Assembly: GCA_947629575.1 (NCBI GenBank) | Contig: CANREF010000001.1 | Coordinates: 124,001 to 188,000 of the forward strand | DNA from: an uncultured Clostridia bacterium | Lineage (GTDB): Bacteria > Bacillota > Clostridia > Christensenellales > Borkfalkiaceae | DNA length: 64,000 nt | Direction of reading: 5' to 3' | Shown here: piece by piece, positions 1 to 64,000 of the stretch | Numbering within the stretch: position 1 is the first letter of the stretch | Layout of the letters: every line of letters begins with the position of its first letter | Translations under genes and position numbers: made by a program | The notes under the pieces: model-generated | Database searches by the model: none | What the model was told of the DNA's origin: nothing | The model's input: the letters and a program-made list of their open reading frames with translations, nothing else

Positions 1-425
1 ACGATCGTCTTCCCCGAGAAGTCGTAATTTTCGAGGAACGTATAGATGATTTTGGGTGCTTCCCCCCACCAAATGGGGTAGCCGAGGAAAACGACGTCGT
101 AGTTTTCCATTCCCTCAACGCTCCCCGAAATTTCGGGACGGGCGTTGGGGTCGCGCTGCTCTCTCGTCGCGCGGGTGGTGCTGTCGCTGTAATTCAGATC
201 GGCGTCGGTGTAGGGGATTTCGGGCACGATCTCATAGAGCGTTCCGCCCGTAGCCGCGGCAATGTAGCCCGCCGCTTTTTCGGTATTTCCCGTCGCCGAA
301 AAGTACGCGACGAGGATTTTCGACGGATCGGCGTTTTCAAGCCTTCCTCTGTCGTCCCCTTCGCCGCAGGCCGAGAGGGGAAAGAACAGCAGACACAATG
401 ACAGAATGGTCAAAAACTTCTTCAT
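1..425 (-). CDS. Flavodoxin-like lipoprotein (partial, C-terminus beyond window)
   Basis: Only the first 141 residues are in the window. Residues 1-20 form a lipoprotein signal peptide: two Lys, a hydrophobic run, then the lipobox LSAC with Cys20 as the lipidated residue. After a short linker, residues 37-48 (ILVAYFSATGNT) are the FMN phosphate-binding loop of the flavodoxin fold, and GYPIWWGEAP later matches the second FMN loop of the flavodoxin_4-like family. It is therefore probably a membrane-anchored, extracytoplasmic flavodoxin. A GGAG ribosome site precedes the ATG at 423-425. It is the last visible gene of the minus-strand redox operon, 17 bases after its neighbour. Electron donor and acceptor cannot be told from sequence. 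Confidence 0.85.
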   Translation of the reverse strand, partial: MKKFLTILSLCLLFFPLSACGEGDDRGRLENADPSKILVAYFSATGNTEKAAGYIAAATGGTLYEIVPEIPYTDADLNYSDSTTRATREQRDPNARPEISGSVEGMENYDVVFLGYPIWWGEAPKIIYTFLENYDFSGKTI

Positions 426-442
426 TTTGCGCTCCGTTTGAT

Positions 443-982
443 TTATACAGATCTCCCCATTTCGTATGCCTCGCCCAGTTTCGGGTTTCCTTCTATGTCG
501 CCGACGTCGTTCACGCCGCCGCAGAAGACATGACCAAAAAGGGCCGCCTTTTCATAACACACCACCCAGCCGTCGAAGTTCGCGAGCGTTCTCTGTTCGG
601 CTTCTTCGCCGTCTTCCGCTGCCGCAAAGAGCAGATAGATCTGACGGAATTTATAGTCCGAAGAATACAGAGGGTTGCACCTGTCGAGCAGGGTTTTGAG
701 CTGCCCGCTTATCCCATAGTAGTAAACGGGCGTTGCGAATACCAATACGTCCGCATGGAGCATTTTTTCGCGGATACTGTCGGCGTCATCGGAAATGACG
801 CACCGTTTCGTCTTTTGGCATACAAGACACCCGCGGCAAAAACCGATCGTTTTGTCGTGCAGGGAAAGGAACTCCACTTCGTTTCCCGCCTCTTTTGCAC
901 CCTTATAAAATTCCTCGGCAAGCCTCGCCGAATTGCCCTTTGTTCTGTAACTTGACGATACGATCAAAACTTTTTTGTTCAT
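443..982 (-). CDS. NADPH-dependent FMN reductase / flavodoxin-family protein
   Basis: This 179-residue protein has the flavodoxin-like fold of the NADPH-dependent FMN reductase family. The N-terminus VLIVSSSYRTKGNSARLAEEF is the flavin phosphate loop, and TPVYYYGISGQLKTLLDR (about residues 83-100) is the second flavin-binding segment. A small cysteine cluster, CRGCLVCQKTKRC near residues 49-61, is like that of iron-sulfur flavoproteins and could bind a cluster or a metal, but spacing is not enough to decide. Start supported by GGAG seven bases upstream. It lies 9 bases after the monooxygenase-like gene in the MarR-headed operon. A role in reducing quinones, nitro-aromatics or other electrophiles is inferred from context. 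Confidence 0.85.
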   Translation of the reverse strand: MNKKVLIVSSSYRTKGNSARLAEEFYKGAKEAGNEVEFLSLHDKTIGFCRGCLVCQKTKRCVISDDADSIREKMLHADVLVFATPVYYYGISGQLKTLLDRCNPLYSSDYKFRQIYLLFAAAEDGEEAEQRTLANFDGWVVCYEKAALFGHVFCGGVNDVGDIEGNPKLGEAYEMGRSV

Positions 983-991
983 AAGGTCTCC

Positions 992-1282
992 TTAAACTTC
1001 CGTAAATTTTTGCACCCGCATTCTGAGGCGATACTTCTCGCGGAGGGCGGCGATCTCCTTCATCATCGGGCTTTTATGGTGGGAATTGAGGGCTTCCTCG
1101 TCTTCCCAAGCGTCTATGAGGAGAACGGCCTCTGGATCGTCCATGGGGAAGAAATACTCGTAGCGCAGGTTTCCCTTTTCGGCGCGAACTCTATCCACAA
1201 GCCCGCTCGCTCTCATTTCTTCGGCAAATTTTCTCGCGCTCCCGTCCGCGCCCGTATAGAGGATATTGACCGTAAATGCCAT
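992..1282 (-). CDS. Antibiotic biosynthesis monooxygenase (ABM) domain protein, putative quinol monooxygenase
   Basis: A 96-residue single-domain protein. It has the ferredoxin-like ABM pattern: an N-terminal strand (FTVNILYTGADG), a central strand RYEYFFPMDDPEAVLLIDAWEDEEAL and the helix carrying HHKSPMM, which matches the conserved H(h)xSxxxx segment of YgiN/quinol monooxygenase-like proteins. Such proteins work as dimers on quinols or small aromatics without cofactors. It is between a CMD/cupin gene and a flavin reductase gene, 13 and 9 bases away, so it belongs to the same transcript. The combination suggests handling of quinone-type compounds; the substrate is unknown. Confidence 0.75.
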   Translation of the reverse strand: MAFTVNILYTGADGSARKFAEEMRASGLVDRVRAEKGNLRYEYFFPMDDPEAVLLIDAWEDEEALNSHHKSPMMKEIAALREKYRLRMRVQKFTEV

Positions 1283-1295
1283 ACCGTGTTCCGTT

Positions 1296-2048
1296 TTACG
1301 ACAATTTGCCGTATTCTTCTTCGCTCACGGGCTCTAACCATTCGTTGGAACTGTTTTCGCCCGGAACTTCTATCGCAAGGTGGGAAAACCAGCTGTCCTT
1401 ACTTGCGCCGTGCCAGTGCTTCACGCCCGCGGGAATGTTGATGCAGTCGCCCGGTTTCATTTCGACGGCTTCCTTGCCCCACTCTTGATACCAACCTCTG
1501 CCCGCCACGCAGATGAGGATCTGTCCGCCTCCCTTTTCCGCATGGTGGATGTGCCAATTATTTCGGCAGGAAGGCTCGAACGTGACGTTGAAAATGCCGA
1601 CCTGTTCTTTGGAGACGGGGGCAAGGTAGCTCCTTCCGCTGAAGTATTGCTTGAAACCGTCGTTGGGCGCGCCGATGGGGAACACCATCTCGCTCGCGTG
1701 CGCCGCCATCGCGGTGTAAGCCGTTTCGTCCGCCCAAACTTCCTTTGCCATGTTGAACACCGCCCACGCCTTGGGCCAGCCCGCGTAAAAGCCGACGTGC
1801 GTGATCGCGGCGGCGATCTCCTTCTTCGTGACGCCCGCTTTCTTGGCGTTCTCGAGGTGATATTTGAGCGAACTGTCTGTAATTCCCGAAGCCATGAGCG
1901 CGACGACGGTGATCATGCACCGCGTCTTGTGGTCGATGTCCCGATTGTTCCAATTCTCGCCGAAGAGGATATCGTCGTTATAGTGCGCGAAGTCGGGGGC
2001 GAACTCGCCGAGCGACTTTCTTCCCGCATCCTGTGTGATCTTTTCCAT
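1296..2048 (-). CDS. Carboxymuconolactone decarboxylase-like / cupin fusion protein
   Basis: The 250-residue product joins two domains. Residues about 15-125 match the carboxymuconolactone decarboxylase (CMD/AhpD-like) family (RCMITVVALMASG, then HLENAKKAGVTKKEIAAAITH and YAGWPKAW). The AhpD CxxC pair is absent, so it is the gamma-CMD type rather than a peroxidase. Residues about 150-235 are a cupin_2 barrel with the metal motif HIHHAEKGG and a second motif PAGVKHWHG. CMD-cupin fusions occur in other Bacillota and Bacteroidota, usually near oxidoreductases. RBS AAGGAGAC lies before the ATG. Neighbours on both sides are redox genes of the same operon. Reaction unknown. Confidence 0.85.
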   Translation of the reverse strand: MEKITQDAGRKSLGEFAPDFAHYNDDILFGENWNNRDIDHKTRCMITVVALMASGITDSSLKYHLENAKKAGVTKKEIAAAITHVGFYAGWPKAWAVFNMAKEVWADETAYTAMAAHASEMVFPIGAPNDGFKQYFSGRSYLAPVSKEQVGIFNVTFEPSCRNNWHIHHAEKGGGQILICVAGRGWYQEWGKEAVEMKPGDCINIPAGVKHWHGASKDSWFSHLAIEVPGENSSNEWLEPVSEEEYGKLS

Positions 2049-2063
2049 ACCATGTCTCCTTTT

Positions 2064-2627
2064 TTATTGATTTTCAAGGCTCTTGCCGAGCGCATAGGCC
2101 TGAGCCATGTAGCGGGAACGGGCCGTCATATCGGGCGTTCCGCACCCTTTGCCGAGGATCATTCCCATATCCTTGAAATTCAGATACCGCACGAGGGTTT
2201 TATAGTGCGCTTCGAGCGCTTCAAACGTCCAACTATCCGCGTTCCAAGCGACGGAGATGAGCGCCGACTTCATGTGTTTGCGCTGAATTTCGCCGTTGAA
2301 CGCGCAGAAGCGGTCGATGACCGTCTTGAGCTGCGCGCTCATTCCGTAGTAGTAAAGGGGCGTGACGAATACCGCCATATCCGCGCCGAGGATCTCCGCT
2401 TTGATCCCGCTTTTTGCGCCGTTTTCCGACCCCATGTCGTCTTTTTGCGCACACGGACCGCCGTATCCGCAACGGACACACCCCGAACACGTGCGGACAT
2501 TCGCCCGCGCCGTATCGATGACGGAGACGCTGTTTCCCGCCTCCGTTGCCCCCTTGATGAACTGCTCGGCAAGCATATTGGACGAGCCGTGCTTTTGCGG
2601 GCTGCCCGTGAGTACGACGATCTTCAT
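2064..2627 (-). CDS. Flavodoxin-family NAD(P)H-dependent oxidoreductase
   Basis: The protein has 187 residues if it starts at the ATG at 2625-2627. This start overlaps the upstream stop as ATGA, and a longer in-frame extension only reads through the neighbouring gene. N-terminal IVVLTGSPQKHGSSNMLAEQF is the flavin loop of the iron-sulfur flavoprotein/NADPH-dependent FMN reductase family. CSGCVRCGYGGPC around residues 46-58 is a cysteine cluster of that family, and TPLYYYGMSAQLKTVIDR follows. It is a paralogue of the protein at 443-982. Translational coupling to the upstream flavodoxin suggests the two work together. Confidence 0.85.
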   Translation of the reverse strand: MKIVVLTGSPQKHGSSNMLAEQFIKGATEAGNSVSVIDTARANVRTCSGCVRCGYGGPCAQKDDMGSENGAKSGIKAEILGADMAVFVTPLYYYGMSAQLKTVIDRFCAFNGEIQRKHMKSALISVAWNADSWTFEALEAHYKTLVRYLNFKDMGMILGKGCGTPDMTARSRYMAQAYALGKSLENQ

Positions 2628-3103
2628 AAATTCAGGCTCTCCACCCAGGCTCTGAGCGAACTTTCGCTCGCGCCGTTCAAGAGTTTTCCGCCCCTCCAAA
2701 CGGCGTTTGGGGCACACGGACGAAGCGCGCTCTCCGTTTTCCCAAGTCCGCTCCCGCCGCTCGTCGCAAAGAGGACGATCTGTTTGCCCGAGAAGTCGTG
2801 GGCTTCGAGGAAGGTCTTGATGATCGTGGGCGCGGTGTACCACCAGACGGGGAAGCCGAGGAATACGGCGTCGTAGTCCGAAAGATTTTGGGGACCGCTC
2901 TTGATCTCGGGGCGGGAAAAAGGGTCGTTCATCTCCAAAGATGAGCGGCTCTTTTTGTTCGTCCAATCGAGGTCTGCCGCCGTGTAGGGGACTTTCGGCT
3001 CGATCTCAAAGAGGTCGGCATTTGCAGCTTTTGCAAGCAGAGCCGCAGCCCGTTTCGTCACACCGCCTGCCGAAAAATACGCCACTAAGATCTTTTTCAT
3101 CAT
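2624..3103 (-). CDS. Flavodoxin
   Basis: A 159-residue soluble flavodoxin. KILVAYFSAGGVTKRAA is the FMN phosphate loop, FLGFPVWWYTAPTIIKTFLE the second FMN segment, and VLFATSGGSGLGKT the third. It resembles the lipoprotein at the left edge but has no signal peptide, so it is cytoplasmic. The start overlaps the end of the marR gene by four bases (stop/start coupling) and the end overlaps the next gene by four bases. It could supply electrons to the FMN reductase-like proteins of the operon; this is inference from position. Confidence 0.88.
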   Translation of the reverse strand: MMKKILVAYFSAGGVTKRAAALLAKAANADLFEIEPKVPYTAADLDWTNKKSRSSLEMNDPFSRPEIKSGPQNLSDYDAVFLGFPVWWYTAPTIIKTFLEAHDFSGKQIVLFATSGGSGLGKTESALRPCAPNAVWRGGKLLNGASESSLRAWVESLNL

Positions 3104-3537
3104 TTATCTCCTTTTGCGGCGATCTTCTGCATCTTCGCCGCCAATTCCTGCAATGAAGCGAGCAGCTCTTCGGGGTTTTCTATCTGAGAATAGATTTCCC
3201 GCTCCCTTTGGTAGAGGTCGGAGAGGATCCCGTCCGCATATTCCTTGCCGCTTGGAGTGAGGGATACGAGCAGTTCCCGCCGCTCCCCCTTGATCTGAGA
3301 AAGGGCGATATAGTTCTTGCTCTCCAAATCTTTGATAATGGTGTTCGCCGTGCTCCGCGGGATCGCCCAGTCATCGCAGATCTGCTTTTGGCTGTGCCGC
3401 TTCCCGTCGTTCAAGGCATACAAGATCCAAAGAAGGTTGGGCGAGCCGAGCTTGCAGCCCTTCCCGTAATCCTCATACACGCCGTCGATCCCGTAAACGA
3501 GCTTTCCGAGCCTGTAAAAAAAGATGCGTTCGTCCAT
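3100..3537 (-). CDS. MarR-family transcriptional regulator
   Basis: A 145-residue winged-helix protein. The region SQKQICDDWAIPRSTANTIIKDLESKNYIALSQ (about residues 53-85) is the helix-turn-helix plus start of the wing, followed by RRELLVSLTPSGKEY typical of MarR wings. N- and C-terminal helices would form the dimer interface. It is the first gene of the minus-strand redox operon and its stop overlaps the next start, so it probably controls its own operon, as MarR-type sensors of quinones or phenolics do (for example YodB/MhqR-like systems). Candidate operator repeats sit around its promoter at 3560-3599. No Cys-based sensor can be assigned with confidence; the ligand is unknown. Confidence 0.88.
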   Translation of the reverse strand: MDERIFFYRLGKLVYGIDGVYEDYGKGCKLGSPNLLWILYALNDGKRHSQKQICDDWAIPRSTANTIIKDLESKNYIALSQIKGERRELLVSLTPSGKEYADGILSDLYQREREIYSQIENPEELLASLQELAAKMQKIAAKGDK

Positions 3538-3559
3538 AAGTTTATCCGTGAAATTCTAT

Positions 3560-3599
3560 TTCGTATTTTAATTATAATCCGAGTTCGTATTTCTGTCAA
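3560..3599 (-). promoter_or_regulatory. Promoter and repeat operator of the marR redox operon
   Basis: On the minus strand TTGACA (3594-3599) and TATAAT (3571-3576) are separated by exactly 17 bases, a consensus sigma-A promoter. The nonamer AAATACGAA (minus sense) occurs twice, at 3584-3592 inside the spacer and at 3560-3568 just downstream of the -10, 24 bases apart. An arm pair GAAAT/ATTTC lies at 3550-3562. Position fits repression by the MarR protein encoded immediately downstream; binding is inferred. Confidence 0.75.
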
Positions 3600-3632
3600 G
3601 CGTTTTTCCGAAAAAAGCGGCGAAAAATTTTC

Positions 3633-4622
3633 TCAGTCTTGCATGGCGCGTCTGAAGAATTCCTCGATCTTGTCAAAGGGAATGACGTCTAAGCGGTCGT
3701 AGAGGTCGGTATGCACGGCGTTCGGGATAATGAGAAGTTCCTTGTTTGCCGCGTAGTTGCTGTCCTTTGTCATCGCAGCGTAAGCGTCTTTCGAGAAATA
3801 GCAGGAGTGGGCTTTTTCTCCGTGAATGATAAGTACCGCGCTCCTTATCTCATTGCTATAAGCCAAAATGGGCATATTCATGAAGGAGAGCGAGGAAGTT
3901 TTGTTCCAGCCGCCGTTACTGTTCAAGCTGCGGGCATGATAGCCGCGCTTGGTCTTATAGTAGTCATAATAATCCTTTACGAAGAACGGCGCGTCGTCGG
4001 GAAGGGGATCTACCACCCCGCCGCCGAGTTCGTAACTTCCGTTTTTGTAATCGGCGGTGCGCTGTTCGTTGAGGGCTTTTTTCGTTTCAAAGCGCGCTTC
4101 CTCGCTGTCCGCCGCGTCAAAGTAGCCCTTGGCGTTCACCCGCGTCATGTCATACATGGTGGAAGCGACCGTCGCCTTGATCCGCGTATCCATTGCGGCG
4201 GCGTTGAGCGCCATTCCGCCCCAGCCGCAGATGCCCAAGATGCCGATCTTGTCCGCGTCCACGTCCTCTCGGCAAGAGAGGAAGTCCACCGCAGCCGAGA
4301 AGTCCTCGGTATTGATGTCGGGCGAGGCGACATAGCGGGGAAGCCCGCCGCTCTCGCCCGTAAACGAGGGATCGAATGCAATCGCAAGGAAGCCGCGCTT
4401 TGCAAGTTCCTGAGCATACAGCCCCGAACTCTGTTCCTTGACTGCTCCGAACGGTCCGCAAACGGCGATCGCGGGAAGTTTTCCCTTTGCTCCCTTCGGC
4501 TGATACACGTCGCAGGCAAGCGTGATGCCGTAACGGTTATGAAACGTCGCCTTGCTATGTTCTACCTGTTCGCTCTTGGGAAATACTTTGTCCCACCCTT
4601 TCGTCAATTTCAATTCTTCCAT
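3633..4622 (-). CDS. Alpha/beta hydrolase, dienelactone hydrolase-like (YcjY-type)
   Basis: A 329-residue cytoplasmic alpha/beta hydrolase. The nucleophile elbow near residue 150 reads GICGWGG, with Cys in the place of the usual Ser, as in dienelactone hydrolases. The acid is probably in the strand SAVLIIHGEKAHS and the His is in IPNAVHTDLYDR near residue 305. The family (YcjY-like, DUF1100/DLH-type) is usually annotated only as hydrolase; the substrate is unknown. It follows the acetyltransferase gene by six bases and shares its promoter. It ends 34 bases before the divergently placed marR promoter region, so it is not part of the MarR operon although both run on the minus strand. Confidence 0.85.
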   Translation of the reverse strand: MEELKLTKGWDKVFPKSEQVEHSKATFHNRYGITLACDVYQPKGAKGKLPAIAVCGPFGAVKEQSSGLYAQELAKRGFLAIAFDPSFTGESGGLPRYVASPDINTEDFSAAVDFLSCREDVDADKIGILGICGWGGMALNAAAMDTRIKATVASTMYDMTRVNAKGYFDAADSEEARFETKKALNEQRTADYKNGSYELGGGVVDPLPDDAPFFVKDYYDYYKTKRGYHARSLNSNGGWNKTSSLSFMNMPILAYSNEIRSAVLIIHGEKAHSCYFSKDAYAAMTKDSNYAANKELLIIPNAVHTDLYDRLDVIPFDKIEEFFRRAMQD

Positions 4623-4628
4623 GATTTT

Positions 4629-5198
4629 TTACTCCTTGATTCTTTTTATAATTTTTGCTGGAACGCCCGCTACAACGGCATTTTCGGGAACATCCTTTGT
4701 GACGACTGCACCCGCGCCGACGACAGCTCCGTCGCCGATCGTTACCCCCGGCAGGATCGTGGCATGTGCGCCGATCCAGACTTTGTTTCCGATCTTCACG
4801 GGTGCGGGAAACATATTGCCGCGCCTTTCGGGATCGAGATCGTGATTTAAGGTCGCGATCACCACCTGCTGCCCGATGAGGCAATCATCACCGATCTCTA
4901 TCCCGCCTTGATCTTGAAAGCAACAGCCCGAATTGAGAAAGACGCGCTTGCCGATCGAGATGTTCAGCCCATAGTCGGTGGAAAAGGGCGGGAACAATCC
5001 GAACGTCTCGTCGGATTCCTGCCCGATGAGTTCGAAAAAGAGCCGTCTGAGTTCTTCGGGCTCATGATACGTTCCGTTGATCTTTGCCGTATACGTCAGC
5101 GCGCGTTGCGACATTTCGTGCATATAAAGGTGCATCTCGGAACCCGCTTCGATGTACGCTCGCTTGGTTACGGCTTCTTTGAATTGTTTTTTGTCCAT
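4629..5198 (-). CDS. Sugar O-acetyltransferase (LbH hexapeptide family)
   Basis: A 189-residue left-handed beta-helix acetyltransferase of the maltose/galactoside O-acetyltransferase group. The N-terminal helical segment is followed by hexapeptide repeats ([73 protein letters not shown]). The catalytic His lies in [13 protein letters not shown]. It uses acetyl-CoA on sugar-type hydroxyls; the acceptor is unknown. It is first of a two-gene transcript with the hydrolase. The -10 box ends only six bases before the ATG, so the mRNA appears leaderless. The next Met (residue 22) has no ribosome site either. Confidence 0.88.
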
Positions 5199-5204
5199 GC
5201 CACT

Positions 5205-5233
5205 ATTATAAAGCGGAAGCTGTGCAATGTCAA
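5205..5233 (-). promoter_or_regulatory. Promoter of the acetyltransferase-hydrolase pair (leaderless start)
   Basis: On the minus strand TTGACA (5228-5233), a 17-base spacer and TATAAT (5205-5210). The start codon is at 5196-5198, six bases after the -10 box. A start site about seven bases after the -10 would fall on or beside the A of the ATG. Confidence 0.8.
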
Positions 5234-5321
5234 ATTATAATTTTGGTGCGCCGCATGGAAGGTGCTCAGACGTTCCGTGCAGAATTTTCACCCAAAAGTC
5301 ACGTACAATCCCTTCTGGAAC

Positions 5322-5350
5322 TTGACATCTTGCCATGAAAAGTATATCAT
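5322..5350 (+). promoter_or_regulatory. Promoter of the amino-acid ABC importer
   Basis: TTGACA at 5322-5327, 17-base spacer, TATCAT at 5345-5350, then about 72 bases of leader to the ATG at 5423. No riboswitch or attenuator structure was recognised in the leader. Confidence 0.75.
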
Positions 5351-5422
5351 ATTTTTTGTAATATGCGCCTTGCGGCGTCGCGCCGTCCTTCGGTTGAGAC
5401 GCTTTGGGCGCAGGAGAAGAAA

Positions 5423-6970
5423 ATGCAAACAGTCAAGAAATTTTTATGCACCGTCCTCGCTCTGCTGTCCATCCTTGTGTGCTTTGCGGGATGTTCAAGC
5501 GAGGAGACGGGGATCGGAAAGACTGCCGAGGAAGTGGAACTTTCCGACTTCGAACACGCTAAATTGGGCGTGGTTACGGGGTCGCTGTTCGGCGGCTATT
5601 CCCGCGAGCAGTTTCCCGACGCCTCTATCAGCGAATTCCAAAATTTTTCGGACGTTTTGGCGGCGCTCAAGCTGGGGAAGGTGGACGGCACTATGCTCGA
5701 CCGCCCCAACTTCAATTCGGTCAAACGCACCGAGCGCGATCTTTTCTGTATCCCCGTACCCGCATATTCGGTGGAGATCGGGTTCGGATTCCAGAAGAAA
5801 GAAGGAAACGAGCTGCAGATGCAGATGAACGACTTTCTCAAAGAGCTCGAAAAGAGCGGAAAGCGCGATGAACTGCTCGAAAAGTGGTACGGCGAGGAAG
5901 AGCCGAATGCCTCCGTGCCCCTCGGGGAGCTCGAAGATAACACAAAGCCGCTCAAAGTTTCCATCGACACGACGCGCAAACCCTTCGTCTACCGATATAA
6001 CAACGAGCCCGTCGGGTTCGAGATCGAGGTGCTGTATCTCTTCTGCGAAGAATACGATTACAAGATCACAGTAGATTCGATAGATGACGTCTCCTTTGCG
6101 TCGGGGCTTGCGGGGCTTGCAACGGGAAAGTACGATCTCGTCTGCGGCGGGCTGTACATGACCTCCGAGCGCAAGGAGAGCGTCGGTTTCAGCGACCCCT
6201 ATATGAACGCGGACGTCGTGATGGCGTTCGTCATCGATGGCGGCGGAGAGGGATTCTGGAGTTCCGTCGGCGAGAGCTTCCAAAAGACCTTTGTCCGTGA
6301 GGGGCGCTGGAAGATGATTTTAGAAGGAATTGCGACCACCCTCCTCATCAGCGTCAGCGCCGTGCTCGGCGGTACGGTGCTCGGATTTTTGCTCTATCTC
6401 GCGGCACGGTCCAAATTCAAAGCGCTTTCCGCCTTCGCGCGCGGCTTTGCCAAGGTATATTCCAAGATCATCACGGGCACGCCCACCCTCGTCGTCTTAA
6501 TGCTTCTCTTCTATGTCGTGTTTGGGAAGACGGACTTGAGCGGCGTGATCGTGGCGATCATCGGCTTTATTCTCACCTTCGGCTCTTTCGTCTATACCCA
6601 GCTCAAACTCACGGTGGAGGGGGTGGACAAAGGGCAGACGGAAGCGGCGTATGCGCTCGGCTACGGCCGCAGCCGCACCTTCTTCCGCATCATTTTACCG
6701 CAGGCGATGAAGATGTTCCTTCCCGCCTATTCCGCGGAGATCGTGGGGCTTGTCAAGGCGACCTCCGTTGTGGGATATATTGCGGTAAACGACCTCACGA
6801 AGGTGGGGGACATCATACGGAGCAATACTTACGAGGCATTCTTCCCCCTCATTGCCGTGGCGGTCATTTATTTCTTGATCACCTGCGGGATCTCCGCCCT
6901 GCTCGATCTTGTGCGGCGCAGAACGGATGCAAGAAGAAAAAAGCGCAAAAATCTTTCGGAAGAGGTATGA
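5423..6970 (+). CDS. Amino-acid ABC transporter, substrate-binding/permease fusion protein
   Basis: A 515-residue protein. The start at 5423 has AGGAG at 5412-5416; the in-frame extension upstream lies in the leader. Residues 1-25 are a lipoprotein-like signal ending LVCFAGC. Two binding-protein segments follow in unusual order: residues about 40-150 match the second lobe of family-3 solute-binding proteins ([27 protein letters not shown], ending ELLEKWYG). Residues about 170-275 match the first lobe ([50 protein letters not shown]). Residues about 300-500 are a HisM/GlnP-type permease with the coupling segment [22 protein letters not shown]. It forms an importer with the ATPase encoded one base downstream. 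Substrate probably a polar amino acid. Confidence 0.88.
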
Positions 6971-6971
6971 G

Positions 6972-8060
6972 ATGATCCGTATCGAACATTTGAGAAAGGA
7001 ATATCCCAATGTCACCCCGCTGGAAGACGTCTCCGTCACCATTGAACGGGGAGACGTGATCTCCGTCATCGGTCCTTCGGGCACGGGGAAGTCCACCTTC
7101 ATCCGCTGCATCAACCGATTGGAGACGCCCACCTCGGGGGAAATTTGGGTGGACGATGAGTGCATTACGGACAAGAAGTGCGACATCTGTAAAGTGCGGC
7201 GGAAAATGGGCATGGTGTTTCAATCCTTCAACCTTTTCCCCCACATGACCGTGATCGAGAACATCATGGCGGCGCCCATGGACCTCAAAAAAACTCCCAA
7301 AAAAGAGGCTTACGAAGAGGGGATGCGCCTTCTTCGCGCCGTGGGGCTTGCGGACAAGGCGAACAACTTTCCCGACGAGCTCTCGGGCGGACAAAAACAG
7401 CGGGTAGCGATCGCCAGAACGCTCGCCATGAAGCCCGAGATCATTCTCTTCGACGAGCCGACGTCCGCGCTCGACCCCACCATGGTGGGGGAGGTGCAGG
7501 CGGTCATCCGCGATCTTGCGCGGCAGGGGCTCACCATGATGATCGTCACCCACGAGATGCGCTTTGCGAGGGAAATCGCCAACCGCGTGTTCTATATGGA
7601 CGAGGGCGGCATCTACGAAGAGGGCACTCCCGAGGAGATCTTCGACCACCCCAAGCGGGAAAAGACCATCCGCTTTATCAAACACATCAAAGTGTTCGAG
7701 CGTTTGATCGAATCCAAAAATTTCGACTTTATCGGCTTTAACACGGCGCTCGAGGAATTCTGCAGAAAAAATCAAACGCCGCAGAAGACGATCTACCGCG
7801 CGCAGTCGGTGTTTGAAGAGCTCTGTGTGCAGATTTTGCTCCCCGTGCTCGGCGACAGCTTCCGCCTGCAAGTCTCCTTTGAGTATTCGCAGGACGGGGA
7901 GATCGCCACCATGCTTTTCAAATACGACGGCGCTCCCTTCGATCCCAATACTTCCGAAAATGTGCTCTCGCTGAAGCTCATAAAAAATGCGGCGGAGAGC
8001 GTCGCCTATGAATATGCGGGCGAAGAGGAGGGAAACCTCGTCACCGTGAAGATAAAATAA
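6972..8060 (+). CDS. Amino-acid ABC transporter ATP-binding protein with extra C-terminal domain
   Basis: A 362-residue protein. The start at 6972 lies one base after the permease stop. Residues 1-245 are a complete GlnQ/HisP-type ATPase: Walker A GPSGTGKS (34-41), Q-loop [10 protein letters not shown], signature LSGGQKQR (about 137-144), Walker [13 protein letters not shown] and H-loop VTHEM. The usual protein ends there. Here about 115 residues follow, including [26 protein letters not shown] and a closing VTVKIK. This pattern resembles the N-to-G2 part of the GHKL/anti-sigma HATPase fold, but the Asn of the N-box is not evident, so it is probably not a kinase. It may be a regulatory domain; this is inference. 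Confidence 0.9.
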
Positions 8061-8395
8061 GCGCGGACAAAGCGTCCCCGCGAGGATTCCGCCGAGCCTC
8101 TTTTCCACTTGCTGCCCCTTGAGGGGAAGTGGGCGAACGCAGTGAGCCAAAGGGGTTTGCAAGCTCTCGGGGAATTAAAACTGCGCGGTGGGACACCACA
8201 AAGAGGGCTTAAGGCTTCTCCCTTTGTCATTCCGAGCGCAGTCGAGGAATCTCTGCCTCATTATAAAGTAAGATTTCTCCGCTCCACTCGCTGCCCCTTG
8301 AGGGGAAGTGGGCGAACGCAGTGAGCCAAAGGGGTTTGCAAGCTCTCGGGAAAACCCGTCGCTCGACAGGAGGGGTACATTCTTTGATAAAAATA
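8061..8395. repeat. Intergenic mosaic with two 61-bp direct repeats
   Basis: No gene is seen between the ATPase stop and the rpsR terminator. Two 61-base copies, 8111-8171 and 8290-8350, are identical by eye, 179 bases apart. Each carries CCCCTTGAGGGG and AACGCAGTGAGCC, modules seen again at about 61.5 kb. Between them lies a GTCGAGGAATCTC-type module also found at 20.1 and 49.4 kb. Confidence 0.8.
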
Positions 8396-8425
8396 AAAAA
8401 TCCATCGGCTCGGCCGATGGATTTT
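8396..8425 (-). terminator. Rho-independent terminator of rpsF-ssb-rpsR
   Basis: Twelve-base arms AAATCCATCGGC (8398-8409) and GCCGATGGATTT (8413-8424) with a three-base loop. On the minus strand the stem is followed by a T-rich run (complement of 8384-8400). It lies 14 bases after the rpsR stop. Confidence 0.85.
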
Positions 8426-8438
8426 CGCTGTTTGTAAT

Positions 8439-8825
8439 TTAGTCTGCCTTGAAGGGGAGAAGGGCGGCGATGCGGGCGCGTTTGATCGCCGTCGCGAGCT
8501 CTCTCTGATGCTTGGCGCAAGTGCCCGTCATTCTGCGGGGCAAGATCTTTCCGCCTTCCGCAACGTACTTGCGGAGCTTGCCGACGTCCTTATAGTCGAT
8601 GCTTGCGGATTTTTCCTGGCAGAACAGGCAAACCTTCTTGAAATTCTGTTTCTTGAATCCCTTCTTTGCGGGGCGTTCGCCGCGCTCGCCGCGTTCGCGG
8701 GGTCTCTCTTCCGTCTTCTCCTCGGCTTCGGGAGCGGGCGCTTCGGCAGGCTCCTCCACGGGAGCGGTCTCTTCGGTTACGGGAACGACTTCCTCGGTCG
8801 TCTCCAACTTTTCATTCTCTTCCAT
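8439..8825 (-). CDS. rpsR: Small ribosomal subunit protein bS18 with acidic/Arg-rich N-terminal extension
   Basis: The C-terminal 75 residues are a complete S18: [61 protein letters not shown]18 binds S6 on the 30S platform. The 128-residue product is far longer than the usual 75-80. Residues 1-50 are Glu/Pro/Thr-rich, then Arg/Glu-rich ([16 protein letters not shown]). The start is chosen because a GGAG site precedes the ATG at 8823-8825 and no internal Met exists before the S18 core. The third gene of rpsF-ssb-rpsR. Confidence 0.93.
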
Positions 8826-8856
8826 GATGATCTCCTTTTAATGAATGGTCCGTTTC

Positions 8857-9294
8857 TCAGAACGGGATATCTCCGTCGTCGTCAAACGACTGCAATGTGG
8901 GCTTTTTCTTAGCGGGCGCACCGCTCTGGGCGGGCGCGGAAGCGGGAGCGTCATAAAAATCGTCCCCCGCGGCTGCGGATCTTGCAGTGAGAAATTCGAT
9001 GTCCTGCGCGATGACGTCTACCGCGGTGCGGCGGACGCCCTGGTTGTCCTCATAGTTGCGGATCTGAATGCTTCCCGTGACCGCCACCTTATTTCCTTTT
9101 TTGGTGTAGCGCGCCACGGTGTCTGCAAGCCCCCTCCATGCGGTGACGTTGAAGAAGTCCGTCTGACGTTCTCCGTCCGAGGAAGAGTAATTCCTGTTCA
9201 CCGCGATCGCGAAGTGGCACACGCTCACGCCGCCCGCCGTTTCGGTGAGCTCGGGGTCGCGTGTGAGGTTACCGATCAAAAACACCTTGTTCAT
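8857..9294 (-). CDS. ssb: Single-stranded DNA-binding protein
   Basis: A 145-residue SSB. The OB fold starts MNKVFLIGNLTRDPEL and contains VCHFAIAVNRNY, WRGLADTVARYTKKGNKVAVTGSIQIRNYEDNQG. A short flexible linker (Ala/Pro/Ser-rich) leads to the acidic tip DDDGDIPF, which recruits replication and repair partners. It sits between rpsF and rpsR, the usual Bacillota order, with gaps of 12 and 31 bases, so it is co-transcribed from the promoter before rpsF. Confidence 0.96.
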   Translation of the reverse strand: MNKVFLIGNLTRDPELTETAGGVSVCHFAIAVNRNYSSSDGERQTDFFNVTAWRGLADTVARYTKKGNKVAVTGSIQIRNYEDNQGVRRTAVDVIAQDIEFLTARSAAAGDDFYDAPASAPAQSGAPAKKKPTLQSFDDDGDIPF

Positions 9295-9306
9295 ACTGCG
9301 CCTCTC

Positions 9307-9591
9307 TTACTCTGTTTTTGTGATCATGCGGCGAAGGACGTCGCCCGAGATGCCCGCTACGCGGTCGAGCTCGGCTACGACGGCTCCATCTGCAACGAAG
9401 GTCATCAAGGCATAGAACGCTTCCGTCTTGAAGCGGATGGGATAGGTCGTCTTCTTCACACCCCACTTATCGAGGGATTCGACGGTGCCGCCCATGTCGG
9501 AGACGATCTTGGTGTACTTGTTGAGTTCCGCCTCTCTCGCCTCTTCCGCCAATTCGCTGTTGAGCAGAATGAGCATTTCGTACTTTTGCAT
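9307..9591 (-). CDS. rpsF: Small ribosomal subunit protein bS6
   Basis: A 94-residue S6 of normal length: MQKYEMLILLNSELAEEAREAEL, then DKWGVKKTTYPIRFKTEAFYALMTF, and VLRRMITKTE at the end. It binds S18 on the 30S platform. The start at 9589-9591 is chosen over a Met 15 codons upstream because GGGAGGTG lies eight bases before it and because the upstream codons are in the leader. First gene of rpsF-ssb-rpsR. Confidence 0.95.
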   Translation of the reverse strand: MQKYEMLILLNSELAEEAREAELNKYTKIVSDMGGTVESLDKWGVKKTTYPIRFKTEAFYALMTFVADGAVVAELDRVAGISGDVLRRMITKTE

Positions 9592-9609
9592 ATTTTTCAC
9601 CTCCCGGTC

Positions 9610-9640
9610 TATTCGGCGTACCAATGCGGTACGCAAGGTT
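9610..9640 (-). promoter_or_regulatory. Candidate S6:S18 autoregulatory leader hairpin
   Basis: In the rpsF 5' leader the minus strand has GCGTACC-GCATT-GGTACGC (9617-9635), with CCG triplets in and just after the hairpin. Leaders that bind the S6:S18 complex are known upstream of rpsF in many bacteria and contain a CCG-bearing stem. Assignment rests on position and the hairpin only. Confidence 0.4.
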
Positions 9641-9650
9641 TTGTTCTGTT

Positions 9651-9679
9651 ATTTTACTATATTTTACCCTTTAAGTCAA
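9651..9679 (-). promoter_or_regulatory. Promoter of rpsF-ssb-rpsR
   Basis: Minus strand TTGACT (9674-9679), 17-base spacer, TAAAAT (9651-9656). The leader to the rpsF start is about 50 bases and holds the hairpin at 9617-9635. Confidence 0.8.
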
Positions 9680-9718
9680 CGCCTTTTGGGGTTCTTTGTC
9701 CATTTTCCCGAAAAATTT

Positions 9719-10885
9719 TTATTCCTCGCCGCCGTCGTCATCGGGGGGCGGGGCAATGGCGCGGAAGGAATCGAGCTGCCGTCCGATCGTCGTGGTGCGC
9801 TTCGCGGCGGCGTCCACGGCGTCCTGCGCCTCCTGCAGCTTTCTGCGCGTCTTGTCGAGCCCTTCGGCAAAACGGGCAAAATCGAGGCGGAACTGCTCGA
9901 GCATCCGCGAAAGTTCGCCCGAGCGCTTTTCGATCGCCGCCGTGCGGAAGCCCGTCTGCAGGGTGGAGAGGAGAGCGGCAAAGTTGGTGGGGCCGCTCAC
10001 CGTGATCCGCCGCAGGCGCAGATAGTCCGTGAGCCCCGTCATCTTCAGCACTTCCGCATAGAGCGCCTCCGAGGGAAGATACATCACGGCAAAATCTGTC
10101 GTAATGGGGGGCAGGATGTACTTTTTCGCAATGGAATCCGCCTGTAATTTCACGGCGCGTTCGAGGTTTTTCCTCGCCCGTTCCGCGCCTTCGCGGTCGA
10201 GCCGCTCGGTGCATTCGCACAGCCGCTCGAATTCCTCCACGGGGAATTTGCTGTCCACGGGCAGATATGTATTGCCGTCCTTTGCGGGCAGGAGGATGGC
10301 GAAATCGACGATGCTCCCGTCGAGAGGGTTGAGCTTCACCCCGCGGGCAAACTGATCGGGGGCGAGCATTTGGGAGAGCAGGGAATCGAGCTGGGTCTCT
10401 CCCCATGTCCCGCGCAGCTTCACATTGGAAAAGACCCTTCGGATATCGGCAACGCCCGCCGAAAGGGTGCGCATCTCGCCCACGCTCTCATACATCTTTT
10501 CGAGCCGCTCGGAGATGCGCGCATAGCTCTCGGAGAGACGCCCGTCGAGGGAAGAGGTCAGTTTCTCGTCCACCGTGCGGCGGATGGATTCGAGATTGTT
10601 CGCATTCGTATCCACGATGTATTTGATATCATCGGCGAGACGGTTTTGGATATTGGCGAGCCGCGCCTCGGTCATACGGCTCAGATTTTCCACCGTCCGC
10701 GCATTGAATTCGGAGAGCGCACCGATGCTCTCCGTCTTCTGTTCGAGGCGGCGGAGGGGTTCGATAAGCTCGCTGTCCGCCCCTTTTTGCGACCCGTTTG
10801 GCGTTTTTCGCAGTAAGAGCACGATGAGAAGTATGAGACAGAGCGCGCTCAGCGCAATGGAGATGCCGCATAAAATTTCCGCCAT
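9719..10885 (-). CDS. rmuC: DNA recombination protein RmuC
   Basis: A 388-residue RmuC-family protein. Residues 5-26 form a membrane anchor, about 35-140 a long coiled coil, and 145-350 the conserved nuclease-like core (LRGTWGETQLDSLLSQMLAPDQFARG, VDSKFPVEEFERL, TTDFAVMYLPSEALYAEVL, VSGPTNFAALLSTLQTGF). RmuC limits rearrangements at inverted repeats in Escherichia coli; that is of interest here because this chromosome is rich in fold-back repeats. The C-terminus is acidic (DDDGGEE). It starts one base before the end of cca, so the two are co-transcribed. Confidence 0.92.
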   Translation of the reverse strand: MAEILCGISIALSALCLILLIVLLLRKTPNGSQKGADSELIEPLRRLEQKTESIGALSEFNARTVENLSRMTEARLANIQNRLADDIKYIVDTNANNLESIRRTVDEKLTSSLDGRLSESYARISERLEKMYESVGEMRTLSAGVADIRRVFSNVKLRGTWGETQLDSLLSQMLAPDQFARGVKLNPLDGSIVDFAILLPAKDGNTYLPVDSKFPVEEFERLCECTERLDREGAERARKNLERAVKLQADSIAKKYILPPITTDFAVMYLPSEALYAEVLKMTGLTDYLRLRRITVSGPTNFAALLSTLQTGFRTAAIEKRSGELSRMLEQFRLDFARFAEGLDKTRRKLQEAQDAVDAAAKRTTTIGRQLDSFRAIAPPPDDDGGEE

Positions 10886-10886
10886 A

Positions 10887-12236
10887 TCATCCTCCTGTTT
10901 TGGAAATGTGTCTTAAAAGTTTCTCCCGCGTGTTGAGACTTCCGTCCTGCGCGCAGTAAAAGAGCAATTCCCTCAGTCGCTCGCCCACTTCCCGGGCAGG
11001 AACGCCCGCCGCGAGCAGATCTTCGCCGTTCACCGCCAAAAGGGAGAGGGTAAAGGGAGCGCCCTCGCGTTCCATTTTTTGCAATACGTTCTGCCATTTT
11101 ACGACACCCGGCGCGGGAGAGAGGTCGTCCTTACAGGCGGAATAGTCCGCTTGTTTTACGGCAAACAGTTTGGGCAGAAGAGCATAGTTTTCCACGATCT
11201 CGCGGCGGATCTTGCTCTCTCGCATCTCGAGATTGTAGTCCCGCATATGCAGCGCCACGAGCCGCACGGTCTCCTCGGTGAGCTTTTTGGGCGCTTTGAA
11301 CCGCACGAGGATCTCCCGCGCAATGCGCGCCCCTTCCTCGGGATGTCCGTAATAATTCCCGTCGCGGAAGTAGCAAAAGGGCTTTCCCACATCGTGCAGA
11401 AGGGCGGCGACGCGCACTTCCTTGGGGGCGTACATCGCACAGCGCAGGGAATGTTCCAAAACGTCGTAGCGGTGGAATTCGGGGCGCTGGGGAAGCCCTT
11501 CGCCGAGCGCGAGCTCGGGCAGGATCTCCTTCAGAACGCCCGTATCTTTGAGTACGTGCAGACCGCGGTGGATCGCGGTCCTGTCTCCGCTCTTTTCGTC
11601 CGAGAGGAGCAGGAGCATGAGCTCGGCAAAGATCCTCTCGGGCACGATGTCCCGAATGAGCGCACAGTGCTGTTTCGCCCCCGCCATGCACTCTTCATCG
11701 GGAGAAAAGCCCGTCTGCGCCGCGATGCGGGCGAGCCGCATGAGGCGAAGCCCGTCCTCTCCGAACACCTTGGACGACGGGGCGACCGTGCGCAGCCTTT
11801 CGGCGCGGATGTCCTCGATCCCGCCCAACGGGTCGATAAATTCGTGACGTTTTATGTCGTAATAGACGGCGTTCGCGCAGAAGTCCCGCCGCTTTGCGTC
11901 GAGGGAGATGTCCTCGGTAAAGGCGATCTCGCTCGGGGAATGTTCTCCCCGCACGTATTTGTCCGAGCGGAAGCGGGTGAATTCGTAGGCGACGCCCGCC
12001 CCGTCCTCGAGTTTTACCGTACCCGTATTGCGAAAAACGCCCTTCACGGCGAATCCGCAGGAAGAAGCGGCCGAGAGCAGTTCCTCCTCCGTCATCGGGG
12101 AGGCGATGTCCCAATCGGTATTTTCGCCGAGGACCTTTCCGCGCAGGAAATCGCGCACGCTCCCGCCCACGAGATAGAGAGGGGAGCGGCACGCGTCTGC
12201 AAGTCTGAGTAAATTTTCGGGAAGAAAAGATCGCAT
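10887..12236 (-). CDS. cca: CCA tRNA nucleotidyltransferase with HD domain
   Basis: A 449-residue class II nucleotidyltransferase that adds or repairs the 3'-CCA of tRNA. N-terminal GGSVRDFLRG and DWDIASP carry the metal-binding acidic pair; RRDFCANAVYYD is the conserved RRDFTxNA motif with Cys in place of Thr; EDGLRLMRLARIAAQ is the neck helix. An HD domain follows around residue 265-300 (YDVLEHSLRC, VAALLHDVGKPFCY, HPEEGARIARE), as in many clostridial forms. Start supported by GAGG nine bases upstream. Divergent from the lipid kinase with a shared promoter core. Confidence 0.93.
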   Translation of the reverse strand: MRSFLPENLLRLADACRSPLYLVGGSVRDFLRGKVLGENTDWDIASPMTEEELLSAASSCGFAVKGVFRNTGTVKLEDGAGVAYEFTRFRSDKYVRGEHSPSEIAFTEDISLDAKRRDFCANAVYYDIKRHEFIDPLGGIEDIRAERLRTVAPSSKVFGEDGLRLMRLARIAAQTGFSPDEECMAGAKQHCALIRDIVPERIFAELMLLLLSDEKSGDRTAIHRGLHVLKDTGVLKEILPELALGEGLPQRPEFHRYDVLEHSLRCAMYAPKEVRVAALLHDVGKPFCYFRDGNYYGHPEEGARIAREILVRFKAPKKLTEETVRLVALHMRDYNLEMRESKIRREIVENYALLPKLFAVKQADYSACKDDLSPAPGVVKWQNVLQKMEREGAPFTLSLLAVNGEDLLAAGVPAREVGERLRELLFYCAQDGSLNTREKLLRHISKTGG

Positions 12237-12289
12237 GCGGCCTCGGTTTTTCTTGCGGAAGCGCTTCCCGCAAAGAATTTTACGGATAT

Positions 12290-12341
12290 ATTATACCAAA
12301 TAAAAAAACAAATTGCAATTTCTCGCGCGATGTTGTATAAT
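12290..12341. promoter_or_regulatory. Divergent promoters sharing one palindromic -35 hexamer
   Basis: TTGCAA (12313-12318) is its own reverse complement. TATAAT on the plus strand (12336-12341) is exactly 17 bases to its right, serving the lipid kinase. TATAAT on the minus strand (12290-12295) is exactly 17 bases to its left, serving cca. No other -35-like hexamer is at the right distance. Confidence 0.75.
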
Positions 12342-12364
12342 GTTTTCGGAAAATCGGTGGAATT

Positions 12365-13228
12365 ATGTTTTACGTTATCGCAAAACCGTTGAAGAAGAAA
12401 AAGGCAGGGCTGCACGGGGAGATCAAAGCCCGTCTCACGGAAGCGGGTATCCCCTTTGAATTTCACGTCACTTCCCGCAAGGGGGAGGGGAAGGAGCTCG
12501 CCGCCCGCTTTTCCGTGCGGGAGAACGCCGTCCTGATCGTCGTGGGCGGCGACGGCACTCTCAACGACGTCCTTTCGGGCATTGCCGATCCCAAGACCTG
12601 TACGCTGGGGCTCATTCCCGCGGGCACGGGAAACGACTTTGCCGCCGCGGCGTCCATTCCCTATGGCATCGCGGCGCTCGATCTCATCTTCAAAGGAGAG
12701 CCGCAGTTCACAGATTTCCTTGCGTTTTCGGACGGACGGCGCAGCATGAATATCGCGGGGATCGGGATCGACGTAGATATTTTACAGCGCTGCGAGCGCA
12801 AGAAGCACTTCACAGCGCGGAGCAAGTATTTCTTTTCGCTCGTCTCCGCCCTCTTCCACTACCGCGGCGCGGAGATGAAGATCTGCGCGAACGGAGAGGA
12901 GACGGAGGGGAGGTATCTCATCTCGGTCGTGTGCAACGGGCGGCAATTCGGCGGAGGTATTCCCATCTGCCCGCCCGCCGTCATCGACGACGGGAAACTC
13001 GAGCTGGTGTATGTGGACTGCCCGAGCCGTTGGAAGATCCCCTTTGCCCTCATCAAGCTCATGCGGGGGAAATTGCTCACCCTGCCCATCGCGCACAGGC
13101 AGACCTGTGAGGAGGCGGAACTCATTCCGCGCTCGCTCTGTACGGCGCAATACGACGGAGAACTCTACGACGCGGAGAGGTTAAAGGTCACGGTCGTGCA
13201 TCGGGAATTGAAAATGTACCGAGGGTAA
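12365..13228 (+). CDS. Diacylglycerol kinase-family lipid kinase (YegS/DagK-like)
   Basis: A 287-residue catalytic protein. The nucleotide-binding motif VVGGDGTLNDVLSG (about 57-70) and LIPAGTGNDFAAAASIP (about 82-98) define the DagK/YegS/sphingosine-kinase fold, and NIAGIGIDVDIL is the third block. It transfers phosphate to a lipid such as diacylglycerol at the inner membrane face. Only one base separates it from the phosphatase gene that follows, so they are one transcript. The substrate could also be undecaprenol-like or another lipid; sequence does not settle it. Confidence 0.9.
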   Translation: MFYVIAKPLKKKKAGLHGEIKARLTEAGIPFEFHVTSRKGEGKELAARFSVRENAVLIVVGGDGTLNDVLSGIADPKTCTLGLIPAGTGNDFAAAASIPYGIAALDLIFKGEPQFTDFLAFSDGRRSMNIAGIGIDVDILQRCERKKHFTARSKYFFSLVSALFHYRGAEMKICANGEETEGRYLISVVCNGRQFGGGIPICPPAVIDDGKLELVYVDCPSRWKIPFALIKLMRGKLLTLPIAHRQTCEEAELIPRSLCTAQYDGELYDAERLKVTVVHRELKMYRG

Positions 13229-13229
13229 G

Positions 13230-14282
13230 ATGAATTTATATAAGAACGTGCTCAACAATATCCCCACGGCGGCGATCGTCGTGGATAAGTCCTTTAGGGT
13301 GCGCTACTGCAACCGCGCCTTCCGGGACTATTTTCCGCTGTCCCGCGGGAAGGGAAGTTTGAAGGACGCCGTGGGCTGCCGCGAGGCGGGGACGTGCGGC
13401 AAAGAGCCCAACTGCGCTTTTTGTCCCATGCGCTCCCTCTTCTCGGAAGCGCTGTCGGGCGGACAGGCATTCCGCCTCGTCGTTTTGCGCAATGCGGAGG
13501 GGGAGAACGTTCCCCTGCGCATCAAGGTCCACCCCTTGGGGAAGTACATGCTCGGCGTCGTGGACAGTTCTTACGAGACGGAGATCGCGCGGGAGATGTA
13601 CTCGGCGCAGGGCATCCAGCAGCGGCTTCTGCCGCCCGCGAAGTCCTTCGGCGGCGTGCCGTATACCTTTATGTTCGAGCCCTGCCGTGAGATCGGCGGC
13701 GACCTTCCAGACGTCTATCTGCAAAACGGGGTGACGATGGGGCTGCTTGCCGACGTCTCGGGGAAGGGGATCTCGGCGGGAATGCTCTCCGCCTTTGTCA
13801 AGGCGGGGTGGGACAGGAGCGAGCCTTCGCCCGCAAAGGCGATCCGCGGGCTCAACGCCAAATTCCGAGAACTCAACCTCGACGAACGCTCCTACATCAC
13901 GGCTGCCGCCGTGCGCGTCGAGGAGAAGGAGCGCCGTATCCGCTACTGCGTGGCGGGGCACAACGCGCCCATCTTACTCAAGGGGAGCGGCGGCGTCGAG
14001 GAGATCGTCATGAGCGCGCCGCCCGTTTCCAACTGGATCCCCGACTTCGGCTATGAGGATCGGGTGACTTCCTATGAACGGGGGGACATCCTCGTGCTGC
14101 TCACGGACGGCGTTTTGGAGAGCAGGAACGATAGGGGGGAGCAGTTCGGGATAGAGCGGGTGGAGGCGATCCTTTCCCGCAGTCCCAACGGCGAGCGCTT
14201 CATCGCCCGCTTGAAGGCCGCCCTGCTCGAATTCTGCGGCGCTTTCGACGACGACATCACCGCGATCGCCTTCGACTTGTGA
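13230..14282 (+). CDS. PAS-SpoIIE (PP2C-type) serine phosphatase with four-Cys PAS domain
   Basis: A 350-residue protein. Residues 1-115 form a PAS domain (VLNNIPTAAIVVDKSFRVRYCNRAF) with Cys50, Cys56, Cys62 and Cys65 spaced C-x5-C-x5-C-x2-C and ending CPMR. Such a cysteine set occurs in PAS domains tied to iron-sulfur binding, including phosphatases near [FeFe]-hydrogenase genes. Residues about 130-350 are a SpoIIE/RsbU PP2C domain: IQQRLLPP, REIGGDLPDVY, LLADVSGKGISAGM, YCVAGHNAPIL, LLTDGVLESRN and the terminal DDDITAIAFD. The GGDxxDV motif reads GGDLPDV. It probably dephosphorylates an anti-sigma antagonist in response to redox state; no partner is next to it. Confidence 0.85.
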   Translation: MNLYKNVLNNIPTAAIVVDKSFRVRYCNRAFRDYFPLSRGKGSLKDAVGCREAGTCGKEPNCAFCPMRSLFSEALSGGQAFRLVVLRNAEGENVPLRIKVHPLGKYMLGVVDSSYETEIAREMYSAQGIQQRLLPPAKSFGGVPYTFMFEPCREIGGDLPDVYLQNGVTMGLLADVSGKGISAGMLSAFVKAGWDRSEPSPAKAIRGLNAKFRELNLDERSYITAAAVRVEEKERRIRYCVAGHNAPILLKGSGGVEEIVMSAPPVSNWIPDFGYEDRVTSYERGDILVLLTDGVLESRNDRGEQFGIERVEAILSRSPNGERFIARLKAALLEFCGAFDDDITAIAFDL

Positions 14283-14428
14283 GCCTGACTTAACTCTTTG
14301 ATAGCTGCCCCAAGGGGCGATAAGTGGCACGGTGCGTCATGCTGAGCCGAAGTGCAAATACGCAGTCCGTTCACGCTCTCCCCGAAGCATCTTTTTTTCC
14401 GCGAGTTCCTTCCTATAAAAAGCCAATA
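14283..14428. repeat. Repeat fragments between the phosphatase and a small membrane-protein gene
   Basis: No gene. Contains GCGTCATGCTGAGCCG and CTCTCCCCGAAGCATCTT, modules that recur in two copies at 25.4-25.6 kb, and a CCCCAAGGGGCG fold-back. Confidence 0.7.
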
Positions 14429-14456
14429 AAAAATGCCGACAAGCGTCGGCATTTTT
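14429..14456. terminator. Bidirectional rho-independent terminator
   Basis: Perfect 12-base arms AAAAATGCCGAC and GTCGGCATTTTT with loop AAGC. It ends 12 bases past the stop of the minus-strand gene at 14469 and also closes the plus-strand phosphatase unit. Confidence 0.88.
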
Positions 14457-14468
14457 CTGTTCTTTTTG

Positions 14469-14708
14469 TTATTCTTCGAGGAAGAGTTTGTTATTGAGCG
14501 CGATCATCACGGCGTCGAGGATGGTAAGAACCCAGAACTCACCGAGGAGCGTAATGACGAGCGCCATCACCAAGTTGACGAGGGTCTGTTTCTTGATGAA
14601 TGCCGACCAACGGACAAGCAGGTCGACGATCCAGCCGACGAACGGAATGATGAGCAAAACGATTTGAATGATTTTGCTTTGATTGTGGAACCAAGTATCA
14701 AAATTCAT
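14469..14708 (-). CDS. Small two-helix membrane protein (unknown family, paralogue A)
   Basis: A 79-residue protein of unknown function. The ATG at 14706-14708 is preferred to one nine bases upstream because GGAG then sits nine bases before the start. The pattern is MNFDTWFHNQSKIIQIVLLIIPFVGWIVDLLVRWSAF, then Lys-rich turn and a second hydrophobic helix. It is clearly related to the 76-residue protein at 14872-15102 (shared FxxQSxxxQIxLLxIPxxxWxVxxxVRWSAFxK). Each has its own consensus promoter and its own terminator. I do not recognise the family. Confidence 0.75.
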   Translation of the reverse strand: MNFDTWFHNQSKIIQIVLLIIPFVGWIVDLLVRWSAFIKKQTLVNLVMALVITLLGEFWVLTILDAVMIALNNKLFLEE

Positions 14709-14740
14709 AAGTACCATCTCCTTTTTATTTTGATATTATC

Positions 14741-14769
14741 ATTCTACACGCTTTTTCGGCAAATGTCAA
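14741..14769 (-). promoter_or_regulatory. Promoter of small membrane protein A
   Basis: Minus strand TTGACA (14764-14769), 17-base spacer, TAGAAT (14741-14746). Leader of about 25 bases to the ATG. Confidence 0.8.
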
Positions 14770-14840
14770 CGGATTTACAAAAATTTCGTTGTAAAAAATT
14801 TGGAAATTTTCAGCATAATGACATACCTGTCGGCATAAAA

Positions 14841-14864
14841 AAATCCCCGCCTGCGGCGGGGACT
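14841..14864 (-). terminator. Terminator of small membrane protein B
   Basis: Arms TCCCCGCC (14844-14851) and GGCGGGGA (14855-14862), loop TGC. On the minus strand it is followed by seven T. Seven bases after the stop at 14872. Confidence 0.82.
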
Positions 14865-14871
14865 GTTTGCC

Positions 14872-15102
14872 TTATGCGTTCGCAAAGATGAGGTGCTTGA
14901 AGAGCAGGCACCAGATGAGGTCGATCCAGCCGAATGCAAGGCCGAAGAAGGTGACAAGTACCGCCACGACCAACGTGAGGAGGCTCTTCGTCTTGAGGAA
15001 TGCGGACCATCTGACGATGATTTCGACAAACCAGTTCACGACGGGGATGAGGAGCAGGATGATTTGAACCAGTCTGCTCTGTCTGTTAAACCATGTAGCC
15101 AT
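14872..15102 (-). CDS. Small two-helix membrane protein (unknown family, paralogue B)
   Basis: A 76-residue product starting at the ATG at 15100-15102 with AAAGGAG upstream. An in-frame Met 16 codons earlier lies at the promoter and is rejected. Residues 10-30 and 37-70 are hydrophobic, separated by RWSAFLKTKS. It is the paralogue of the gene at 14469-14708, and the pair probably came from a tandem duplication. Unknown function. Small proteins of this shape often act in the membrane envelope, but nothing in the neighbourhood indicates a role. Confidence 0.75.
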   Translation of the reverse strand: MATWFNRQSRLVQIILLLIPVVNWFVEIIVRWSAFLKTKSLLTLVVAVLVTFFGLAFGWIDLIWCLLFKHLIFANA

Positions 15103-15135
15103 AATAAAATCTCCTTTATTTTTTATGATAGTACC

Positions 15136-15164
15136 ATTGTACAGTATCAAAGGAAATTTGTCAA
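15136..15164 (-). promoter_or_regulatory. Promoter of small membrane protein B
   Basis: Minus strand TTGACA (15159-15164), 17-base spacer, TACAAT (15136-15141). Confidence 0.8.
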
Positions 15165-15195
15165 TACCCTTTGCAAAAAAAAGTCGAAATTTAAC

Positions 15196-15741
15196 TCAAT
15201 TTTCACTCAGCGACGCCCTTCTGAACACCTCGCCCGTCTCCACATCTTTCCAAACGAGGGCGAGCCCTTCCAAAACAAGATAGGAATGGGGGGAATCCTC
15301 CTTGGGAATGGACACCGAACCGCAGTTGACATAGGTGCAGTTTTCGCGCTCTTCGAAGGCGGGAACGTGGAAATGCCCGTTCACGAGCACATCCCCCCTT
15401 TTGAGCAGAGGCGGGGTGAGGTGGCCGTGGGTCAAAATCATCGTTCTGCCGTTTTCGAGGGGAAGGACGCAATATTCCGCTCCGATCGGGAACTCGAGCA
15501 CGAGGGTATCCACGTCGCTGTCGCAGTTTCCCTTTACGCACAAAATGCGGTCCTTGATCGAATTGAGCAGTTCCGCGCATCCGAGGGTGGAATATTCGGG
15601 CGGCAGGGGGTTGCGCGCGCCGTGATAGAGAAGATCCCCCAAAAGAAGAACTTTATCGGGAGCTTCCTCTTCGATGCGCTCTTTGAGCAGACAGCAGTAG
15701 TACGCCGAGCCGTGGATGTCCGATGCAATGAGAAATTTCAT
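15196..15741 (-). CDS. yfcE: YfcE-type metallophosphodiesterase
   Basis: A 181-residue calcineurin-like phosphoesterase. Metal motifs in order: SDIHGS (7-12), LLGDLLYHG, KGNCDSD in place of the usual GNHD/GNCD, LTHGHL and NGHFHVP. YfcE-like enzymes cleave phosphodiester bonds in small substrates. The start at 15739-15741 overlaps the upstream HAD stop as ATGA; a longer in-frame reading only runs through the HAD gene. It ends 94 bases before the small membrane protein B gene. Confidence 0.9.
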   Translation of the reverse strand: MKFLIASDIHGSAYYCCLLKERIEEEAPDKVLLLGDLLYHGARNPLPPEYSTLGCAELLNSIKDRILCVKGNCDSDVDTLVLEFPIGAEYCVLPLENGRTMILTHGHLTPPLLKRGDVLVNGHFHVPAFEERENCTYVNCGSVSIPKEDSPHSYLVLEGLALVWKDVETGEVFRRASLSEN

Positions 15742-16541
15742 AAGATCCCACCCGTTTGCAGAATTTCTTCGATCTTTCGGAGCACGCCGCCCTCTGCATT
15801 GGAGGGGACGGTGTGCAAAAACCGCTCTTTCAGGGGCGGATAGGCGTTTTCGGGAAGAAAGGCATGACCGCATTCGAGCAGCATCTCGAGGTCGTTCATC
15901 TGGTCGCCGAAGGAGACGCATTCCTCCTTTTTGAGCCCGAAATACCCGCGCACGAAGCGCATCGCCGCGCCCTTGTCCGCCGTGGGAACGGAGACGTCGC
16001 ACCAGTCGTCCCCCGAGAGAATGGTCCTCAGGTGCGGGAGCCGCTGCGGCAGAAGGGCGTAGCAGTGCTGCGCCGCGGGGAGTTCGTCGAAGATCGCGAT
16101 CTTGCACACGGGCTCTCTTCCGATGACTTCGTCGAGGTCGTTCACGAGCGTGCAGCGGGTATAGGAGCGGAGAGCATAGGAATAAAAGGGTTCTTTGTCG
16201 CTCTCTATGTAGGTGCAATCCACGCCGCATATCATGGGGAAGAGGCGGGGGATCGCGCGGATCTGTGCGATCGCCTGCCGCACCGCAGGAATGGGAACGG
16301 GGTCGAGATAGAGCGTTTCATCGCGGTATTTCACGAGCGCCCCATTCTCGCAAAGGAAGACGAGTTTTTCCCAAACGGGGAAGAAGAGCTCCTTCAGATT
16401 GGCGTACTGCCGCCCGCTCGCGGGGGCAAAGAGAATTCCTCTTTCATGCAGTTGTTCGATGAGCCCGAAGATCTTTTCGGGCAGCCGTTTCTCTTCGTCG
16501 AGCAGAGTGCCGTCGAGATCGGTCGCGATCAGTTTTATCAT
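15738..16541 (-). CDS. Cof-type HAD-IIB sugar phosphatase
   Basis: A 267-residue HAD hydrolase. Motif I is ATDLDGTLLDEE (7-18) with the nucleophile Asp; ASGRQYANL is motif II; a large C2B cap covers about residues 80-190; Lys in PTADKGAAM is motif III; and VSFGDQMNDLEML is motif IV. Family members dephosphorylate sugar phosphates or nucleotides; specificity is unknown. Translationally coupled to yfcE by a four-base overlap. Both hydrolase genes together suggest a small housekeeping phosphatase operon. Confidence 0.92.
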   Translation of the reverse strand: MIKLIATDLDGTLLDEEKRLPEKIFGLIEQLHERGILFAPASGRQYANLKELFFPVWEKLVFLCENGALVKYRDETLYLDPVPIPAVRQAIAQIRAIPRLFPMICGVDCTYIESDKEPFYSYALRSYTRCTLVNDLDEVIGREPVCKIAIFDELPAAQHCYALLPQRLPHLRTILSGDDWCDVSVPTADKGAAMRFVRGYFGLKKEECVSFGDQMNDLEMLLECGHAFLPENAYPPLKERFLHTVPSNAEGGVLRKIEEILQTGGIL

Positions 16542-16620
16542 AAATGTCCCAAAAAACGAATAACGTTACGACAAAATCGGTACATTTGCCCTGCGTCCCG
16601 AGAAAATTTTCCAAGAATTT

Positions 16621-17628
16621 TTACACAAGATCGATGACGTCGAGCTCATCCACATCGCGGCCGTCGGGTTCGCCGAGCGACGAGAGGACGGCTGCAACGT
16701 CGTTTTTGCCGTGTTCGCGGAAGCGGAAGGCGGACAGATCCAGCGCCTTGTTCGCAACGAGGTTGATCGCCGTTTCGAGCTCGTCCGTTCCGTCCGAAAC
16801 GCCGTGTACGGTCAGACGTTTGCGCATCGCGGCGTTGATGTCGAGGACGAGCCCCTCCCCGCCGACGCCGCAGAAGGCGAGGTGCTTTTCGGGCGCGCAG
16901 ATCTTCACGGGAAGGGACAGATCGGTCTCCCCCGCGCTCGCGACGAACACCACCCCGTCCGCAAGTCTTCCCCCCGTCACAGTGCCTATGAAATCCATGA
17001 GAGAGTCATCGATGGGGGAGGTGTAATATACGCCGCGGGTGCGTGCGAATTCCAGCCTTTCCCTGTCCGAATCGATGAGGATGGGCGAAGCCTGCCGATA
17101 GATGAGCAGACGGCAGACGAGAAGCCCCGCAAGGTCCGCTCCGATCACGGCAATATGTTCCCCGCGCTTTACATCGAGGGTGTCCACCGTGGCCTGCGCG
17201 ATGGCGACATGGTATAGCAAAAGCGCCTTTTCGTCGTTCACGGAATCGGGCAGAAGGGTGATATTGTCCTCCGAGGTAAACACGAAATCGCGCAGGTATC
17301 CGTCCGTCGTGATCCCCGGGATGAGGAAGTCGTCCTCCGAAAAATTGCGTTTCTCCGCCCCCCTTTCCTCGGCGGGAAGATAGGAGTGCAAGAGGACGCG
17401 GGCGTTCTTGGGGAAGGGAGTCCCTTCGCCGTCGTCGGCGACGAGCCCCACGGCAAAGCGCCCGGGAACGAGGGGATATTTCACCCGCCTTAGTCCCTTT
17501 ACGATCGCCGCATCCTCGGAATTGACGAAGAGTTTCGTCACGCGGATACGGCGCTTGCCCTCTTCGGGACGTATTTCCTCTTCGGTCTTCACGAGATTGC
17601 CCGCTGCGGTCAGTTTCCAAACGTTCAT
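16621..17628 (-). CDS. MDR-family zinc-type alcohol dehydrogenase-like protein
   Basis: A 335-residue medium-chain dehydrogenase/reductase. The start at 17626-17628 has AAGGAG upstream; a longer reading enters the leader. N-terminal GroES-like part includes VPGRFAVGLVADDG and LLHSYL; the Rossmann part has HIAVIGADLAGLLVCRLLIY, ending in an acidic IDSDRERLEFA that prefers NAD. The usual zinc Cys/His ligands (GHE, four-Cys loop) are not visible, so it may lack zinc. It resembles the L-threonine/sorbitol dehydrogenase group used as a generic annotation in Clostridia. No operon partner. Confidence 0.75.
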   Translation of the reverse strand: MNVWKLTAAGNLVKTEEEIRPEEGKRRIRVTKLFVNSEDAAIVKGLRRVKYPLVPGRFAVGLVADDGEGTPFPKNARVLLHSYLPAEERGAEKRNFSEDDFLIPGITTDGYLRDFVFTSEDNITLLPDSVNDEKALLLYHVAIAQATVDTLDVKRGEHIAVIGADLAGLLVCRLLIYRQASPILIDSDRERLEFARTRGVYYTSPIDDSLMDFIGTVTGGRLADGVVFVASAGETDLSLPVKICAPEKHLAFCGVGGEGLVLDINAAMRKRLTVHGVSDGTDELETAINLVANKALDLSAFRFREHGKNDVAAVLSSLGEPDGRDVDELDVIDLV

Positions 17629-17789
17629 AAAAACTCCTTGTCTTCTTGGAAAGACGGGATCGGCAGATCCGCTGTCGCCTCTATTATACCAAAAGCGCCG
17701 CAGAATGGCAAGCGTTTTTTCGGGAAAGGGAAAAAATGCAAACAAAAATTCGGAAAATATGGGAAATTTATGTTTGCCCGCAAAATCAG

Positions 17790-17818
17790 TTGACGGGCGG
17801 ACAAAAAACGGTTATAAT
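17790..17818 (+). promoter_or_regulatory. Promoter of rpmE
   Basis: TTGACG (17790-17795), 17-base spacer, TATAAT (17813-17818). A leader of about 55 bases precedes the ATG at 17880. Confidence 0.82.
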
Positions 17819-17879
17819 AGTTATCGATGCATACGTTTGGAAAGCGTGTGCGTACAAGTATAAAGCGAGGTAACATCAA

Positions 17880-18083
17880 ATGAAAGCGGAAATCCATCCC
17901 AAGTACCGCGAGGTCACGGTGGTCTGCGCCTGCGGCGAGACCTTCAAGACGGGCACGACGAAGGACGTCGACATTCTGAAAGTCGATATCTGCAGCAAGT
18001 GCCATCCCTTTTTCACGGGCAGACAGAAGCTCGTCGACACCGGCGGCCGTGTAGACAAGTTCAAGAAAAGATACGGCATCTGA
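17880..18083 (+). CDS. rpmE: Large ribosomal subunit protein bL31 (zinc-binding form)
   Basis: A 67-residue L31. The pair CACG (16-18) and the pair [10 protein letters not shown] (37-40) form the four-Cys zinc site of the C+ type. [11 protein letters not shown] at the N-terminus and [12 protein letters not shown] at the C-terminus are typical. It is the first gene before yqhQ-prmC-prfA, a conserved Bacillota neighbourhood, but it has its own promoter and a weak terminator. Confidence 0.96.
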
Positions 18084-18090
18084 AAAGCAC

Positions 18091-18117
18091 ACAGCCTCAC
18101 TTAGCGGGGCTGTTTTG
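18091..18117 (+). terminator. Weak terminator after rpmE
   Basis: Arms ACAGCCTC (18091-18098) and GGGGCTGT (18106-18113) with one G-U pair and TTT after it. Read-through into yqhQ-prmC is likely. Confidence 0.55.
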
Positions 18118-18163
18118 CTATTAAACTGCAGTCTGAAAGAAACGCCGAAGGGAAGAGAGCGAA

Positions 18164-19999
18164 ATGAAGAAAAAGACGAATTTAACTTACATCGGCGGTC
18201 AAGCGGTCATTCAGGGCGTCATGATGCGCGGAAAGACGGGCATGGCGACCGTTGTGCGCAACGACAAAGGCGAGCTGCAAATGGAGGCGAAGCGCATCAC
18301 CCCGCCCGAAAAACGGCGGAAATGGATGCGGTTCGTCTTTATCCGCGGCGTCGTCAATTTCGTCGTATCCCTTGTGGACGGCATGCGCGCCCTTCTGAGG
18401 AGTTCCGAAGCCGCGATCTCCGAAGAGGACGAAGCCCCGCCCAAACTCAACAAATGGGTGGCGGAAAAATGGAAGGTGAGCGTGTCCGACATCGTGACTT
18501 CCGTCTCCACCGTGCTCGGCGTTGCCATCGCGCTCGTGCTCTTCATGTTCCTGCCCTTCTATCTCACCCAACTCATTTCAAACGCTACGGGCGGGGAAGC
18601 GGGCGTGATCGGCGGGAAGGGAAGCCTTTGGTATAATCTTCTCGAAGGCGGATTCCGCATCGTCATCTTTATCCTGTACATCCTGTTCACACTGCTGTTC
18701 AAATCTCTGCGCGAAACATATTGCTATCACGGCGCGGAACATAAGACCATCAACTGCTACGAACACGGGCTTCCGCTCACGGTGGAGAACGTGAAGGGCT
18801 GCTCCCGCCTGCACGACAGGTGCGGTACGACCTTTCTCTTCATCGTCATGTTCATTTCCATTCTCCTGTTTTCGCTCGTGGGCTGGCTCATCGGGCGTCA
18901 TATCGTCACGGGCCTTCCCGCGCTCGATTTCTTCCTCGTATTTCTCATCAAGCTCCTCTGTCTTCCCGTGGTGGCGGGCATCTCCTATGAGGCGTTGCGT
19001 CTTTTGGCGAAGATCCAAAGCCCCGTCGTTCTGCCCCTGAAAGCGCCCGGTTATCTTCTGCAGAAGCTGACGACCCGCGAACCCGATGACGGCATGATCG
19101 AATGCGCCATTCTCGCCTTCAACAAGGTGCTGGATATGGATACCGATCCCGATTCTCCCGAAAAGACCTTCGTCACCGAGACAAAGCTCTCCAAACTGCA
19201 GGAGATGATGAAGAGGCACTTTGCGGAAAAGGACATCGACGAAGCGGACGCGGAGTGGATCTTGAGCCTCACGCTCAACATTCCGCGCAGCGAATTGAAG
19301 TCGGAACGGGTCGTCACCCAAAAGGAGTGCGGGAAGATCCTCGCGCTCTATGAGGAACGGCTCACGGGAAAGCCCCTTTGGTACATCTTCGGGAATACCG
19401 AATTCTACGGCTATCGCATCGCGGTGGACGAGAGGGTGCTCATTCCCCGTCCCGAGACGGAGATCTTGGTGCAGCAGGCGATCGCCGCGATCTCGGAGGG
19501 AGATAAGGTGCTCGATTTGTGCACTGGCAGCGGGGCGATCGCGATCGCCATTGCCTGCGAGGCGGCGAAGGAAAAGAGCATCTCCGTCACGGCGGCGGAC
19601 ATCTCCGAAGACGCACTCGAGGTCGCGCGGGACAATGTGCGCTACAACAAAGCGAACGTAAATCTCGTCAAGAGCGATCTTTTCGAGAACATCCACGGAA
19701 AATTCAACATCATCACGGCAAACCCGCCCTATGTCAAGACGGCGGAGATCGCTCATCTCCAGCGCGAAGTGCGGGACTTCGAGCCCACGATCGCATTGGA
19801 CGGCGGCGAAGACGGTCTGGATTTTTATCGCCGTATCGCGGCAAAGATCAACCGCTATGTCGTCCGTGGGGGGATGCTCATCCTCGAGTGCGGCGAAAAC
19901 CAGGCGCGCGATATCCTCAAGATCTTCTCCCGTTGCGATTACGCAATGGTCGTGAAGGACCTGAGCGGAAAAGAGAGAGTGGTAAAAATTGTGTTTTGA
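18164..19999 (+). CDS. prmC: YqhQ (DUF1385) - PrmC fusion: membrane protein joined to release-factor glutamine methyltransferase
   Basis: A continuous 611-residue frame. Residues about 1-310 are DUF1385/YqhQ: GGQAVIQGVMMRGKTGMATVVRN, several membrane helices, and the conserved YHGAEHKTINCYE and GCSRLHDRCGTTFLF blocks. Residues about 335-611 are a complete PrmC: LSLTLNIPRSEL, GKPLWYIFGNTEFYG, VLIPRPETEILV, LDLCTGSGAIAIAIA (AdoMet), and the catalytic NPPYVK. PrmC methylates Gln of the GGQ motif of release factors; its substrate PrfA is encoded next. In most relatives these are two adjacent genes; here they are one frame with no stop between. No in-frame start with a good RBS is obvious at the junction. 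Confidence 0.92.
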   Translation: MKKKTNLTYIGGQAVIQGVMMRGKTGMATVVRNDKGELQMEAKRITPPEKRRKWMRFVFIRGVVNFVVSLVDGMRALLRSSEAAISEEDEAPPKLNKWVAEKWKVSVSDIVTSVSTVLGVAIALVLFMFLPFYLTQLISNATGGEAGVIGGKGSLWYNLLEGGFRIVIFILYILFTLLFKSLRETYCYHGAEHKTINCYEHGLPLTVENVKGCSRLHDRCGTTFLFIVMFISILLFSLVGWLIGRHIVTGLPALDFFLVFLIKLLCLPVVAGISYEALRLLAKIQSPVVLPLKAPGYLLQKLTTREPDDGMIECAILAFNKVLDMDTDPDSPEKTFVTETKLSKLQEMMKRHFAEKDIDEADAEWILSLTLNIPRSELKSERVVTQKECGKILALYEERLTGKPLWYIFGNTEFYGYRIAVDERVLIPRPETEILVQQAIAAISEGDKVLDLCTGSGAIAIAIACEAAKEKSISVTAADISEDALEVARDNVRYNKANVNLVKSDLFENIHGKFNIITANPPYVKTAEIAHLQREVRDFEPTIALDGGEDGLDFYRRIAAKINRYVVRGGMLILECGENQARDILKIFSRCDYAMVVKDLSGKERVVKIVF

Positions 20000-20001
20000 G
20001 G

Positions 20002-20250
20002 TTTCGCACATTTCTTTTCCCTGTGCTATGCGCCAAACTCTCTAATTGTCATTTCGAGCGGAGCGCGAAGCGCGAAGTCGAGGAATCTCACCATGGAAAA
20101 GAAATGTGCGAGGGGTAAAGTTGTCTGCTTCGTAGCTACTATCTACCCGCCCGATAATCGCTTCGTAAAAACGAAAAGCCGTAAGTGTGCGGCAAATTGT
20201 GTGCGCTTATGGAAAAGTGTGATTTTCCAACGCGCAGTAATTGGGAACGG
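20002..20250 (+). repeat. Post-stop fold-back element, copy 1 (after prmC)
   Basis: Begins two bases after the TGA at 19997-19999. 5' arm TTTCGCACATTTCTTTTC (20002-20019), 3' arm GAAAAGAAATGTGCGA (20096-20111), about 75 bases of cargo between them that contain a CGAAGTCGAGGAATCTC repeat module. Then comes a type 1 tail (GGGGTAAAGTTGTCTGCTTCG and onward, with GCCGTAAGTGTGCGGC) to about 20250. Confidence 0.85.
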
Positions 20251-20490
20251 TTTCGCACATTTCTTTGCTCACTCCCCCCTTGCCCACCCCTTGAGGGGTG
20301 GGTGTCACGCGCAAAGCGCGTGACGGAAGGGGTGTCGCTCTGAAAAGAAATGTGCGAGGGGTAAAGTTGTCTGCTTCGTAGCTACTATCCCCCCGCCCGA
20401 TAACGGCTTCGTAAAAACGGAAAGCCGTAAGTGTGCGGCAAATTGTGTCCCGCAGCGCAAAAGCGTGGTTTTGCTCGCGGAAGAGATTTA
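20251..20490 (+). repeat. Post-stop fold-back element, copy 2 (directly after copy 1)
   Basis: 5' arm TTTCGCACATTTCTTT (20251-20266), 3' arm GAAAAGAAATGTGCGA (20342-20357). The cargo differs from copy 1: it has the nested fold-backs CCACCCCTTGAGGGGTGG and CACGCGC/GCGTG. The type 1 tail follows to about 20490. Confidence 0.85.
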
Positions 20491-20847
20491 AGAAAAACCA
20501 CCTCAGTCACCTACGGTGACAGGTCTCACGCGGTTAGAAACCCGCCTAACTTCGCCCTGCGGGCTCGTGCCGCCTAAGGAATCATGACAGTAGGAATGCG
20601 GGGCGGTCACCGTTCGCGCGGCAAATGCGCTCACTCATCGCAAAACGCAACCCACAGCCCGCGGGGCTGGTGGGTTAGGAATGCGTTTTGCGACCTCCTT
20701 AGGAGGCGCCTTTCTTGCCCCCTCCAAGGAGGGGGGTAGGGGGGTGGTGCATGACGCGTGGTGGGTTGCGCAACCAAGAGCCCGCTCTTGCCTAAGGAGG
20801 CTGGGTGGTGGTGTCCTTTCCCAAGAACCGTAACAACAAAAAACGCA
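20491..20847. repeat. Mosaic repeat spacer before prfA
   Basis: No gene. Contains CACCTCAGTCACCTACGGTGA, CCTCCTTAGGAGGCGCC and CCCCTCCAAGGAGGGG modules that recur at 45.8, 49.9 and 59.5 kb. It separates prfA from the prmC fusion by more than 800 bases. Confidence 0.75.
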
Positions 20848-20850
20848 AAT

Positions 20851-21918
20851 ATGCTTGAAAAAGTAAAAGATATCTACGACAAATATACGGCGCTCACGGA
20901 AAGACTGTCCGACCCGAAAGTCCTTGCGGACATGGAGGAGTGGACCCGCCTTTCCAAGGAGCGCGCGGAGATCGAAGAGGTCGCGCAGAAATATTCCGCC
21001 TGCCTTGCGGCGGAGCGGGAGATGGAAGGCGCGTTTTCGGAGGCGGAAAAAGAGACGGGGGAGATGAAGGAGCTTCTGCTCGAAGAGGGCTATGCCTGCA
21101 AGGAGAAGCTCGCCGCACTCAATGAGGAACTGCGGCTCTTGCTTCTTCCCAAGGACAAGCGGGATGAGCGCGGCTGTACGCTCGAACTCCGCGCAGGTGC
21201 GGGGGGCGAGGAGGCTGCGCTTTTTGCAGCCGTTCTGTATCGGATGTACCGCGGCTATTGCGAAAGCCACCGTCTGAAATGGGAGATCGTCGATCTCAAC
21301 GAAACGGAGCTCGGCGGGATCAAGGAGGCGATCGTCAACATCAGCGGGAAGGGCGCATACGGACGTTTGAAGTACGAGAGCGGCGTTCACCGCGTACAGC
21401 GAGTGCCCGAAACGGAGTCGCAGGGGCGCATCCACACCTCCACGGCGACGGTAGCCGTGCTTCCCGAGGCGGAGGATGTGGAAGTGGAGATCGACGAAAA
21501 GGATATCCGCGTGGATCTGTACCGTTCCTCGGGCGCGGGCGGGCAAAAGGTGAATAAGACGGAAACCGCTATCCGTTTGACCCACTTCCCGACGGGCATC
21601 GTCGTCACCTGTCAGGACGAGCGCAGCCAACTCAAAAACAAAGAAAAGGCATACCGTGTGTTAAAAGCGCGGCTGTATGACTACTATCGGAGCAGGCAGG
21701 ACAACGCCGAGGCGCAGAACAGAAAGAGCCTCGTGGGAACGGGAGACCGCAGCGAACGCATCCGCACCTACAACTTCCCGCAGACCCGCATCACCGACCA
21801 CCGCATCGGGCTCTCCCTGCACAACATGGAGAGCTTCCTCGCGGGGGATATGGACGAGATGATCGACGCGCTTGCCCGTGCCGACAGAGAGGCGCAGCTT
21901 GCGGGGCAGCGCGAATAA
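20851..21918 (+). CDS. prfA: Peptide chain release factor 1
   Basis: A 355-residue RF1. MLEKVKDIYDKYTALTERLSDP opens the N-terminal helical domain; the anticodon-like loop region lies around residue 180-190; the peptidyl-hydrolysis motif is SSGAGGQKVNKTETAIRLTH near residue 230, followed by VTCQDERSQLKNKEKA. It ends translation at UAA and UAG. The Gln of GGQ is the target of PrmC encoded upstream. The start at 20851 matches the family N-terminus, but no AGGAG-like site lies in the 20 bases before it (A-rich AACAACAAAAAACGCAAAT). Co-transcribed with the aminotransferase gene 14 bases downstream. Confidence 0.96.
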   Translation: MLEKVKDIYDKYTALTERLSDPKVLADMEEWTRLSKERAEIEEVAQKYSACLAAEREMEGAFSEAEKETGEMKELLLEEGYACKEKLAALNEELRLLLLPKDKRDERGCTLELRAGAGGEEAALFAAVLYRMYRGYCESHRLKWEIVDLNETELGGIKEAIVNISGKGAYGRLKYESGVHRVQRVPETESQGRIHTSTATVAVLPEAEDVEVEIDEKDIRVDLYRSSGAGGQKVNKTETAIRLTHFPTGIVVTCQDERSQLKNKEKAYRVLKARLYDYYRSRQDNAEAQNRKSLVGTGDRSERIRTYNFPQTRITDHRIGLSLHNMESFLAGDMDEMIDALARADREAQLAGQRE

Positions 21919-21932
21919 CAGGGAGCATAAGG

Positions 21933-23129
21933 ATGACAAGACTTGCAAAACGCATGGGAACGATCTCTCCTTCGCTCACCCTCTCCATCAGCGCAAAGGC
22001 AAAGGCGATGAAGGCGGCGGGGGAGGATGTCGTCAACTTCGGCGTGGGAGAACCCGATTTTTCCACCCCCGAACACATCATTGCGGCAGCCAAGGACGCG
22101 CTCGACAGGGGATATACCAAATACACCCCCTCTGCGGGGCTCATCGAACTGAGGCGGGCGATCTGCAGTAAATTCCGCCGCGACAACGGGCTCGACTACG
22201 AACCCTCCCAGATCATCGTTTCTAACGGAGCGAAGCACTCCATTTTCAATGTCTGTTTCGCCCTTCTCGACGAAGGGGACGAAGTGATCATCCCCGCTCC
22301 CTATTGGCTCACCTATCCCGAGGTCGTCAAGTGCTGCGGCGGAGTGCCCGTCATTGTGGAAGGGCACAAGAATACGGGTTTCAAGATCACGCCGCAGCAG
22401 CTCCGCGACGCCATTACGGAAAAGACGAAACTGTTCATCTTCAACTCCCCCTGCAATCCCACGGGGGCGGTGTATTCGGAAGGCGAAGTGCGCGCGCTCG
22501 CCAAGGTCTGCGAGGAGGCGGGCATCTTCGTTCTGTCCGATGAAATTTACGAAAAACTTGTATACGGGTCTACAAAACCCTTCTCGTTTGCCGCCTGTTC
22601 GCCCAAGATGAAGGACATGACAATCACCGTGAACGGCGTCTCCAAGACGTATGCGATGACAGGGTGGCGCATCGGCTATCTCGCCGCCCCGCCCGACGTG
22701 GCGAGGGCGATCGATTCCTTCCAGTCCCACGCGACGTCGAACGCCAATTCCATCGCGCAGTATGCGGCGCTCAAGGCGCTCAATTCCCCCGAGGCTTCGG
22801 TCGAAGAGATGGTCGCGCGGTTTTCGAGAAGAAGGCTCGCGATGATCGAGCGGATCTCGGATATGAAGGACGTATATGTCATCATCCCCGAGGGGGCGTT
22901 CTATGCGATGCTCGTCGTCTCCGACGCTTACGGGAAGTGTTTCGGGAGCAGGAAGATCGCGAACTCCGTGGACTTTGCCGACTGTCTTCTCGACGCCGCC
23001 AAGGTGGCGGTAGTGCCGGGGAAGGCGTTCGGCGCGGACGACTGCGTGAGGCTCTCCTATTCCCTTTCCATGCGGGACATGCTCGAGGGGCTGGACCGCA
23101 TCGACGCCTTTCTCATGAGCTTGAATTAA
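21933..23129 (+). CDS. Pyridoxal phosphate-dependent aminotransferase (aspartate aminotransferase, subgroup Ib)
   Basis: A 398-residue fold-type I aminotransferase. Typical marks: NFGVGEPDFSTPEHI near residue 40, YTPSAGLIELRRAI, APYWLTYPEVVK, NSPCNPTGAVYSEGEV, LSDEIYEKLVY, the PLP lysine in NGVSKTYAMTGWRIGY (about residue 237), and the substrate-binding Arg in DDCVRLSYSLS. It interconverts aspartate and oxaloacetate or a similar pair. It lies 14 bases after prfA with its own AGGG/AAGG site. Confidence 0.92.
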   Translation: MTRLAKRMGTISPSLTLSISAKAKAMKAAGEDVVNFGVGEPDFSTPEHIIAAAKDALDRGYTKYTPSAGLIELRRAICSKFRRDNGLDYEPSQIIVSNGAKHSIFNVCFALLDEGDEVIIPAPYWLTYPEVVKCCGGVPVIVEGHKNTGFKITPQQLRDAITEKTKLFIFNSPCNPTGAVYSEGEVRALAKVCEEAGIFVLSDEIYEKLVYGSTKPFSFAACSPKMKDMTITVNGVSKTYAMTGWRIGYLAAPPDVARAIDSFQSHATSNANSIAQYAALKALNSPEASVEEMVARFSRRRLAMIERISDMKDVYVIIPEGAFYAMLVVSDAYGKCFGSRKIANSVDFADCLLDAAKVAVVPGKAFGADDCVRLSYSLSMRDMLEGLDRIDAFLMSLN

Positions 23130-23155
23130 ATGAGAAAGTTTTTTTCAAAAACCAC

Positions 23156-23184
23156 TTGAAAAGTTCATAAAAACTTGTTAGAAT
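23156..23184 (+). promoter_or_regulatory. Promoter of the small P-loop protein gene
   Basis: TTGAAA (23156-23161), 17-base spacer, TAGAAT (23179-23184). Confidence 0.75.
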
Positions 23185-23226
23185 AGAAATAGAATAAGCG
23201 CCCATTGGCGCAATCAGGAGGATTAT

Positions 23227-23634
23227 ATGATCAAAATCATTTGCGGCCCTAAAGGAAGCGGAAAGACAAAGCGCATCATCGATGCGGCGAACGAAACGGT
23301 AGCCGTTGCCAAGGGGCATATGATTTTCATCACCGACACCAAGCGGTATATGTACGATCTGAAACGGGAGGTCCGCTTCATCGACGTCACCGACTATTCG
23401 ATCGCGGGCGAAGACGCCCTCTGCGGCTTCATCAAGGGAGTGATCGCGGGCAGTTACGACAACGAATATGTCTTTGTGGACGGCGTGGCGCGCATCGCGG
23501 GCAAGGCGATCAAGGACATGGCGCAGATATTTTACATGCTCGAGCGCGTAGCCGAGAACCGCGACCTCAAACTCTATATCACCTGCAGCTGCACCGAGGA
23601 AGAGCTCCCCGAGTTTGCGAAGAAATATCTTTGA
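23227..23634 (+). CDS. Small P-loop NTP-binding protein of unknown function
   Basis: A 135-residue protein beginning MIKIICGPKGSGKTKRII, a clear Walker A (7-14). IFITDTKRYMYDLKREVRFIDVTDY follows, and EYVFVDGVARIAGKAIKDM may hold the Walker B acid. The C-terminal half ends with LYITCSCTEEELPEFAKKYL. Related small proteins occur in many Clostridia as hypothetical proteins. AGGAGG lies seven bases upstream of the ATG. Nothing nearby suggests a pathway. Confidence 0.8.
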   Translation: MIKIICGPKGSGKTKRIIDAANETVAVAKGHMIFITDTKRYMYDLKREVRFIDVTDYSIAGEDALCGFIKGVIAGSYDNEYVFVDGVARIAGKAIKDMAQIFYMLERVAENRDLKLYITCSCTEEELPEFAKKYL

Positions 23635-23765
23635 GGATACGCTCTGCCCTTGGCTTCCCCGCGGGGAAGCCGCCACGGACAACGAGGATCGGGCGATTTT
23701 AAGCGCCTCGGTCATCCTTGCGCCGCTCTACCGTTCCGCCCTGCGGGACGGTTTCACGTATAGAA
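23635..23765. repeat. Short intergenic with two palindromes
   Basis: Holds the perfect palindrome GGCTTCCCCGCGGGGAAGCC (23652-23671) and a second hairpin around CCGTTCCGCC/GGGACGG. The first may act as a terminator for the P-loop gene although no T-run follows. Confidence 0.55.
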
Positions 23766-23781
23766 AAAATATGGAGGGATC

Positions 23782-25275
23782 ATGAAATTTATCGGAACGC
23801 GCGGCGGAAAACCCGTAACAGGCGCGGAGGCGATCGTGCGCGGAATGGCGGAAGGGGGCGGATTGTACGTCCCCGAGCAGTTCCCCGCCGTCACGGAGGA
23901 CGAGCTCTCGGCGATGCTCGGAATGAACTATCCCGAGCGCGCGGCGCTCATCATCGGAAAGTATTTCGACGAATTCCCCGCGGACGAGCTTCTGCGGGAA
24001 TTGACGGCTGCCTATGAGAAATTCGAAGGGGAAGATCCCGTTCCCCTCATCCGGATAGAGGACGGGCTCTATATCCTCGAACTCTTTCACGGCCCGACCT
24101 GCGCATTCAAAGATATTGCGCTCACCGTGCTTCCCTATCTCATGCGGAAGGGGTGCGATCTATTGCATGTGAAGGATGAGATCCTCATCCTCACCGCGAC
24201 GAGCGGGGATACGGGCAAGGCGGCGCTCGAAGGCTTCCGCGATGCGCGGGGAGTGAAGGTGGCGGTGTTCTATCCCGATGAGGGCGTCTCCAAGATGCAG
24301 AAGTTGCAAATGGTGACGCAGGACGGCGAGAACGTAGACGTCGTTGCCGTGAAGGGGAACTTCGACGATTGCCAGAGCGCAGTCAAGAAGATCTTCCGTT
24401 CGCAGGAATGCAGAGACAAGCTCGCGGAGAGGGGAGTTCTGCTCTCTTCCGCCAACAGTATCAACATCGGCAGACTTGTCCCCCAGATCGCCTACTATTT
24501 TTCCGCCTATTGCGACCTCGTTACCTCGGAACAGATCAAAATGGGCGACGAAGTGGATTTTTCCGTCCCCACGGGGAATTTCGGCAATATCCTCGCCGCC
24601 TATTATGCAAAGCGGATGGGGCTTCCCATCGGTACGCTCGTGTGCGCTTCCAATCGGAACAATGTTCTGACCGACTTCTTCCGCAAGGGGATCTACGATA
24701 AAAAGCGTCCGTTCTTCCGCACGATGTCTCCGTCCATGGATATCCTCGTCTCTTCCAACCTCGAACGGCTGTTATTCGAACTGTGCGGGCGCGATCCCGC
24801 GCTCGTGGTGGAGAGGATGAAATCGCTCGGGGGCGCGGGACGGTATTCCCTCCGCCCCGAAGAGCTGCGCGAAGCCTGCGAGCTGTTCTATGCGGGCTGC
24901 GCGGGTGAGGAAGACACGGTGGAGTGCGTCTACGAGTTCTTCGAGGAATTCAATTACCCGCTCGATACGCACACGGGGGTCGCCATGCACGTTGCGCGGG
25001 AGTACTGCCGCAAGCGCGCGGAAGACGTCAATCTACAGCCCCGTCCCATGGTGGTCGTCTCCACGGCAAGCCCCTATAAATGCCCGCAGGCGGTCTACTA
25101 TGCCCTTACGGGCAACGACGTGAAGGACAGCTTCAAGGGAGTGAAACGGATACATCTCATCACCGCGATGAAAGTTCCCGAAAGTCTGAAGGCGCTGCGG
25201 TACAAGCCGCCGCGCTTCAAGACGCTTGTCGCTCCCGACAAGATCTTCGAAGAAGTGATGAATTTCGTCGGATAA
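23782..25275 (+). CDS. thrC: Threonine synthase
   Basis: A 497-residue PLP enzyme that turns O-phosphohomoserine into threonine. KFIGTRGGKPVTGAEAIVRGMAEGGGLYVPE at the N-terminus, PLP lysine in FHGPTCAFKDIALTVLP (about residue 111), the phosphate-binding TATSGDTGKAAL, VPTGNFGNILAAYYAKRMG, and RTMSPSMDILVSSNLERLLFEL are all present. The form is the long type I (E. coli/yeast-like). Own GGAGG site; followed by a strong terminator. No hom or thrB is adjacent. Confidence 0.95.
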   Translation: MKFIGTRGGKPVTGAEAIVRGMAEGGGLYVPEQFPAVTEDELSAMLGMNYPERAALIIGKYFDEFPADELLRELTAAYEKFEGEDPVPLIRIEDGLYILELFHGPTCAFKDIALTVLPYLMRKGCDLLHVKDEILILTATSGDTGKAALEGFRDARGVKVAVFYPDEGVSKMQKLQMVTQDGENVDVVAVKGNFDDCQSAVKKIFRSQECRDKLAERGVLLSSANSINIGRLVPQIAYYFSAYCDLVTSEQIKMGDEVDFSVPTGNFGNILAAYYAKRMGLPIGTLVCASNRNNVLTDFFRKGIYDKKRPFFRTMSPSMDILVSSNLERLLFELCGRDPALVVERMKSLGGAGRYSLRPEELREACELFYAGCAGEEDTVECVYEFFEEFNYPLDTHTGVAMHVAREYCRKRAEDVNLQPRPMVVVSTASPYKCPQAVYYALTGNDVKDSFKGVKRIHLITAMKVPESLKALRYKPPRFKTLVAPDKIFEEVMNFVG

Positions 25276-25283
25276 CAAAAACC

Positions 25284-25313
25284 CGCCCCGCTCTTTCCCG
25301 AGCGGGGCGTTTT
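25284..25313 (+). terminator. Terminator of thrC
   Basis: Arms CGCCCCGCT (25284-25292) and AGCGGGGCG (25301-25309) with TTTT after. Confidence 0.88.
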
Positions 25314-25800
25314 GCAAGGGCTTAAGGCGCCTCCTCAGGAGGAGCTGTCGAGCGGAGCGAGACTGAGGTGGTATCTCGCTGCCCCGCCCGTCCATGCGTC
25401 ATGCTGAGCCGTGGATTAATTACGCAGTCCGATAAAGCTCTCCCCGAAGCATCTTGGTACGTTTAGGTGTGGTTTTGAAGGGCTTGTCGTAGGTGACTAG
25501 GGTGGTATCTCGCTGCCCCGCCCGTCCATGCGTCATGCTGAGCCGTGGACTAATTACGCAGTCCGATAAAGCTCTCCCCGAAGCATCTTGGTACGTTTAG
25601 GTGTGGTTTTGAACGAACCAGACGTAACAGGATTCCCTCGGAGAATTGCCGCGTCGAACGTTGTAATAACCAATGCGGCTCGGAATGACGCGGGGGTTAC
25701 GCCGAGTGCCCACCCCCTTAGTCCCCCTCCAATGGAGGGGGTGGTGGTTCGCTTGCCCCCTCCGTGGGAGGGGGTGGCACGAGCGAAGCGAGTGACGGGG
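25314..25800. repeat. Repeat mosaic with two 113-bp direct repeats
   Basis: No gene. Copies at 25367-25479 and 25501-25613 differ at about one base by eye and are 134 bases apart. Each holds GCGTCATGCTGAGCCG, ACGCAGTCCGATAAAG and CTCTCCCCGAAGCATCTTGG, the module also seen at 14.3 kb. Downstream are several CCCCTCC/GGAGGGG fold-backs. Confidence 0.8.
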
Positions 25801-25993
25801 GTGGGGCGAGTTCCAAATGCCTTCCGCGAGCAAAACTACGCTTTTGCGCTGCGGGACCCAATTTGGCAATTACTTTTGCCTTATTGTCCGATGAAACGAA
25901 CAAGAGGACAAGCGCGTTAAGGCATCGGGGGAAGGTTTCCTCACGGAAAAAGATTTTGCGCCAGCAAAAGATTTTTCGTGAAATTAAAGTCGT
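25800..25993 (-). repeat. Post-stop fold-back element, copy 8 (minus strand, tail type 2)
   Basis: Reads in the sense of the minus-strand gene that stops at 25998. Arms lie at about 25943-25960 and 25964-25985 (CACGGAAAAAGATTTTGC against GCAAAAGATTTTTCGTG, with a small internal loop). The 3' arm is followed in minus sense by GAGGAAACC and the type 2 tail with TTGTCC/GGACAA and AGTAATTGCCAAATTGGG. Confidence 0.75.
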
Positions 25994-25997
25994 GAAA

Positions 25998-26441
25998 TTA
26001 TTCTATCATCTTTTTCCAGATCTCTTCGAACCGCTCTTCCATTTGGAGAGTATCTTCGGCGAGTTTGCGGATGTCCTCATCCTCCTGCTCGTCGCTCATG
26101 TCGGAAAGACTGCTTCTGATCGCGGTGATGCCCATGACAGTCCCCTGCACCATCATCTCCGAGATGTGCGCGCGGGAATTGTCCGTCATCGTGCTCATCT
26201 TGATAGAACTCCACATCATCGCCTTCTTGATCGGGCCGGGGTTTTTGAGTTCGATATTCTTATCCTTTGCAATGATCGCAGCCTTCGAGCACATTTTTTC
26301 GTATTCGTCGTGCTGGCGAAGAAGCTCCTCTCTGACGTCGGGATCTTCCGCCTCGGGCAAGATATCGGAAATGGATTGCAGCGCAAGCTGGCAGTTCCGA
26401 TGGACTTCCGCTAAAATTTCTTCGCTTTTTTTGAGTTCCAT
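25998..26441 (-). CDS. Conserved helical protein of unknown function
   Basis: A 147-residue, all-helical, acidic protein. The start at 26439-26441 has AAAGGAG seven bases upstream; a longer frame has no ribosome site. Sequence MELKKSEEILAEVHRNCQLALQS, REELLRQHDEYEKMCSKAAIIAKDK, KNPGPIKKAMMWSSIKMSTMTDNSRAHISEMMVQGTVMGI and a Glu/Asp-rich end suggest a four-helix bundle like ferritin-related stress proteins, but no metal-ligand pattern can be shown. Divergent from rplU. Not recognised further. Confidence 0.7.
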   Translation of the reverse strand: MELKKSEEILAEVHRNCQLALQSISDILPEAEDPDVREELLRQHDEYEKMCSKAAIIAKDKNIELKNPGPIKKAMMWSSIKMSTMTDNSRAHISEMMVQGTVMGITAIRSSLSDMSDEQEDEDIRKLAEDTLQMEERFEEIWKKMIE

Positions 26442-26495
26442 GGTATCTCCTTTGCCCGTAGTTTGAGAAATTTTGCGGAAGGTATGCAAAACCGC

Positions 26496-26524
26496 TTGAC
26501 TTTTTCCGTTCGGTGTGTTAGATT
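26496..26524 (+). promoter_or_regulatory. Promoter of rplU-rpmA
   Basis: TTGACT (26496-26501), 17-base spacer, TAGATT (26519-26524). About 80 bases of leader follow, which in other Bacillota carry an L21 leader RNA; GGCGGC-type pairing (CCGCTAAGGCCGCC) is present but the fold was not computed. Confidence 0.65.
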
Positions 26525-26610
26525 GAACAATGAGCCGCGAAGGAAGGGCATCAAAGAGCCGCTAAGGCCGCCCTGTTTTCCTTGCGAGACCGGGAAAGAG
26601 GAGGTAAAAA

Positions 26611-26916
26611 ATGTACGCAATCATTGTGACCGGCGGAAAGCAGTACAAAGTTTCCGAGGGCGATCTTTTGAAGGTGGAAAAGCTCAACGCAAACGTTGGG
26701 GATGAAGTCACCTTCCCCGCATTGCTCATCGGAGACGGCGAAGGCGTGAAGCTCGGCAGTGAAGTCGAGAGCGCCAAAGTGACCGCCAAGGTGACCGCGC
26801 AGGATAAGCACAAGAAGATCATCGTCTTCAAGTACAAGTCCAAGAAGAACGAGCGCAAGAAACAAGGTCATCGTCAACCGTACACCGCAGTCAAGATCGA
26901 GAGCATCACGCTCTGA
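26611..26916 (+). CDS. rplU: Large ribosomal subunit protein bL21
   Basis: A 101-residue L21: [25 protein letters not shown] at the N-terminus and [22 protein letters not shown] at the C-terminus, which contacts 23S rRNA. AGGAGG is eight bases before the ATG. In most Bacillota the next gene is prp (protease for L27) and then rpmA; here rpmA follows after 48 bases without prp. Confidence 0.96.
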
Positions 26917-26964
26917 CCGCAAAGGGGCGCAAGCCCGAAAATCTGAAAAAAGGAGAAAAAGAAA

Positions 26965-27246
26965 ATGTTTTTTCTTGCATTATTCGCCCATAAAAAAGGT
27001 ACGGGTTCTTCGCACAACGGCAGAGACAGTAACGCCAAGCGCCTCGGCGTGAAGCGTCAGGACGGTCAGCTCGTTCATGCGGGAACGATCATCGTGCGCC
27101 AGCGGGGGACGAAGATCCATCCCGGTGAGAACGTCGGCATCGGCGGGGACGATACCCTCTTCGCCTTGAAGGACGGCGTTGTCCGTTTCAAGCGTTTGGG
27201 CAGAGACAAGAAGCAGGCAGTCATCGAAGAAGTCAAAGAAGCATAA
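26965..27246 (+). CDS. rpmA: Large ribosomal subunit protein bL27, N-terminally extended
   Basis: A 93-residue L27. The core [46 protein letters not shown] is standard. It is preceded by MFFLALFA. In Bacillota L27 carries a prepeptide ending in FFA-like residues that the protease Prp removes to expose the functional N-terminus at the peptidyl-transferase centre. The eight-residue FxxLFA-type prefix here looks like a short version of it. Start supported by AAAAGGAG. Prp itself is not encoded between rplU and rpmA in this window. Confidence 0.94.
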
Positions 27247-27250
27247 AGCA

Positions 27251-27277
27251 AAGCCTCCCTTTTCGGGAGGCTTTTTT
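27251..27277 (+). terminator. Terminator of rplU-rpmA
   Basis: Arms AAGCCTCCC and GGGAGGCTT with a five-base loop and seven T. Confidence 0.9.
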
Positions 27278-27381
27278 GTGGGGTTGAGTTCACAGGTTTT
27301 TTGCTCGCTCCCCCCCTCAAGGGGCAGCCAAGCGCCCCGCCCGCCTGCAATATTCCTCTCCGCTCCCACGGGGCAGAACGC

Positions 27382-27410
27382 TTGCCAACGGCAGAGATTT
27401 ATGGTATAAT
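27382..27410 (+). promoter_or_regulatory. Promoter of the pyrimidine operon (short or absent leader)
   Basis: TTGCCA (27382-27387), 17-base spacer, TATAAT (27405-27410). The first ATG of the operon is at 27420, nine bases after the -10, so the transcript would have a leader of only about two to four bases. Confidence 0.75.
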
Positions 27411-27419
27411 GCCAAGGAT

Positions 27420-28115
27420 ATGAAGGTGTTTGCGGTGAGCGATCTGCACCTCTCGGGGCTTACGGACAAGCCGATGGACGTGTTCGGCCCGGGCTGGGAG
27501 GGGCACTTCAAAAAAATCAAAGCGGATTGGGAGAGCAAGGTCCAAGACGAGGACATCGTGCTCATCGGCGGCGATACGTCGTGGGGGATGTATCTCGAAG
27601 AGGGCGCATACGATCTCAAAGCCCTCGCTCCCTTGAAAGGCCGCAAGGTATTTATCCGCGGGAATCACGACTATTGGTGGAACGGTATCTCGCGCGTCCG
27701 TGCCGCCGCGCCCGACGAAACGTTCCACTTTCTTCAGAACGACTGCGTAAAACTCGGCAAGTACGTCATTTTGGGCTCTCGGGGCTGGACCTGTCCCGGA
27801 AGCGCCGACTTCACCGAGCACGATATGTCCCTCTATCTGCGGGAAGGGGAGCGCTTCCGCCTCTGTTTCCAACAGGTGAAAAAGGTGCGGGAAGAGGGGG
27901 ACGTCCTCATCGCGCTCATCCACTATCCCCCCTTCAACGTCAAACTCGAGGACACCCTTTTCACCCAACTGTTCGAGGAAAACGGGGTGGATACGGTCGT
28001 GTTCGGACACCTGCACGGGGCGGGCTATTTCCCCCTCAAGAGCGAAAAGAGGGGCATTACCTATTATCTCACCTCTTGCGATAAACTGCATTTCACACTG
28101 ACACAGATCTATTGA
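27420..28115 (+). CDS. Metallophosphoesterase, first gene of the pyr operon
   Basis: A 231-residue calcineurin-like phosphoesterase. Metal motifs: SDLHLSG (7-13), IGGDTSWG, RGNHDYWW, IHYPPFN and GHLHGAG. Its family is annotated as serine/threonine phosphatase or phosphohydrolase in many Clostridia; the true substrate is unknown. It ends nine bases before pyrB and thus leads the pyrimidine operon. Its position suggests a link to nucleotide metabolism, perhaps a nucleotidase, but that is inference. No PyrR attenuator or riboswitch was seen in front of it, and there is no room for one. Confidence 0.88.
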   Translation: MKVFAVSDLHLSGLTDKPMDVFGPGWEGHFKKIKADWESKVQDEDIVLIGGDTSWGMYLEEGAYDLKALAPLKGRKVFIRGNHDYWWNGISRVRAAAPDETFHFLQNDCVKLGKYVILGSRGWTCPGSADFTEHDMSLYLREGERFRLCFQQVKKVREEGDVLIALIHYPPFNVKLEDTLFTQLFEENGVDTVVFGHLHGAGYFPLKSEKRGITYYLTSCDKLHFTLTQIY

Positions 28116-28124
28116 GGAGCAGGC

Positions 28125-29042
28125 ATGAACAGAAAAGATCTATTGGGGCTTTTTGACCTTTCGGCGGAAGAGATTTGGAAAATTCTCTCCCTCGGGCTCG
28201 AATACAAGGCCGCCTTAAAGGGCGGGGAGAAGAACTTCGGGCAGCTTCGGGGGAAGTCGGCAGTCATCCTCTTCTACGAGAACTCCACCCGCACCCGCAC
28301 GAGCTTCGAGCTCGCGGCGAAACTGCTCGGGGCGCACGTCATCAACATCTCCGTGGCGACGTCGTCCGTGCAGAAGGGGGAGACGCTCATCGACACGGGC
28401 AAGACGCTCGACGCCATGCTGCACGACTTTCTCATCATCCGCCACCCGATGGGGGGCGCGCCCAAGCTCCTTGCCGAGACGGTGAAGGCGCACGTTGTAA
28501 ACGGCGGGGACGGCATGACCGAACACCCCACGCAGGCGCTCCTCGACATGCTCACCCTGCGCGAACACTTCGGGCGCATCGAAGGGCTCAAAGTCGCGAT
28601 CTTGGGGGACATCCGCCATTCCCGCGTTGCAAAGAGCAATTTATACGGGCTCGGAAAGTTGGGCGCAGAGGTGCGCATGTTCGCGCCGAAAACGCTCATG
28701 CCCGAGGGGTTGGAACGGGAGGGAGCGGTGATCTGTTCCTCCCGCGAAGAGGCGATCGCGGGGGCGGACGCCGTGATGGGGCTGCGTATCCAGCTCGAGC
28801 GCCAAAAGGCGGGGAATTTCCCCTCCCTCGGCGAATATGCGAAATATTACGGCATAAGCGAGGAAGTTCTGCGCCTCGCGCCCAATGCGCTCATCCTGCA
28901 CCCCGGGCCCGTCAACCGCGGCGTGGAACTCACGAGCGGGGTGATCGACGGGGAAAACAGTCGCATCGAAGATCAGGTACTTTCGGGGGTCGCGGTCCGC
29001 ATGGCGGTACTCACCCTCTTGGACAGGGGGACACTATCATGA
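28125..29042 (+). CDS. pyrB: Aspartate carbamoyltransferase catalytic chain
   Basis: A 305-residue ATCase. Carbamoyl-phosphate motif FYENSTRTRTSFE (about 50-62), SSVQKGETLIDT, HPTQALLDMLTLRE and HPGPVNRGVEL are all in place. It condenses carbamoyl phosphate and aspartate. No pyrI regulatory chain is adjacent, so it is probably the unregulated trimer class. AGGAG lies ahead of the ATG. The stop overlaps the pyrC start (ATGA). Confidence 0.96.
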   Translation: MNRKDLLGLFDLSAEEIWKILSLGLEYKAALKGGEKNFGQLRGKSAVILFYENSTRTRTSFELAAKLLGAHVINISVATSSVQKGETLIDTGKTLDAMLHDFLIIRHPMGGAPKLLAETVKAHVVNGGDGMTEHPTQALLDMLTLREHFGRIEGLKVAILGDIRHSRVAKSNLYGLGKLGAEVRMFAPKTLMPEGLEREGAVICSSREEAIAGADAVMGLRIQLERQKAGNFPSLGEYAKYYGISEEVLRLAPNALILHPGPVNRGVELTSGVIDGENSRIEDQVLSGVAVRMAVLTLLDRGTLS

Positions 29043-30316
29043 TTTTACAGAACGCGGAGATCGTCACCCGTGACGGCGTAAAACTTGCGGACGTCACGGT
29101 GGAAAACGGCAGGATCGCAAAGATCTCTTCCTGCCCGCGCGCTACAAAGCGGGACGAGCTCGTCCTCGACTGCAGGGGACTGACCGTCTTCCCGGGGCTC
29201 ATCGACATGCACGTGCACCTGCGCGAGCCGGGATTCGAGCGCAAAGAGGACATCGCAAGCGGCAGCCGCGCCGCTGTCAAGGGCGGGTTCACGCAGATCT
29301 GCTGTATGCCCAATACCGACCCCGTCATCGACAACAAGGTCGTCGCAAGCTACATCACGGCGCGGGCGAAGGAAGTCGGGCTGTGTAAAATTCACCCGAT
29401 CGGCGCGATCACCAAGGGGCAGAGGGGAGAGGAGCTTGCCGCGATCGGCGGCATGAAGGCGGCGGGCGTCGTCGCGCTCTCCGAAGACGGCAAGAGCGTC
29501 CAAAATTCCAAGCTCATGGCAAACGCCATGCTCTATGCCTCCGACTTCGGGCTCAAATGCCTCTGCCACTGCGAAGACCCCGCCCTCTCGGACGGAGCTT
29601 CCGTCAACGAGGGGTACTATTCCACCCTCACGGGGCTGAAGGGAAGTCTCCGCGCCGCCGAGGACGTCATGATCGCCCGCGAGCTCCTGCTTGCGGAGAG
29701 TTTGGACCTTCCCGTGCACATCTGCCATGTGTCCACCTACAGCGGCGTGCAGCTCATCCGCGAGGCAAAGGCGCGCGGCGTAAAAGTCACGGCAGAGACC
29801 TGCCCGCACTACTTCATTTTAACGGATGAAGCGATCAAAAATTTCGATACGAATACCAAAGTCAATCCCCCCTTGCGCGCCGAGAAGGACAGGCTCGCGG
29901 TCATCGAGGGGCTCAAAGACGGCACGATCGACTGCATCGTCACCGACCATGCGCCCCACCACGCGGACGACAAGAATGTGGAATACGCCTTGGCGGCGTT
30001 CGGCATCAGCGGCTTGGAGACGAGCTTCGCGCTCTCCTATACCGCGCTCGTCAAGACGGGCCTGCTCACTCCCGCCCAACTTGCGGAGAAGATGAGCGGC
30101 GCGCCCGCGAAGATCTTGGGGCTCGAAGGGGGAGAACTCAAAGTCGGCGCGCCCGCCGATCTCACGGTCGTCGATCTCAATGAAAAGTGGACGGTCGAGC
30201 CCAACAAGTTCGTCTCCAAGGGCAAGAACAGTCCGTTCGGCGGCAGGGAAGTTTACGGCAAAGTGAAATATACCGTCGTGGACGGCACGATCAAATACGA
30301 GGAGCAGACGGCATGA
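29039..30316 (+). CDS. pyrC: Dihydroorotase (class I)
   Basis: A 425-residue amidohydrolase. The first zinc motif is DMHVHLREPGFE (about 59-70); other metal ligands lie in CHCEDP, HICHVST and CIVTDHAPHHADDK. It closes carbamoyl-aspartate to dihydroorotate. Start at 29039 chosen because it overlaps the pyrB stop and matches the family N-terminus. The frame stays open for 288 codons upstream through pyrB, but that part is a shadow of pyrB. Confidence 0.96.
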   Translation: MILQNAEIVTRDGVKLADVTVENGRIAKISSCPRATKRDELVLDCRGLTVFPGLIDMHVHLREPGFERKEDIASGSRAAVKGGFTQICCMPNTDPVIDNKVVASYITARAKEVGLCKIHPIGAITKGQRGEELAAIGGMKAAGVVALSEDGKSVQNSKLMANAMLYASDFGLKCLCHCEDPALSDGASVNEGYYSTLTGLKGSLRAAEDVMIARELLLAESLDLPVHICHVSTYSGVQLIREAKARGVKVTAETCPHYFILTDEAIKNFDTNTKVNPPLRAEKDRLAVIEGLKDGTIDCIVTDHAPHHADDKNVEYALAAFGISGLETSFALSYTALVKTGLLTPAQLAEKMSGAPAKILGLEGGELKVGAPADLTVVDLNEKWTVEPNKFVSKGKNSPFGGREVYGKVKYTVVDGTIKYEEQTA

Positions 30317-31251
30317 TCATCGATACGCTCATAGAAAAGATCATCGAAAGACAAAATCCCACCTGCGTGGGACTGGATACCGCTTACGACTATCTTCCCG
30401 ACGATATGAAACAGCTCTACGGGCAGTCGGGAGCTGCGCTCGCGGTGCTTCTGTTCAACAAGAAGGTCATCGACGCGGTCTGCGACGTCGTGCCCGCGGT
30501 GAAGGTGCAGATCGCCTACTACGAAGCTCTCGGCGTAGACGGGCTCAAGTGCTTTTCCGAGACCTGTGCCTACGCGCGGGAGAAGGGGCTCGTCGTCATC
30601 GCGGACTGCAAGCGCAACGACATCGGCTCTACCGCGGAGCAGTACGCGCGGGCGTTCCTGTCGAAGGAGACTTCCTGCGAGGGGAAATGCGCCTCCTGCG
30701 CGGAAGGGTGCGGGCAGCCGCCGCGCTTTTCGTGCGATCTTCTCACCGTCAACGGCTATCTCGGCACGGACGGCATTCTGCCCTTCACCGCGCTATGCAG
30801 GGAAAACGACAAGGGCGTCTTCGTCCTCGTCAAGACGAGCAACCCCTCGTCGGGGGAATTGCAGAACTTAAGGCTCGCGGACGGGCGCACCGTCTATGAG
30901 TGCATGGGGGACATGGCGGAAAAATGGGGGGAGGGAACGCTCGGAAAATACGGCTACTCCCGCGTGGGCGCGGTCGTCGGGGCGACCTATTCAGAAGAGG
31001 CGAAGAACTTGCGCGCCCGACTTCCCCACACCTTTTTCCTGATCCCCGGCTACGGCGCGCAGGGCGGGAACGCCGAAATGCTCAAAAACTGCTTTGCGGC
31101 GGGCGGCATGGGCGGGATCGTCAACAACTCCCGCGGGATCTTATGCGCCTACAAAAAGCGCGGCGGAACATATTTTGAAGCGGCGCGGGCGGCGGCGCTC
31201 GATATGCAGAAGGACTTAAAGTCCGTCTTGGGGGAAATATGCGCGAAATAA
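30313..31251 (+). CDS. pyrF: Orotidine 5'-phosphate decarboxylase, type 2, with Cys-rich insert
   Basis: A 312-residue type 2 OMP decarboxylase. The catalytic block is VIADCKRNDIGSTAEQYARAF (about residue 96-116), with Asp-Lys-Asp ligands; LTVNGYLG, VLVKTSNPSSGELQ and FFLIPGYGAQGG follow. Between the catalytic block and LTVN the protein has Cys122, Cys126, Cys129 and Cys133 in the pattern C-x3-C-x2-C-x3-C, not expected in this family. Coupled to pyrC (ATGA overlap) and to pyrK (13-base overlap). Confidence 0.94.
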   Translation: MIIDTLIEKIIERQNPTCVGLDTAYDYLPDDMKQLYGQSGAALAVLLFNKKVIDAVCDVVPAVKVQIAYYEALGVDGLKCFSETCAYAREKGLVVIADCKRNDIGSTAEQYARAFLSKETSCEGKCASCAEGCGQPPRFSCDLLTVNGYLGTDGILPFTALCRENDKGVFVLVKTSNPSSGELQNLRLADGRTVYECMGDMAEKWGEGTLGKYGYSRVGAVVGATYSEEAKNLRARLPHTFFLIPGYGAQGGNAEMLKNCFAAGGMGGIVNNSRGILCAYKKRGGTYFEAARAAALDMQKDLKSVLGEICAK

Positions 31252-31991
31252 CGGCAACGGTGCTCGAAAATAAGAACATCGCGGAGGGGATCTGTTCCCT
31301 GACCTTCGCCACGGACGAGGCCATTCCCGTCCGCGCGGGGCAATTTGCGATGATCGGAATAGACGGCTTTCCGCTTCGCAGACCTCTCGCCGTCTGTAAG
31401 GCGGAGGGCGAGCGCGTCACGGTGTGCTATCGCCAAGCGGGCGAGGGCACGCGGCGGCTCGCTTCGCGCTATTCCCGCGGGGAGCGGCTCTCGGTGCTCC
31501 TTCCCCTCGGGAACGGTTTTTACGTGGCGGAAAAGGAGAAACGGGTCGCCGTTGTGGGCGGCGGCGTGGGGATCTTCCCCCTCATCTCCGCCATCCGCGA
31601 GTACGCCGAAACCAAGGAAATTTACGCCTATATGGGCTTCCGCGGGAAAGCCGCGATCTGTATGCGGTACGAAATGCAGCGGGCAAAGGAGCTCGTCATT
31701 GCAACGGACGACGGCTCGGAGGGCTACAGAGGAACGTCCGTTCAGGCGTTCATGGAAGATATCGGGCGGGTAAAGCCCGATGTCGTGCTCTCCTGCGGAC
31801 CGCTTCCCATGCTCCGCGCGCTCAAAAGCGCCATGGCGGGCAGGGGCATTCCCGCATACGTCTCCTTGGAGGAGAGAATGGGCTGCGGCGTCGGCGCATG
31901 CCTCGTGTGCGTGTGCGAGCTCACGAACGGGGAGCACGCGAGAGTATGCAAAGACGGCCCTGTCTTTGAGATCGGCGAGGTGAAGCTATGA
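31239..31991 (+). CDS. pyrK: Dihydroorotate dehydrogenase B, electron-transfer subunit
   Basis: A 250-residue PyrK of the ferredoxin-reductase family. FAD-binding part: GQFAMIGIDGFPLRRPLAVC; NAD part: VAVVGGGVGIFPL and LSCGPLPMLRAL. The [2Fe-2S] ligands are the C-terminal cysteines CGVGACLVCVC and VCKDGP. It moves electrons from PyrD to NAD. Overlaps pyrF by 13 bases and pyrD by four. Confidence 0.95.
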   Translation: MREITATVLENKNIAEGICSLTFATDEAIPVRAGQFAMIGIDGFPLRRPLAVCKAEGERVTVCYRQAGEGTRRLASRYSRGERLSVLLPLGNGFYVAEKEKRVAVVGGGVGIFPLISAIREYAETKEIYAYMGFRGKAAICMRYEMQRAKELVIATDDGSEGYRGTSVQAFMEDIGRVKPDVVLSCGPLPMLRALKSAMAGRGIPAYVSLEERMGCGVGACLVCVCELTNGEHARVCKDGPVFEIGEVKL

Positions 31992-32896
31992 CGGATCTGA
32001 AGGTGAAACTCTGCGGGGTGGAACTCAAAAACCCCGTCATCCCCGCCTCGGGGACGTTCGGGTTCGGCAGAGAATTCAACGAACTCTACGATATTTCGGT
32101 GCTCGGCGCTGTCGCAACGAAGGGGCTCACCTTGGAGTCCCGCCTCGGCAACGGAACGCCCCGCATCGCCGAGAGCCGCGGGGTCATCCTCAACGCGGTG
32201 GGATTGCAGAATCCGGGCGTGGAGCGGTTCATCAAAGAGGACCTTGCCTTTTTGAGAGCTAAGACCCGCGTCATCGCGAACGTTGCGGGAAGCGAGGTGG
32301 GGGACTACGAAAAGATCTGCGCGCGGCTCGACGGGCTCGTCGATTTTGTCGAACTCAACATCTCCTGCCCCAATGTGAAGTGCGGCGGAATGGCGCTCGG
32401 CATCAAGCCCGAAAACGTCGAAAACGTCACACGGGTCGCAAAAAACGCGTTAAAAGCTACCCCGCTCATCGTAAAACTTTCCCCCAATGTGGAGAGTATC
32501 GCGGCGAACGCGCGGGCGGCGGAGAGAGGGGGCGCGGACTGCATTTCCCTCGTCAACACCTTCACGGGCATGGCGATCGACATCGAGCGGCGGCGGCCCG
32601 TGCTCGCCAACAACACGGGCGGCGTCTCGGGCGCGGGGATAAAACCCATCGCCGTGCGCATGGTGTATGAGGCCTCCCACGCGGTGGCGATCCCCGTCGT
32701 CGGCATGGGGGGGATCACCTGTGCGGAGGACGCCATCGAATTTATGATGGCGGGAGCGACCGCCGTGCAGGTGGGCACGCAGAATTTCACCGACGCGCTC
32801 GCCTGTCCCAAGATCATCGAGGGGCTTGCGGCGTGGTGCGTTTCCCACGGTGTGGAAAGAATTTCCGACCTCGTGGGCACGGTAAAAATGAATTGA
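31988..32896 (+). CDS. pyrD: Dihydroorotate dehydrogenase B, catalytic subunit (class 1B)
   Basis: A 302-residue FMN enzyme. It has KNPVIPASGTFGFG at the N-terminus, VELNISCPNVKCGG with the catalytic Cys of class 1B, NTFTGMAIDIERRRPVLANNTGGVSG, and VVGMGGITCAEDAIEFMMAGATAVQVGT at the FMN phosphate. It oxidises dihydroorotate to orotate with PyrK as its electron partner. Start overlaps the pyrK stop (ATGA). Confidence 0.96.
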   Translation: MTDLKVKLCGVELKNPVIPASGTFGFGREFNELYDISVLGAVATKGLTLESRLGNGTPRIAESRGVILNAVGLQNPGVERFIKEDLAFLRAKTRVIANVAGSEVGDYEKICARLDGLVDFVELNISCPNVKCGGMALGIKPENVENVTRVAKNALKATPLIVKLSPNVESIAANARAAERGGADCISLVNTFTGMAIDIERRRPVLANNTGGVSGAGIKPIAVRMVYEASHAVAIPVVGMGGITCAEDAIEFMMAGATAVQVGTQNFTDALACPKIIEGLAAWCVSHGVERISDLVGTVKMN

Positions 32897-32910
32897 ACAA
32901 GGGAGCGGCA

Positions 32911-33564
32911 ATGTTAGAGTACAAGAAAAACTTCATTCGTTTTATGGTGGAGAGCGGGGTGCTTTTGTTTGGCGAATTCACCCTGAAGAGCGGAAGGGTA
33001 GCGCCCTATTTCATCAACACGGGAAAATACGGAACGGGCAAACAGATCGCCCGCCTCGGGGAATACTATGCCGAGTGCTATCTCGCCCATAAAATAGAGG
33101 CGGATACCCTCGTAGGCCCTGCCTATAAGGGGATACCGCTCGCCGTTTCCACCGCTATCGCCCTTGCAAAGGACCACGGCGTGGACGTGGGTTACAGCTT
33201 CGACCGCAAGGAGATCAAGGACCACGGCGAGGGCGGGCTCTTTGTGGGGAAGCCCTTGAAAGACGGCGACAGAGTGTGTCTTATCGAGGACGTCATGACT
33301 TCGGGAAAGGCGCTTCGGGAGATCCTGCCCAAATTGCGGGAAGAGGCAAATGTGACCGTCACCGCGATGATCATCTCCGTAGACCGTCAGGAACGGGGCA
33401 CGGGCGAGAATTCCGCCGTGCAGGAAGCGTTGGAGGAATTCGGGGTGCACGTTCACGCCATCGTCACCATGGAGGACATCATCGAAGCCATTGAGGAGGG
33501 GGTCATCGAGGGCAGGGAATACCTTCCCGCGATGAAGGCCTACCGCGCCCGCTACGGCGCGTAA
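32911..33564 (+). CDS. pyrE: Orotate phosphoribosyltransferase
   Basis: A 217-residue PyrE. FTLKSGRVAPYFINTGKYGTG near the N-terminus, LVGPAYKGIPLAV, YSFDRKEIKDHGEGG and the PRPP loop VCLIEDVMTSGKAL are diagnostic. It attaches ribose phosphate to orotate, feeding PyrF. The start at 32911 has GGGAG upstream; an earlier in-frame Met falls within pyrD. Last gene of the pyr operon; carA and carB are not in the window. Confidence 0.95.
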   Translation: MLEYKKNFIRFMVESGVLLFGEFTLKSGRVAPYFINTGKYGTGKQIARLGEYYAECYLAHKIEADTLVGPAYKGIPLAVSTAIALAKDHGVDVGYSFDRKEIKDHGEGGLFVGKPLKDGDRVCLIEDVMTSGKALREILPKLREEANVTVTAMIISVDRQERGTGENSAVQEALEEFGVHVHAIVTMEDIIEAIEEGVIEGREYLPAMKAYRARYGA

Positions 33565-33750
33565 GAGTGCCCGCCCGCGTCATTCTGAGCCGAACAGCTG
33601 CATGAAAACCGAAAGCTGTCTTCGAAGAATCTCGCGGGAGATACATTTTGCTTCGGGCCACCCCCCCCTCGGCGCCCCTCATAGGGGAGCTGTCACCGCA
33701 GGTGACTGAGGGGTTTTCCGTCATCCCCCCAATGGAGGGGGGAGGGGCGA
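33565..33750. repeat. Repeat fragments after pyrE
   Basis: No gene. A GCGTCATTCTGAGCCG module with an 'AAGAATCTCG' end, CTGTCACCGCAGGTGACTGAGG and CCCCCCAATGGAGGGGGG fold-backs. Confidence 0.7.
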
Positions 33751-34437
33751 TCATTCCGTGAGCGTATTTGCGGCGAGTTCCACAAGGCGGTTGTGTTCCC
33801 GCGCTTTTTTCAAAACGGCGGGCGTCACCGTCTCGCCTGCGCTTGCGAGCGTCCCCTCTTCTGAAAAGACGGTCTTTTTCACCCGTTTTCCGAGCAGGTT
33901 CGTGCCCGAGAGGGGACGGGAGGGCATGAGATATTTGTGAACGGTATTTTCCGCACGCGGCGGAGACGGAGGGGCTTCCGTCTCTTTTTTTACGGTACGT
34001 TTGGTATTTTTCTGTACATTTTTCCTGTGCGCGGCGGGTTTTTGCTTTGCGTTTTCATACACGATGATCGCCTCGTCCGCGGCGATCGTTTCGGCGGGAA
34101 AGACCGCACATCCGCCGTTTTTGTACACGAAGAGGAGTTTGTTCTCGGGATCGAACTCGCCCGCGCCGCCCAAAAAATTTCCGCAACGGTCGAAGACCCC
34201 CTTTCCTATGGGGGAGGGAATGCCGACGGGCGTTTTCGAACGGGCGGAAGCGATCACCGCGTCGCCGATCCCCGCGATCGCCTGCGCGGGGACAAAGAAC
34301 TCCTCTTCTTCGCCGTCCACACAGGCGAGGCAGGAAAGTTTGTCGAAATTTTTACATACGTATGCGCATTTTACGTACCCGAGCGCCTCTCCCGCGGGGG
34401 AGAGCACGGGTTTTCCGGGAAGTTTGGAAAGCTCCAT
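33751..34437 (-). CDS. PRC-barrel domain protein
   Basis: A 228-residue protein. Two PRC-barrel-like segments are seen: residues about 1-60 (LPGKPVLSPAGEALGYVK, FFVPAQAIAGIGDAVI) and about 70-130 (PVGIPSPIGKGVFDRCGNFLGG, AVFPAETIAADEAIIVYE). A Lys/Pro-rich linker and a C-terminal segment VLKKAREHNRLVELAANTLTE follow. PRC barrels bind RNA or protein partners (RimM, YlmC); the role here is unknown. The ATG at 34435-34437 has no strong ribosome site (GAGGTGTG is close). Divergent from gapA. Confidence 0.7.
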   Translation of the reverse strand: MELSKLPGKPVLSPAGEALGYVKCAYVCKNFDKLSCLACVDGEEEEFFVPAQAIAGIGDAVIASARSKTPVGIPSPIGKGVFDRCGNFLGGAGEFDPENKLLFVYKNGGCAVFPAETIAADEAIIVYENAKQKPAAHRKNVQKNTKRTVKKETEAPPSPPRAENTVHKYLMPSRPLSGTNLLGKRVKKTVFSEEGTLASAGETVTPAVLKKAREHNRLVELAANTLTE

Positions 34438-34555
34438 TTTTCACACCTCGGTCTCAAAATATGCTCCACGCCTGCGCGTTTTCCGCAGAGGGAAGGGGGA
34501 TCGTGGGGAAATTTGTCGAAGGTGGAATTGTCCATAGAAATATTTTCCAAAATCA

Positions 34556-34584
34556 TTGACGAACGGAAAAAAGTGTGCTAAAAT
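34556..34584 (+). promoter_or_regulatory. Promoter of gapA
   Basis: TTGACG (34556-34561), 17-base spacer, TAAAAT (34579-34584). Confidence 0.8.
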
Positions 34585-34643
34585 GATATTTGAAAAAATA
34601 CGGCTCTGCGGAAAGCGGGGTCGGTATCGGAGGATTTTTTATC

Positions 34644-35669
34644 ATGGCAAATGTAAGAGTTGCAATCAATGGCTTCGGCCGTATCGGCCGCCTCGCGTTC
34701 CGCCAGATGTTCGGTGCGGAAGGGTATGAGATCGTTGCGATCAACGACCTTACGAGCCCCACCATGCTCGCCCATCTTTTGAAGTACGATTCCGCGCAGG
34801 GCAGATACGAACATGCGGACACCGTTACCGCCGATGACGAAGCGGGCACGATCACCGTCTGCGGCAAGACTATCACCATTTACAAGGAAAAAGACGCGGT
34901 CAATCTTCCTTGGAAAGAGATCGGCGTGGACGTTGTTCTCGAATGCACGGGCTTCTACACCTCCAAGGCGAAGAGCCAGGCGCACATCGACGCAGGCGCA
35001 AAGAAGGTCATCATCTCCGCTCCCGCGGGCAGCGACCTTCCCACCATTGTGTATGGCGTCAACGAGAAGACATTGAAGGCAACGGATACGATCATCTCCG
35101 CCGCTTCCTGCACCACCAACTGCCTTGCGCCCATGGCGTATGCGCTCAACAACGCCTATCCCATCGTGAGCGGCATCATGACGACCGTCCATGCCTTCAC
35201 GGGCGATCAGATGGTTCTCGACGGCCCGCACAGAAAGGGCGATCTGAGAAGAGCGAGAGCCGCGGCTGTCAACATCGTTCCCAATTCCACGGGCGCAGCC
35301 AAGGCGATCGGGCTCGTCATTCCCGAACTCAACGGCAAACTCATCGGCAGCGCACAGCGCGTTCCCGTTCCCACCGGCTCTACCACCATTCTCGTGGCAG
35401 TCGTCAAGGGCAAGGAAGTCACCAAGGAGAGCATCAATAAGGCAATGAAAGCCGCGGCGTCCGCATCCTTCGGCTACACCGAGGAACAGCTCGTCTCCTC
35501 CGACATCATCGGCGAGACCCACGGCTCTATCTTCGACGCAACTCAGACAATGGTCACCAAGATCGACGACGAGACCTATCAGGTACAGGTCGTCGCTTGG
35601 TACGACAACGAGAATTCCTACACTTCGCAGATGGTCCGCACGATCAAGTACTTTGCGGAACTCAACTAA
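34644..35669 (+). CDS. gapA: Glyceraldehyde-3-phosphate dehydrogenase, type I
   Basis: A 341-residue glycolytic [23 protein letters not shown] is the NAD loop, [13 protein letters not shown] holds the catalytic Cys, and [25 protein letters not shown] and [18 protein letters not shown] complete the family pattern. The start at 34644 is preferred over a Met 18 codons earlier because GGAGG lies upstream and the N-terminus fits. It is a single-gene unit with its own promoter and terminator; pgk and tpi are not adjacent. Confidence 0.97.
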
Positions 35670-35683
35670 CCGAAACCCACAAC

Positions 35684-35714
35684 AAAAAACGCTTCCCTCG
35701 GGAAGCGTTTTTTC
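35684..35714 (+). terminator. Terminator of gapA
   Basis: Thirteen-base arms AAAAAACGCTTCC and GGAAGCGTTTTTT, loop CTCG. Confidence 0.92.
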
Positions 35715-35729
35715 GTTGGATGAAGAGGG

Positions 35730-35933
35730 TTATTTTATGAGTTCGTCGAGCGAAACTTCATACAGCTGCGCAAGTTTGATAAAATTCTGCAAGGTGGGCA
35801 CGGTCAACCCTTTTTCATAGGCATGGTAAGATTGATAGGTGATCCCGAGTTTCGCCGCTACCTCTTTGAGGGTAAAGTGATATTGCTCTCTCAGCTGTCT
35901 CAGATTGACAGATAAATGATAAAGTTCCTGCAT
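35730..35933 (-). CDS. Small XRE-family regulator
   Basis: A 67-residue helix-turn-helix protein with no other domain. LRQLREQYHFTLKEVAAKLGITYQSYHAYEKGLTVPTLQNFIKLAQLYEVSLDELI covers the full five-helix XRE fold. The start at 35931-35933 has GAGGAG upstream; a longer frame reads into the operator region. It is divergent from a large surface lipoprotein gene, and two copies of a 13-base palindrome lie between them. It probably binds these sites and controls the lipoprotein gene and possibly itself. Confidence 0.88.
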   Translation of the reverse strand: MQELYHLSVNLRQLREQYHFTLKEVAAKLGITYQSYHAYEKGLTVPTLQNFIKLAQLYEVSLDELIK

Positions 35934-35949
35934 TTTTCTCCTCGAACAC

Positions 35950-36003
35950 TTGACATTATGCAGTTTGAAACTGTATAATGGAAATAAATTCAGTTTGAAA
36001 CTG
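35950..36003 (+). promoter_or_regulatory. Promoter with two palindromic operators (BspA-like gene)
   Basis: TTGACA (35950-35955), 18-base spacer, TATAAT (35974-35979). The palindrome CAGTTTGAAACTG occurs at 35961-35973, filling the spacer, and again at 35991-36003, near the expected start site. Centres are 30 bases apart, about three helical turns. Confidence 0.85.
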
Positions 36004-36025
36004 AAATCACAAAAAGGAGAAAACA

Positions 36026-39000
36026 ATGAAACGCAAATTTTTGACGGTGTTTTTGGCTGTCATGGCGACGCTTTGCATGGTGTTCGCCCTCTCCGCATGC
36101 GATCTGTTCGGCAGCGGCGGAAAAAGCACGGGAAGCGGCACGGGAAACAACGGCACGCAAACCGAACAGGGCGGCAATACGCAAAAGCCCGACGAGGGCG
36201 GACAGGGCAGCACTGAGCCCGAGAAGAAGGAATTCACCGTGACCTTCAACGCCAACGGCGGCGAGTTTGAGGACGGAAAGAGCGCCTTTTCGGTGTCGGT
36301 GAAGGAGAACGAAACTCTGTCCCTTCCCGAAGAGCCGACGCGCGATAAGTACGAGTTCGTGCAGTGGTGCACGGACAGTTCTTTGGAGACGGCGTGGGAC
36401 TTTTCCACACCCGTGACAAGGGCAATGACCCTCTATGCCGATTGGAAGGCGCTCGTGACCGAGTTCGATGTGACCTTCATTCTCAACTATGAGGGGGCGG
36501 AAAACGTCGTCCGCTCCACGGAGAACGGGCTCGTGACATTTATCCCCGAGCGGGCGGACTATGTGTTCAACGGTTGGTGGCTGAGCGACGGGCTCACCGA
36601 GAGCGGGGAATACATATTATCGCAGAAATGGGACACCGCCGAACCCGTCACCGAGGCGGGCTTGCGGCTCGTGGCGGAATGGGTGGAGAAGGCCACCGTC
36701 TCCATGCAGCTTCCAGCGCCCTCCGTTACGATCAACGAGGCAGTGTTCTCGTGGGAAGCGATCGCGGGGGCGAAGGAGTACGATATCCGCGTCTATAAGG
36801 CGGGCAGTAACACCGAGGAGACCAAGGACCGCACGGACGGCACGACTTGGACCTTCCCGAGCGGTTTCGACGCGGGCTACTACACGGTGAAGATCAGAGC
36901 GCTCGGCGACGGCATGACGACCGTCAACTCGGCATTCGTCTCCAAGAGCTATGGGCACTTGATCTTGAGCAAGATCTCCGAGATCAACTTCGATATTTCC
37001 ACTTCCATTCTCACCTGGACGGCGGTGCGCAAGGCAACTTCCTATGTGCTGTATATCGACAGCGTGGAGACGGAGACCCTCTCCTATACCTCGTTCGATA
37101 TGTCCGCCTACGAGGCGGGGAGCTATTACGTTCAGATCATTGCCAAAAGGGACGGCTACGAATCCTCCACAACGAGCAAAACAGTCGAGAAGAAACGGCT
37201 GAAAACGCCCGAGACGAAGGTGACCTTCGATAACAAGGTCAGCTCTCAATGTACCGTTACATGGGAGCCCGTCGCCCATGCGGACACCTACATCCTTACC
37301 CTCAACGGCGTGGAGCACCGCTTCACGGACGAAACATCCTACACCTTTGACCGCTTCGGCGATTGGGGAGAAGAGCAGATGATCTCCATTACAGTGTCTG
37401 CCTTCGATAGTTATGCGGACTATGCCGTCTCCAATCCCTTTACGGCGGAGACGGAGCAGGTCAACGTCATGGTGAAAGCGACGGAGGGCGGCACTGCTGC
37501 GCTCGAAAACGGCGATGTCTGTGGGAAATTTCCATTCGGAAAAGAGATGTCGGTTGTAGCGACCACCAACATAGGCTACACTTGGGTTGGTTGGTATCGA
37601 GGAAAAGAAGAAGTCACGACTGAGCTTTCTTTCCAATTCACCAAGGAGGAAGAAAATGTTTCTTACGAAGCACGGTGGAGCAAGGTGACCTTGACAGTGA
37701 ACGATTCCTTGGCGGGTAGTGTTACGCAGCTCAACGCCACTTACAAAGTCGGCGATGAAGTGACGCTTACCGCTACGACGAACAAGGGCTATACCTTCAT
37801 CGGTTGGTATCAAGGCGAGCAAGAAGTTTCCACCGAGCTTACTCTCCAATTCACCATGGGGAAAGGGAATGTCGCTTATGAAGCACGGTGGAAAATGGAT
37901 TCGTCTATGAAGAATTTCATATTTACCTCCACTCAAACCAATTGTTCGGTCACGGGTGTAAAAAATCCGAATGCTACACGGCTTACGGTCCCTGATTATG
38001 TCACTTCTATCGCGCAAGGCGCTCTCAAGGACTGCAGCTCTCTTCAAAGCCTCACGATCCCCTTTGTAGGGGAAAGCAGAAAGACGGCAAAGAATACCTA
38101 TCAATATCCATTTGGCTATATTTTCGGAACTTCGAGTTTCTCCGGCACTTCGGCTGTGAAGCAATCCTATTATGGTAATAGCACAAGTAGCACTACTTAC
38201 ACTACCTATTATATCCCCAATTCCTTGAAGAGCGTTACGATAACAGGGGGAGAGATCCTTTATGGGGCGTTCTCTTATTGCGACAGGTTGACGGAAGTTA
38301 CGATCGGGAACGGCGTGACGTCGATTGAGAGTGACGCATTCAGCGGTTGCAGCAGGTTGACATCGATCCGTATTTCCGACAGCATGACCTCGATTGGATA
38401 TGATGCGTTCAGTGGCACTGCTTACTATAACAGCAATGACAACTGGGATAAAGCGGGAGTTCTCTACATCGACCATCATTTGATTGCGGCAAGGAGTACG
38501 ATTGAGGGGAGCTATTCCATTCGTACTAGCGCAAAGACAATAGCAGAAAAAGCATTCTATAATTGCAGTGGGTTGACGGAAATCACGATTCCCGACAGTG
38601 TGACCTCGATCGGAGATTATGCGTTCTATAATTGTAGCAAGTTGAAAAGTGTATCGTTTGGTAATAATAGCAAACTGACCTCGATCGGGGATCGGGCGTT
38701 CGCTTATTGCAGCGGGTTGACGGGAGAATTGAAGATTCCCGACAGCGTGACCTCGATCGGAGATTATGCGTTCTATCATTGCAGCGGGTTGACGGGAGAA
38801 TTGAAGATTCCCGACAGCGTGACCTCGATCGGGGATCGGGCGTTCGCTTATTGCAGCGGGTTGACGGGAGAATTGAAGATTCCCGACATCGTGACCTCGA
38901 TCGGAGATTATGCGTTCTATCATTGCAGCGGGTTGACGGGAGAATTGAAGATTCCCGACAGCGTGACCTCGATCGGAGATTATGCGTTCTGTGATTGCAG

Positions 39001-39685
39001 CGGGTTGACGGAAATCACCATTCCGAGAAGCGTGACCTCAATCGGAAGTAGTGCGTTCTATGGCTGTAGCGAGATCAAAAAAGTTCATATTACCGATCTT
39101 TCTGCATGGTGCAATATTTCATTTGGAAGTGATTCAAATCCGCTTTACTATGCACATCATTTATATATGGACGGGGAGGAGGTCATAAAGTTGGAGATTC
39201 CCAACGGTGTAACCTCGATCGGAGATTATGCGTTCGATGGTTGCAGTGGGTTGACGGAAATCACGATTCCCGACAGTGTGACCAAGATCGGAAATTATGC
39301 GTTCAAGGATTGTATCGGATTGACTTCAATCGACATACCGAACAGTGTGACCTCGATCGGAAGCTGGGCGTTCTATAAGTGCAGCGGGTTGACGAAAATC
39401 ACGATCCCCGACAGCGTGACCTCGATCGGAAGCTGGGCGTTCTGTGATTGCAGCGGGTTGACGGAAATCACGATTCCCGACAGCGTGATCTGGATTGGTG
39501 CGAGTGCGTTCTGTGATTGCAGCGGACTCAAAAAAGTATATTTTGAAAACCCAAACGGGTGGAAGGTAAATTATTATACCGGTCCGTCAAACGTCAAATC
39601 TGTTTCGGGGCTTGAAGATCCTGCGACGGCGGCAGAATATTTGAGAAACACTTATCGCAATTATTATTGGCGTCGGTATAACTAA
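36026..39685 (+). CDS. BspA-like leucine-rich-repeat surface lipoprotein
   Basis: A 1219-residue secreted protein. Residues 1-25 are a lipoprotein signal ending ALSAC. A Gly/Ser/Thr linker leads to InlB/Listeria-Bacteroides repeats (VTFNANGGEFEDG, LYADW), fibronectin-type-III-like segments (about 225-480), more InlB-like repeats (YTWVGWYRGKEEV, YTFIGWYQGEQEV) and, from about 640 to 1170, at least 15 BspA-type LRR_5 repeats (VTSIGDYAFYHCSGL). Such proteins bind host or microbial surfaces. Five repeats between 38.67 and 38.99 kb are nearly identical at the DNA level (72-base unit). AAAAGGAG precedes the ATG. Controlled by the divergent XRE protein, inferred from the operators. Confidence 0.9.
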   Translation: MKRKFLTVFLAVMATLCMVFALSACDLFGSGGKSTGSGTGNNGTQTEQGGNTQKPDEGGQGSTEPEKKEFTVTFNANGGEFEDGKSAFSVSVKENETLSLPEEPTRDKYEFVQWCTDSSLETAWDFSTPVTRAMTLYADWKALVTEFDVTFILNYEGAENVVRSTENGLVTFIPERADYVFNGWWLSDGLTESGEYILSQKWDTAEPVTEAGLRLVAEWVEKATVSMQLPAPSVTINEAVFSWEAIAGAKEYDIRVYKAGSNTEETKDRTDGTTWTFPSGFDAGYYTVKIRALGDGMTTVNSAFVSKSYGHLILSKISEINFDISTSILTWTAVRKATSYVLYIDSVETETLSYTSFDMSAYEAGSYYVQIIAKRDGYESSTTSKTVEKKRLKTPETKVTFDNKVSSQCTVTWEPVAHADTYILTLNGVEHRFTDETSYTFDRFGDWGEEQMISITVSAFDSYADYAVSNPFTAETEQVNVMVKATEGGTAALENGDVCGKFPFGKEMSVVATTNIGYTWVGWYRGKEEVTTELSFQFTKEEENVSYEARWSKVTLTVNDSLAGSVTQLNATYKVGDEVTLTATTNKGYTFIGWYQGEQEVSTELTLQFTMGKGNVAYEARWKMDSSMKNFIFTSTQTNCSVTGVKNPNATRLTVPDYVTSIAQGALKDCSSLQSLTIPFVGESRKTAKNTYQYPFGYIFGTSSFSGTSAVKQSYYGNSTSSTTYTTYYIPNSLKSVTITGGEILYGAFSYCDRLTEVTIGNGVTSIESDAFSGCSRLTSIRISDSMTSIGYDAFSGTAYYNSNDNWDKAGVLYIDHHLIAARSTIEGSYSIRTSAKTIAEKAFYNCSGLTEITIPDSVTSIGDYAFYNCSKLKSVSFGNNSKLTSIGDRAFAYCSGLTGELKIPDSVTSIGDYAFYHCSGLTGELKIPDSVTSIGDRAFAYCSGLTGELKIPDIVTSIGDYAFYHCSGLTGELKIPDSVTSIGDYAFCDCSGLTEITIPRSVTSIGSSAFYGCSEIKKVHITDLSAWCNISFGSDSNPLYYAHHLYMDGEEVIKLEIPNGVTSIGDYAFDGCSGLTEITIPDSVTKIGNYAFKDCIGLTSIDIPNSVTSIGSWAFYKCSGLTKITIPDSVTSIGSWAFCDCSGLTEITIPDSVIWIGASAFCDCSGLKKVYFENPNGWKVNYYTGPSNVKSVSGLEDPATAAEYLRNTYRNYYWRRYN
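38678..38995 (+). repeat. Near-identical 72-bp tandem repeats inside the LRR gene
   Basis: About four and a half units of 24 codons encode alternating GDRAFAYCSGLTGELKIPDS and GDYAFYHCSGLTGELKIPDS. They differ at few bases, unlike the flanking 69-base repeats, so they look recently amplified. Confidence 0.85.
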
Positions 39686-39701
39686 ATAAACAAAAGCAAG
39701 A

Positions 39702-39729
39702 GCGCCGCGGGGCAGTCGCCCCGCGGCGC
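39702..39729. terminator. Bidirectional terminator between the LRR gene and mazF
   Basis: Arms GCGCCGCGGGGC (39702-39713) and GCCCCGCGGCGC (39718-39729), loop AGTC. Only weak T-runs on each side. Confidence 0.75.
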
Positions 39730-39734
39730 AAACT

Positions 39735-40091
39735 TTATTGCCTCTGTCTGTCGTCGAACCCGAGGCTTATGAGGATGGCACGGTTGACGCGCGACATCGT
39801 GGAGGGGGGGAGTTCCCCGATGCGCGACATCAACCGCTTTTTGTCGATCGTCCTGATCTGTTCGAGCAGGATAACGGAATCCTTTGCGAGCCCGAACGCT
39901 TGCGGCAGTTCGATGTGCGTGGGCAGCCGCGCCTTGTGGATCTTGCTCGTGACGGCAGCCGCGATCACGGTAGGGGAATATTTATTGCCCGTGTCATTTT
40001 GCACCACAAGCACGGGGCGCACGCCCCCCTGCTCGCTTCCGACGACGGGAGAGAGATCTGCATAATAGAGTTCTCCGCGTTTCACATCCAT
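39735..40091 (-). CDS. mazF: MazF/PemK-type endoribonuclease toxin, without adjacent antitoxin
   Basis: A 118-residue EndoA/MazF protein. [33 protein letters not shown] holds the conserved GSEQGGxRPV with the catalytic Arg; [21 protein letters not shown] holds the catalytic Thr/Ser; [15 protein letters not shown] is the third block. Family members cut mRNA at short motifs. In Bacillus the CopG-like antitoxin precedes the toxin with overlap. Here the 200 bases upstream on this strand contain no antitoxin-like frame, and plsX is divergent. Confidence 0.92.
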
Positions 40092-40238
40092 ACGCTACCT
40101 TCTTTTGTGGGCATCCCCTCGTTACTATTTTATGTAGCGTGAAAGGCTTTTGCCCACTGCTCCCGTATTTTCGACCCTTCCGCGCTTTTTTATACCTTGC
40201 GCGCGGGACTACTTTTTTGAGAAAGGGCAGAGAATCAA

Positions 40239-40267
40239 TTGTCTTTTCTTCCAAAGTTTGCTATAAT
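40239..40267 (+). promoter_or_regulatory. Promoter of plsX-rnc-smc
   Basis: TTGTCT (40239-40244), 17-base spacer, TATAAT (40262-40267). No FapR-like operator was seen. Confidence 0.75.
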
Positions 40268-40308
40268 ACCTACGTATACGCAAATCTTCCCGCAAGGAGA
40301 GGGATTTT

Positions 40309-41334
40309 ATGTTAAAAATTGTCGTAGACGGAATGGGCGGCGATCTTGCGCCCACGGAGATCGTCAAGGGTGCGCTCGAAGCGCTCGAAAAGCGGAAGGA
40401 CTTCAAAGTCGTCTTCACGGGGGACGAGCCCGCCCTTTCCGCGGAACTCAAAAAGTACAAATACGACCCTTCTCGGGTGGAGATCGTGCACACCACCGAG
40501 GTCATCACCAACGACGATGTGCCCACGAGCGCCATCCGCACCAAGAAAGACAGCTCCCTCGTCGTGGGGCTGCGGCTTCTGAAAGAGGACGAAGAGGTGG
40601 GCGGATTCGTCTCTGCGGGGAGCACGGGCGCCGTCCTCACGGGCGGGATCATGCTCATCGGCAGGATCAAGGGCGTTCTGCGCCCCGCGCTCTGCCCGGG
40701 AGTTCCCAACGTCCGCGGAACGCGCACCCTGCTGTGCGACTGCGGTGCGAACGCCGAATGCAAACCCGCATATCTGGCGCAGTTCGCCGTCATGGCGAGC
40801 GCCTACGGAAAGGCGGCGTTCGGCATGAAAGACCCGAAAATCGGGCTTCTTTCCAACGGCACGGAGGAGCACAAGGGCGATCCCCTTCATCGGGAGGCAT
40901 ATGCCCTTCTGAAAGAGCTCAAGGGCATAAACTTCGTTGGAAACGTCGAGGGACGGGATCTCATGTACGGCGACGTGGATATCGCCGTGGCGGACGGTTT
41001 TTCGGGCAATATCGCCTTGAAGTCGGTGGAGGGCTGCGGAAAGACGGTCTCCGCCGTCTTGAAACGGGAATTCAAACGCAATTTGGGAAGCAAGCTCGCC
41101 TACCTCTGCGCGCGCAAACAGATCAACAAGCTCAAGGGTATGCTCGACTACGCCAAATTGGGCGGCTCCGTCTTTTTGGGGCTCAAGAAAGTCGTTCTGA
41201 AGGCACACGGCAATTCCAAGGCGAACGCCTTCGGACCGACCGTTTTGCAGGCGGTGGACGCCTGCAAAAATAATCTCATCGGCGAGATCGAAGAGATGCT
41301 TTCAAAGACCGATCTCGGAGCGGCAAATGAATAG
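40309..41334 (+). CDS. plsX: Phosphate acyltransferase PlsX
   Basis: A 341-residue PlsX. KIVVDGMGGDLAPTEIVKGAL at the N-terminus, SAGSTGAVLTGGIMLIGRIKGVLRPAL, LLCDCGANAECKPAYL, and GNVEGRDLMYGDVDIAVADGFSGNIALK are diagnostic. It makes acyl phosphate from acyl-ACP for phospholipid synthesis. It is first of plsX-rnc-smc; fabD, fabG and acpP, often next to plsX, are missing here. Overlaps rnc by eight bases. Confidence 0.95.
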   Translation: MLKIVVDGMGGDLAPTEIVKGALEALEKRKDFKVVFTGDEPALSAELKKYKYDPSRVEIVHTTEVITNDDVPTSAIRTKKDSSLVVGLRLLKEDEEVGGFVSAGSTGAVLTGGIMLIGRIKGVLRPALCPGVPNVRGTRTLLCDCGANAECKPAYLAQFAVMASAYGKAAFGMKDPKIGLLSNGTEEHKGDPLHREAYALLKELKGINFVGNVEGRDLMYGDVDIAVADGFSGNIALKSVEGCGKTVSAVLKREFKRNLGSKLAYLCARKQINKLKGMLDYAKLGGSVFLGLKKVVLKAHGNSKANAFGPTVLQAVDACKNNLIGEIEEMLSKTDLGAANE

Positions 41335-41977
41335 CGGGAAACCCTTTACGGAAAAGATCATCGGGGAGGCGGAACGCGCCGTGGGACATACTTTCCGCGA
41401 CCGCGCGCTCCTCGAAGCGGCGTTCACGCACAAGTCCTATTCGAGCGTGTTCGGCGGCGAAAACAACGAACGGTTGGAGTTTTTGGGGGATGCGGTGCTC
41501 GAACTTATCGTCTCCGAAAAGCTCTATCTCGAAGACCCCGCGGCGGAGGAGGGAAAGCTCACCGCGCTTCGGCAGCAGTATGTCTCCAAAACGGCGCTTG
41601 CGGGGGTGTGCAAGCGGGAAAAGCTCATGCGCTTTCTGCGCTTTGCGGGCACGGAGAGCAACCTCGGCGGAAAGACGGTGGAGAGCCTTCCCGAGGCAAT
41701 CCTCGGGGCGATCTATCTGGACGGGGGCATGGCTGCGGCGCAGGCATTCGTGGAGCGCTTCATCACGCCCGCGCACACCGTCAACTACAAATCCCTCTTG
41801 CAGGAATACGTTCAGAAGCGCACGGAGGAGACGCCCGTCTATGAGTGCGATGAGGACGGGGACGGATTCGTATGCACCGTCCGCGCATTGGGCAGAGAGG
41901 CGAGAGGGCAGGGCGGCAGCAAACAGGCGGCGGAAGTTTCCGCTGCGGAAAAACTTTATCGGGAATTAACGGCATGA
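41327..41977 (+). CDS. rnc: Ribonuclease III
   Basis: A 216-residue RNase III. The endonuclease signature NERLEFLGDAVLELIVSEKLY (about 45-65) and LGAIYLDGG with its catalytic acids are present; residues about 145-216 form the double-stranded RNA-binding domain (SLLQEYVQKRTEETPVYE, GSKQAAEVSAAEKLYREL). It processes rRNA and structured mRNAs, which is relevant to the many fold-back repeats in this genome. Stop overlaps the smc start (ATGA). Confidence 0.96.
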   Translation: MNSGKPFTEKIIGEAERAVGHTFRDRALLEAAFTHKSYSSVFGGENNERLEFLGDAVLELIVSEKLYLEDPAAEEGKLTALRQQYVSKTALAGVCKREKLMRFLRFAGTESNLGGKTVESLPEAILGAIYLDGGMAAAQAFVERFITPAHTVNYKSLLQEYVQKRTEETPVYECDEDGDGFVCTVRALGREARGQGGSKQAAEVSAAEKLYRELTA

Positions 41978-44900
41978 ATTTCAAAGAGATACAACTTGCG
42001 GGGTTCAAGTCCTTTGCGGACAAGACCACCATCAAATTTGAAGACGGCGTTACCTGTATCGTAGGTCCGAACGGCTGCGGAAAGAGCAACGTTGCGGACG
42101 CGGTGCGCTGGGTGCTCGGCGAGCAGTCCGCCAAGACGCTGCGCGGTTCGAGTATGCAGGACGTCATCTTCAACGGCACGCAGGAGCGCCGCGCGCTCTC
42201 CTACTGTGAAGTGACCCTCATCTTCGACAATACGAGCAGGCTCTTCGACATCGATTACGACGAAGTCGCCATGACCCGCCGTCTCTATCGCAGCGGCGAG
42301 AGCGAATATCTTCTGAACAAGCAGAGCTGCCGCCTCAAAGACATCGTTGCCCTCCTGCACGGGGTCGGCATCGGCAAGGAAGGCTATTCCATCATCGGGC
42401 AGGGCAAGGTCGAACAGATCATGAACGCCAAGCCCGAAGAGCGCCGCGCCATCTTTGAAGAGGCGACGGGCGTCATGAAGTTCAAGACGCAGAAGGGGGA
42501 GATCGAGCGCAAGCTCGAAAACGCCAAGGACAACCTCACCGTGTTCGTCCAGAGAATGGACGAGGCGGAGAAGCAGCTCAAGCCCCTCGAAAAGCAGGCG
42601 GAGACCGCCAAGAAATATCGCGAATATTCCTCGAGCCTCAAATACGAGGAAGTGAATACATACCTTGCGCGGTGCGAGAATTTCGAGCACGAGACGAGCA
42701 AGCACCGCAAGCGCATCGCGGAGGCGGATGAACAGCTCACCGCTATCGAGAGCGAACTTGAGGAAGTGGACGAAAAGGAGGCGCGCGCTTTCGAGAGCGC
42801 GGCGGAGCAGGACGAATCTCTGCGCGATCTCAACGACAAACTGCGCGTGTTTGAAGTGGGGCTGGAGCACAAGAGCGGCGAAGCGCGGGTGCTCGGCGAG
42901 CGCATCTCCTCCTACAAGAGGCGGCTCACGGCTGCCTCGGAGGACGTGGAATATTCCCTCCGCCGCAGCAAGGAGATCGACCGTATCCTCGAAGAGGACG
43001 GGAAGAAGCGTTCCGAAAGCGAGAGCCGCGCCGTGGAAAACGAGAAGAAGGCGGCGGCGCTGCAGAGCAAGCTGCAGGAGACGGACGCCCGCCTTGCGCG
43101 CTTTGAACAGCTCTCGGACGAACAGCGCCTGAGCGAGATCTCTTCCGTGGAGAATCTTGCCGACGTGCGCGCCAACGTGAGCGGGCTCTCCGCGCAGAAG
43201 ACGGCGGCGAGCGAACGCATCGACGAGGTCCGCCGCGCTATCGGCAAGGCGGAGGGCAGGAAGACCGATTTTTCCGCCCAGCTCGAAAACTGCCGCAAAG
43301 AGAAAGGGGAGTGCGAACAGTTCCTCAACGGCAAGAATGCGCGCGAGGAGGAACTGCAGGAGACCTTGAAGGACCTCGCCCGTTCGGGGCAGAAACTTTC
43401 GCAGGACCTTGTCGACTGCAACACCTCCATTGCCAATCTCACCAACAATCTCGAGATGTACCGCAACCTGAAAAACCGCTTCGACGGCTATCGGGACAGC
43501 GTGCGCAATCTGCAGCTCACCGCCAAGAGAGACCCCGAGCTCGGCAAGAAGATCCGCGGCGCGATCGCAGACCTCGTTTCCACCGAGCAAAAGTACGAAG
43601 TCGCTATCGAAACGGCGTTCGGCGGCGCGATGCAAAACCTCGTCACCGCCACGGCGGACGACGCGCGTTTCCTCATCGAATATCTGAAAAAGACGGGCGG
43701 CGGCATCGTCACCTTCCTGCCCGTAGCCAATATGCGCCCCCGCTATAACAGCGGGGAGATCCAGCGCGCGCTGCACGAAAAGGGAGCGCTCGGGCTCGCG
43801 GACGAGCTCGTCCGTTATGACAGTTATTACGATAACGTCATCAAAAATCTGCTCGGGAATACCCTCGTGTGCGACACTATCGCAAGCGCCACTTCCGTCG
43901 CCAAGAAATATCCGGGCGCCTTCCGTATCGTCACCCTCGACGGCGACATCATCGCCACGAGCGGCGCGATGACGGGCGGCAGCCGCCGCAAGGAGAGCGG
44001 GAATCTTCTCGCGGGCGAGCGGCACATCAAGGAGTGCGAGGAGGGGATCAAGCGCAAGACGGTGCTCGCAAAGAAGATCAAAGAGGCGATCGAGAGCAGC
44101 GAAAAAGACCGCGAGGAGACGGAGGCGGAGTATGAGCGCTTCCGCGTTCGCGTGCAGGAGGAGACGGCGAAATTCGCCGCCCTCTCCCAAAAGGAACTCG
44201 CCCTTTCCGACCTCATCGCCGACGCCGAGCGGGACATCGCCGAATACGCAGGACTTTTGGAACGGCTCGAAAAGCGGGTGGGGGACATCGAGAGCGAGGT
44301 GCTCTCTTCCGCCGAGAACGAGGACGTTCTGAACAAGATCCGCTCCGAGGCGGCGGCGGAATTGGCGGCACAGCAGGCGCAGTCGGCAAACCTCAAGGAG
44401 GAGCGGGAAAAGCTGCTCGAGGAATTGCACGCCCTCCGCGTGGAGAGCGCGACGCTCGCCTCGGCAAGGGAGGCGTTGGAGGAAAACAGCCGCCGTCTCA
44501 CCGAGGAAAAGCTCGCCCTTCTCAAAAAGGTGGACGAGACGCACACCGAGATCACGCAGACCGAGATCCTCATCAACCAGCTCAAGAAGGACGAGGAGAA
44601 GGTCGCGCTCACCGAAGAGGAACAGCAGGCGGTCGCTTCGCTGCGCGCGGGCATCTCCCGCGTGGAAGAGGAAAAGAAGACGACGGCGGCAGAGCAGGCG
44701 GCGCTCGGCGAAAAGAAGCGCGCCCTCCTTGCACGCCGCCAGAATGTCAGCGATATCAAGCACGGGAGCGAGCTCGAGATCTCCAAGGCGGAAGTCGCCC
44801 TCGAGAACATGAAGCAGCGCATCGACGAGGCCTACGGGCTCACGTTGGAGACGGCGCAGGAACTCCGCGACGAGAATTACGACATTTCGCAGTCGGCGGC

Positions 44901-45573
44901 GAATATCAACAGCCTTCGCCACAAGATCGCGGCGCTCGGGCCCGTCAACCAAAACGCCGAGGAAGATTACGATCTTCTGCTTGCGCGCTATACCGAGATG
45001 CAGACGCAGAAGGAGGACCTCGACAAGGGCATTGCAGACCTCACCACGGTGCTCACAGATCTGAGAAACGCCATGCAGAAGCAGTTCGACGACGGGTTCA
45101 ATGAGATCAATAAGAACTTCACGCAGATCTTCAAGGAACTGTTCGGCGGCGGCAAGGCGGAGATGCAGCTCGACTATACCGATTGTATTGACCCGTTGGA
45201 AGCGGGCGTGGAGATCATCGCCTGTCCTCCCGGGAAAAAACTTACGAAGATCTCCCTGCTCTCGGGCGGAGAGCGGGCGTTCACGGCGATCGCGATCCTG
45301 TTTGCGATCCTGAAATCCCGTCCCATGCCCTTCTGTATCCTCGACGAGATCGAGGCGGCGCTGGACGAGGCGAACGTGGGGAGATTCGCAAAGTATCTCA
45401 AAAAATTCAGCAAGGAGACGCAATTCATCGTCATTACGCACAGAAAGCCCACCATGAACGAGGCGGATGTCCTCTTCGGCGTTACGATGGAGGAGAAGGG
45501 CGTGAGCAAGATCGTCTCCGTCAAGCTGTCCGAAGTGGAATCCCGCCTCGGCGGAGATACGATAATGGCGTGA
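41974..45573 (+). CDS. smc: Chromosome segregation protein SMC
   Basis: A 1199-residue SMC. N-terminal ATPase half with Walker A VGPNGCGKSNVADAV (about 32-46); coiled coil to about 500; hinge about 510-660 (IRGAIADLVSTEQKYEVAIETAFGGAMQNLV, GGIVTFLPV); returning coiled coil; and C-terminal half with signature LLSGGERAFTAIAILFAIL and Walker B FCILDEIEAALDEANV. It condenses and segregates DNA with ScpA/ScpB. Start at 41974 fixed by the rnc overlap and the MNFKEIQLAGFKSF N-terminus. Confidence 0.97.
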   Translation: MNFKEIQLAGFKSFADKTTIKFEDGVTCIVGPNGCGKSNVADAVRWVLGEQSAKTLRGSSMQDVIFNGTQERRALSYCEVTLIFDNTSRLFDIDYDEVAMTRRLYRSGESEYLLNKQSCRLKDIVALLHGVGIGKEGYSIIGQGKVEQIMNAKPEERRAIFEEATGVMKFKTQKGEIERKLENAKDNLTVFVQRMDEAEKQLKPLEKQAETAKKYREYSSSLKYEEVNTYLARCENFEHETSKHRKRIAEADEQLTAIESELEEVDEKEARAFESAAEQDESLRDLNDKLRVFEVGLEHKSGEARVLGERISSYKRRLTAASEDVEYSLRRSKEIDRILEEDGKKRSESESRAVENEKKAAALQSKLQETDARLARFEQLSDEQRLSEISSVENLADVRANVSGLSAQKTAASERIDEVRRAIGKAEGRKTDFSAQLENCRKEKGECEQFLNGKNAREEELQETLKDLARSGQKLSQDLVDCNTSIANLTNNLEMYRNLKNRFDGYRDSVRNLQLTAKRDPELGKKIRGAIADLVSTEQKYEVAIETAFGGAMQNLVTATADDARFLIEYLKKTGGGIVTFLPVANMRPRYNSGEIQRALHEKGALGLADELVRYDSYYDNVIKNLLGNTLVCDTIASATSVAKKYPGAFRIVTLDGDIIATSGAMTGGSRRKESGNLLAGERHIKECEEGIKRKTVLAKKIKEAIESSEKDREETEAEYERFRVRVQEETAKFAALSQKELALSDLIADAERDIAEYAGLLERLEKRVGDIESEVLSSAENEDVLNKIRSEAAAELAAQQAQSANLKEEREKLLEELHALRVESATLASAREALEENSRRLTEEKLALLKKVDETHTEITQTEILINQLKKDEEKVALTEEEQQAVASLRAGISRVEEEKKTTAAEQAALGEKKRALLARRQNVSDIKHGSELEISKAEVALENMKQRIDEAYGLTLETAQELRDENYDISQSAANINSLRHKIAALGPVNQNAEEDYDLLLARYTEMQTQKEDLDKGIADLTTVLTDLRNAMQKQFDDGFNEINKNFTQIFKELFGGGKAEMQLDYTDCIDPLEAGVEIIACPPGKKLTKISLLSGGERAFTAIAILFAILKSRPMPFCILDEIEAALDEANVGRFAKYLKKFSKETQFIVITHRKPTMNEADVLFGVTMEEKGVSKIVSVKLSEVESRLGGDTIMA

Positions 45574-45577
45574 TGTG

Positions 45578-45815
45578 TTTCGCACATTTCTTTGCTCACT
45601 TCCATCCCTTGCCCACCCCTTGAGGGGTGGGTGTCACGCGCAGAGCGCGTGACGGAAGGGGTGTCGTTCGAAAAGAAATGTGCGAGGGGTTAGGTTGTTT
45701 GCTTCGTAGCTACCATCTACCCGCCCGATAATCGCTTCGTAAAAACGGAAAGCCGTAAGAGTGCGGCAAATTGTGTCCCGCAGCGCAAAATGGCGATTTT
45801 GCTCGCGGAGTGATT
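45578..45815 (+). repeat. Post-stop fold-back element, copy 3 (after smc)
   Basis: Begins four bases after the smc TGA. 5' arm TTTCGCACATTTCTTT (45578-45593), 3' arm GAAAAGAAATGTGCGA (45670-45685). The cargo matches copy 2 (CCACCCCTTGAGGGGTGG and CGTGACGG). Type 1 tail to about 45815. Confidence 0.85.
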
Positions 45816-46095
45816 TTAAGAAAAACCACCTCAGTCACCTACGGTGACAGCTCCTCCTTAGGAGGCGCCTTTCTTGCCCCCTCCTGAGGGGTGGAGCGGC
45901 GTCATTCTCCTCAACAGCCCTGCGGGCTGTGAGGGACGCCGCGACAGGAGCGCTGTAAAAGCGCGACGGGGTTTTGGCGGTCCCTGCCGCCAAAACGGGT
46001 AGGGGGGTGGTGTCTCTCCCGAAACGAGGTGAATTCGCGCTACGGCTCTCGGCACTTGAGATTTTGCGGTGCAAAAGATTTTTCGTGAACATTCG
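45816..46095. repeat. Mosaic repeat spacer before ftsY
   Basis: No gene. CACCTCAGTCACCTACGGTGA, CCTCCTTAGGAGGCGCC, CAGCCCTGCGGGCTG and CAAAACGGGT modules. Near 46040-46085 the segment ending AAAAGATTTTTCGTGAA resembles the stem of copy 8 in reverse, without a tail. Confidence 0.7.
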
Positions 46096-46104
46096 AGGTA
46101 TTCT

Positions 46105-47001
46105 ATGGGACTTTTCGGAAAGATCAAAGAAGCGTTAAAAAAGACAAAGGAGAGCGTCTCCACAAAACTGCGTCAGCTCTTTCTCAAAAATAAGCTCGGC
46201 GACGCCTTTTACGACGAACTCGAAGAGATCCTCATCTCCTCGGACGTCGGCGTTGCGACCGCAGAGGACGTCATCGAGCAGGTCAAAGAGGAGGCGATCG
46301 GGAACAAGATCAAGGACGAACAGTTCGTCACCGACCTTCTCAAAGACATTTTGGAAGACACCCTCAACGAGGCGCCCGTGCCCGAGATCAAATACCCTTG
46401 CGTGATGATGTTCGTCGGCGTGAACGGCGTGGGAAAGACGACGACGATCGGAAAGGTCGCAAATTGGTTTGTACGTCAGCATAAATCCGTGACGGTGGCG
46501 GCGGCGGACACCTTCCGCGCGGCGGCGATCGACCAGCTCAACGTCTGGGCGGACCGCGCCAAAGTCAAGATCGTCAAGCACGAAGAGGGGAGCGATCCCT
46601 CGGCAGTCGTGTTCGACGCACTCTCTTCCGTGAAGGCGAAGGGGACGGACGTCCTTCTCATCGATACGGCGGGAAGGCTTCACGTCAAAGAAAATCTCAT
46701 GAAAGAACTCGAAAAGATGGACCGCGTGGTGAAGCGGGAGTTTCCCGAGGCGACGTTCTATAAATTGTTGGTGCTCGACGCGACCACGGGGCAGAACGCC
46801 GTCAACCAAGCGCGGGTATTCGACGAGGCGGTGGAGCTCGACGGCATCGTCCTCACCAAGCTCGACGGCACGGCAAAGGGGGGCTTTGTGTTCTCCCTCT
46901 GCGGCGAACTCAATATCCCCGTCGTCTTCGCTGGCGTGGGCGAAAAGATCGACGATCTGGAACTCTTCGACGCCGAACAATTCGTCGAAGGCTTCTTCTG
47001 A
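46105..47001 (+). CDS. ftsY: Signal recognition particle receptor FtsY
   Basis: A 298-residue FtsY. Short N-terminal MGLFGKIKEALKKTKESV, N domain helices, then the G domain: MMFVGVNGVGKTTTIGKVAN (Walker A), AADTFRAAAIDQLNVWADR, VLLIDTAGRLHVKENLMKEL, LTKLDGTAKGG and GVGEKIDDLELFDAEQFVEGFF at the end. It docks Ffh-ribosome complexes at the membrane. The acidic A domain is lacking, as in most Gram-positives. GAGG lies ahead of the ATG. Usually next to smc; here separated from it by over 500 bases of repeats. Confidence 0.96.
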   Translation: MGLFGKIKEALKKTKESVSTKLRQLFLKNKLGDAFYDELEEILISSDVGVATAEDVIEQVKEEAIGNKIKDEQFVTDLLKDILEDTLNEAPVPEIKYPCVMMFVGVNGVGKTTTIGKVANWFVRQHKSVTVAAADTFRAAAIDQLNVWADRAKVKIVKHEEGSDPSAVVFDALSSVKAKGTDVLLIDTAGRLHVKENLMKELEKMDRVVKREFPEATFYKLLVLDATTGQNAVNQARVFDEAVELDGIVLTKLDGTAKGGFVFSLCGELNIPVVFAGVGEKIDDLELFDAEQFVEGFF

Positions 47002-47076
47002 TCTCTCTCGATATGCCCCCTCCTTAGGAAGGGGATTAAGGGGGAAGACAATCATCATTCAAAAAGGAGAATTCTT

Positions 47077-47523
47077 ATGAAACTTTTCAAGAACTACAAA
47101 TGGCGCGTCGATATGCTCGGGGTATTGCTCTTCGCCCTTCTCATCCTGCCGAACATCGTGTATTGGTGCATTCCCGAATTCCGCGATCTCAACGGAAATC
47201 TCGGGCTGAACATTTTCTGCAATATTTTGGAAATCCTCGGCGTCGCGGCAATGATCGCCTTGGCGCGTGCGGACAAGTCCTCGCCCTTCACCTTCTTTTC
47301 CTTCACGGGGACATTCACGTGGCTGTTCTTGCTTCTGGATTATCTCGCATGGATCTTCTTTTTCTGCGGATTCGACAATATCGCAGTCGTCCTCTTCCTC
47401 GCGATCTGTCCCTGCGTGAGCCTCATATCCTATCAGGCGGGCAGGAAGAATTATGTCGCGCTCGTGCCGACGGTGGCGTTCGCCTTCTTCCACATCATCA
47501 ATATCGCCGTATTCGTACTTTGA
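47077..47523 (+). CDS. Multi-pass membrane protein of unknown function
   Basis: A 148-residue hydrophobic protein with about five helices: VDMLGVLLFALLILPNIVYW, NIFCNILEILGVAAMIAL, FTGTFTWLFLLLDYLAWIFFF, IAVVLFLAICPCVSLI and ALVPTVAFAFFHIINIAVFVL. The N-terminus is basic and the loops short. AAAAAGGAG precedes the ATG. It has a strong terminator right after its stop. I do not recognise the family; no transporter signature is visible. Confidence 0.75.
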   Translation: MKLFKNYKWRVDMLGVLLFALLILPNIVYWCIPEFRDLNGNLGLNIFCNILEILGVAAMIALARADKSSPFTFFSFTGTFTWLFLLLDYLAWIFFFCGFDNIAVVLFLAICPCVSLISYQAGRKNYVALVPTVAFAFFHIINIAVFVL

Positions 47524-47530
47524 AAAATTT

Positions 47531-47572
47531 GTGCCTGTCAAGTAAAAACGCTTGACAGGCATACTTTTTTTT
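47531..47572 (+). terminator. Terminator whose 3' arm carries the ylxM -35 box
   Basis: Arms GCCTGTCAAG (47533-47542) and CTTGACAGGC (47551-47560), extendable by two pairs, loop of eight, then eight T at 47565-47572. Confidence 0.85.
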
Positions 47573-47609
47573 GCTAAAATAAGAGGGTGTCAAGCAGAAC
47601 ACCTTGACA
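47552..47609 (+). promoter_or_regulatory. Promoter of ylxM-ffh with a downstream inverted repeat
   Basis: TTGACA (47552-47557), 17-base spacer, TAAAAT (47575-47580). The -35 lies inside the terminator stem. TGTCAAG (47588-47594) and CTTGACA (47603-47609) form an inverted repeat at the start of the leader with the same core as the terminator. Confidence 0.8.
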
Positions 47610-47619
47610 GGCAGACCGT

Positions 47620-47994
47620 ATGAAGGATTTGAAGTATCTACAACTTCTCGATTGCTATGGCGGGCTTCTCACCGAAAACCAGCGGGAGCTGTGCGAGATG
47701 TACTACATGCTCGATCTGTCCCTCTCGGAGATCGCCGAGCAGAAGGGCACGAGCCGCCAGAACATTTCGGAGACGCTCAAAAAGTGCAGAGAGCTTCTCG
47801 ATTTCTACGAAGAAAAGCTCCACCACAACGAGCAAAGCCAAAAGTATTCGCTCGAGGTCTCCTTCATGATGACGGAAGTCCTCGGCGCGCTCGAAAAATT
47901 CAAGCAATTTCATCCCGAATATACGCGGGATATGGACGAGATCATAAATATGGTCACAGTCGGGGAAGAGACAGACCTCGACGAGGAGAACTAA
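47620..47994 (+). CDS. ylxM: YlxM-family (UPF0122) helix-turn-helix protein, SRP-associated
   Basis: A 124-residue protein. LLTENQRELCEMYYMLDLSLSEIAEQKGTSRQNISETLKKCRELL is a sigma-70 region 4-like helix-turn-helix, the UPF0122 signature. The C-terminal helix region is acidic. YlxM is encoded before ffh in most Bacillota and stimulates SRP GTPase activity in Streptococcus. The stop and the ffh start are directly adjacent. An inverted repeat in its own leader could be its DNA or RNA target, which is speculative. Confidence 0.92.
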   Translation: MKDLKYLQLLDCYGGLLTENQRELCEMYYMLDLSLSEIAEQKGTSRQNISETLKKCRELLDFYEEKLHHNEQSQKYSLEVSFMMTEVLGALEKFKQFHPEYTRDMDEIINMVTVGEETDLDEEN

Positions 47995-49314
47995 ATGGCG
48001 CTGTTTGCCTCGCTCTCCGAGCGGCTCAATCACATCTTCAGTAAGCTCACCAAGCGCGGAAAGCTCACCGAGCTCGAGATCCGTACCGCCATGCGGGAAG
48101 TGCGCATCGCCCTTCTCGAAGCGGACGTGAATATCCGCGTCGCCAAGGACTTTATCGCTACCGTCTCCGAAAAGGCGGTGGGGCAGGAAGTTTTGCAGTC
48201 CTTGAATCCCGCCCAGCAGGTCATCAAGATCGTCAACGACGAGCTCATCGCCCTCATGGGGGCGGGGAATTCCAAGCTCGAAGTTTCTCCCAAACCGCCC
48301 ACGGTCATCATGATGTGCGGGCTTCAGGGCGCGGGAAAGACTACGATGTGCGCAAAGCTCGCTGTGCTCCTCAAAAAACAGGGGAAGAAGCCCCTGCTCG
48401 TCGCTTGCGACATCTACCGTCCCGCGGCGATCGACCAACTCAAAGTCGTCGGCGGAAAGGCGGGCGCGGAAGTGTTCGAAAAGGGCACGCAAGCTCCCCC
48501 CAAGACCGCGCGGCAGGCGGTGGAGTACGCAGAGCGCATGGGGTTCGATACCGTTATCGTCGATACCGCGGGGCGGCTTCACATCGATGAAAGGCTCATG
48601 CAGGAGCTCGAAGAGATCAAAAAAGAGGTAACGGTACACGAAATTCTGCTCACAGTGGACGCCATGACGGGGCAGGACGCCGTGAACGTCGCCGAGACGT
48701 TCAATTCCCGCCTCAATGTGACGGGCGTGATCTTGACCAAGCTCGACGGCGATACCCGCGGCGGCGCGTGCCTCTCCATCAAGGCGGTGACGGGCAAGCC
48801 CATAAAATTCATCGGCGTGGGGGAGAAGATCACCGACCTCGAGCCCTTCTATCCCGACCGTATGGCTTCCCGTATCCTCGGCATGGGAGACGTCCTCTCC
48901 CTCATCGAGAGGGCGCAGGAGGCTGTTTCCGAACAGCAGGCGAAGGAATTGGAGCGCAAGATGCGAGAAAATTCCTTTACCCTTACCGACTATCTCGCCC
49001 AATTCGAGACCCTCAAAAAGATGGGGGGCGCGGGAGCGCTCATGAACATGCTTCCCGGCGCAGGAAAACTGAAGATCAAGGAGGGGGATGTCGACGAAAA
49101 GCGGATCGAGCGGATCAAGGCGATCATTCTCTCCATGACGGGAAAGGAGCGGGATAACCCGCAGATCATCAATTATTCCCGCAAAAAGCGGATAGCCGCA
49201 GGCTCGGGAACGAGCATACAGGATATCAACCAACTCCTCAAGCAATTCGAGCAGACCAAAGAGCTGATGAAGCGCATGAAGGGCGGAAAGGGGAAAATGA
49301 GAATGCCGTTTTGA
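47995..49314 (+). CDS. ffh: Signal recognition particle protein Ffh (SRP54)
   Basis: A 439-residue SRP54. N domain (residues 1-90), G domain with MCGLQGAGKTTMCAKLA, CDIYRPAAIDQLKV, VDTAGRLHIDERLM and LTKLDGDTRGGACLSI. A Met-rich M domain follows from about 300 (TLTDYLAQFETLKKMGGAGALMNMLPG, ending KRMKGGKGKMRMPF) and binds 4.5S RNA and signal peptides. It is co-transcribed with ylxM. FtsY, its partner, lies 1 kb upstream. Confidence 0.97.
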   Translation: MALFASLSERLNHIFSKLTKRGKLTELEIRTAMREVRIALLEADVNIRVAKDFIATVSEKAVGQEVLQSLNPAQQVIKIVNDELIALMGAGNSKLEVSPKPPTVIMMCGLQGAGKTTMCAKLAVLLKKQGKKPLLVACDIYRPAAIDQLKVVGGKAGAEVFEKGTQAPPKTARQAVEYAERMGFDTVIVDTAGRLHIDERLMQELEEIKKEVTVHEILLTVDAMTGQDAVNVAETFNSRLNVTGVILTKLDGDTRGGACLSIKAVTGKPIKFIGVGEKITDLEPFYPDRMASRILGMGDVLSLIERAQEAVSEQQAKELERKMRENSFTLTDYLAQFETLKKMGGAGALMNMLPGAGKLKIKEGDVDEKRIERIKAIILSMTGKERDNPQIINYSRKKRIAAGSGTSIQDINQLLKQFEQTKELMKRMKGGKGKMRMPF

Positions 49315-49317
49315 GTG

Positions 49318-49577
49318 TTTCGCACATTTCTTTGCTCACTCCACCCCGTCCACCGACACGTCATCCCGAGCGTAGCGAAGCGAAGTCGAGGGATCTCGTT
49401 CTAAGAGCAAACTGCGGGGTGTCGTTCGAAAAGAAATGTGCGAGGGGTTAAGTTGTCTGCTCCGCACTCACTATCTGCCCGCCCGATAACTGCTTCGTAA
49501 AAACGAAAAGCCGTAAGAATGCGGCAAATTGAGTGCGCTGCCGCAGGGAAACCCTGCTCCGCGCAGTAATGCGAATG
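49318..49577 (+). repeat. Post-stop fold-back element, copy 4 (after ffh)
   Basis: Begins three bases after the ffh TGA. 5' arm TTTCGCACATTTCTTT (49318-49333), 3' arm GAAAAGAAATGTGCGA (49428-49443). The cargo holds CGTCATCCCGAGCGTAGCG and GTCGAGGGATCTCG. Type 1 tail to about 49577, ending in a CCGCAGGGAAACCCTGC hairpin. Confidence 0.87.
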
Positions 49578-49578
49578 G

Positions 49579-49830
49579 TTTCGCACATTTCTTTGCTCAC
49601 TCCACCCCGTCCACCGACACGTCATCCCGAGCGTAGCGAAGCGAAGTCGAGGGATCTCGTTCTAAGAGCAAACTGCGGGGTGTCGTTTCGAAAAGAAATG
49701 TGCGAGGGGTTAAGTGATTTGCTTCGTAAAAGCAATCTACCCGCCCGATAACGGCTTCGTAAAAACGGAAAGCGCGAGGTGTCGCGCAAATTGTGTCTCG
49801 CAGCGCAAAAGCGTGGTTTTGCTCGCGGAA
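49579..49830 (+). repeat. Post-stop fold-back element, copy 5 (tandem to copy 4)
   Basis: 5' arm TTTCGCACATTTCTTT (49579-49594), 3' arm GAAAAGAAATGTGCGA (49690-49705). Cargo almost identical to copy 4, so the pair looks like a tandem duplication of about 260 bases. The tail diverges after its first 25 bases and ends GCTCGCGGAAGG. Confidence 0.87.
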
Positions 49831-50010
49831 GGAATTTGGGAACTCGCCCCACCCCCTTAGTCCCCCTCCCACGGAGGGGGCGGAAAGCCCTCTCCTTAGG
49901 AGAGGATGCCCCTTCAGGGGCGGGTGTGGTGTCCCAAAACCACCTCAGTCACCTACGGACAGCTTCTCCTAAAGAGAAGCCGAGCCGAACTAAGAGCATC
50001 AAATTAAAAT
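49831..50010. repeat. Mosaic repeats before rpsP
   Basis: No gene. CCCCTCCCACGGAGGGGG, CTCTCCTTAGGAGAG and CACCTCAGTCACCTACGG modules. Confidence 0.7.
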
Positions 50011-50037
50011 CTGAAATTTATTTGGAGGTATATTACC

Positions 50038-50331
50038 ATGGTAAAAATGAGACTGGTGAGAATGGGCGATAAAAAATCCCCCGTCTACCGCATTGTGGTC
50101 GTGGACGCGAGAAAAGCGGCGACCGGCGAGTACATCGACAAGGTGGGTTTCTACGATCCCAAGTCCACTCCCGTGACATTGACGGTGGACGTCGAAAAGG
50201 CCAAGGATTGGCTCGCCAAGGGCGTTCAGCCCACCGAGACCGTCAAGTCTTTGCTCGTAAAGACAGGCGCGCTCGAAAAGTCCGAGAAGCTCTCTCCCGC
50301 CAAAACCAAGGGCAAGAAAAAGAAGAAGTAA
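50038..50331 (+). CDS. rpsP: Small ribosomal subunit protein bS16
   Basis: A 97-residue S16: MVKMRLVRMGDKKSPVYRIVVVDARKAATGEYIDKVGFYDP is the family N-terminus; the C-terminal tail is Lys-rich (KTKGKKKKK). GGAGG lies nine bases before the ATG at 50038; a second Met at codon 4 is too far from it. Normally it directly follows ffh; here about 720 bases of repeats lie between. Confidence 0.96.
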   Translation: MVKMRLVRMGDKKSPVYRIVVVDARKAATGEYIDKVGFYDPKSTPVTLTVDVEKAKDWLAKGVQPTETVKSLLVKTGALEKSEKLSPAKTKGKKKKK

Positions 50332-50336
50332 TTAAG

Positions 50337-50500
50337 TTCACAAATTTTTCCTGACGGAAAAATTTCGTGAGGAAACTTGCTTTGCTGCCTTAACCTACTT
50401 GTCCTCTCGTTCGTTTCAAAGGACAATAAGGCAAAAGTAATTGCCAAATTGGGTCGCCTACGGCGGAAGTGAATTCCGCCTAAGGCACATAATTGGGAAT
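50337..50500 (+). repeat. Post-stop fold-back element, copy 6 (after rpsP, tail type 2)
   Basis: Begins five bases after the rpsP TAA. 5' arm TTCACAAATTTTTCC (50337-50351), 3' arm GGAAAAATTTCGTGA (50356-50370), one bulged base. Tail type 2 follows: GGAAACTTGC, TTGTCC/GGACAA and AAGTAATTGCCAAATTGGG. Confidence 0.82.
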
Positions 50501-50503
50501 AGT

Positions 50504-50665
50504 CCACAAATTTTGTCGTTCCGACAAAATTTCGTGAGGGGGTTAAGTTGTCTGCTTCGTAGCTGCAATCTGCCCGCCCGATAGCTGCTTCGTAAAAACA
50601 AAAAGCCGCAGGTGTGCGGCAAATTGTGTGCGCTGCCGCAGGGAAACCCTGCTTCGCGCAGTGAT
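50504..50665 (+). repeat. Post-stop fold-back element, copy 7 (tail type 1)
   Basis: Stem CCACAAATTTTGTCG (50504-50518) and CGACAAAATTTCGTG (50522-50536) with almost no cargo. Type 1 tail from GGTTAAGTTGTCTGCTTCG to a CCGCAGGGAAACCCTGC hairpin. Shows a short hairpin can replace the long fold-back before the same tail. Confidence 0.82.
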
Positions 50666-50790
50666 GAAAGGAAAGAACCCCCACCTGTCATGGCTACGCC
50701 ATGCCACCCGCCCCCTTGGAAAGGGGGCAGGTCTAAGGCCTACCCCCTACGGGGTGGGAGGAGCCTCCCATTCTCTCTTTGAGAGGGTAT
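50666..50790. repeat. Short mosaic repeats before khpA
   Basis: No gene. Contains GCCATGACAGG-type and CCCCCTTGGAAAGGGGG and CTCTCTTTGAGAGGG fold-backs. Confidence 0.6.
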
Positions 50791-50811
50791 AGATCGTAAA
50801 GGAGTAATATT

Positions 50812-51051
50812 ATGTTGGATTTGATCAAGTATATCGTGGAAACCTTTGCAGAGGACAAAGAGCACATCTCCTATGAAGTGGAAGAGACGGAGGAGAGCAT
50901 CAACGTCACCGTGCTCCTTTCCGATTCCGACATGGGAAAAGTCATCGGGAAGCAGGGCAAGATCGCCAAGGCGCTTCGCACCCTCGTCCGCTGCAAGACT
51001 CCCCGCGAAAGCAAGAAGTATAACATCGAGATCAAAGAACGGGAAGAGTGA
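50812..51051 (+). CDS. khpA: KhpA-type KH-domain RNA-binding protein
   Basis: A 79-residue single KH domain: LIKYIVETFAEDKEHISYEVEE, then the RNA-binding GKVIGKQGKIAKALRTLV with the GxxG loop GKQG. KhpA pairs with KhpB/Jag and binds many RNAs. AAAGGAG precedes the ATG. Order rpsP-khpA is standard; the usual next genes rimM, trmD and rplS are absent, replaced by a convergent flippase gene. Confidence 0.95.
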   Translation: MLDLIKYIVETFAEDKEHISYEVEETEESINVTVLLSDSDMGKVIGKQGKIAKALRTLVRCKTPRESKKYNIEIKEREE

Positions 51052-51092
51052 ATCGTTCCCGTCCGTTGCTTTTCGGCCTTTCCCATAACGAG

Positions 51093-51121
51093 AAAGCGCA
51101 CTTTTGCGGTGCGCTTTTTTT
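51093..51121 (+). terminator. Terminator of the rpsP-khpA region
   Basis: Arms AAAGCGCAC (51093-51101) and GTGCGCTTT (51109-51117), T-run after. Convergent with the flippase gene ending at 51151. Confidence 0.88.
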
Positions 51122-51150
51122 GTGCGAAAAAGTTGCGCTTGAAAGTGCGC

Positions 51151-52665
51151 TCAGGAGACTTTTCCGCTGCGGCGGCGTCTTCCGAAGAAGCGGGCAAAGA
51201 TCGCCTTTAAGTCCATGAGCCGAAGCGCCGTGAAGAGAAGGATCTCCGCTCCGCCGATAACTGCGATCGTGAGTGCAAGCGCGGGAATGTGGCTGAAATA
51301 GGTCACCAAGAATGCGCGCACAAAATATCCCAGCCCGATGGCGGGCAGAACCGCCGCGGCGAGCTTGAGGAAATATTTCCATGAACCAAGCCCGCCCGTT
51401 TTCTTTTTCAGCAGGGCAAGAGAGCATCCCGCGGAGATGGTGTAATCGCACGCCATTCCCACGCAGAGAGCGCCGCTGCCCAAGTATTTGGGCAAGAACC
51501 ATACGCACAGAAGCATCGCTCCCGCACCGCACAAAAAGAAGAGCAGGGTCTGTTTTTCGCAGCCGAGGGAATTGAGGATGCTCGTCGAGATCATCGTCAG
51601 GCTCATGGGAAGGAGCAGGAGCGCGCAGGCGGAGATGAGCCTTCCGCTGGAGGCGTTTGAATAGAGCATGGCGCCCACGTCCCCGCCGCATACGACGAAG
51701 AAGGGGATGAGGATGCCCGCGATGAGCAGGGTCGCGTTCAGCGCCCGTTCCACGAGGGCGGAGAGTTTTTCAAGTTCTTTTTTGTAGTAACATTCGCTCA
51801 ATTCCGGCACAAGGACCAGGGCGATAGAGCCGATGAGGGTAGAGGGGATCATGAGCACGGGCATCACCATTCCGTAAACGATGCCGTATTCGCTCATGGC
51901 GTGCGCCGAGGAAACTCCCGCCGCCATGAGCCGCATGGGAAAGAGCACCGAGATAAAAGAATTCACAAGCGAGGAGGAAGTCCGCATCGCCGTGACGGGA
52001 AGGGAAGACTTCAGAAGGGGAAGGAATTCCCCGCGCGGCGAGCGCAATTTCCCACCCCGTATGAAGAAATAGATGAGTGCGATCGTAAAGGAGCACAGAT
52101 AGGAGATGAGCACGGCGAGCGCGGCGAGCTTGATATCCGCGACCTTCGTATCGAGCCCGAGGAGCAGAAATACGCCCACCCCGATCATGACGATCTCCTC
52201 GATGAGTTCCACGAGAGAGTAGACAAAGAAGCGCTTATTTCCCCAAAAGCAGCCGCGCAGGATGGAATACACCGACGTAAAGGACAATCCGAGAATGAGG
52301 ATATAAAAGAGATCTGCGCAGCGGGGGTCGGAAAAGACGCGCGAAAAGGGCGCTTTGAGAAGGAAGAGCAGAAGAGTGACGGGCACACTCGCAAAGAGAG
52401 TGAGAAGGATCGCCGCGCTTGTCGCCGCCTGCTCCCGTCTCCGTTCGCCGCGCGCACGGTGTTTACTGATGATGCGGGAAAGGGTGATGGGAAGCCCGCT
52501 CGAGGTGATGGTGAGGAAGACCGCAAAGACGGTGAGCGAGACCTGATAGACCCCCAGCCCCTCAGGGCCGAGGATGCGGGAGAGGATGATGCGATAGAGA
52601 AAGCCGAGGCAGTGCTCGAGTGCGGAAAAGATCGTGACGACAAAGGCGGTGCGGTACAAGTTCAT
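51151..52665 (-). CDS. SpoVB/MurJ-like oligosaccharide-lipid flippase (MATE/MOP superfamily)
   Basis: A 504-residue integral membrane protein with about 14 helices. FSALEHCLGFLYRIILSRILGPEGLGVYQVSLTVF and SSGLPITLSRIISKHRARG match the stage V sporulation protein B group of polysaccharide flippases; the C-terminus is Arg-rich (FFGRRRRSGKVS). SpoVB is needed for spore cortex synthesis in Bacillus; related proteins also serve vegetative wall or polysaccharide export, so the exact role is open. Divergent from a LysM protein gene. Start at 52663-52665 matches the family, with AAGGC nearby as a weak ribosome site. Confidence 0.87.
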   Translation of the reverse strand: MNLYRTAFVVTIFSALEHCLGFLYRIILSRILGPEGLGVYQVSLTVFAVFLTITSSGLPITLSRIISKHRARGERRREQAATSAAILLTLFASVPVTLLLFLLKAPFSRVFSDPRCADLFYILILGLSFTSVYSILRGCFWGNKRFFVYSLVELIEEIVMIGVGVFLLLGLDTKVADIKLAALAVLISYLCSFTIALIYFFIRGGKLRSPRGEFLPLLKSSLPVTAMRTSSSLVNSFISVLFPMRLMAAGVSSAHAMSEYGIVYGMVMPVLMIPSTLIGSIALVLVPELSECYYKKELEKLSALVERALNATLLIAGILIPFFVVCGGDVGAMLYSNASSGRLISACALLLLPMSLTMISTSILNSLGCEKQTLLFFLCGAGAMLLCVWFLPKYLGSGALCVGMACDYTISAGCSLALLKKKTGGLGSWKYFLKLAAAVLPAIGLGYFVRAFLVTYFSHIPALALTIAVIGGAEILLFTALRLMDLKAIFARFFGRRRRSGKVS

Positions 52666-52722
52666 GCCTTATTTTATTAGCGACGGGTACTCTTTTATGT
52701 ACCGTTCGCATAGAATGAGGAC

Positions 52723-53007
52723 ATGGAATTGCAATTACGGGAGACAGGCTTATACCGTGTGAAGAAGGGGCAGAGGCTGAAAGACATCGCAAGCGCTTTC
52801 CGCATTCCGCCCCGTGTGCTGGCGAGCCGCAACGGTCTGAAAGAAGAGCCCCGCGAGGGAGCTCTTCTGAAGATCCCCTCCGAGAGGCGAGACCTGTACA
52901 CCGTGCGGGGAGGGGAGAGCAAGACGCTGCTCTGCGGCTCTTCGGAAAATTTCGAGGAGCGCAACTGCACCAAATGGCTCTATCCCGGGCAAATCGTGTG
53001 GCTGTAA
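52723..53007 (+). CDS. Small LysM-like protein
   Basis: A 94-residue protein without signal peptide. YRVKKGQRLKDIASAFRIPPRVLASRNGLKEEPREGALLKIP (about 11-52) is one LysM module. The second half, YTVRGGESKTLLCGSSENFEERNCTKWLYPGQIVWL, looks like a diverged second module. LysM binds peptidoglycan or chitin-like glycans; such short cytosolic-looking forms are often coat-associated in spore formers. The GAGG is only two bases from the ATG, an unusual spacing. Followed by a very strong terminator. Confidence 0.75.
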   Translation: MELQLRETGLYRVKKGQRLKDIASAFRIPPRVLASRNGLKEEPREGALLKIPSERRDLYTVRGGESKTLLCGSSENFEERNCTKWLYPGQIVWL

Positions 53008-53012
53008 CAAGT

Positions 53013-53055
53013 GCCGCTCCGCCCTCCGAGAACCTCGGAGGGCGGAGCGGCTTTT
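53013..53055. terminator. Bidirectional terminator, 18-bp perfect stem
   Basis: Arms 53013-53030 and 53034-53051, loop AAC, with TTTT after on the plus strand. The stop codon of the minus-strand XRE gene (53055-53057) touches it. Confidence 0.9.
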
Positions 53056-53336
53056 CATATACTCTTCAAAAAGTCCAGCAGGAGCTGTCTCTGCTTCGGA
53101 GTGAGTTTTGCGCTTACATCGGAGAGGGTCTCCTGCTCCTCCGCGACATTGAAAAATTCCGACAAGGTGACGCCCAAACCGTCGCAGACAAGCCCGAGCT
53201 GCCCGACGGTGATATCCTGCTGCCCGAGTTCCACCCGCCTCAGATGCGTTTGCGAAACGCCTGCCCATTCCGCGAGCCCATTCTGCGTGAATCCGGCACG
53301 CTCCCGCAGCTCCCTGATCCGTTGCCCTACTTCCAT
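53055..53336 (-). CDS. XRE-family regulator (second in window)
   Basis: A 93-residue protein. IRELRERAGFTQNGLAEWAGVSQTHLRRVELGQQDITVGQLGLVCDGLGVTLSEFF is a full XRE helix-turn-helix; a helical C-terminal tail (LTPKQRQLLLDFLKSI) follows. It is divergent from the zinc-ribbon membrane protein gene, and repeated TCTTATAG/CTATAAGA half-sites lie in the shared upstream region, so it probably controls that promoter and its own. It is not a close relative of the XRE at 35730-35933. Confidence 0.88.
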   Translation of the reverse strand: MEVGQRIRELRERAGFTQNGLAEWAGVSQTHLRRVELGQQDITVGQLGLVCDGLGVTLSEFFNVAEEQETLSDVSAKLTPKQRQLLLDFLKSI

Positions 53337-53356
53337 TGCCTTTCCTCGAAAAATAG

Positions 53357-53452
53357 TCTTATAGAAATAATTTTACACAAAAAACAGAAAATAATTAGTT
53401 TTATAAGATTGCGAAATTATTCTTATAGTGCTATAATATATGTACTATAAGA
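53357..53452 (+). promoter_or_regulatory. Promoter with repeated TCTTATAG half-sites (zinc-ribbon gene / XRE)
   Basis: TTGCGA (53409-53414), 17-base spacer, TATAAT (53432-53437). The inverted pair TCTTATAGT (53421-53429) and ACTATAAGA (53444-53452) encloses the -10. Further half-sites are at 53357-53364 (TCTTATAG) and 53401-53408 (TTATAAGA). Confidence 0.8.
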
Positions 53453-53469
53453 CTAAAGGAGAACAGCCG

Positions 53470-55764
53470 ATGAACAAATGCCAAAAATGTCAAACGGAAT
53501 TTGAGGGAAAGTTTTGCCCCAATTGCGGCGCCAAGTGGGAGCAGACTTGCCCCAAATGCGGGAAAACCGTATTGCCGTCAGCGAAATTTTGCGTCTATTG
53601 CGGTCAACTCTTGGCGCAGACGCCCTCCGCACCTGCGCCGATGCCCGCTCCCGCACCTGTACCTAAACCTGTACCTTTATCCGTTTCCATGCCCGAGCCT
53701 GCGCCCGAACCTGTGCCCGAACCTGTGCCCGAATCTGCGCCTGAACCTGCGCCTGAACCCGTACCCGAACCTGTTCCTGCGCCTGCTTCCGCACCTGCTT
53801 ACGTGGCGCCTGCGCCTATAGCCGGGAGCGCGGCGGCTTCCGAGAGCCGCGATCGCAAGAGAAGAGAGATCGTAGCGGCGGTGATGCGCTATCTTCCCGG
53901 GGGACTTTTGCTCCTGTTCTCCTTGCTCTTGTGGGCGTTTTACGCCGCTCCCGTGTTCAAAGTGCAGGACCTTTTGGGGACGATCGAGGGAAACGTATAT
54001 CAGATCTACGGCGAAAGAATGCTGTCCGAATTCCACGGGGCAATTCTCACGCTCTATGTTTTTACGCCGCTCGCTACCGTTGCCGGAGCTGTATCCCTCT
54101 TCCTCGCCTACAAAGGAAGGAGACTGCTTCCGTCGATCCTGACGTTGGTGTTCTATCTCCACTTTTTCTCGCTCGGGATCGCGCTCGCGGTGATCGACGG
54201 CAAATATTTAAGCGTGGGGGCTTGTCCCATTCTGATCATCCTTTTTTCGTGCCTGTTTGCCGCGATAAATATCGTCGCTTTTGTGCTCGAATGGAAGCTG
54301 CAGCTCCCGTCGGCAAAGGAAGGGGAGGGGATAGCGATCGAATATGAGCAGGAGCTTCCCCCCGTTTTGCCGCAGCCTGTGAAAAGGCCGATCAAGCCCA
54401 CCTTTTCGGGGAGGGACTGCCTCAACGACGATGAACGGACGGAATTCGTCAAACGGGTAGACCGTCATGTGCAAAACAAGCGTATCCTTGCCTGTCTGCT
54501 GTGGCTTCCCCTTTTGATCGGGGGATTGTGTGAGCTCATTGGTGGAGCGATGGAAAACTGGTACATCGGATACCACACGATGTACACGATGTCTATAATC
54601 GAAATTAGTTGTTCGGGACTTGTCATTGTCGTTGCGCCCATCGTGTGCCGCTGCATACACGTCAAGGGTTGGCATCCCGAGAAGGTCTACCGCCGCGGCG
54701 GCAGTATCATGACCCTCGTATTCGCCGCGAGCATGATCTTGGAATCTCTCATATCTCTTGCGACAATTTTTGGCGAAGCCGGGGGATCTATAAACTTCGA
54801 GTTCTCGTTATGGACTTCCGTCGTTTTCTTCCTTTTGATCCTTCTTTTGATCCTTTTTGTCGTGATCTTCGAGAGCATCACGCTCCATAAGGGAGGAAAA
54901 CTTTCAAAGATGCTCTGCGGCGCCGGTCGTCCCATAAAAAATCCCGACCTTTACATGCAGTTCAACCGCGAGTGGAGCGCATATGCCGTGCAGCGCGCGG
55001 CCTATAAAAAATATCGCCGCGATCTGACCGCTTACCGCTATTCCACGCCCAAGGAAGAGAGACAAAAGATCCCCAGGCAGACGCCCTTCGCATGGATGTG
55101 GATCATGACCCACAAGATCGCCGTGAGCGCCATGGCGCTTGTGCTCGTTGCCGTTGTCGTTTTTGCAAGCGTCTTCGCCACGAAAGATTGGCGTTTCACC
55201 CTCGGGACGGTGAGTTCGGTTCGGTTGGGATACTCCGGTTGGAACGTGCAAGATGTGCTCGGAGATCCCGACAATATCGTCGGGAACGTTTGGTATTATT
55301 ACGACGATCGGGCGGGAGAAATGCAAAGAAAGATGGGGGAACTTTCCGCCAAAATGGAAAGCGTCACCTCTCCGTCCGAATTGAATGAGCTGATGGAGGA
55401 GTATAACTCTCTCGAAAGACAGTTGGAACAGATGGAGTTCAAGGCGATCGTAATCACTTTCCAACAGGACGAATACGATTCCACGGTCTCCTCGGTGCTC
55501 TTCAACACGAAGATGAAGGCGATCCCCGGGAAGAAAGAGGTGGTCGGCGTGACGATTTATCCAGATTATTTATGGTCCGGGTGGAACAGTGACGATCTTC
55601 GGAAGATACGGTATGAGATCGAATATGCGGACGGAAGCTATCAATCGGCATATCTCTCCCCCTCGGTGCTCTCCCAAGCCGTTGAGAGCGCGAATGGGGA
55701 TTATACGATCTCTTGGTCCGATCAATACGGCGACTACAGCGCAACTTTGCGCAATTACCATTGA
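53470..55764 (+). CDS. Double zinc-ribbon, Pro-rich, multi-pass membrane protein of unknown function
   Basis: A 764-residue protein. Start at 53470 has AAAGGAG seven bases upstream; a Met ten codons earlier overlaps the operator. Two zinc ribbons: Cys4/7/16/19 and Cys27/30/41/44. Residues about 55-120 are a Pro-Glu/Pro-Ala repeat spacer. Then come several membrane helices (YLPGGLLLLFSLLLWAFYA, ILTLYVFTPLATVAGAVSLFLAY and others) in two blocks separated by a cytosolic segment. After a last helix (IAVSAMALVLVAVVVFASVFA) the C-terminal 170 residues are probably outside, with VRLGYSGWNVQDVLGDPDNI, like SmpA/OmlA-type lipoproteins. Function unknown; controlled probably by the divergent XRE. Confidence 0.8.
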   Translation: MNKCQKCQTEFEGKFCPNCGAKWEQTCPKCGKTVLPSAKFCVYCGQLLAQTPSAPAPMPAPAPVPKPVPLSVSMPEPAPEPVPEPVPESAPEPAPEPVPEPVPAPASAPAYVAPAPIAGSAAASESRDRKRREIVAAVMRYLPGGLLLLFSLLLWAFYAAPVFKVQDLLGTIEGNVYQIYGERMLSEFHGAILTLYVFTPLATVAGAVSLFLAYKGRRLLPSILTLVFYLHFFSLGIALAVIDGKYLSVGACPILIILFSCLFAAINIVAFVLEWKLQLPSAKEGEGIAIEYEQELPPVLPQPVKRPIKPTFSGRDCLNDDERTEFVKRVDRHVQNKRILACLLWLPLLIGGLCELIGGAMENWYIGYHTMYTMSIIEISCSGLVIVVAPIVCRCIHVKGWHPEKVYRRGGSIMTLVFAASMILESLISLATIFGEAGGSINFEFSLWTSVVFFLLILLLILFVVIFESITLHKGGKLSKMLCGAGRPIKNPDLYMQFNREWSAYAVQRAAYKKYRRDLTAYRYSTPKEERQKIPRQTPFAWMWIMTHKIAVSAMALVLVAVVVFASVFATKDWRFTLGTVSSVRLGYSGWNVQDVLGDPDNIVGNVWYYYDDRAGEMQRKMGELSAKMESVTSPSELNELMEEYNSLERQLEQMEFKAIVITFQQDEYDSTVSSVLFNTKMKAIPGKKEVVGVTIYPDYLWSGWNSDDLRKIRYEIEYADGSYQSAYLSPSVLSQAVESANGDYTISWSDQYGDYSATLRNYH

Positions 55765-55780
55765 GTTCGACAAATAATAA

Positions 55781-55814
55781 CCGCCCCCGCCGCCCATATG
55801 GGCGGCGGGGGCGG
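55781..55814 (+). terminator. Strong GC hairpin after the zinc-ribbon gene
   Basis: A perfect 34-base palindrome (17-base arms, centre CATATG). No T-run follows, so it may stall rather than terminate. Confidence 0.6.
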
Positions 55815-56090
55815 TAGCGACAGGAGTACTTCGCGCTTCGCGCTCGTGCTCTTTTGTCATTTCGAGCGGAACGAAGTGAAGTCGAGAAATCTCAAAAAAG
55901 GGTGGGGATGTCTCGACTGCGCTCGACATGACATTAAAACTCGACATGACAGTAAATTCGGCGCGCCCCAACTGAGGCGGGGATGTGTGTCCGACAGGAG
56001 TACTTCGCGCTTCGCGCTCGTGCCGCCCTTAGTAGCGCAAATAGAAGCCTCGGGCGGTCGAACCTACGGTTCGCCTCCTGCCGTAATATT
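55815..56090. repeat. Intergenic repeats with a tRNA-Arg 3'-end duplicate
   Basis: No gene. A 32-base unit with GACAGGAGTACTTCGCGC occurs at 55819-55850 and 55993-56024. The second copy is preceded by GTGTGTCCGACAGGAGT (55985-56001), identical to the 17 bases at 56129-56145 at the 3' end of the tRNA-Arg gene. A CATTTCGAGCGGAACGAAGTG module lies at about 55860. Confidence 0.75.
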
Positions 56091-56091
56091 C

Positions 56092-56127
56092 AAATCCCCG
56101 CATGCCCAAACGGGCATGCGGGGATTT
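56092..56127 (-). terminator. Terminator of tRNA-Arg
   Basis: Arms AAATCCCCGCATGCCC (56092-56107) and GGGCATGCGGGGATTT (56112-56127). It starts at the 3' end of the tRNA gene. Confidence 0.8.
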
Positions 56128-56203
56128 GGTGTGTCCGACAGGAGTCGAACCTGCGGCCTCAAGCTCCGGAGGCTTGCGCTCTATCCAACTGAGCTACGGG
56201 CAC
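56127..56203 (-). tRNA. tRNA-Arg (anticodon CCG), CCA encoded
   Basis: A 77-base tRNA on the minus strand. Acceptor arms GTGCCCG and CGGACAC pair except for C4 against A69; D arm GCTC/GAGC; anticodon arm CAAGC-CTCCGGA-GCTTG with anticodon CCG (reads CGG); T arm GCAGG-TTCGACT-CCTGT; discriminator A and genomic CCA. A TATAAT -10 box for it lies at 56222-56227 on the same strand. The C4-A69 mismatch is unusual. Confidence 0.93.
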
Positions 56204-56303
56204 ATCTTTCATTGTTTTTCCATTATAGCACATTCTTCGGAAAAATGCTTTATATTTTTGCGGAAATATGGTAAAATAAAGAAAAATTTTCGAGGGGACG
56301 GAT

Positions 56304-57389
56304 ATGACGCAGAAAACGGTCGTTGTGGGAATGAGCGGAGGAGTGGACAGCTCCGTTTGCGCATATCTTCTCAAGGAACAGGGCTATCGCGTTGTGGGGC
56401 TCTTCATGAAGAATTGGGAGGAGGACGACGCGGGCGGCGCTTGCAGCGCGGAGGAGGACTTTGAAGACGTCAAACGGGTATGCGGTTTGATTGATATTCC
56501 CTACTACTCCGTCAATTTCGCAAAGGAATACATGGAGCGCGTCTTTTCTCACTTCCTCGCCGAATACCGCGCGGGCAGAACGCCCAACCCCGACGTTTTG
56601 TGCAACAGGGAGATAAAATTCGGGCCTTTCAAAGAATACGCGAGAGCGCTCGGGGCGGACCTCATCGCCACAGGGCATTACTGCGGGATCTCTCACGAAA
56701 GGGGCGTCCACCGCCTTCTGAAGGCAAAGGACAAGGAGAAGGATCAGACCTACTTTTTGAACCAGCTCACCCAGCCCCAGCTCGAGGGGGTGCTCTTCCC
56801 GCTTGCAGACCTCACCAAGGACGAAGTGCGCCAAATCGCACAACGGGTGGGACTTTCCACGGCGGAGAAAAAGGATTCCACGGGGATCTGCTTCATCGGA
56901 GAGCGCAACTTCCGCAAGTTTTTGCAGAGCTATCTGCCCGCCCGCCCCGGGAAGATCCTCTCGCTTTTTGGAGAGGAAGTCGGCGAACATATCGGGCTCA
57001 TGTACTACACTTTGGGACAGCGGCGGGGGCTCGATCTCGGCGGCAAAAAGGGGGAAGAGGGCAGGTGGTTCGTGGTGAAAAAGGACCTCGCCCGAAACAT
57101 TCTCTTCGTCTCCCACGGCGATGAGACGCCGCTCTATTCCCATTCCTGCACGGTGGAAGGGATGAACTTTATCCCCTTCCCGTCCGCAGAGACCGAATTC
57201 GACTGCTTCGCCAAGTTCCGCTACCGCCAGAGCGAACAGGCGGTGCATGTGATCAAAAAAACCGATACGTCTATTGAAATTTTGTACAAAGAACCGCAAC
57301 GGGCGGTCACGGAAGGGCAATATGCCGTGCTCTACGACGAGGCGCAGTGCCTCGGCGGGGGAGTGATCACGGGGACGGATCTGAAATGA
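56304..57389 (+). CDS. mnmA: tRNA-specific 2-thiouridylase MnmA
   Basis: A 361-residue enzyme. VVVGMSGGVDSSVCAYLLKEQGY is the PP-loop; GLFMKNWEEDDAGGACSAEEDFEDVKRVC follows; NPDVLCNREIKFG holds the nucleophile Cys and TGICFIGERNFRKFLQ the second catalytic Cys. It thiolates U34 of tRNA-Lys, Glu and Gln using sulfur from a desulfurase. GAGGGG lies upstream. Stop overlaps the next start (ATGA). A weak promoter (TTTATA, 17, TAAAAT at 56272-56277) precedes it. Confidence 0.96.
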   Translation: MTQKTVVVGMSGGVDSSVCAYLLKEQGYRVVGLFMKNWEEDDAGGACSAEEDFEDVKRVCGLIDIPYYSVNFAKEYMERVFSHFLAEYRAGRTPNPDVLCNREIKFGPFKEYARALGADLIATGHYCGISHERGVHRLLKAKDKEKDQTYFLNQLTQPQLEGVLFPLADLTKDEVRQIAQRVGLSTAEKKDSTGICFIGERNFRKFLQSYLPARPGKILSLFGEEVGEHIGLMYYTLGQRRGLDLGGKKGEEGRWFVVKKDLARNILFVSHGDETPLYSHSCTVEGMNFIPFPSAETEFDCFAKFRYRQSEQAVHVIKKTDTSIEILYKEPQRAVTEGQYAVLYDEAQCLGGGVITGTDLK

Positions 57390-58054
57390 CGGATGAAATT
57401 TTTCGCTACAAGACGCCCGATTTTTCCAAACTTTCGGGCTATGGCTTCGAGGAAGAGGAAGGAGAGTACGTCTACCGCACGGAGATCTTTGAGGGTCAGT
57501 TCGCGCTCACGGTGCGCATCGCAAGGGACGGGACTTTGAAGACGGAGCTTTTGGACGTGCTCACCGAAGAGCCCTATACGCTCCACCTTGTGGAAGATGC
57601 GGCGGGGGAATTCGTCGGACGGGTGCGCGCCGAATTCGAAGAGCGGCTCAAGGACATCGCCGCAAAATGCTTCGAAAGGGAAGTCTTCAAAGGCGCTCTC
57701 ACAAAGCGGCTCATCGCATATGTGCGCGAAAAATACGGCGACGAGCCCGAATATCTTTGGGAGAAATTCCCCGACAACGCGATCTGGCGCAGGAAGGACA
57801 ATCAAAAATGGTACGGCGCGGTGCTTACGGTGGCGAGGCAAAAACTCGGCATGGCGGGGGAGGGGAGCGTGGAAGTCCTCGACGTGCGCGCCGACCCCAC
57901 GCAGATCGCGCTCATCGTGGACGGGGTGAAGACTTTTCCCGGCTATCATATGAACAAGAAGCATTGGATCAGCCTCCCCCTCGACGGGAGCATCCCTTTT
58001 GGGGATGTGACCCTCTTTTTGGAGGAAAGTTTTGAGATCGCGGGAGAACGTTAA
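57386..58054 (+). CDS. MmcQ/YjbR-family protein
   Basis: A 222-residue protein. The N-terminal half (FRYKTPDFSKLSGYGFEEEEGEYVYRTEIF) is a beta-rich segment found in similar clostridial proteins. The C-terminal half, KRLIAYVREKYGDEPEYLWEKFPDNAIWRRKDNQKWYGAVLTV, with HMNKKHWISLPLDG, is the YjbR (CyaY-like fold) domain. Function unknown; DNA binding was proposed for the family. Coupled to mnmA by ATGA overlap, so both share one transcript that ends at the hairpin before spoIIR. Confidence 0.88.
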   Translation: MTDEIFRYKTPDFSKLSGYGFEEEEGEYVYRTEIFEGQFALTVRIARDGTLKTELLDVLTEEPYTLHLVEDAAGEFVGRVRAEFEERLKDIAAKCFEREVFKGALTKRLIAYVREKYGDEPEYLWEKFPDNAIWRRKDNQKWYGAVLTVARQKLGMAGEGSVEVLDVRADPTQIALIVDGVKTFPGYHMNKKHWISLPLDGSIPFGDVTLFLEESFEIAGER

Positions 58055-58055
58055 G

Positions 58056-58085
58056 GTATAAAATCCTTTCAAAGCGGCAATAACC
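58056..58085 (+). promoter_or_regulatory. Sigma-F-like promoter of spoIIR
   Basis: GTATA (58056-58060), 15-base spacer, GGCAATAACC (58076-58085). This fits the sigma-F/sigma-G pattern (GYATA, about 15, GGnnAnAnTW) except for one C near the end. In Bacillus subtilis spoIIR is transcribed by sigma-F. The start site would be near 58091-58093. Confidence 0.7.
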
Positions 58086-58111
58086 TCTGCAAAATTTTGC
58101 GGAGGTTTTTT
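58082..58111 (+). terminator. Terminator-like hairpin that contains the spoIIR ribosome binding site
   Basis: Positions 58082-58094 pair with 58095-58107 (one G-U pair) and six T follow (58106-58111). The 3' arm contains GGAGG (58101-58105), the ribosome site of spoIIR six bases before its ATG. Confidence 0.8.
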
Positions 58112-58654
58112 ATGAAAAAGGCAATCGTGGTCCTTTTGCTGATCGCGTCGATCGCGGGGATCGTGTTCGCATTCGGCGGAAATCAAAAGGAAAGTACGGA
58201 GACGTCCTATCTGCGGGTACATATCCGCGCCGATTCCAACGAAGAGGCCGCGCAGGCGGTGAAGTACAAGGTGCGCGATCGGGTGGTGGAGTTCCTCACG
58301 CCCCTCGTCGCGGAGTGCGAGAGCAAGGAAGAGGCGATGGAGGCGATTGGGAAAAAGCTCGGCGAGATCGAGGCGGCCGCCGACGAGGTTTTGCGCCGCG
58401 GAGGGTTTTCCTATGGGACAAAGGCGAGCCTAAGAAAGGAACAATTCCCCACACGGGTGTATGAAAACGTCACTCTCGAGGCGGGCGTGTACGACGCACT
58501 CATTTTGGAGCTCGGCTCGGGAAAGGGGGATAACTGGTGGTGCGTGGTGTATCCGCCGCTGTGTTTTACGGGCGGGAACGGGAACATCGTTTACAAGAGC
58601 AAGATCGCCGAGATCATCAAAAAGTTTTTCGGGGATCAAAAGAAGAAGGGTTGA
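58112..58654 (+). CDS. spoIIR: Stage II sporulation protein R
   Basis: A 180-residue secreted signalling protein. Residues 1-22 are a membrane/signal helix (AIVVLLLIASIAGIVFAFG). The SpoIIR core follows: LRVHIRADSNEEAAQAVKYKVRDRVVEFLTPLV, then GFSYGTKASLRKEQFPTRVYENVTLEAGVYDALILELGSGKGDNWWCVVYPPLCF. It is made in the forespore and triggers SpoIIGA to cleave pro-sigma-E in the mother cell. Start at 58112 fixed by GGAGG six bases upstream; the earlier in-frame Met lies in the hairpin. Its regulation is described under the promoter and hairpin entries. Confidence 0.94.
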   Translation: MKKAIVVLLLIASIAGIVFAFGGNQKESTETSYLRVHIRADSNEEAAQAVKYKVRDRVVEFLTPLVAECESKEEAMEAIGKKLGEIEAAADEVLRRGGFSYGTKASLRKEQFPTRVYENVTLEAGVYDALILELGSGKGDNWWCVVYPPLCFTGGNGNIVYKSKIAEIIKKFFGDQKKKG

Positions 58655-58679
58655 TTTTCCGATAAAATTATGATATACT
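58651..58679 (+). promoter_or_regulatory. Promoter of the GIY-YIG gene
   Basis: TTGATT (58651-58656), 17-base spacer, TATACT (58674-58679); the -35 overlaps the spoIIR stop. Confidence 0.7.
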
Positions 58680-58701
58680 CAAGGAGACAAAGGAGAAACA
58701 T

Positions 58702-59391
58702 ATGGAAAACGGCGAACAGAAAGAACAGGGCGTTATTTATATCCTGACCAATCCCTCCTTCCCCGACTATGTGAAGATCGGATATGCGGACGACCTTGGA
58801 AAGCGGCTTTTACAGCTCAACCGCAGCGAATGTGTGCCCTTCGCCTTTCGCGCGTATGCGACTTACGGCGTGTCGTCCCGCCTTTCCGATATCGAGCTGC
58901 ATAAGATCATCGACAACTTAAATCCCAACTTGCGGGCGATCGAAAATTTCGAGGGCAAGAAACGGGTGCGGGAGTTTTACGCCATGAGCGCGGAGGACGC
59001 CTATGCCCTTCTCGAGGGGATCGCGAAGATCACGGGGAGCGTGAAGCGGCTGAAGAAGATCGCGCCGAACAAGGCGGAACGGGAAGCGGAGGAGCTCGCC
59101 GAAGAGATCGAGACGGAGAGCCACGAGCGGAGAGAAAATTTCTCCTTTGAAAAGTGCGGCATTCCCGTCGGCGCGGAACTCACGTTTGTGCAGGATTCGT
59201 CTATTCGCTGCACCGTTGCCGATGAGCGCAGGGTCTCCTATCAGGGGCAGATCTATTCGATGAGCGGGCTTGCAAAGAAACTGCTCGGGAGAAAATCCGC
59301 CGTGCACGGGACGTTGCACTTTACTTACGAAGGCGAACTTCTCACCGATCGGAGAAACCGCCTCGAGCGTGAAACCAAAGAAAGCAAATAG
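58702..59391 (+). CDS. GIY-YIG/T5orf172-type nuclease-domain protein with C-terminal DUF4357-like domain
   Basis: A 229-residue protein. Residues about 10-95 are a T5orf172 (GIY-YIG-fold) domain: VIYILTNPSFPDYVKIGYADDLGKRLLQLN, then LHKIIDNLNPN and REFYAMSAEDAYALL. Residues about 148-220 (FEKCGIPVGAELTFVQDSSIRCTVADERRVSYQGQIYSMSGLAKKLLG, ending FTYEGELLTDRR) match the DUF4357/RAMA-like domain often joined to nucleases and methyltransferases. A charged helical linker joins them. It may cut or recognise modified DNA, but no restriction partners are nearby. AAGGAG upstream. Followed by a strong terminator. Confidence 0.82.
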   Translation: MENGEQKEQGVIYILTNPSFPDYVKIGYADDLGKRLLQLNRSECVPFAFRAYATYGVSSRLSDIELHKIIDNLNPNLRAIENFEGKKRVREFYAMSAEDAYALLEGIAKITGSVKRLKKIAPNKAEREAEELAEEIETESHERRENFSFEKCGIPVGAELTFVQDSSIRCTVADERRVSYQGQIYSMSGLAKKLLGRKSAVHGTLHFTYEGELLTDRRNRLERETKESK

Positions 59392-59411
59392 AGTTTTTTG
59401 ATTGAAAACCG

Positions 59412-59449
59412 AAATGCGCCGCCGTTGCATTTGCAACGGCGGCGCATTT
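59412..59449 (+). terminator. Terminator after the GIY-YIG gene, 18-bp perfect stem
   Basis: Positions 59412-59429 pair with 59432-59449, loop TT. Confidence 0.8.
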
Positions 59450-59650
59450 ACATTTTTGATTCAAAACCCCTCAGTCACTCACGTTGTTCGTGACAGCTCT
59501 CCTACAGGGGCGCCGAGGGGCGTCGGACTTCGTTCCTCGGGATTCTTCGCTACGCTCAGAATGACGCGGGAAGCCAAGGGCGCCCACCCTACCCCCCTCC
59601 AATGGAGGGGGTGGCACGAACGCAGTGAGTGACGGGGGGTGGGTAAAGTT
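59450..59650. repeat. Mosaic repeats
   Basis: No gene. CCCTCAGTCACTCACG, CCTACAGGGGCGCCGAGGGG, a GATTCTTCGCTACGCTCAG module and CCCCTCCAATGGAGGGGG. Confidence 0.7.
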
Positions 59651-59885
59651 CTCCCAATTATGTGCCTTAGGCGGAATTGACTTCCGCCGTGGGCGACACA
59701 ATTTGGCAATTACTTTTGCCTTGTTGTCCAAGCCGAGCGAATGAGAGGAATATCCTGTTGATGTAGGGGGAAGGTTTCCTCGCGGCGTTAATTTTCGACT
59801 GACACCCCTTCCGTCACGCGCTTTGCGCGCGACACCCACCCCTCAAGGGGTGGGCAAGGGGGCAAGGCGAAAAGAAATGCCGCGA
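59650..59885 (-). repeat. Post-stop fold-back element, copy 9 (minus strand, tail type 2)
   Basis: Reads in the sense of the gene that stops at 59887. Arms: TCGCGGCGTTAATTTTCG (59780-59797) and CGAAAAGAAATGCCGCGA (59868-59885), central mismatches. The cargo is the CCACCCCTCAAGGGGTGG and GCGTGACGG module of copies 2 and 3. In minus sense the 3' arm is followed by GGAAACCTTCCCC and the type 2 tail. Confidence 0.8.
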
Positions 59886-59886
59886 A

Positions 59887-60513
59887 TTAAATTTTACTAT
59901 ACCCATACGAATTGACGAGAGCGTCGATCTTGATCCCTGCGCGGCAGTACGGGCATTCGCTCGCGGGGAAAGAACTGTATCCGTGAATGTCCTCTACCCC
60001 GAAGAGGCGCACGACGGGGATGTTCTTGAAGGAGAAATTCCCCCCGAATACCGCCGCTGCGCCCACTGTTTCCCCGCCGTAATAGCGAATCCCTTCGAGC
60101 GCGCTCGCAAGCGTAAGACCCGTCGTCGCGGTCGCCGTCAAAAGGAGCACCCGTCTGTTCTTGACATAGGGAGAGAGATTGTCCCTGAGGATCATCATGT
60201 CCCCCGTCACTTCGGGGGAGACGACGGCGATGTCCGCTCCCGCGTTGATGCCGCCCGCCGCAAGCTCTTCTGCCAAGAACGCGCCGATCATCTTGGTGCG
60301 CTCCAAAGTAATGATCGTGTCGATGGGAGTGCCGCCGAAGTTTTCGGCAAAGAGTTTTGCCGCCGCCCGCGCCATGTTCATCTCCGATTTCACCGCCGTC
60401 ATGTCGATGCAGTGGCTGACGTGCGAATGCTGCGTTGCGAAGTGTCCTTCCATCACACGGATGGCAACGCTCTTGTTTCTCTTCGATCTGAGCTCAATGC
60501 CTCTTGTTTCCAT
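59887..60513 (-). CDS. Phosphoribosyltransferase-like protein
   Basis: A 208-residue type I PRTase-fold protein. Elements seen: IDTIITLERTKMIGAFLAEEL (equivalent of the VxGxxxxGxxxA region), and RRVLLLTATATTGLTLASALEGIRYYGGE where the PRPP loop should be. The usual two acidic residues before the TTG (DD or ED) read TA, so catalysis may differ or be lost. The end holds ECPYCRAG, a CxxC pair. It is annotated as orotate phosphoribosyltransferase-like in similar genomes. A true pyrE exists at 32911-33564. The start ATG at 60511-60513 has AAGGGGAAAT upstream. Confidence 0.75.
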   Translation of the reverse strand: METRGIELRSKRNKSVAIRVMEGHFATQHSHVSHCIDMTAVKSEMNMARAAAKLFAENFGGTPIDTIITLERTKMIGAFLAEELAAGGINAGADIAVVSPEVTGDMMILRDNLSPYVKNRRVLLLTATATTGLTLASALEGIRYYGGETVGAAAVFGGNFSFKNIPVVRLFGVEDIHGYSSFPASECPYCRAGIKIDALVNSYGYSKI

Positions 60514-60656
60514 ATTTCCCCTTTTCGGTCGATATTTTCCATTATTTTAATACATTTTCCCCGCAATGTAAAGGGGGGAAGGGAAAAATTTTGCGAAAAT
60601 CAAAGGAAATTTTGACCAAAAGCGTTTAGACCTCGGCAAAAGACATTATATTAGGT

Positions 60657-61256
60657 ATGGAAACAAGCCAAGCGGCGAAAGAGACGGAGAACACCGTGGA
60701 AAAGAAAAAGAAAAAAGAAGAACAGGAAACCGCCGAGAGCCCCGAACAGACCGTCGTTCCCCCCGCAGAGCCCCCCCGCAAAGAGGAGACAAGCCGGGAA
60801 GAGAGCGACAAGGACCGCGGCGAACTCGACCGCCTGAAGGCGGAGGCGGAAGATCTCAAGCGCAAATGGTATTCCGTGACCGCGGAGTACGAAAATTACC
60901 GCAAGAGAACGGCGAACCTTTCCGCCTTGCGCTATGCGGAGGGCAGAGCGGACGTCGTTTGTAAACTTTTCCCCATTGCCGATAACCTCGGACGGGCGAT
61001 CGAGAGCTGTGCCGACGAGGGGACGAAGAAGGGGATCGCGATGGTGATCGCAAGTTTCGAAAATCTCCTCAAAGAGGAGAAGATCGAGACGATCGACCCC
61101 CTCGGCAAGGAGTTCGACGCGGAGGAGTGCGAGGCGATCATGGCGGTCGATCCCGCCGAGGGCGAGACGAGCGGCGTCGTGAAGCAGGTATACCGTAAAG
61201 GCTACAAGCAGAACGGGAAAGTTCTTCGCTATGCGCAAGTCGTCGTGGTAAAGTAA
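60657..61256 (+). CDS. grpE: Nucleotide exchange factor GrpE
   Basis: A 199-residue GrpE. Residues 1-60 are a charged, Glu/Lys-rich tail with a coiled coil; the core DLKRKWYSVTAEYENYRKRTANL, FPIADNLGRAI, IDPLGKEFDAEECEAIMAVDP and KQVYRKGYKQNGKVLRYAQVVV follows. It releases ADP from DnaK. The ATG at 60657 has only TTAGG nearby. hrcA, which usually precedes grpE, is absent, and no CIRCE operator is visible. The last codons are echoed at 61550-61578. Confidence 0.94.
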   Translation: METSQAAKETENTVEKKKKKEEQETAESPEQTVVPPAEPPRKEETSREESDKDRGELDRLKAEAEDLKRKWYSVTAEYENYRKRTANLSALRYAEGRADVVCKLFPIADNLGRAIESCADEGTKKGIAMVIASFENLLKEEKIETIDPLGKEFDAEECEAIMAVDPAEGETSGVVKQVYRKGYKQNGKVLRYAQVVVVK

Positions 61257-61600
61257 GGCCGCAGATATGCGGCGCGATCCATTGTCGCGCTACGTTTTTC
61301 TCGGTCACGTACCGCAAAAGTACGCTCCCTTCAAAAAGCCTCGCGCTCCTCGGCTTGCTTGCATCTTTGCGGTCTTGACGAGCTGACAGCCGCAGATATG
61401 CGGCGCGATCCATTGTCGCGCTACGTTTTTCTCGGTCAGAGATTTCTCCACTCGCTTCGCTCGGTCGAAATGACAATGAGTGGCTGAGGTGGTATTCTTG
61501 CCGTCTCCGCGAAGCGGGGGAAAGTGGCGAACGCAGTGAGCTCCGCAAAAGGAAAGTGCTTCGCTATGCGAAAGTCGTAACTTCTAAAAAAATTTTGTGA
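61257..61600. repeat. Repeats between grpE and dnaK, with grpE 3'-end relic
   Basis: No gene. A 50-base unit beginning GCCGCAGATATGCGGCGCG is at 61258-61307 and 61389-61438, 131 bases apart; its first 16 bases form a hairpin. Positions 61550-61578 match the grpE coding end at 61215-61243 in 26 of 29 bases. A CTCGCTTCGCTCGG module and AACGCAGTGAGC (also at 8.1 kb) lie between. Confidence 0.82.
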
Positions 61601-61607
61601 ATTATAA

Positions 61608-63419
<1,812 letters not shown>

Positions 63420-63465
63420 ACGTTCGCCGAACATAACGGTATAACCGTTTCAGGGAGAAATTCCG

Positions 63466-63507
63466 CCCGCCCGCGCGTTGAGCGCGGGCGGGCGAGGCAA
63501 TTTTTTG
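63466..63507 (+). terminator. Terminator-like GC hairpin between dnaK and dnaJ
   Basis: A 13-base GC stem, 5' arm CGCCCGCCCGCGC and 3' arm GCGCGGGCGGGCG, then GAGGCAA and six T. It ends just before dnaJ. Confidence 0.75.
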
Positions 63508-63511
63508 TTTT

Positions 63512-64000
63512 ATGGCTGACAAGAAAAATTATTACGAGATCCTCGGGGTCTCCAAGACCGCAAGCGAGGATGAGATCAAATCGGCGTACAGGAAACTCGC
63601 CAAACAATATCATCCCGACCTTCACCCCGGCGACAAGGAAGCCGCGGAGAAGTTCAAAGAGGTGAATGAAGCGAACGAGGTCCTCTCGGATAAGCAGAAG
63701 CGCGCCGCCTACGACTATGAGCTCGAGCATCCCGGCATGGGAGGCATGGGCGGCTACGGCGCGGGGAGCGGCGGCTTCGGCGGAATGGGGGACTTCGGCG
63801 ACTTCTTCAGTTCCATGTTCGGCTTCGGCGGAAGGACGGCGACCCACCGCGACGACTCGGGCGAGGATATCCAGCTCGAGATGAAGCTCTCCTTCATGGA
63901 CGCCGCCAAGGGCTGCGTCAAGGAGTTGAGCTATTTCCGCAACGAATCCTGCCCCGCCTGCCGCGGTACGGGGGCGAAGGGGGGCACTGCCTTCAAGACC
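63512..64000 (+). CDS. dnaJ: Chaperone DnaJ (partial, C-terminus beyond window)
   Basis: The first 163 residues. J domain 1-70 with the HPD motif ([31 protein letters not shown]), then a Gly/Phe/Met-rich region ([17 protein letters not shown]), and from about 130 the start of the client-binding part with the first zinc repeat [12 protein letters not shown]. Stimulates DnaK. The ATG at 63512 has no close ribosome site: the only GAGG is 15 bases upstream, at the foot of a GC hairpin. Confidence 0.95.

Follow-up and report, generated by a model that had tools for sequence, protein, structure and literature searches.

When the two arms of a hairpin change together from one copy to the next, is a fold being kept by selection, and if so, is it a fold of RNA or of DNA? 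The question arises at positions 20002-20111 of the window, by which we mean the whole stretch of DNA analysed—a 64-kb piece of the 1.87-Mb draft genome (94% complete) of an uncultured Clostridia bacterium. The hairpin found there is one of nine copies in the window, seven on the plus strand and two on the minus strand, and a first-pass annotation took their matched stem changes for the mark of a selected RNA or hairpin-DNA structure rather than of passive decay. Our analysis points to a mobile, mostly sense-oriented structured repeat that is probably selected as RNA.

Architecture of the repeat and its copies in the window

One unit of the repeat is ~160–250 nt long and comprises, in this order, a hairpin H1, a middle part (~55–75 nt in every window copy) and two further hairpins, H3 and H4. 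A covariance model of H3 + H4, here called R1, gave 155 matches, of which 150 were aligned and 130 remained as distinct rows. H3 consists of six pairs and a loop that has four bases in most sequences and reads RGNR in most, and AAATTGNG lies between H3 and H4 in most units. H4 is built of 4–5 outer pairs, an asymmetric internal loop (3–4 nt by 2–3 nt), six inner pairs and a terminal loop, the last reading GCGTGG in 77 of the 130 rows. The 5' edge of the unit is sharp, with a T preceding H1 in 66/66 rows, and the 3' edge is diffuse; within the middle segment, a full 6-bp complement was found in 22/145 cases against 9.1 with shuffled arms, taking the better of two offsets. Compared with shuffled sequences, a short copy (50336-50490) folded with a z score of -5.61 and copy 1 (20002-20238) with one of -3.97. 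At five loci elsewhere (L047, L065, L060, L097, and L003 at its positions 1938-1998), the R1 match carries AAATG..GTC after H3 in place of AAATTGNG; in such variants the bases 5' of H3 are sometimes able to pair (GACAA/TTGTC), a hint of an extra helix around H3.

The span 20002-20111 corresponds to a single H1, and the element to which it belongs, copy 1, extends on to ~20238. This H1 (20004-20111, plus strand) has arms at ~20004-20019 and ~20096-20111 around a loop of ~70 nt that contains another palindromic repeat, and it begins 4 nt past the stop codon (19997-19999) of a prmC-like upstream gene; a middle segment (20112-20175) separates it from H3 + H4 at 20176-20237 (R1 match, 49.5 bits). 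The frame ending there (18164-19999, 611 aa) presumably joins a membrane protein to a PrmC-like methylase in an apparent fusion, putative names suggested in part by position. Copy 2 follows in tandem, with H1 at 20253-20357, a different repeat in its loop, and H3 + H4 at 20422-20482 (90.7 bits). Farther along the plus strand, copy 3 has its H1 at 45580-45685, 6 nt past a stop codon, and H3 + H4 at 45750-45810 (78 bits). Copy 4 (H1 49320-49443; H3 + H4 49508-49566, 36.9 bits) begins 5 nt past the stop codon of a gene that we take to be ffh-like from its position beside rpsP alone, and has copy 5 in tandem (H1 49581-49705; H3 + H4 49770-49830, 86.8 bits). Behind the rpsP-like gene, 6 nt past its stop codon, stands copy 6, with a short H1 at 50338-50370 (CACAAATTTTTCC / GGAAAAATTTCGTG) and H3 + H4 with variant stems at 50428-50488 (29.2 bits); copy 7, in tandem with it, has a short H1 at 50504-50537 and H3 + H4 at 50603-50661 (43.3 bits). 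The remaining two copies lie on the minus strand, their coordinates converted from minus-strand numbering: copy 8, with an H1 of the CACGAAAAATC type at 25941-25981, 16 nt past a minus-strand stop codon, and H3 + H4 at 25822-25882 (72.5 bits), and copy 9, with an H1 ending in TCGCGGC / GCCGCGA at 59780-59885, 1 nt past a minus-strand stop codon, and H3 + H4 at 59662-59722 (25.7 bits).

Several H1 loops hold palindromic repeats of their own, TGTCATTTCGAGC...GTCGAGGAATCTC and CCACCCCTTGAGGGGTGGGTGTCACGCG..., which appear to be nested in them (window 20050-20092, 20277-20345, 45606-45674 and 59792-59860), and comparable repeats fill H1 loops of other species as well (L124, L130). For 21 elements that lacked a good short H1, the second arm was sought up to 2.5 kb away or as far as the locus reached (1.5 kb in most). 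Judged by arm distance, none of these 21 showed the gene-sized insert in H1 that an autonomous copy would have; some turned out to have an ordinary short H1, ten had no second arm, and in L093 the arms are 334 nt apart. The window also carries repeats of other kinds: a repeat of 119 nt present twice in tandem (25361-25613) with a relative 11 kb off at 14333-14393 (TGCGTCATGCTGAGCC...CCCCGAAGCATCTT); intergenic repeats in nearby pairs at 8104-8353 (71 nt, 97% alike) and 61258-61438 (50 nt, identical); and an ORF of 1219 aa (36026-39685) that may encode a repeat-rich surface protein, its internal repeats recurring at spacings of 69 and 72 nt.

Stems covary while loops keep their sequence

The variety of stems reported for the window is real: one stem, TTTCGCACATTTCTTT with its complement, is common to five copies, the remaining four differ as described in the first-pass annotation, and pairing is kept in all. 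The associated rule, that the 3' arm always ends in GYGA followed by GG, holds for all nine window copies (GCGAGG or GTGAGG) but is not absolute elsewhere—one copy in the same genome (L024) ends in GCGAAG, and several copies in relatives differ. Across the wider set, at least 12 of 15 upstream positions matched the H1 3' arm in 125/134 cases, against 7/134 when the inner arm was shuffled. A few founder insertions cannot account for the stems: 127 elements carry 67 distinct H1 stems, and compensated changes have arisen inside one lineage, where L006 reads TCGAACATTTC/GAAATGTTCGA and near-identical relatives read TCGCACATTTC/GAAATGTGCGA.

H3 and H4, which had not been treated before, behave in the same manner. 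In a set of 19 sequences, 98.1% of cells were paired and 7/17 pairs had changed on both sides; the covariation score was reached by 0/500 shuffles and the count of pairs by 56/500. With all 130 distinct rows, 97.6% of cells were paired, both-side changes occurred at 16/17 pairs, and there were 316 double-change cells against 71.6 in shuffles, whereas sliding the partner by 1–3 columns left pairing at only 35–63%. As aligned, H3 shows 28 distinct stems and H4 15 inner stems, a few rows being badly aligned in each.

Shared ancestry was taken into account with an R-scape-like test, in which substitutions were reconstructed on a FastTree tree by the Fitch method, scattered randomly on the same branches and compared by a G-test with APC. 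At E<0.05, with E-values taken from 40 simulations and an extrapolated tail, 17 column pairs stood out, of which two were not stem pairs. The other 15 comprise six pairs in H3/H4, which were not picked for pairing, though the alignment behind them had been fitted to the H3/H4 structure, and nine in H1, a number biased upward since the H1 5' arm was picked by complementarity. Fourteen of the 29 stem pairs were not significant, some of them from scarce variation. Covariation above background is thus strong, as the first-pass annotation had anticipated for H1. Taken together, the covariation, the many H1 stems and the compensation within one lineage exclude passive decay, and that part of the earlier claim stands.

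Paired changes could also arise without selection on the fold if replication, by template switching, copied one arm onto the other. Such mutation is a published route by which RNA hairpins are made and kept (PMC8794818), and the H1 arms are long and almost perfect, as it would have them. Copying would be expected to act on the internal loop of H4 as well, however, and this loop stays non-complementary in 129/130 rows (three with an empty side). Nor is any H3 or H4 loop in the 130 rows the reverse complement of a commoner loop, loops retain their sequence while the surrounding stems change, and covariation is no weaker in short stems, the 6-bp H3 for one, than in H1. The non-complementary internal loop, the lack of inverted loops and the kept loop sequence disfavour template switching as the main cause, a role in which we regard it as unlikely, although it may contribute to H1. 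Selection on the folded form is the simpler reading.

Units stand close behind stop codons, mostly in the sense orientation

The analysis of gene context covered 152 distinct rows, of which 133 have an H1. An analysis of neighbours from plain ORFs proved meaningless because of antisense ORFs in GC-rich DNA and was replaced by a codon-usage gene finder, written for the analysis and trained on the window, which was applied at 106 sites and misplaces some genes (L052, for example, lies 5 nt after the end of an open frame yet was scored antisense). Cases in which a sense gene ended no more than 60 nt upstream provided 62 distinct H1 starts; of these, 57 lay 1–9 nt past the stop codon of that gene, with all three stop codons in use. 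The same was true of 8/10 H1 starts in convergent spacers, which have no ribosome or start site downstream to limit the position. At 44/106 sites there was no first unit 0–25 nt past a recognized sense stop, partly owing to the home-made gene finder. Co-directional spacers held 58 sense and 15 antisense sites (binomial p 4e-7, with sites in related species not fully independent).

At 35/106 sites the units form arrays of 2–5, arranged head to tail with later units behind the first. One spacer of a relative (L081, 1501-2221) holds a five-unit array in which H4 inner stems GAAGAA/TTCTTC and GCAAAAT/ATTTTGC alternate. In L066 (1494-1926, minus strand) a unit immediately follows not a stop codon but the gene for a large SRP RNA (Rfam match 1662-1926).

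Hairpins directly past stop codons could be intrinsic transcription terminators. We consider this very improbable: in the sequence of the copy 1 region a T tract is absent after both H1 and H4, a terminator scan of 19900-20900 gave two sites, both outside H1–H4, against 1.5 expected by chance, and many units sit between co-directional genes.

The sense orientation and the tight link to the stop codon favour RNA over DNA as the folded molecule. Folding energy does not separate the strands, which fold about equally (z -5.61 against -6.13 for the copy at 50336-50490). Counts of G-T against A-C pairs, expected to reveal which strand is transcribed, are mixed: in H3/H4, G-T pairs outnumber A-C pairs by 37 to 4, yet 28 of the 37 fall at one pair, and in H1 the count is 7 to 23, confounded by a bulge that can be placed in two ways.

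Distribution and patchy occupancy of sites

Of 101 genomes from the window's genus, 88 contain the element according to R1 and the other 13 have none at the cut-off used; copy number ranges from 0 to more than 50, with up to 52 R1 matches per genome when no more than 53 candidates were put through scoring. An order-wide sample of 200 genomes, 13 of them from the same family, yielded it in 10—six of the window's genus and four of one other genus in that family. A DNA search with the 137-base tail recovered the element in 21/41 genomes, all of the same genus, and in 0/16 from other families. A degenerate H3 pattern gave five matches in named genome contigs, in unrelated organisms and near the estimated chance number, and no match was found in viral contigs, phages and plasmids, collections that may omit genomes close to the window's. 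Rfam at the gathering score returned only tRNA over the whole window; at E up to 5 over twelve loci it gave no family for the unit, with one match above the gathering score (SRP RNA) and 11 below. We found no description of the element in the open-access literature on repeats and structured RNAs, where an existing one may have been missed; 250 palindromic candidates are reported in a human-microbiome survey of structured RNAs (PMC8040213).

Equivalent spacers in related species, compared by eye, were patchily filled. Behind rpsP, whole elements were present in 7 of 30 species, with H1 starting within ~10 bases of the rpsP stop, and partial ones in 2 (L135, L149). The other 21 loci have no whole or clear partial element, although a short stretch in L133 resembles H4; in 19 of them khpA lies 14–173 nt away, L146 has 722 nt of other sequence, and L144 falls outside the count. 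Behind prmC, 4 of 30 loci were filled (the window's own, L160, L161 and L162), 3–6 nt past the stop, and in most unfilled ones prfA starts a few to some tens of bases on, where automatically measured distances are unreliable. These patchily filled spacers indicate that the element is gained and lost at the same positions.

Such occupancy also speaks against a fixed host function. Were the repeat a conserved RNA serving the host—a 3' UTR regulator or non-coding RNA, say, whose copies are retained because they influence certain genes—its genus-wide structure and loop sequence and its sense orientation at gene ends would be expected. It would be harder to understand why a whole unit stands at the same gene in only 7/30 (rpsP) or 4/30 (prmC) species, or why copy number varies as widely as it does, down to the 13/101 genomes without a unit; we hold this explanation to be distinctly unlikely.

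Searches for a mobilizer

Proteins that might move the element were sought in 24 draft genomes, 12 with high and 12 with low or zero copy number. Y1 transposases (Y1_Tnp) were found in 7/24, namely 3/12 high-copy and 4/12 low- or zero-copy genomes, and reverse transcriptases (RVT_1) in 5/24 (3/12 and 2/12); neither tracked copy number. TnpB-like proteins (PF07282) exceeded the cut-off in 0/24. The window's own genome yielded no Y1 transposase, reverse transcriptase or TnpB-like protein, although in draft genomes absence is not proof. A group II intron or retron was rejected on the lack of a reverse transcriptase in the window's genome and its presence in only 3/12 high-copy genomes, and an IS200/IS605 element or TnpB omega-RNA on the 0/24 result for PF07282.

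A Y1 (RAYT-like) transposase is the enzyme expected if the repeat were a DNA element of the REP/BIME type, in which the transposase recognizes single-stranded DNA hairpins and gene ends merely tolerate insertion. High copy number, hairpins and an intergenic position 3' of genes all agree with published descriptions of REPs (PMC3733652, PMC12306157), and some genomes of the genus do have Y1 transposases. Their absence from 9/12 high-copy genomes, the window's own included, and presence in 4/12 low- or zero-copy ones make this origin improbable.

A proposed explanation

On balance, we favour the reading that the units are non-autonomous, proliferating structured repeats, confined in the searched sample to one bacterial family, in which a folded RNA is recognized by selection or by mobilizing machinery. 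Transcription would run from the preceding gene into the unit. With H1 only 1–9 nt from the stop, the most likely consequence is that the hairpin would fall within the footprint of the terminating ribosome. There it may slow termination or shape mRNA stability, in parallel to E. coli, where REPs no more than 15 nt from a stop codon are reported to stall ribosomes (PMC12306157). The element might persist by landing where it does least harm, perhaps tuning the preceding gene, and the fold would be required either for that tuning or for the element's own copying. What keeps the fold could be the selfish spread of folded copies, an action in mRNA or, in part, template-switch mutation.

A bolder version, which we regard as possible but rather doubtful, is that the repeat represents a new mobile class that transposes by way of its own folded transcript, or by an intermediate dependent on the termination of translation next to it. 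Such an element would land in the sense orientation a few bases from stop codons in hosts that lack any known transposase, reverse transcriptase or TnpB, and its stems could vary freely provided that pairing was preserved. If the stop-codon link reflects the mode of insertion and not tolerance, it would amount to a new route of mobility. The copies, numbering up to dozens in a single genome and spread over 88 genomes, with stems changing while pairing is kept, form a natural set in which selection on structure can be separated from template-switch mutation, and which allows a direct test of whether stop-adjacent hairpins alter translation or mRNA decay.

Comparison with known repeats

REP/BIME sequences of E. 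coli, Pseudomonas and others are, like the present repeat, high-copy palindromic repeats at gene ends, and REP subfamilies with alternative complementary stem bases have been described (PMC3733652). The two differ in size, with 20–40 nt for a REP against ~160–250 nt and at least three hairpins here, and in their link to a Y1 (RAYT) transposase, a protein missing from most high-copy genomes of the present repeat. Foot and arrangement also count against the REP/BIME reading: in place of GTAG/CGTC, the H1 foot reads GYGAGG in the nine window copies, and units stand head to tail in mostly sense arrays, whereas many REP families are described as paired in opposite orientation (PMC3733652). Stop codons are approached more closely as well. 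First units behind a sense gene lie within 9 nt of the stop in 57/62 cases, whereas PMC12306157 gives 446 of 4,072 E. coli REPs within 15 nt (and 260/496 for an earlier study cited there).

BOX elements of Streptococcus pneumoniae share the modular build with tandem parts, and are predicted to fold as RNA and likely co-transcribed in the description available (PMC3049150). By that description, and not by sequence, they are set apart in repeating one module internally, whereas the present repeat duplicates whole units; stop-codon adjacency and compensated stems, both seen here, are absent from the portion of the BOX description compared (PMC3049150). ERIC, Correia/NEMIS and other small MITE-like repeats, ~100–200 nt long, are likewise non-autonomous and structured, and ERIC is reported to affect mRNA in one orientation (PMC2229807). 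In the present repeat, by contrast, no terminal inverted repeat was seen across the whole unit, and stems differ from copy to copy. By the tests made, the repeat is not a member of the REP family, and it appears to be broadly the same kind of thing as REP, BOX, ERIC and NEMIS.

Follow-up and report, generated by a model that had tools for sequence, protein, structure and literature searches.

The 1.87 Mb genome of an uncultured Clostridia bacterium harbours 139 copies of a non-coding, RNA-structured interspersed element. The element family is undescribed and restricted to a few genera within a single family of Christensenellales. The rule common to these copies is that the 5' end of the element abuts a gene edge and the 3' end does not. 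Because related species gain and lose copies at corresponding gene ends, and because helices are swapped among copies, we regard the element as a mobile, RNA-shaped unit rather than an ordinary terminator; the fuller reading, in which the element is mobile but non-autonomous, keeps its fold by selection and inserts at gene edges in a directed way, stands at about even in our judgement.

Copies in the window

The window (the whole stretch of 64,000 nucleotides analysed, to which all positions refer) contains the nine copies that an earlier note had listed from the letters alone, each in its place and in the order described there, i.e., a 5' stem, then GAGGGG or GAGGAAA(C), and then a tail with the CAAATTG hairpin. 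The distances to stop codons also agree with those noted. On the plus strand, copies begin 2 nt past the stop of a DUF1385/PrmC-domain gene at 18164-19999 (copy 20002..20249, middle module A), 4 nt past the smc stop at 45571-45573 (45578..45824, module A), 3 nt past the ffh stop at 49312-49314 (49318..49575, module A) and 5 nt past the rpsP stop (50337..50500, module B, a compact form without loop insert). The other three plus-strand copies, all with module A, each lie behind the tail of a preceding one: 20251..20496, directly after the first copy, 49579..49844, in tandem behind the ffh copy, and 50504..50666, in tandem behind the rpsP copy. The 5' hairpin and loop of the second of these (49578-49687) are identical to 49317-49426. 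On the minus strand, a module B copy (25808..25984) lies 12-14 nt behind the stop of the gene at 25998-26441(-) and is preceded by a 5'-foot remnant, TTTCACGACTTTAA, and a module B2 copy (59648..59885) starts 0-1 nt past the stop of the gene at 59887-60513(-). Pfam identifies the DUF1385/PrmC-domain fusion, smc, ffh and rpsP among the flanking genes, and ftsY and KhpA as the next genes.

Other repeats are nested in or scattered around these copies. The 5' hairpin of the first copy spans 20004-20111 and its loop contains another palindromic repeat; such repeats (GTCATTTCGAGCG...GTCGAGAAATCTC and CCTTGCCCACCCCTTGAGGGGTGGG...GACGGAAGGGGTGTCG) are also found inside the 5'-hairpin loops at 20277-20345, 45606-45674, 49360-49400 and 59815-59870, and one loop insert recurs with A and B modules alike and with differing hairpin feet. 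Elsewhere in the window, a 119-nt repeat (TGCGTCATGCTGAGCC...GAAGCATCTT) occurs at 25361-25613 in two copies 134 nt apart and 97% identical, with a third relative at 14333, and a 1219-aa open reading frame (36026-39685) carries in-frame tandem repeats of 69 and 72 nt at 38511-39544.

Architecture and fold of the element

The element is 160-260 nt long and consists of several helices. Its 5' hairpin is free in sequence on a fixed foot (G|TTYRC...GYGA). GAGG comes next, then one of several interchangeable middle modules, and after a small hairpin and CAAATTGNGT the unit closes with a last hairpin and a short tail near AGTAATTTGGGAA. CAAATTG is invariant, and the last hairpin shows strong covariation. 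Middle module A reads GGTTAAGTTGTCTGCTCCGTAG...CCCGCCCGATAACTGCTTCGTAAAAAC and module B reads AAACCTTCC...CTTAAC...GTCCTCTCGTTCGTTTCA...GGACAA. Modules are found mixed among copies, and the module table behind this statement was used for the middle and 3' modules only, most 5' hairpins falling into no type.

Example units are more stable than their shuffles (z of -3.2, -5.1 and -5.8), and in the covariance-model alignment 97.1% of the paired cells of the structure are indeed paired. The covariation score reaches 0.635; shuffling lowers it to 0.221 +/- 0.017, and sliding the partners leaves no more than 0.144. Of the 16 pairs of the modelled structure, 11 have changed on both sides. The covariation is partly due to the exchange of whole modules and not to base-by-base compensation. 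Hairpin variants such as GCCGTAAGTGTGCGGC, GCGCGAGGTGTCGCGC and GGCAAAAGTAATTGCC substitute for one another as whole, self-consistent helices. Pairing, covariation and whole-helix replacement together indicate that the fold is under selection, as RNA or as single-stranded DNA.

In two sister genera (g8 and g10), a candidate pseudoknot formed by the GGGGCACAC loop with the TTCACCC strand was rejected, since its pairing did not exceed that of shuffled sequences (as high in 44 of 500). Terminal inverted repeats, a criterion for a MITE, were also sought: no pair links the start of the element with its end, and the 5' hairpin accounts for the sole long inverted repeat.

The earlier note had also suggested termination. 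Terminator-like sites in the element region number four, against 2.9 expected, and none of the sense hairpins is followed by a T-run, the T-runs lying at hairpin C on the antisense strand; an intrinsic terminator was therefore rejected. On the minus strand, at 50605-50620 and 49772-49787, the antisense of hairpin C (subtype A) is followed by a T-run (GCCGCACACCTGCGGC TTTTTGTTTT) and resembles an intrinsic terminator, which may stop transcription arriving from the other side.

Placement at gene edges

The count of 139 comes from a covariance model built from 34 copies; DNA searches with the A and B cores returned about 50 matches each. We classified 98 copies (ca. 70% of all), drawn from the whole of contig C1 and from the flanks of matches, a set that is not a random sample of the genome. 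All genomes are metagenome-assembled (MAGs); genes were called with a simple caller trained on this genome, leading copies were picked by custom scripts, and the TTYRC foot motif was taken as the start of a copy.

A same-sense stop codon is the upstream neighbour of 51 of the 64 leading copies, and in 50 of these 51 the TTYRC foot lies 0-8 nt past it, so that the peak in distance and sense seen in the window is confirmed genome-wide. The base before TTYRC is G in 36 of 41 cases. Random placement in the empty gaps of C1 would bring only 3.8% of copies within 12 nt of a stop, or 9.4% and 13.3% if gaps are limited to 150 nt and 100 nt, respectively, and P is therefore below 1e-30 for 50 of 64 in each case. 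Distances on the 3' side are mostly 90-1000 nt, the space being occupied by further copies and other palindromic repeats, and short 5'-foot remnants and solo 5' hairpins precede some copies.

The claim that all copies read in the direction of the preceding gene holds as a sense bias and fails as a law, since about one-fifth of the leading copies differ, and more do so in the sister genera. Most copies are located in co-directional gene pairs, where sense outnumbers antisense by 42:8 (p about 1e-6) here and by 35:18 (p 0.03) in g8 and g10. The upstream neighbour of the other 13 leading copies is the start of an opposite-strand gene; several of these copies lie just outside its Shine-Dalgarno sequence, others tens of bases off. 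Many copies in g8 and g10 likewise start 0-12 nt past a stop and others at a distance of roughly 10-30 nt from the start codon of a gene on the opposite strand, in loci so short that automatic gene calls are rougher and some start-side entries false. Start-side copies obey the same 5'-end rule.

Such a pattern could also be left by an untargeted mobile repeat. Compact genomes leave free bases only between a stop and the next leader or Shine-Dalgarno, and the surviving copies would merely look targeted, with other repeats accumulating later on their 3' side. We think this rather unlikely, although not to be dismissed lightly: even in gaps of up to 100 nt, random placement yields far fewer stop-side copies than were found, copies between convergent genes hug the stop as well, and a start-side element separates a leader from its gene, yet often hugs the Shine-Dalgarno.

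Gain, loss and module exchange at orthologous sites

The junction between smc and ftsY could be followed in 29 congeners. In 12 of them an element lies 0-8 nt past the stop, in one case after a foot remnant, and the 5' hairpins of these elements are of many kinds. In nine the gap is only about 10-40 nt; longer gaps or other repeats are found in the remainder. On a Smc+Ffh tree of the 29, presence requires at least seven gains or losses. The sisters G443 and G453 (protein distance ca. 0.04) have this site in common and agree in the 3' half and the 3' flank, but their 5' hairpins and middle modules are unalignable; the outgroup G439 has the middle module of G453 with a third, different hairpin. 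Between ffh and rpsP, empty gaps measure 31-81 nt and filled sites hold the element 3-6 nt past the stop, with a leader of similar length retained on its 3' side, so the copy entered without visible loss. From these two comparisons it follows that copies have been gained and lost and that 5' modules have been replaced in place. Since the neighbouring genes share no homology, plain gene conversion could not stop precisely at the 5' edge.

It was also observed that the final Ala codon of smc, present in most species with an empty site, is often missing from congeners that bear an element; some insertions may have provided or shifted the smc stop codon.

These sites bear on the untargeted reading in opposite ways. 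Filtering by lack of space would come most easily at smc-ftsY, given the short empty gaps of the nine congeners, and in the compact case of G456, where the element exactly fills the gap between stop and AGGAG. It is harder to reconcile with the copies at ffh-rpsP and rpsP-KhpA, which still sit 3-6 nt from the stop where room exists, unless the A-rich rpsP leader, similar among congeners, does not tolerate insertions, as may be the case. No clear target-site duplication was seen in comparisons of filled and empty congener sites (ffh/rpsP and smc), where the 3' boundary of the element is not fixed. Dispersed copies are typically about 93% identical to their nearest relative and at most 97%, so that no fresh burst is visible and recent activity appears modest.

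The earlier note had left the choice between a 3'-UTR element and a mobile one, and the mobile branch fits best, with gain and loss at the same stop across the 29 species and with empty sites that are short ordinary gaps. A pure 3'-UTR function, or termination, fits poorly with the missing sense T-run, with patchy presence at orthologous sites and with congeners free of copies. On these comparisons, the element does not appear to be an inherited 3' UTR. Another form of host function is an intercistronic or 3'-UTR element maintained by the host, whose post-stop hairpin would act as a ribosome termination structure (RTS) or as a barrier to exonucleases, insulating or tuning operon genes, and whose core may bind a protein. 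Placement immediately past the stop, the 42:8 operon bias and the conserved fold with its compensation would all be expected of it; moreover, re-initiation is limited by stable post-stop structures (PMC7518266), and in Escherichia coli REP sequences reduce translation when a stop codon is 15 nt away or less (reported in PMC12306157). Nevertheless, presence is patchy even among related species, antisense start-side copies follow the same 5'-end rule, and published RTSs are depleted inside operons (PMC7518266), where most copies lie here in co-directional pairs, and we consider host maintenance unlikely.

A proposed model of edge insertion and array collapse

We postulate, for the mobile element with edge-directed insertion, that a new copy would enter an intergenic gap with its 5' end against a gene edge, usually directly past a stop codon and, less commonly, upstream of and close to the Shine-Dalgarno of a gene on the other strand. 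Where the edge is already occupied, the newcomer would land before or behind the old copy and produce a tandem array, which recombination between the shared cores could then collapse into a chimera of new 5' module and old 3' half. Edge insertion followed by such a collapse would amount to the replacement of a 5' module in place, and the model fits the tandem copies, the 5'-foot remnants and the solo 5' hairpins. It supposes that the element is mobilized as a whole by an enzyme provided in trans, that its fold is selected for movement, that insertion is aimed and not merely filtered by selection, and that arrays collapse by homologous recombination.

Distribution and searches for a mobilizer

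Records of Candidatus Borkfalkia (Christensenellales) and many MAGs of uncultured Clostridia contain the core pattern; these named loci suggest that the window comes from Borkfalkia or a sister genus. Within the window's family, the model matches 38 of 151 genomes, belonging to 4 of 18 genera; nearly all members of the window's genus have them and a few congeners show none. A diverged form reaches up to 85 copies in g8 and g10. Outside the family, 291 sampled Clostridia genomes gave no match under strict filters. No contig in IMG/VR carries the core motif, and a phage-borne element was rejected on this ground.

Known mobilizers were sought in the genome, which is 94% complete. The Y1 transposase (RAYT, PF01797) gave no match here and was detected in control genomes, so that a passenger of IS200/IS605 or RAYT was rejected. 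A retroelement (group II intron or retron) was rejected as well, there being no reverse transcriptase in this genome and only sporadic ones, without pattern, in 6 of 31 congeners. Several diverse copies found no known RNA family in Rfam, HEARO (RF02033) included, at gathering thresholds or at E values up to 10 (window region) and up to 5 (congeners and other genera).

The complex multi-helix fold with its invariant CAAATTG and variable 5' arm, repeated many times per genome, might recall guide-type or scaffold non-coding RNA genes, e.g., orphan omega-like RNAs, serving a trans-acting nuclease or ribonucleoprotein. However, IscB/IsrB proteins (RRXRR) exceed the cut-off in none of the 31 genomes, the weak matches being Cas9-sized frames of 1346-1372 aa, by which IscB with its omega RNA was rejected; together with the lack of Rfam matches and of promoter-like sites in the element region, this makes RNA genes of such a kind very improbable.

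Relation to known repeats and significance

MIRUs of Mycobacterium are intercistronic repeats located at stop/start overlaps in operon sense, and the element resembles them in both respects; they are small, ORF-bearing units not known to have a multi-helix RNA fold, which sets them apart. The REP/BIME/REPIN sequences of Enterobacteria and Pseudomonas, with their RAYTs, are likewise high-copy extragenic hairpins, some of which are situated no more than 15 nt from stop codons and are able to influence translation (PMC12306157). They are palindromes of 20-40 nt that go with a RAYT/Y1 gene, whereas the units here measure 160-260 nt, have several helices on a TTYRC foot, exchange helix modules and occur in a genome without that gene. 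Proximity to stops also differs, 98% of the leading stop-side copies lying within 8 nt compared with 11% of E. coli REPs within 15 nt.

YPAL/RU-2 of Yersinia, as described in the part of a review drawn on here (PMC2229807), is about 168 bp long, lacks terminal inverted repeats, contains internal palindromes, has filled and empty sites and is expressed with upstream genes. By that description it is similar to our element in size, palindromes, termini and site occupancy, although the lineages are unrelated, and the same part of the review does not describe a stop-abutting 5' rule or module swapping for YPAL. BOX elements of Streptococcus pneumoniae (boxA-boxB-boxC, about 125 per genome; PMC3049150) share, by description and across different organisms, the modular, high-copy and structured nature. 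They have terminal inverted repeats, target duplications and a variable count of one inner module, while the element lacks such terminal repeats, is placed at gene edges and has alternative modules that replace each other at fixed positions. RTSs are stable mRNA structures immediately past the stop (PMC7518266), much as the foot of the element is past nearly every stop it adjoins, but they are a property of many unrelated genes and the element is a single homologous repeat family.

Small repeats at gene ends are common. What is unusual here is the strictness of the 0-8 nt rule, which holds at about 50 sites and is followed by independent insertions in related species. A speculative and at present doubtful possibility is that we are dealing with a new kind of RNA-dependent mobile element, one that would find gene edges, above all stop codons, place its 5' hairpin there and exchange whole helices while keeping its multi-helix architecture. 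Effects on the host are plausible, and a side effect on translation is likely by analogy because of the published RTS and REP work. Related gut bacteria differ in whether their smc-ftsY and ffh-rpsP junctions hold a strong post-stop structure, which amounts to a natural experiment in this respect. The family as a whole also allows one to ask how gene edges are found by an element that has no visible enzyme, and how an RNA can evolve by modules and still keep its structure.
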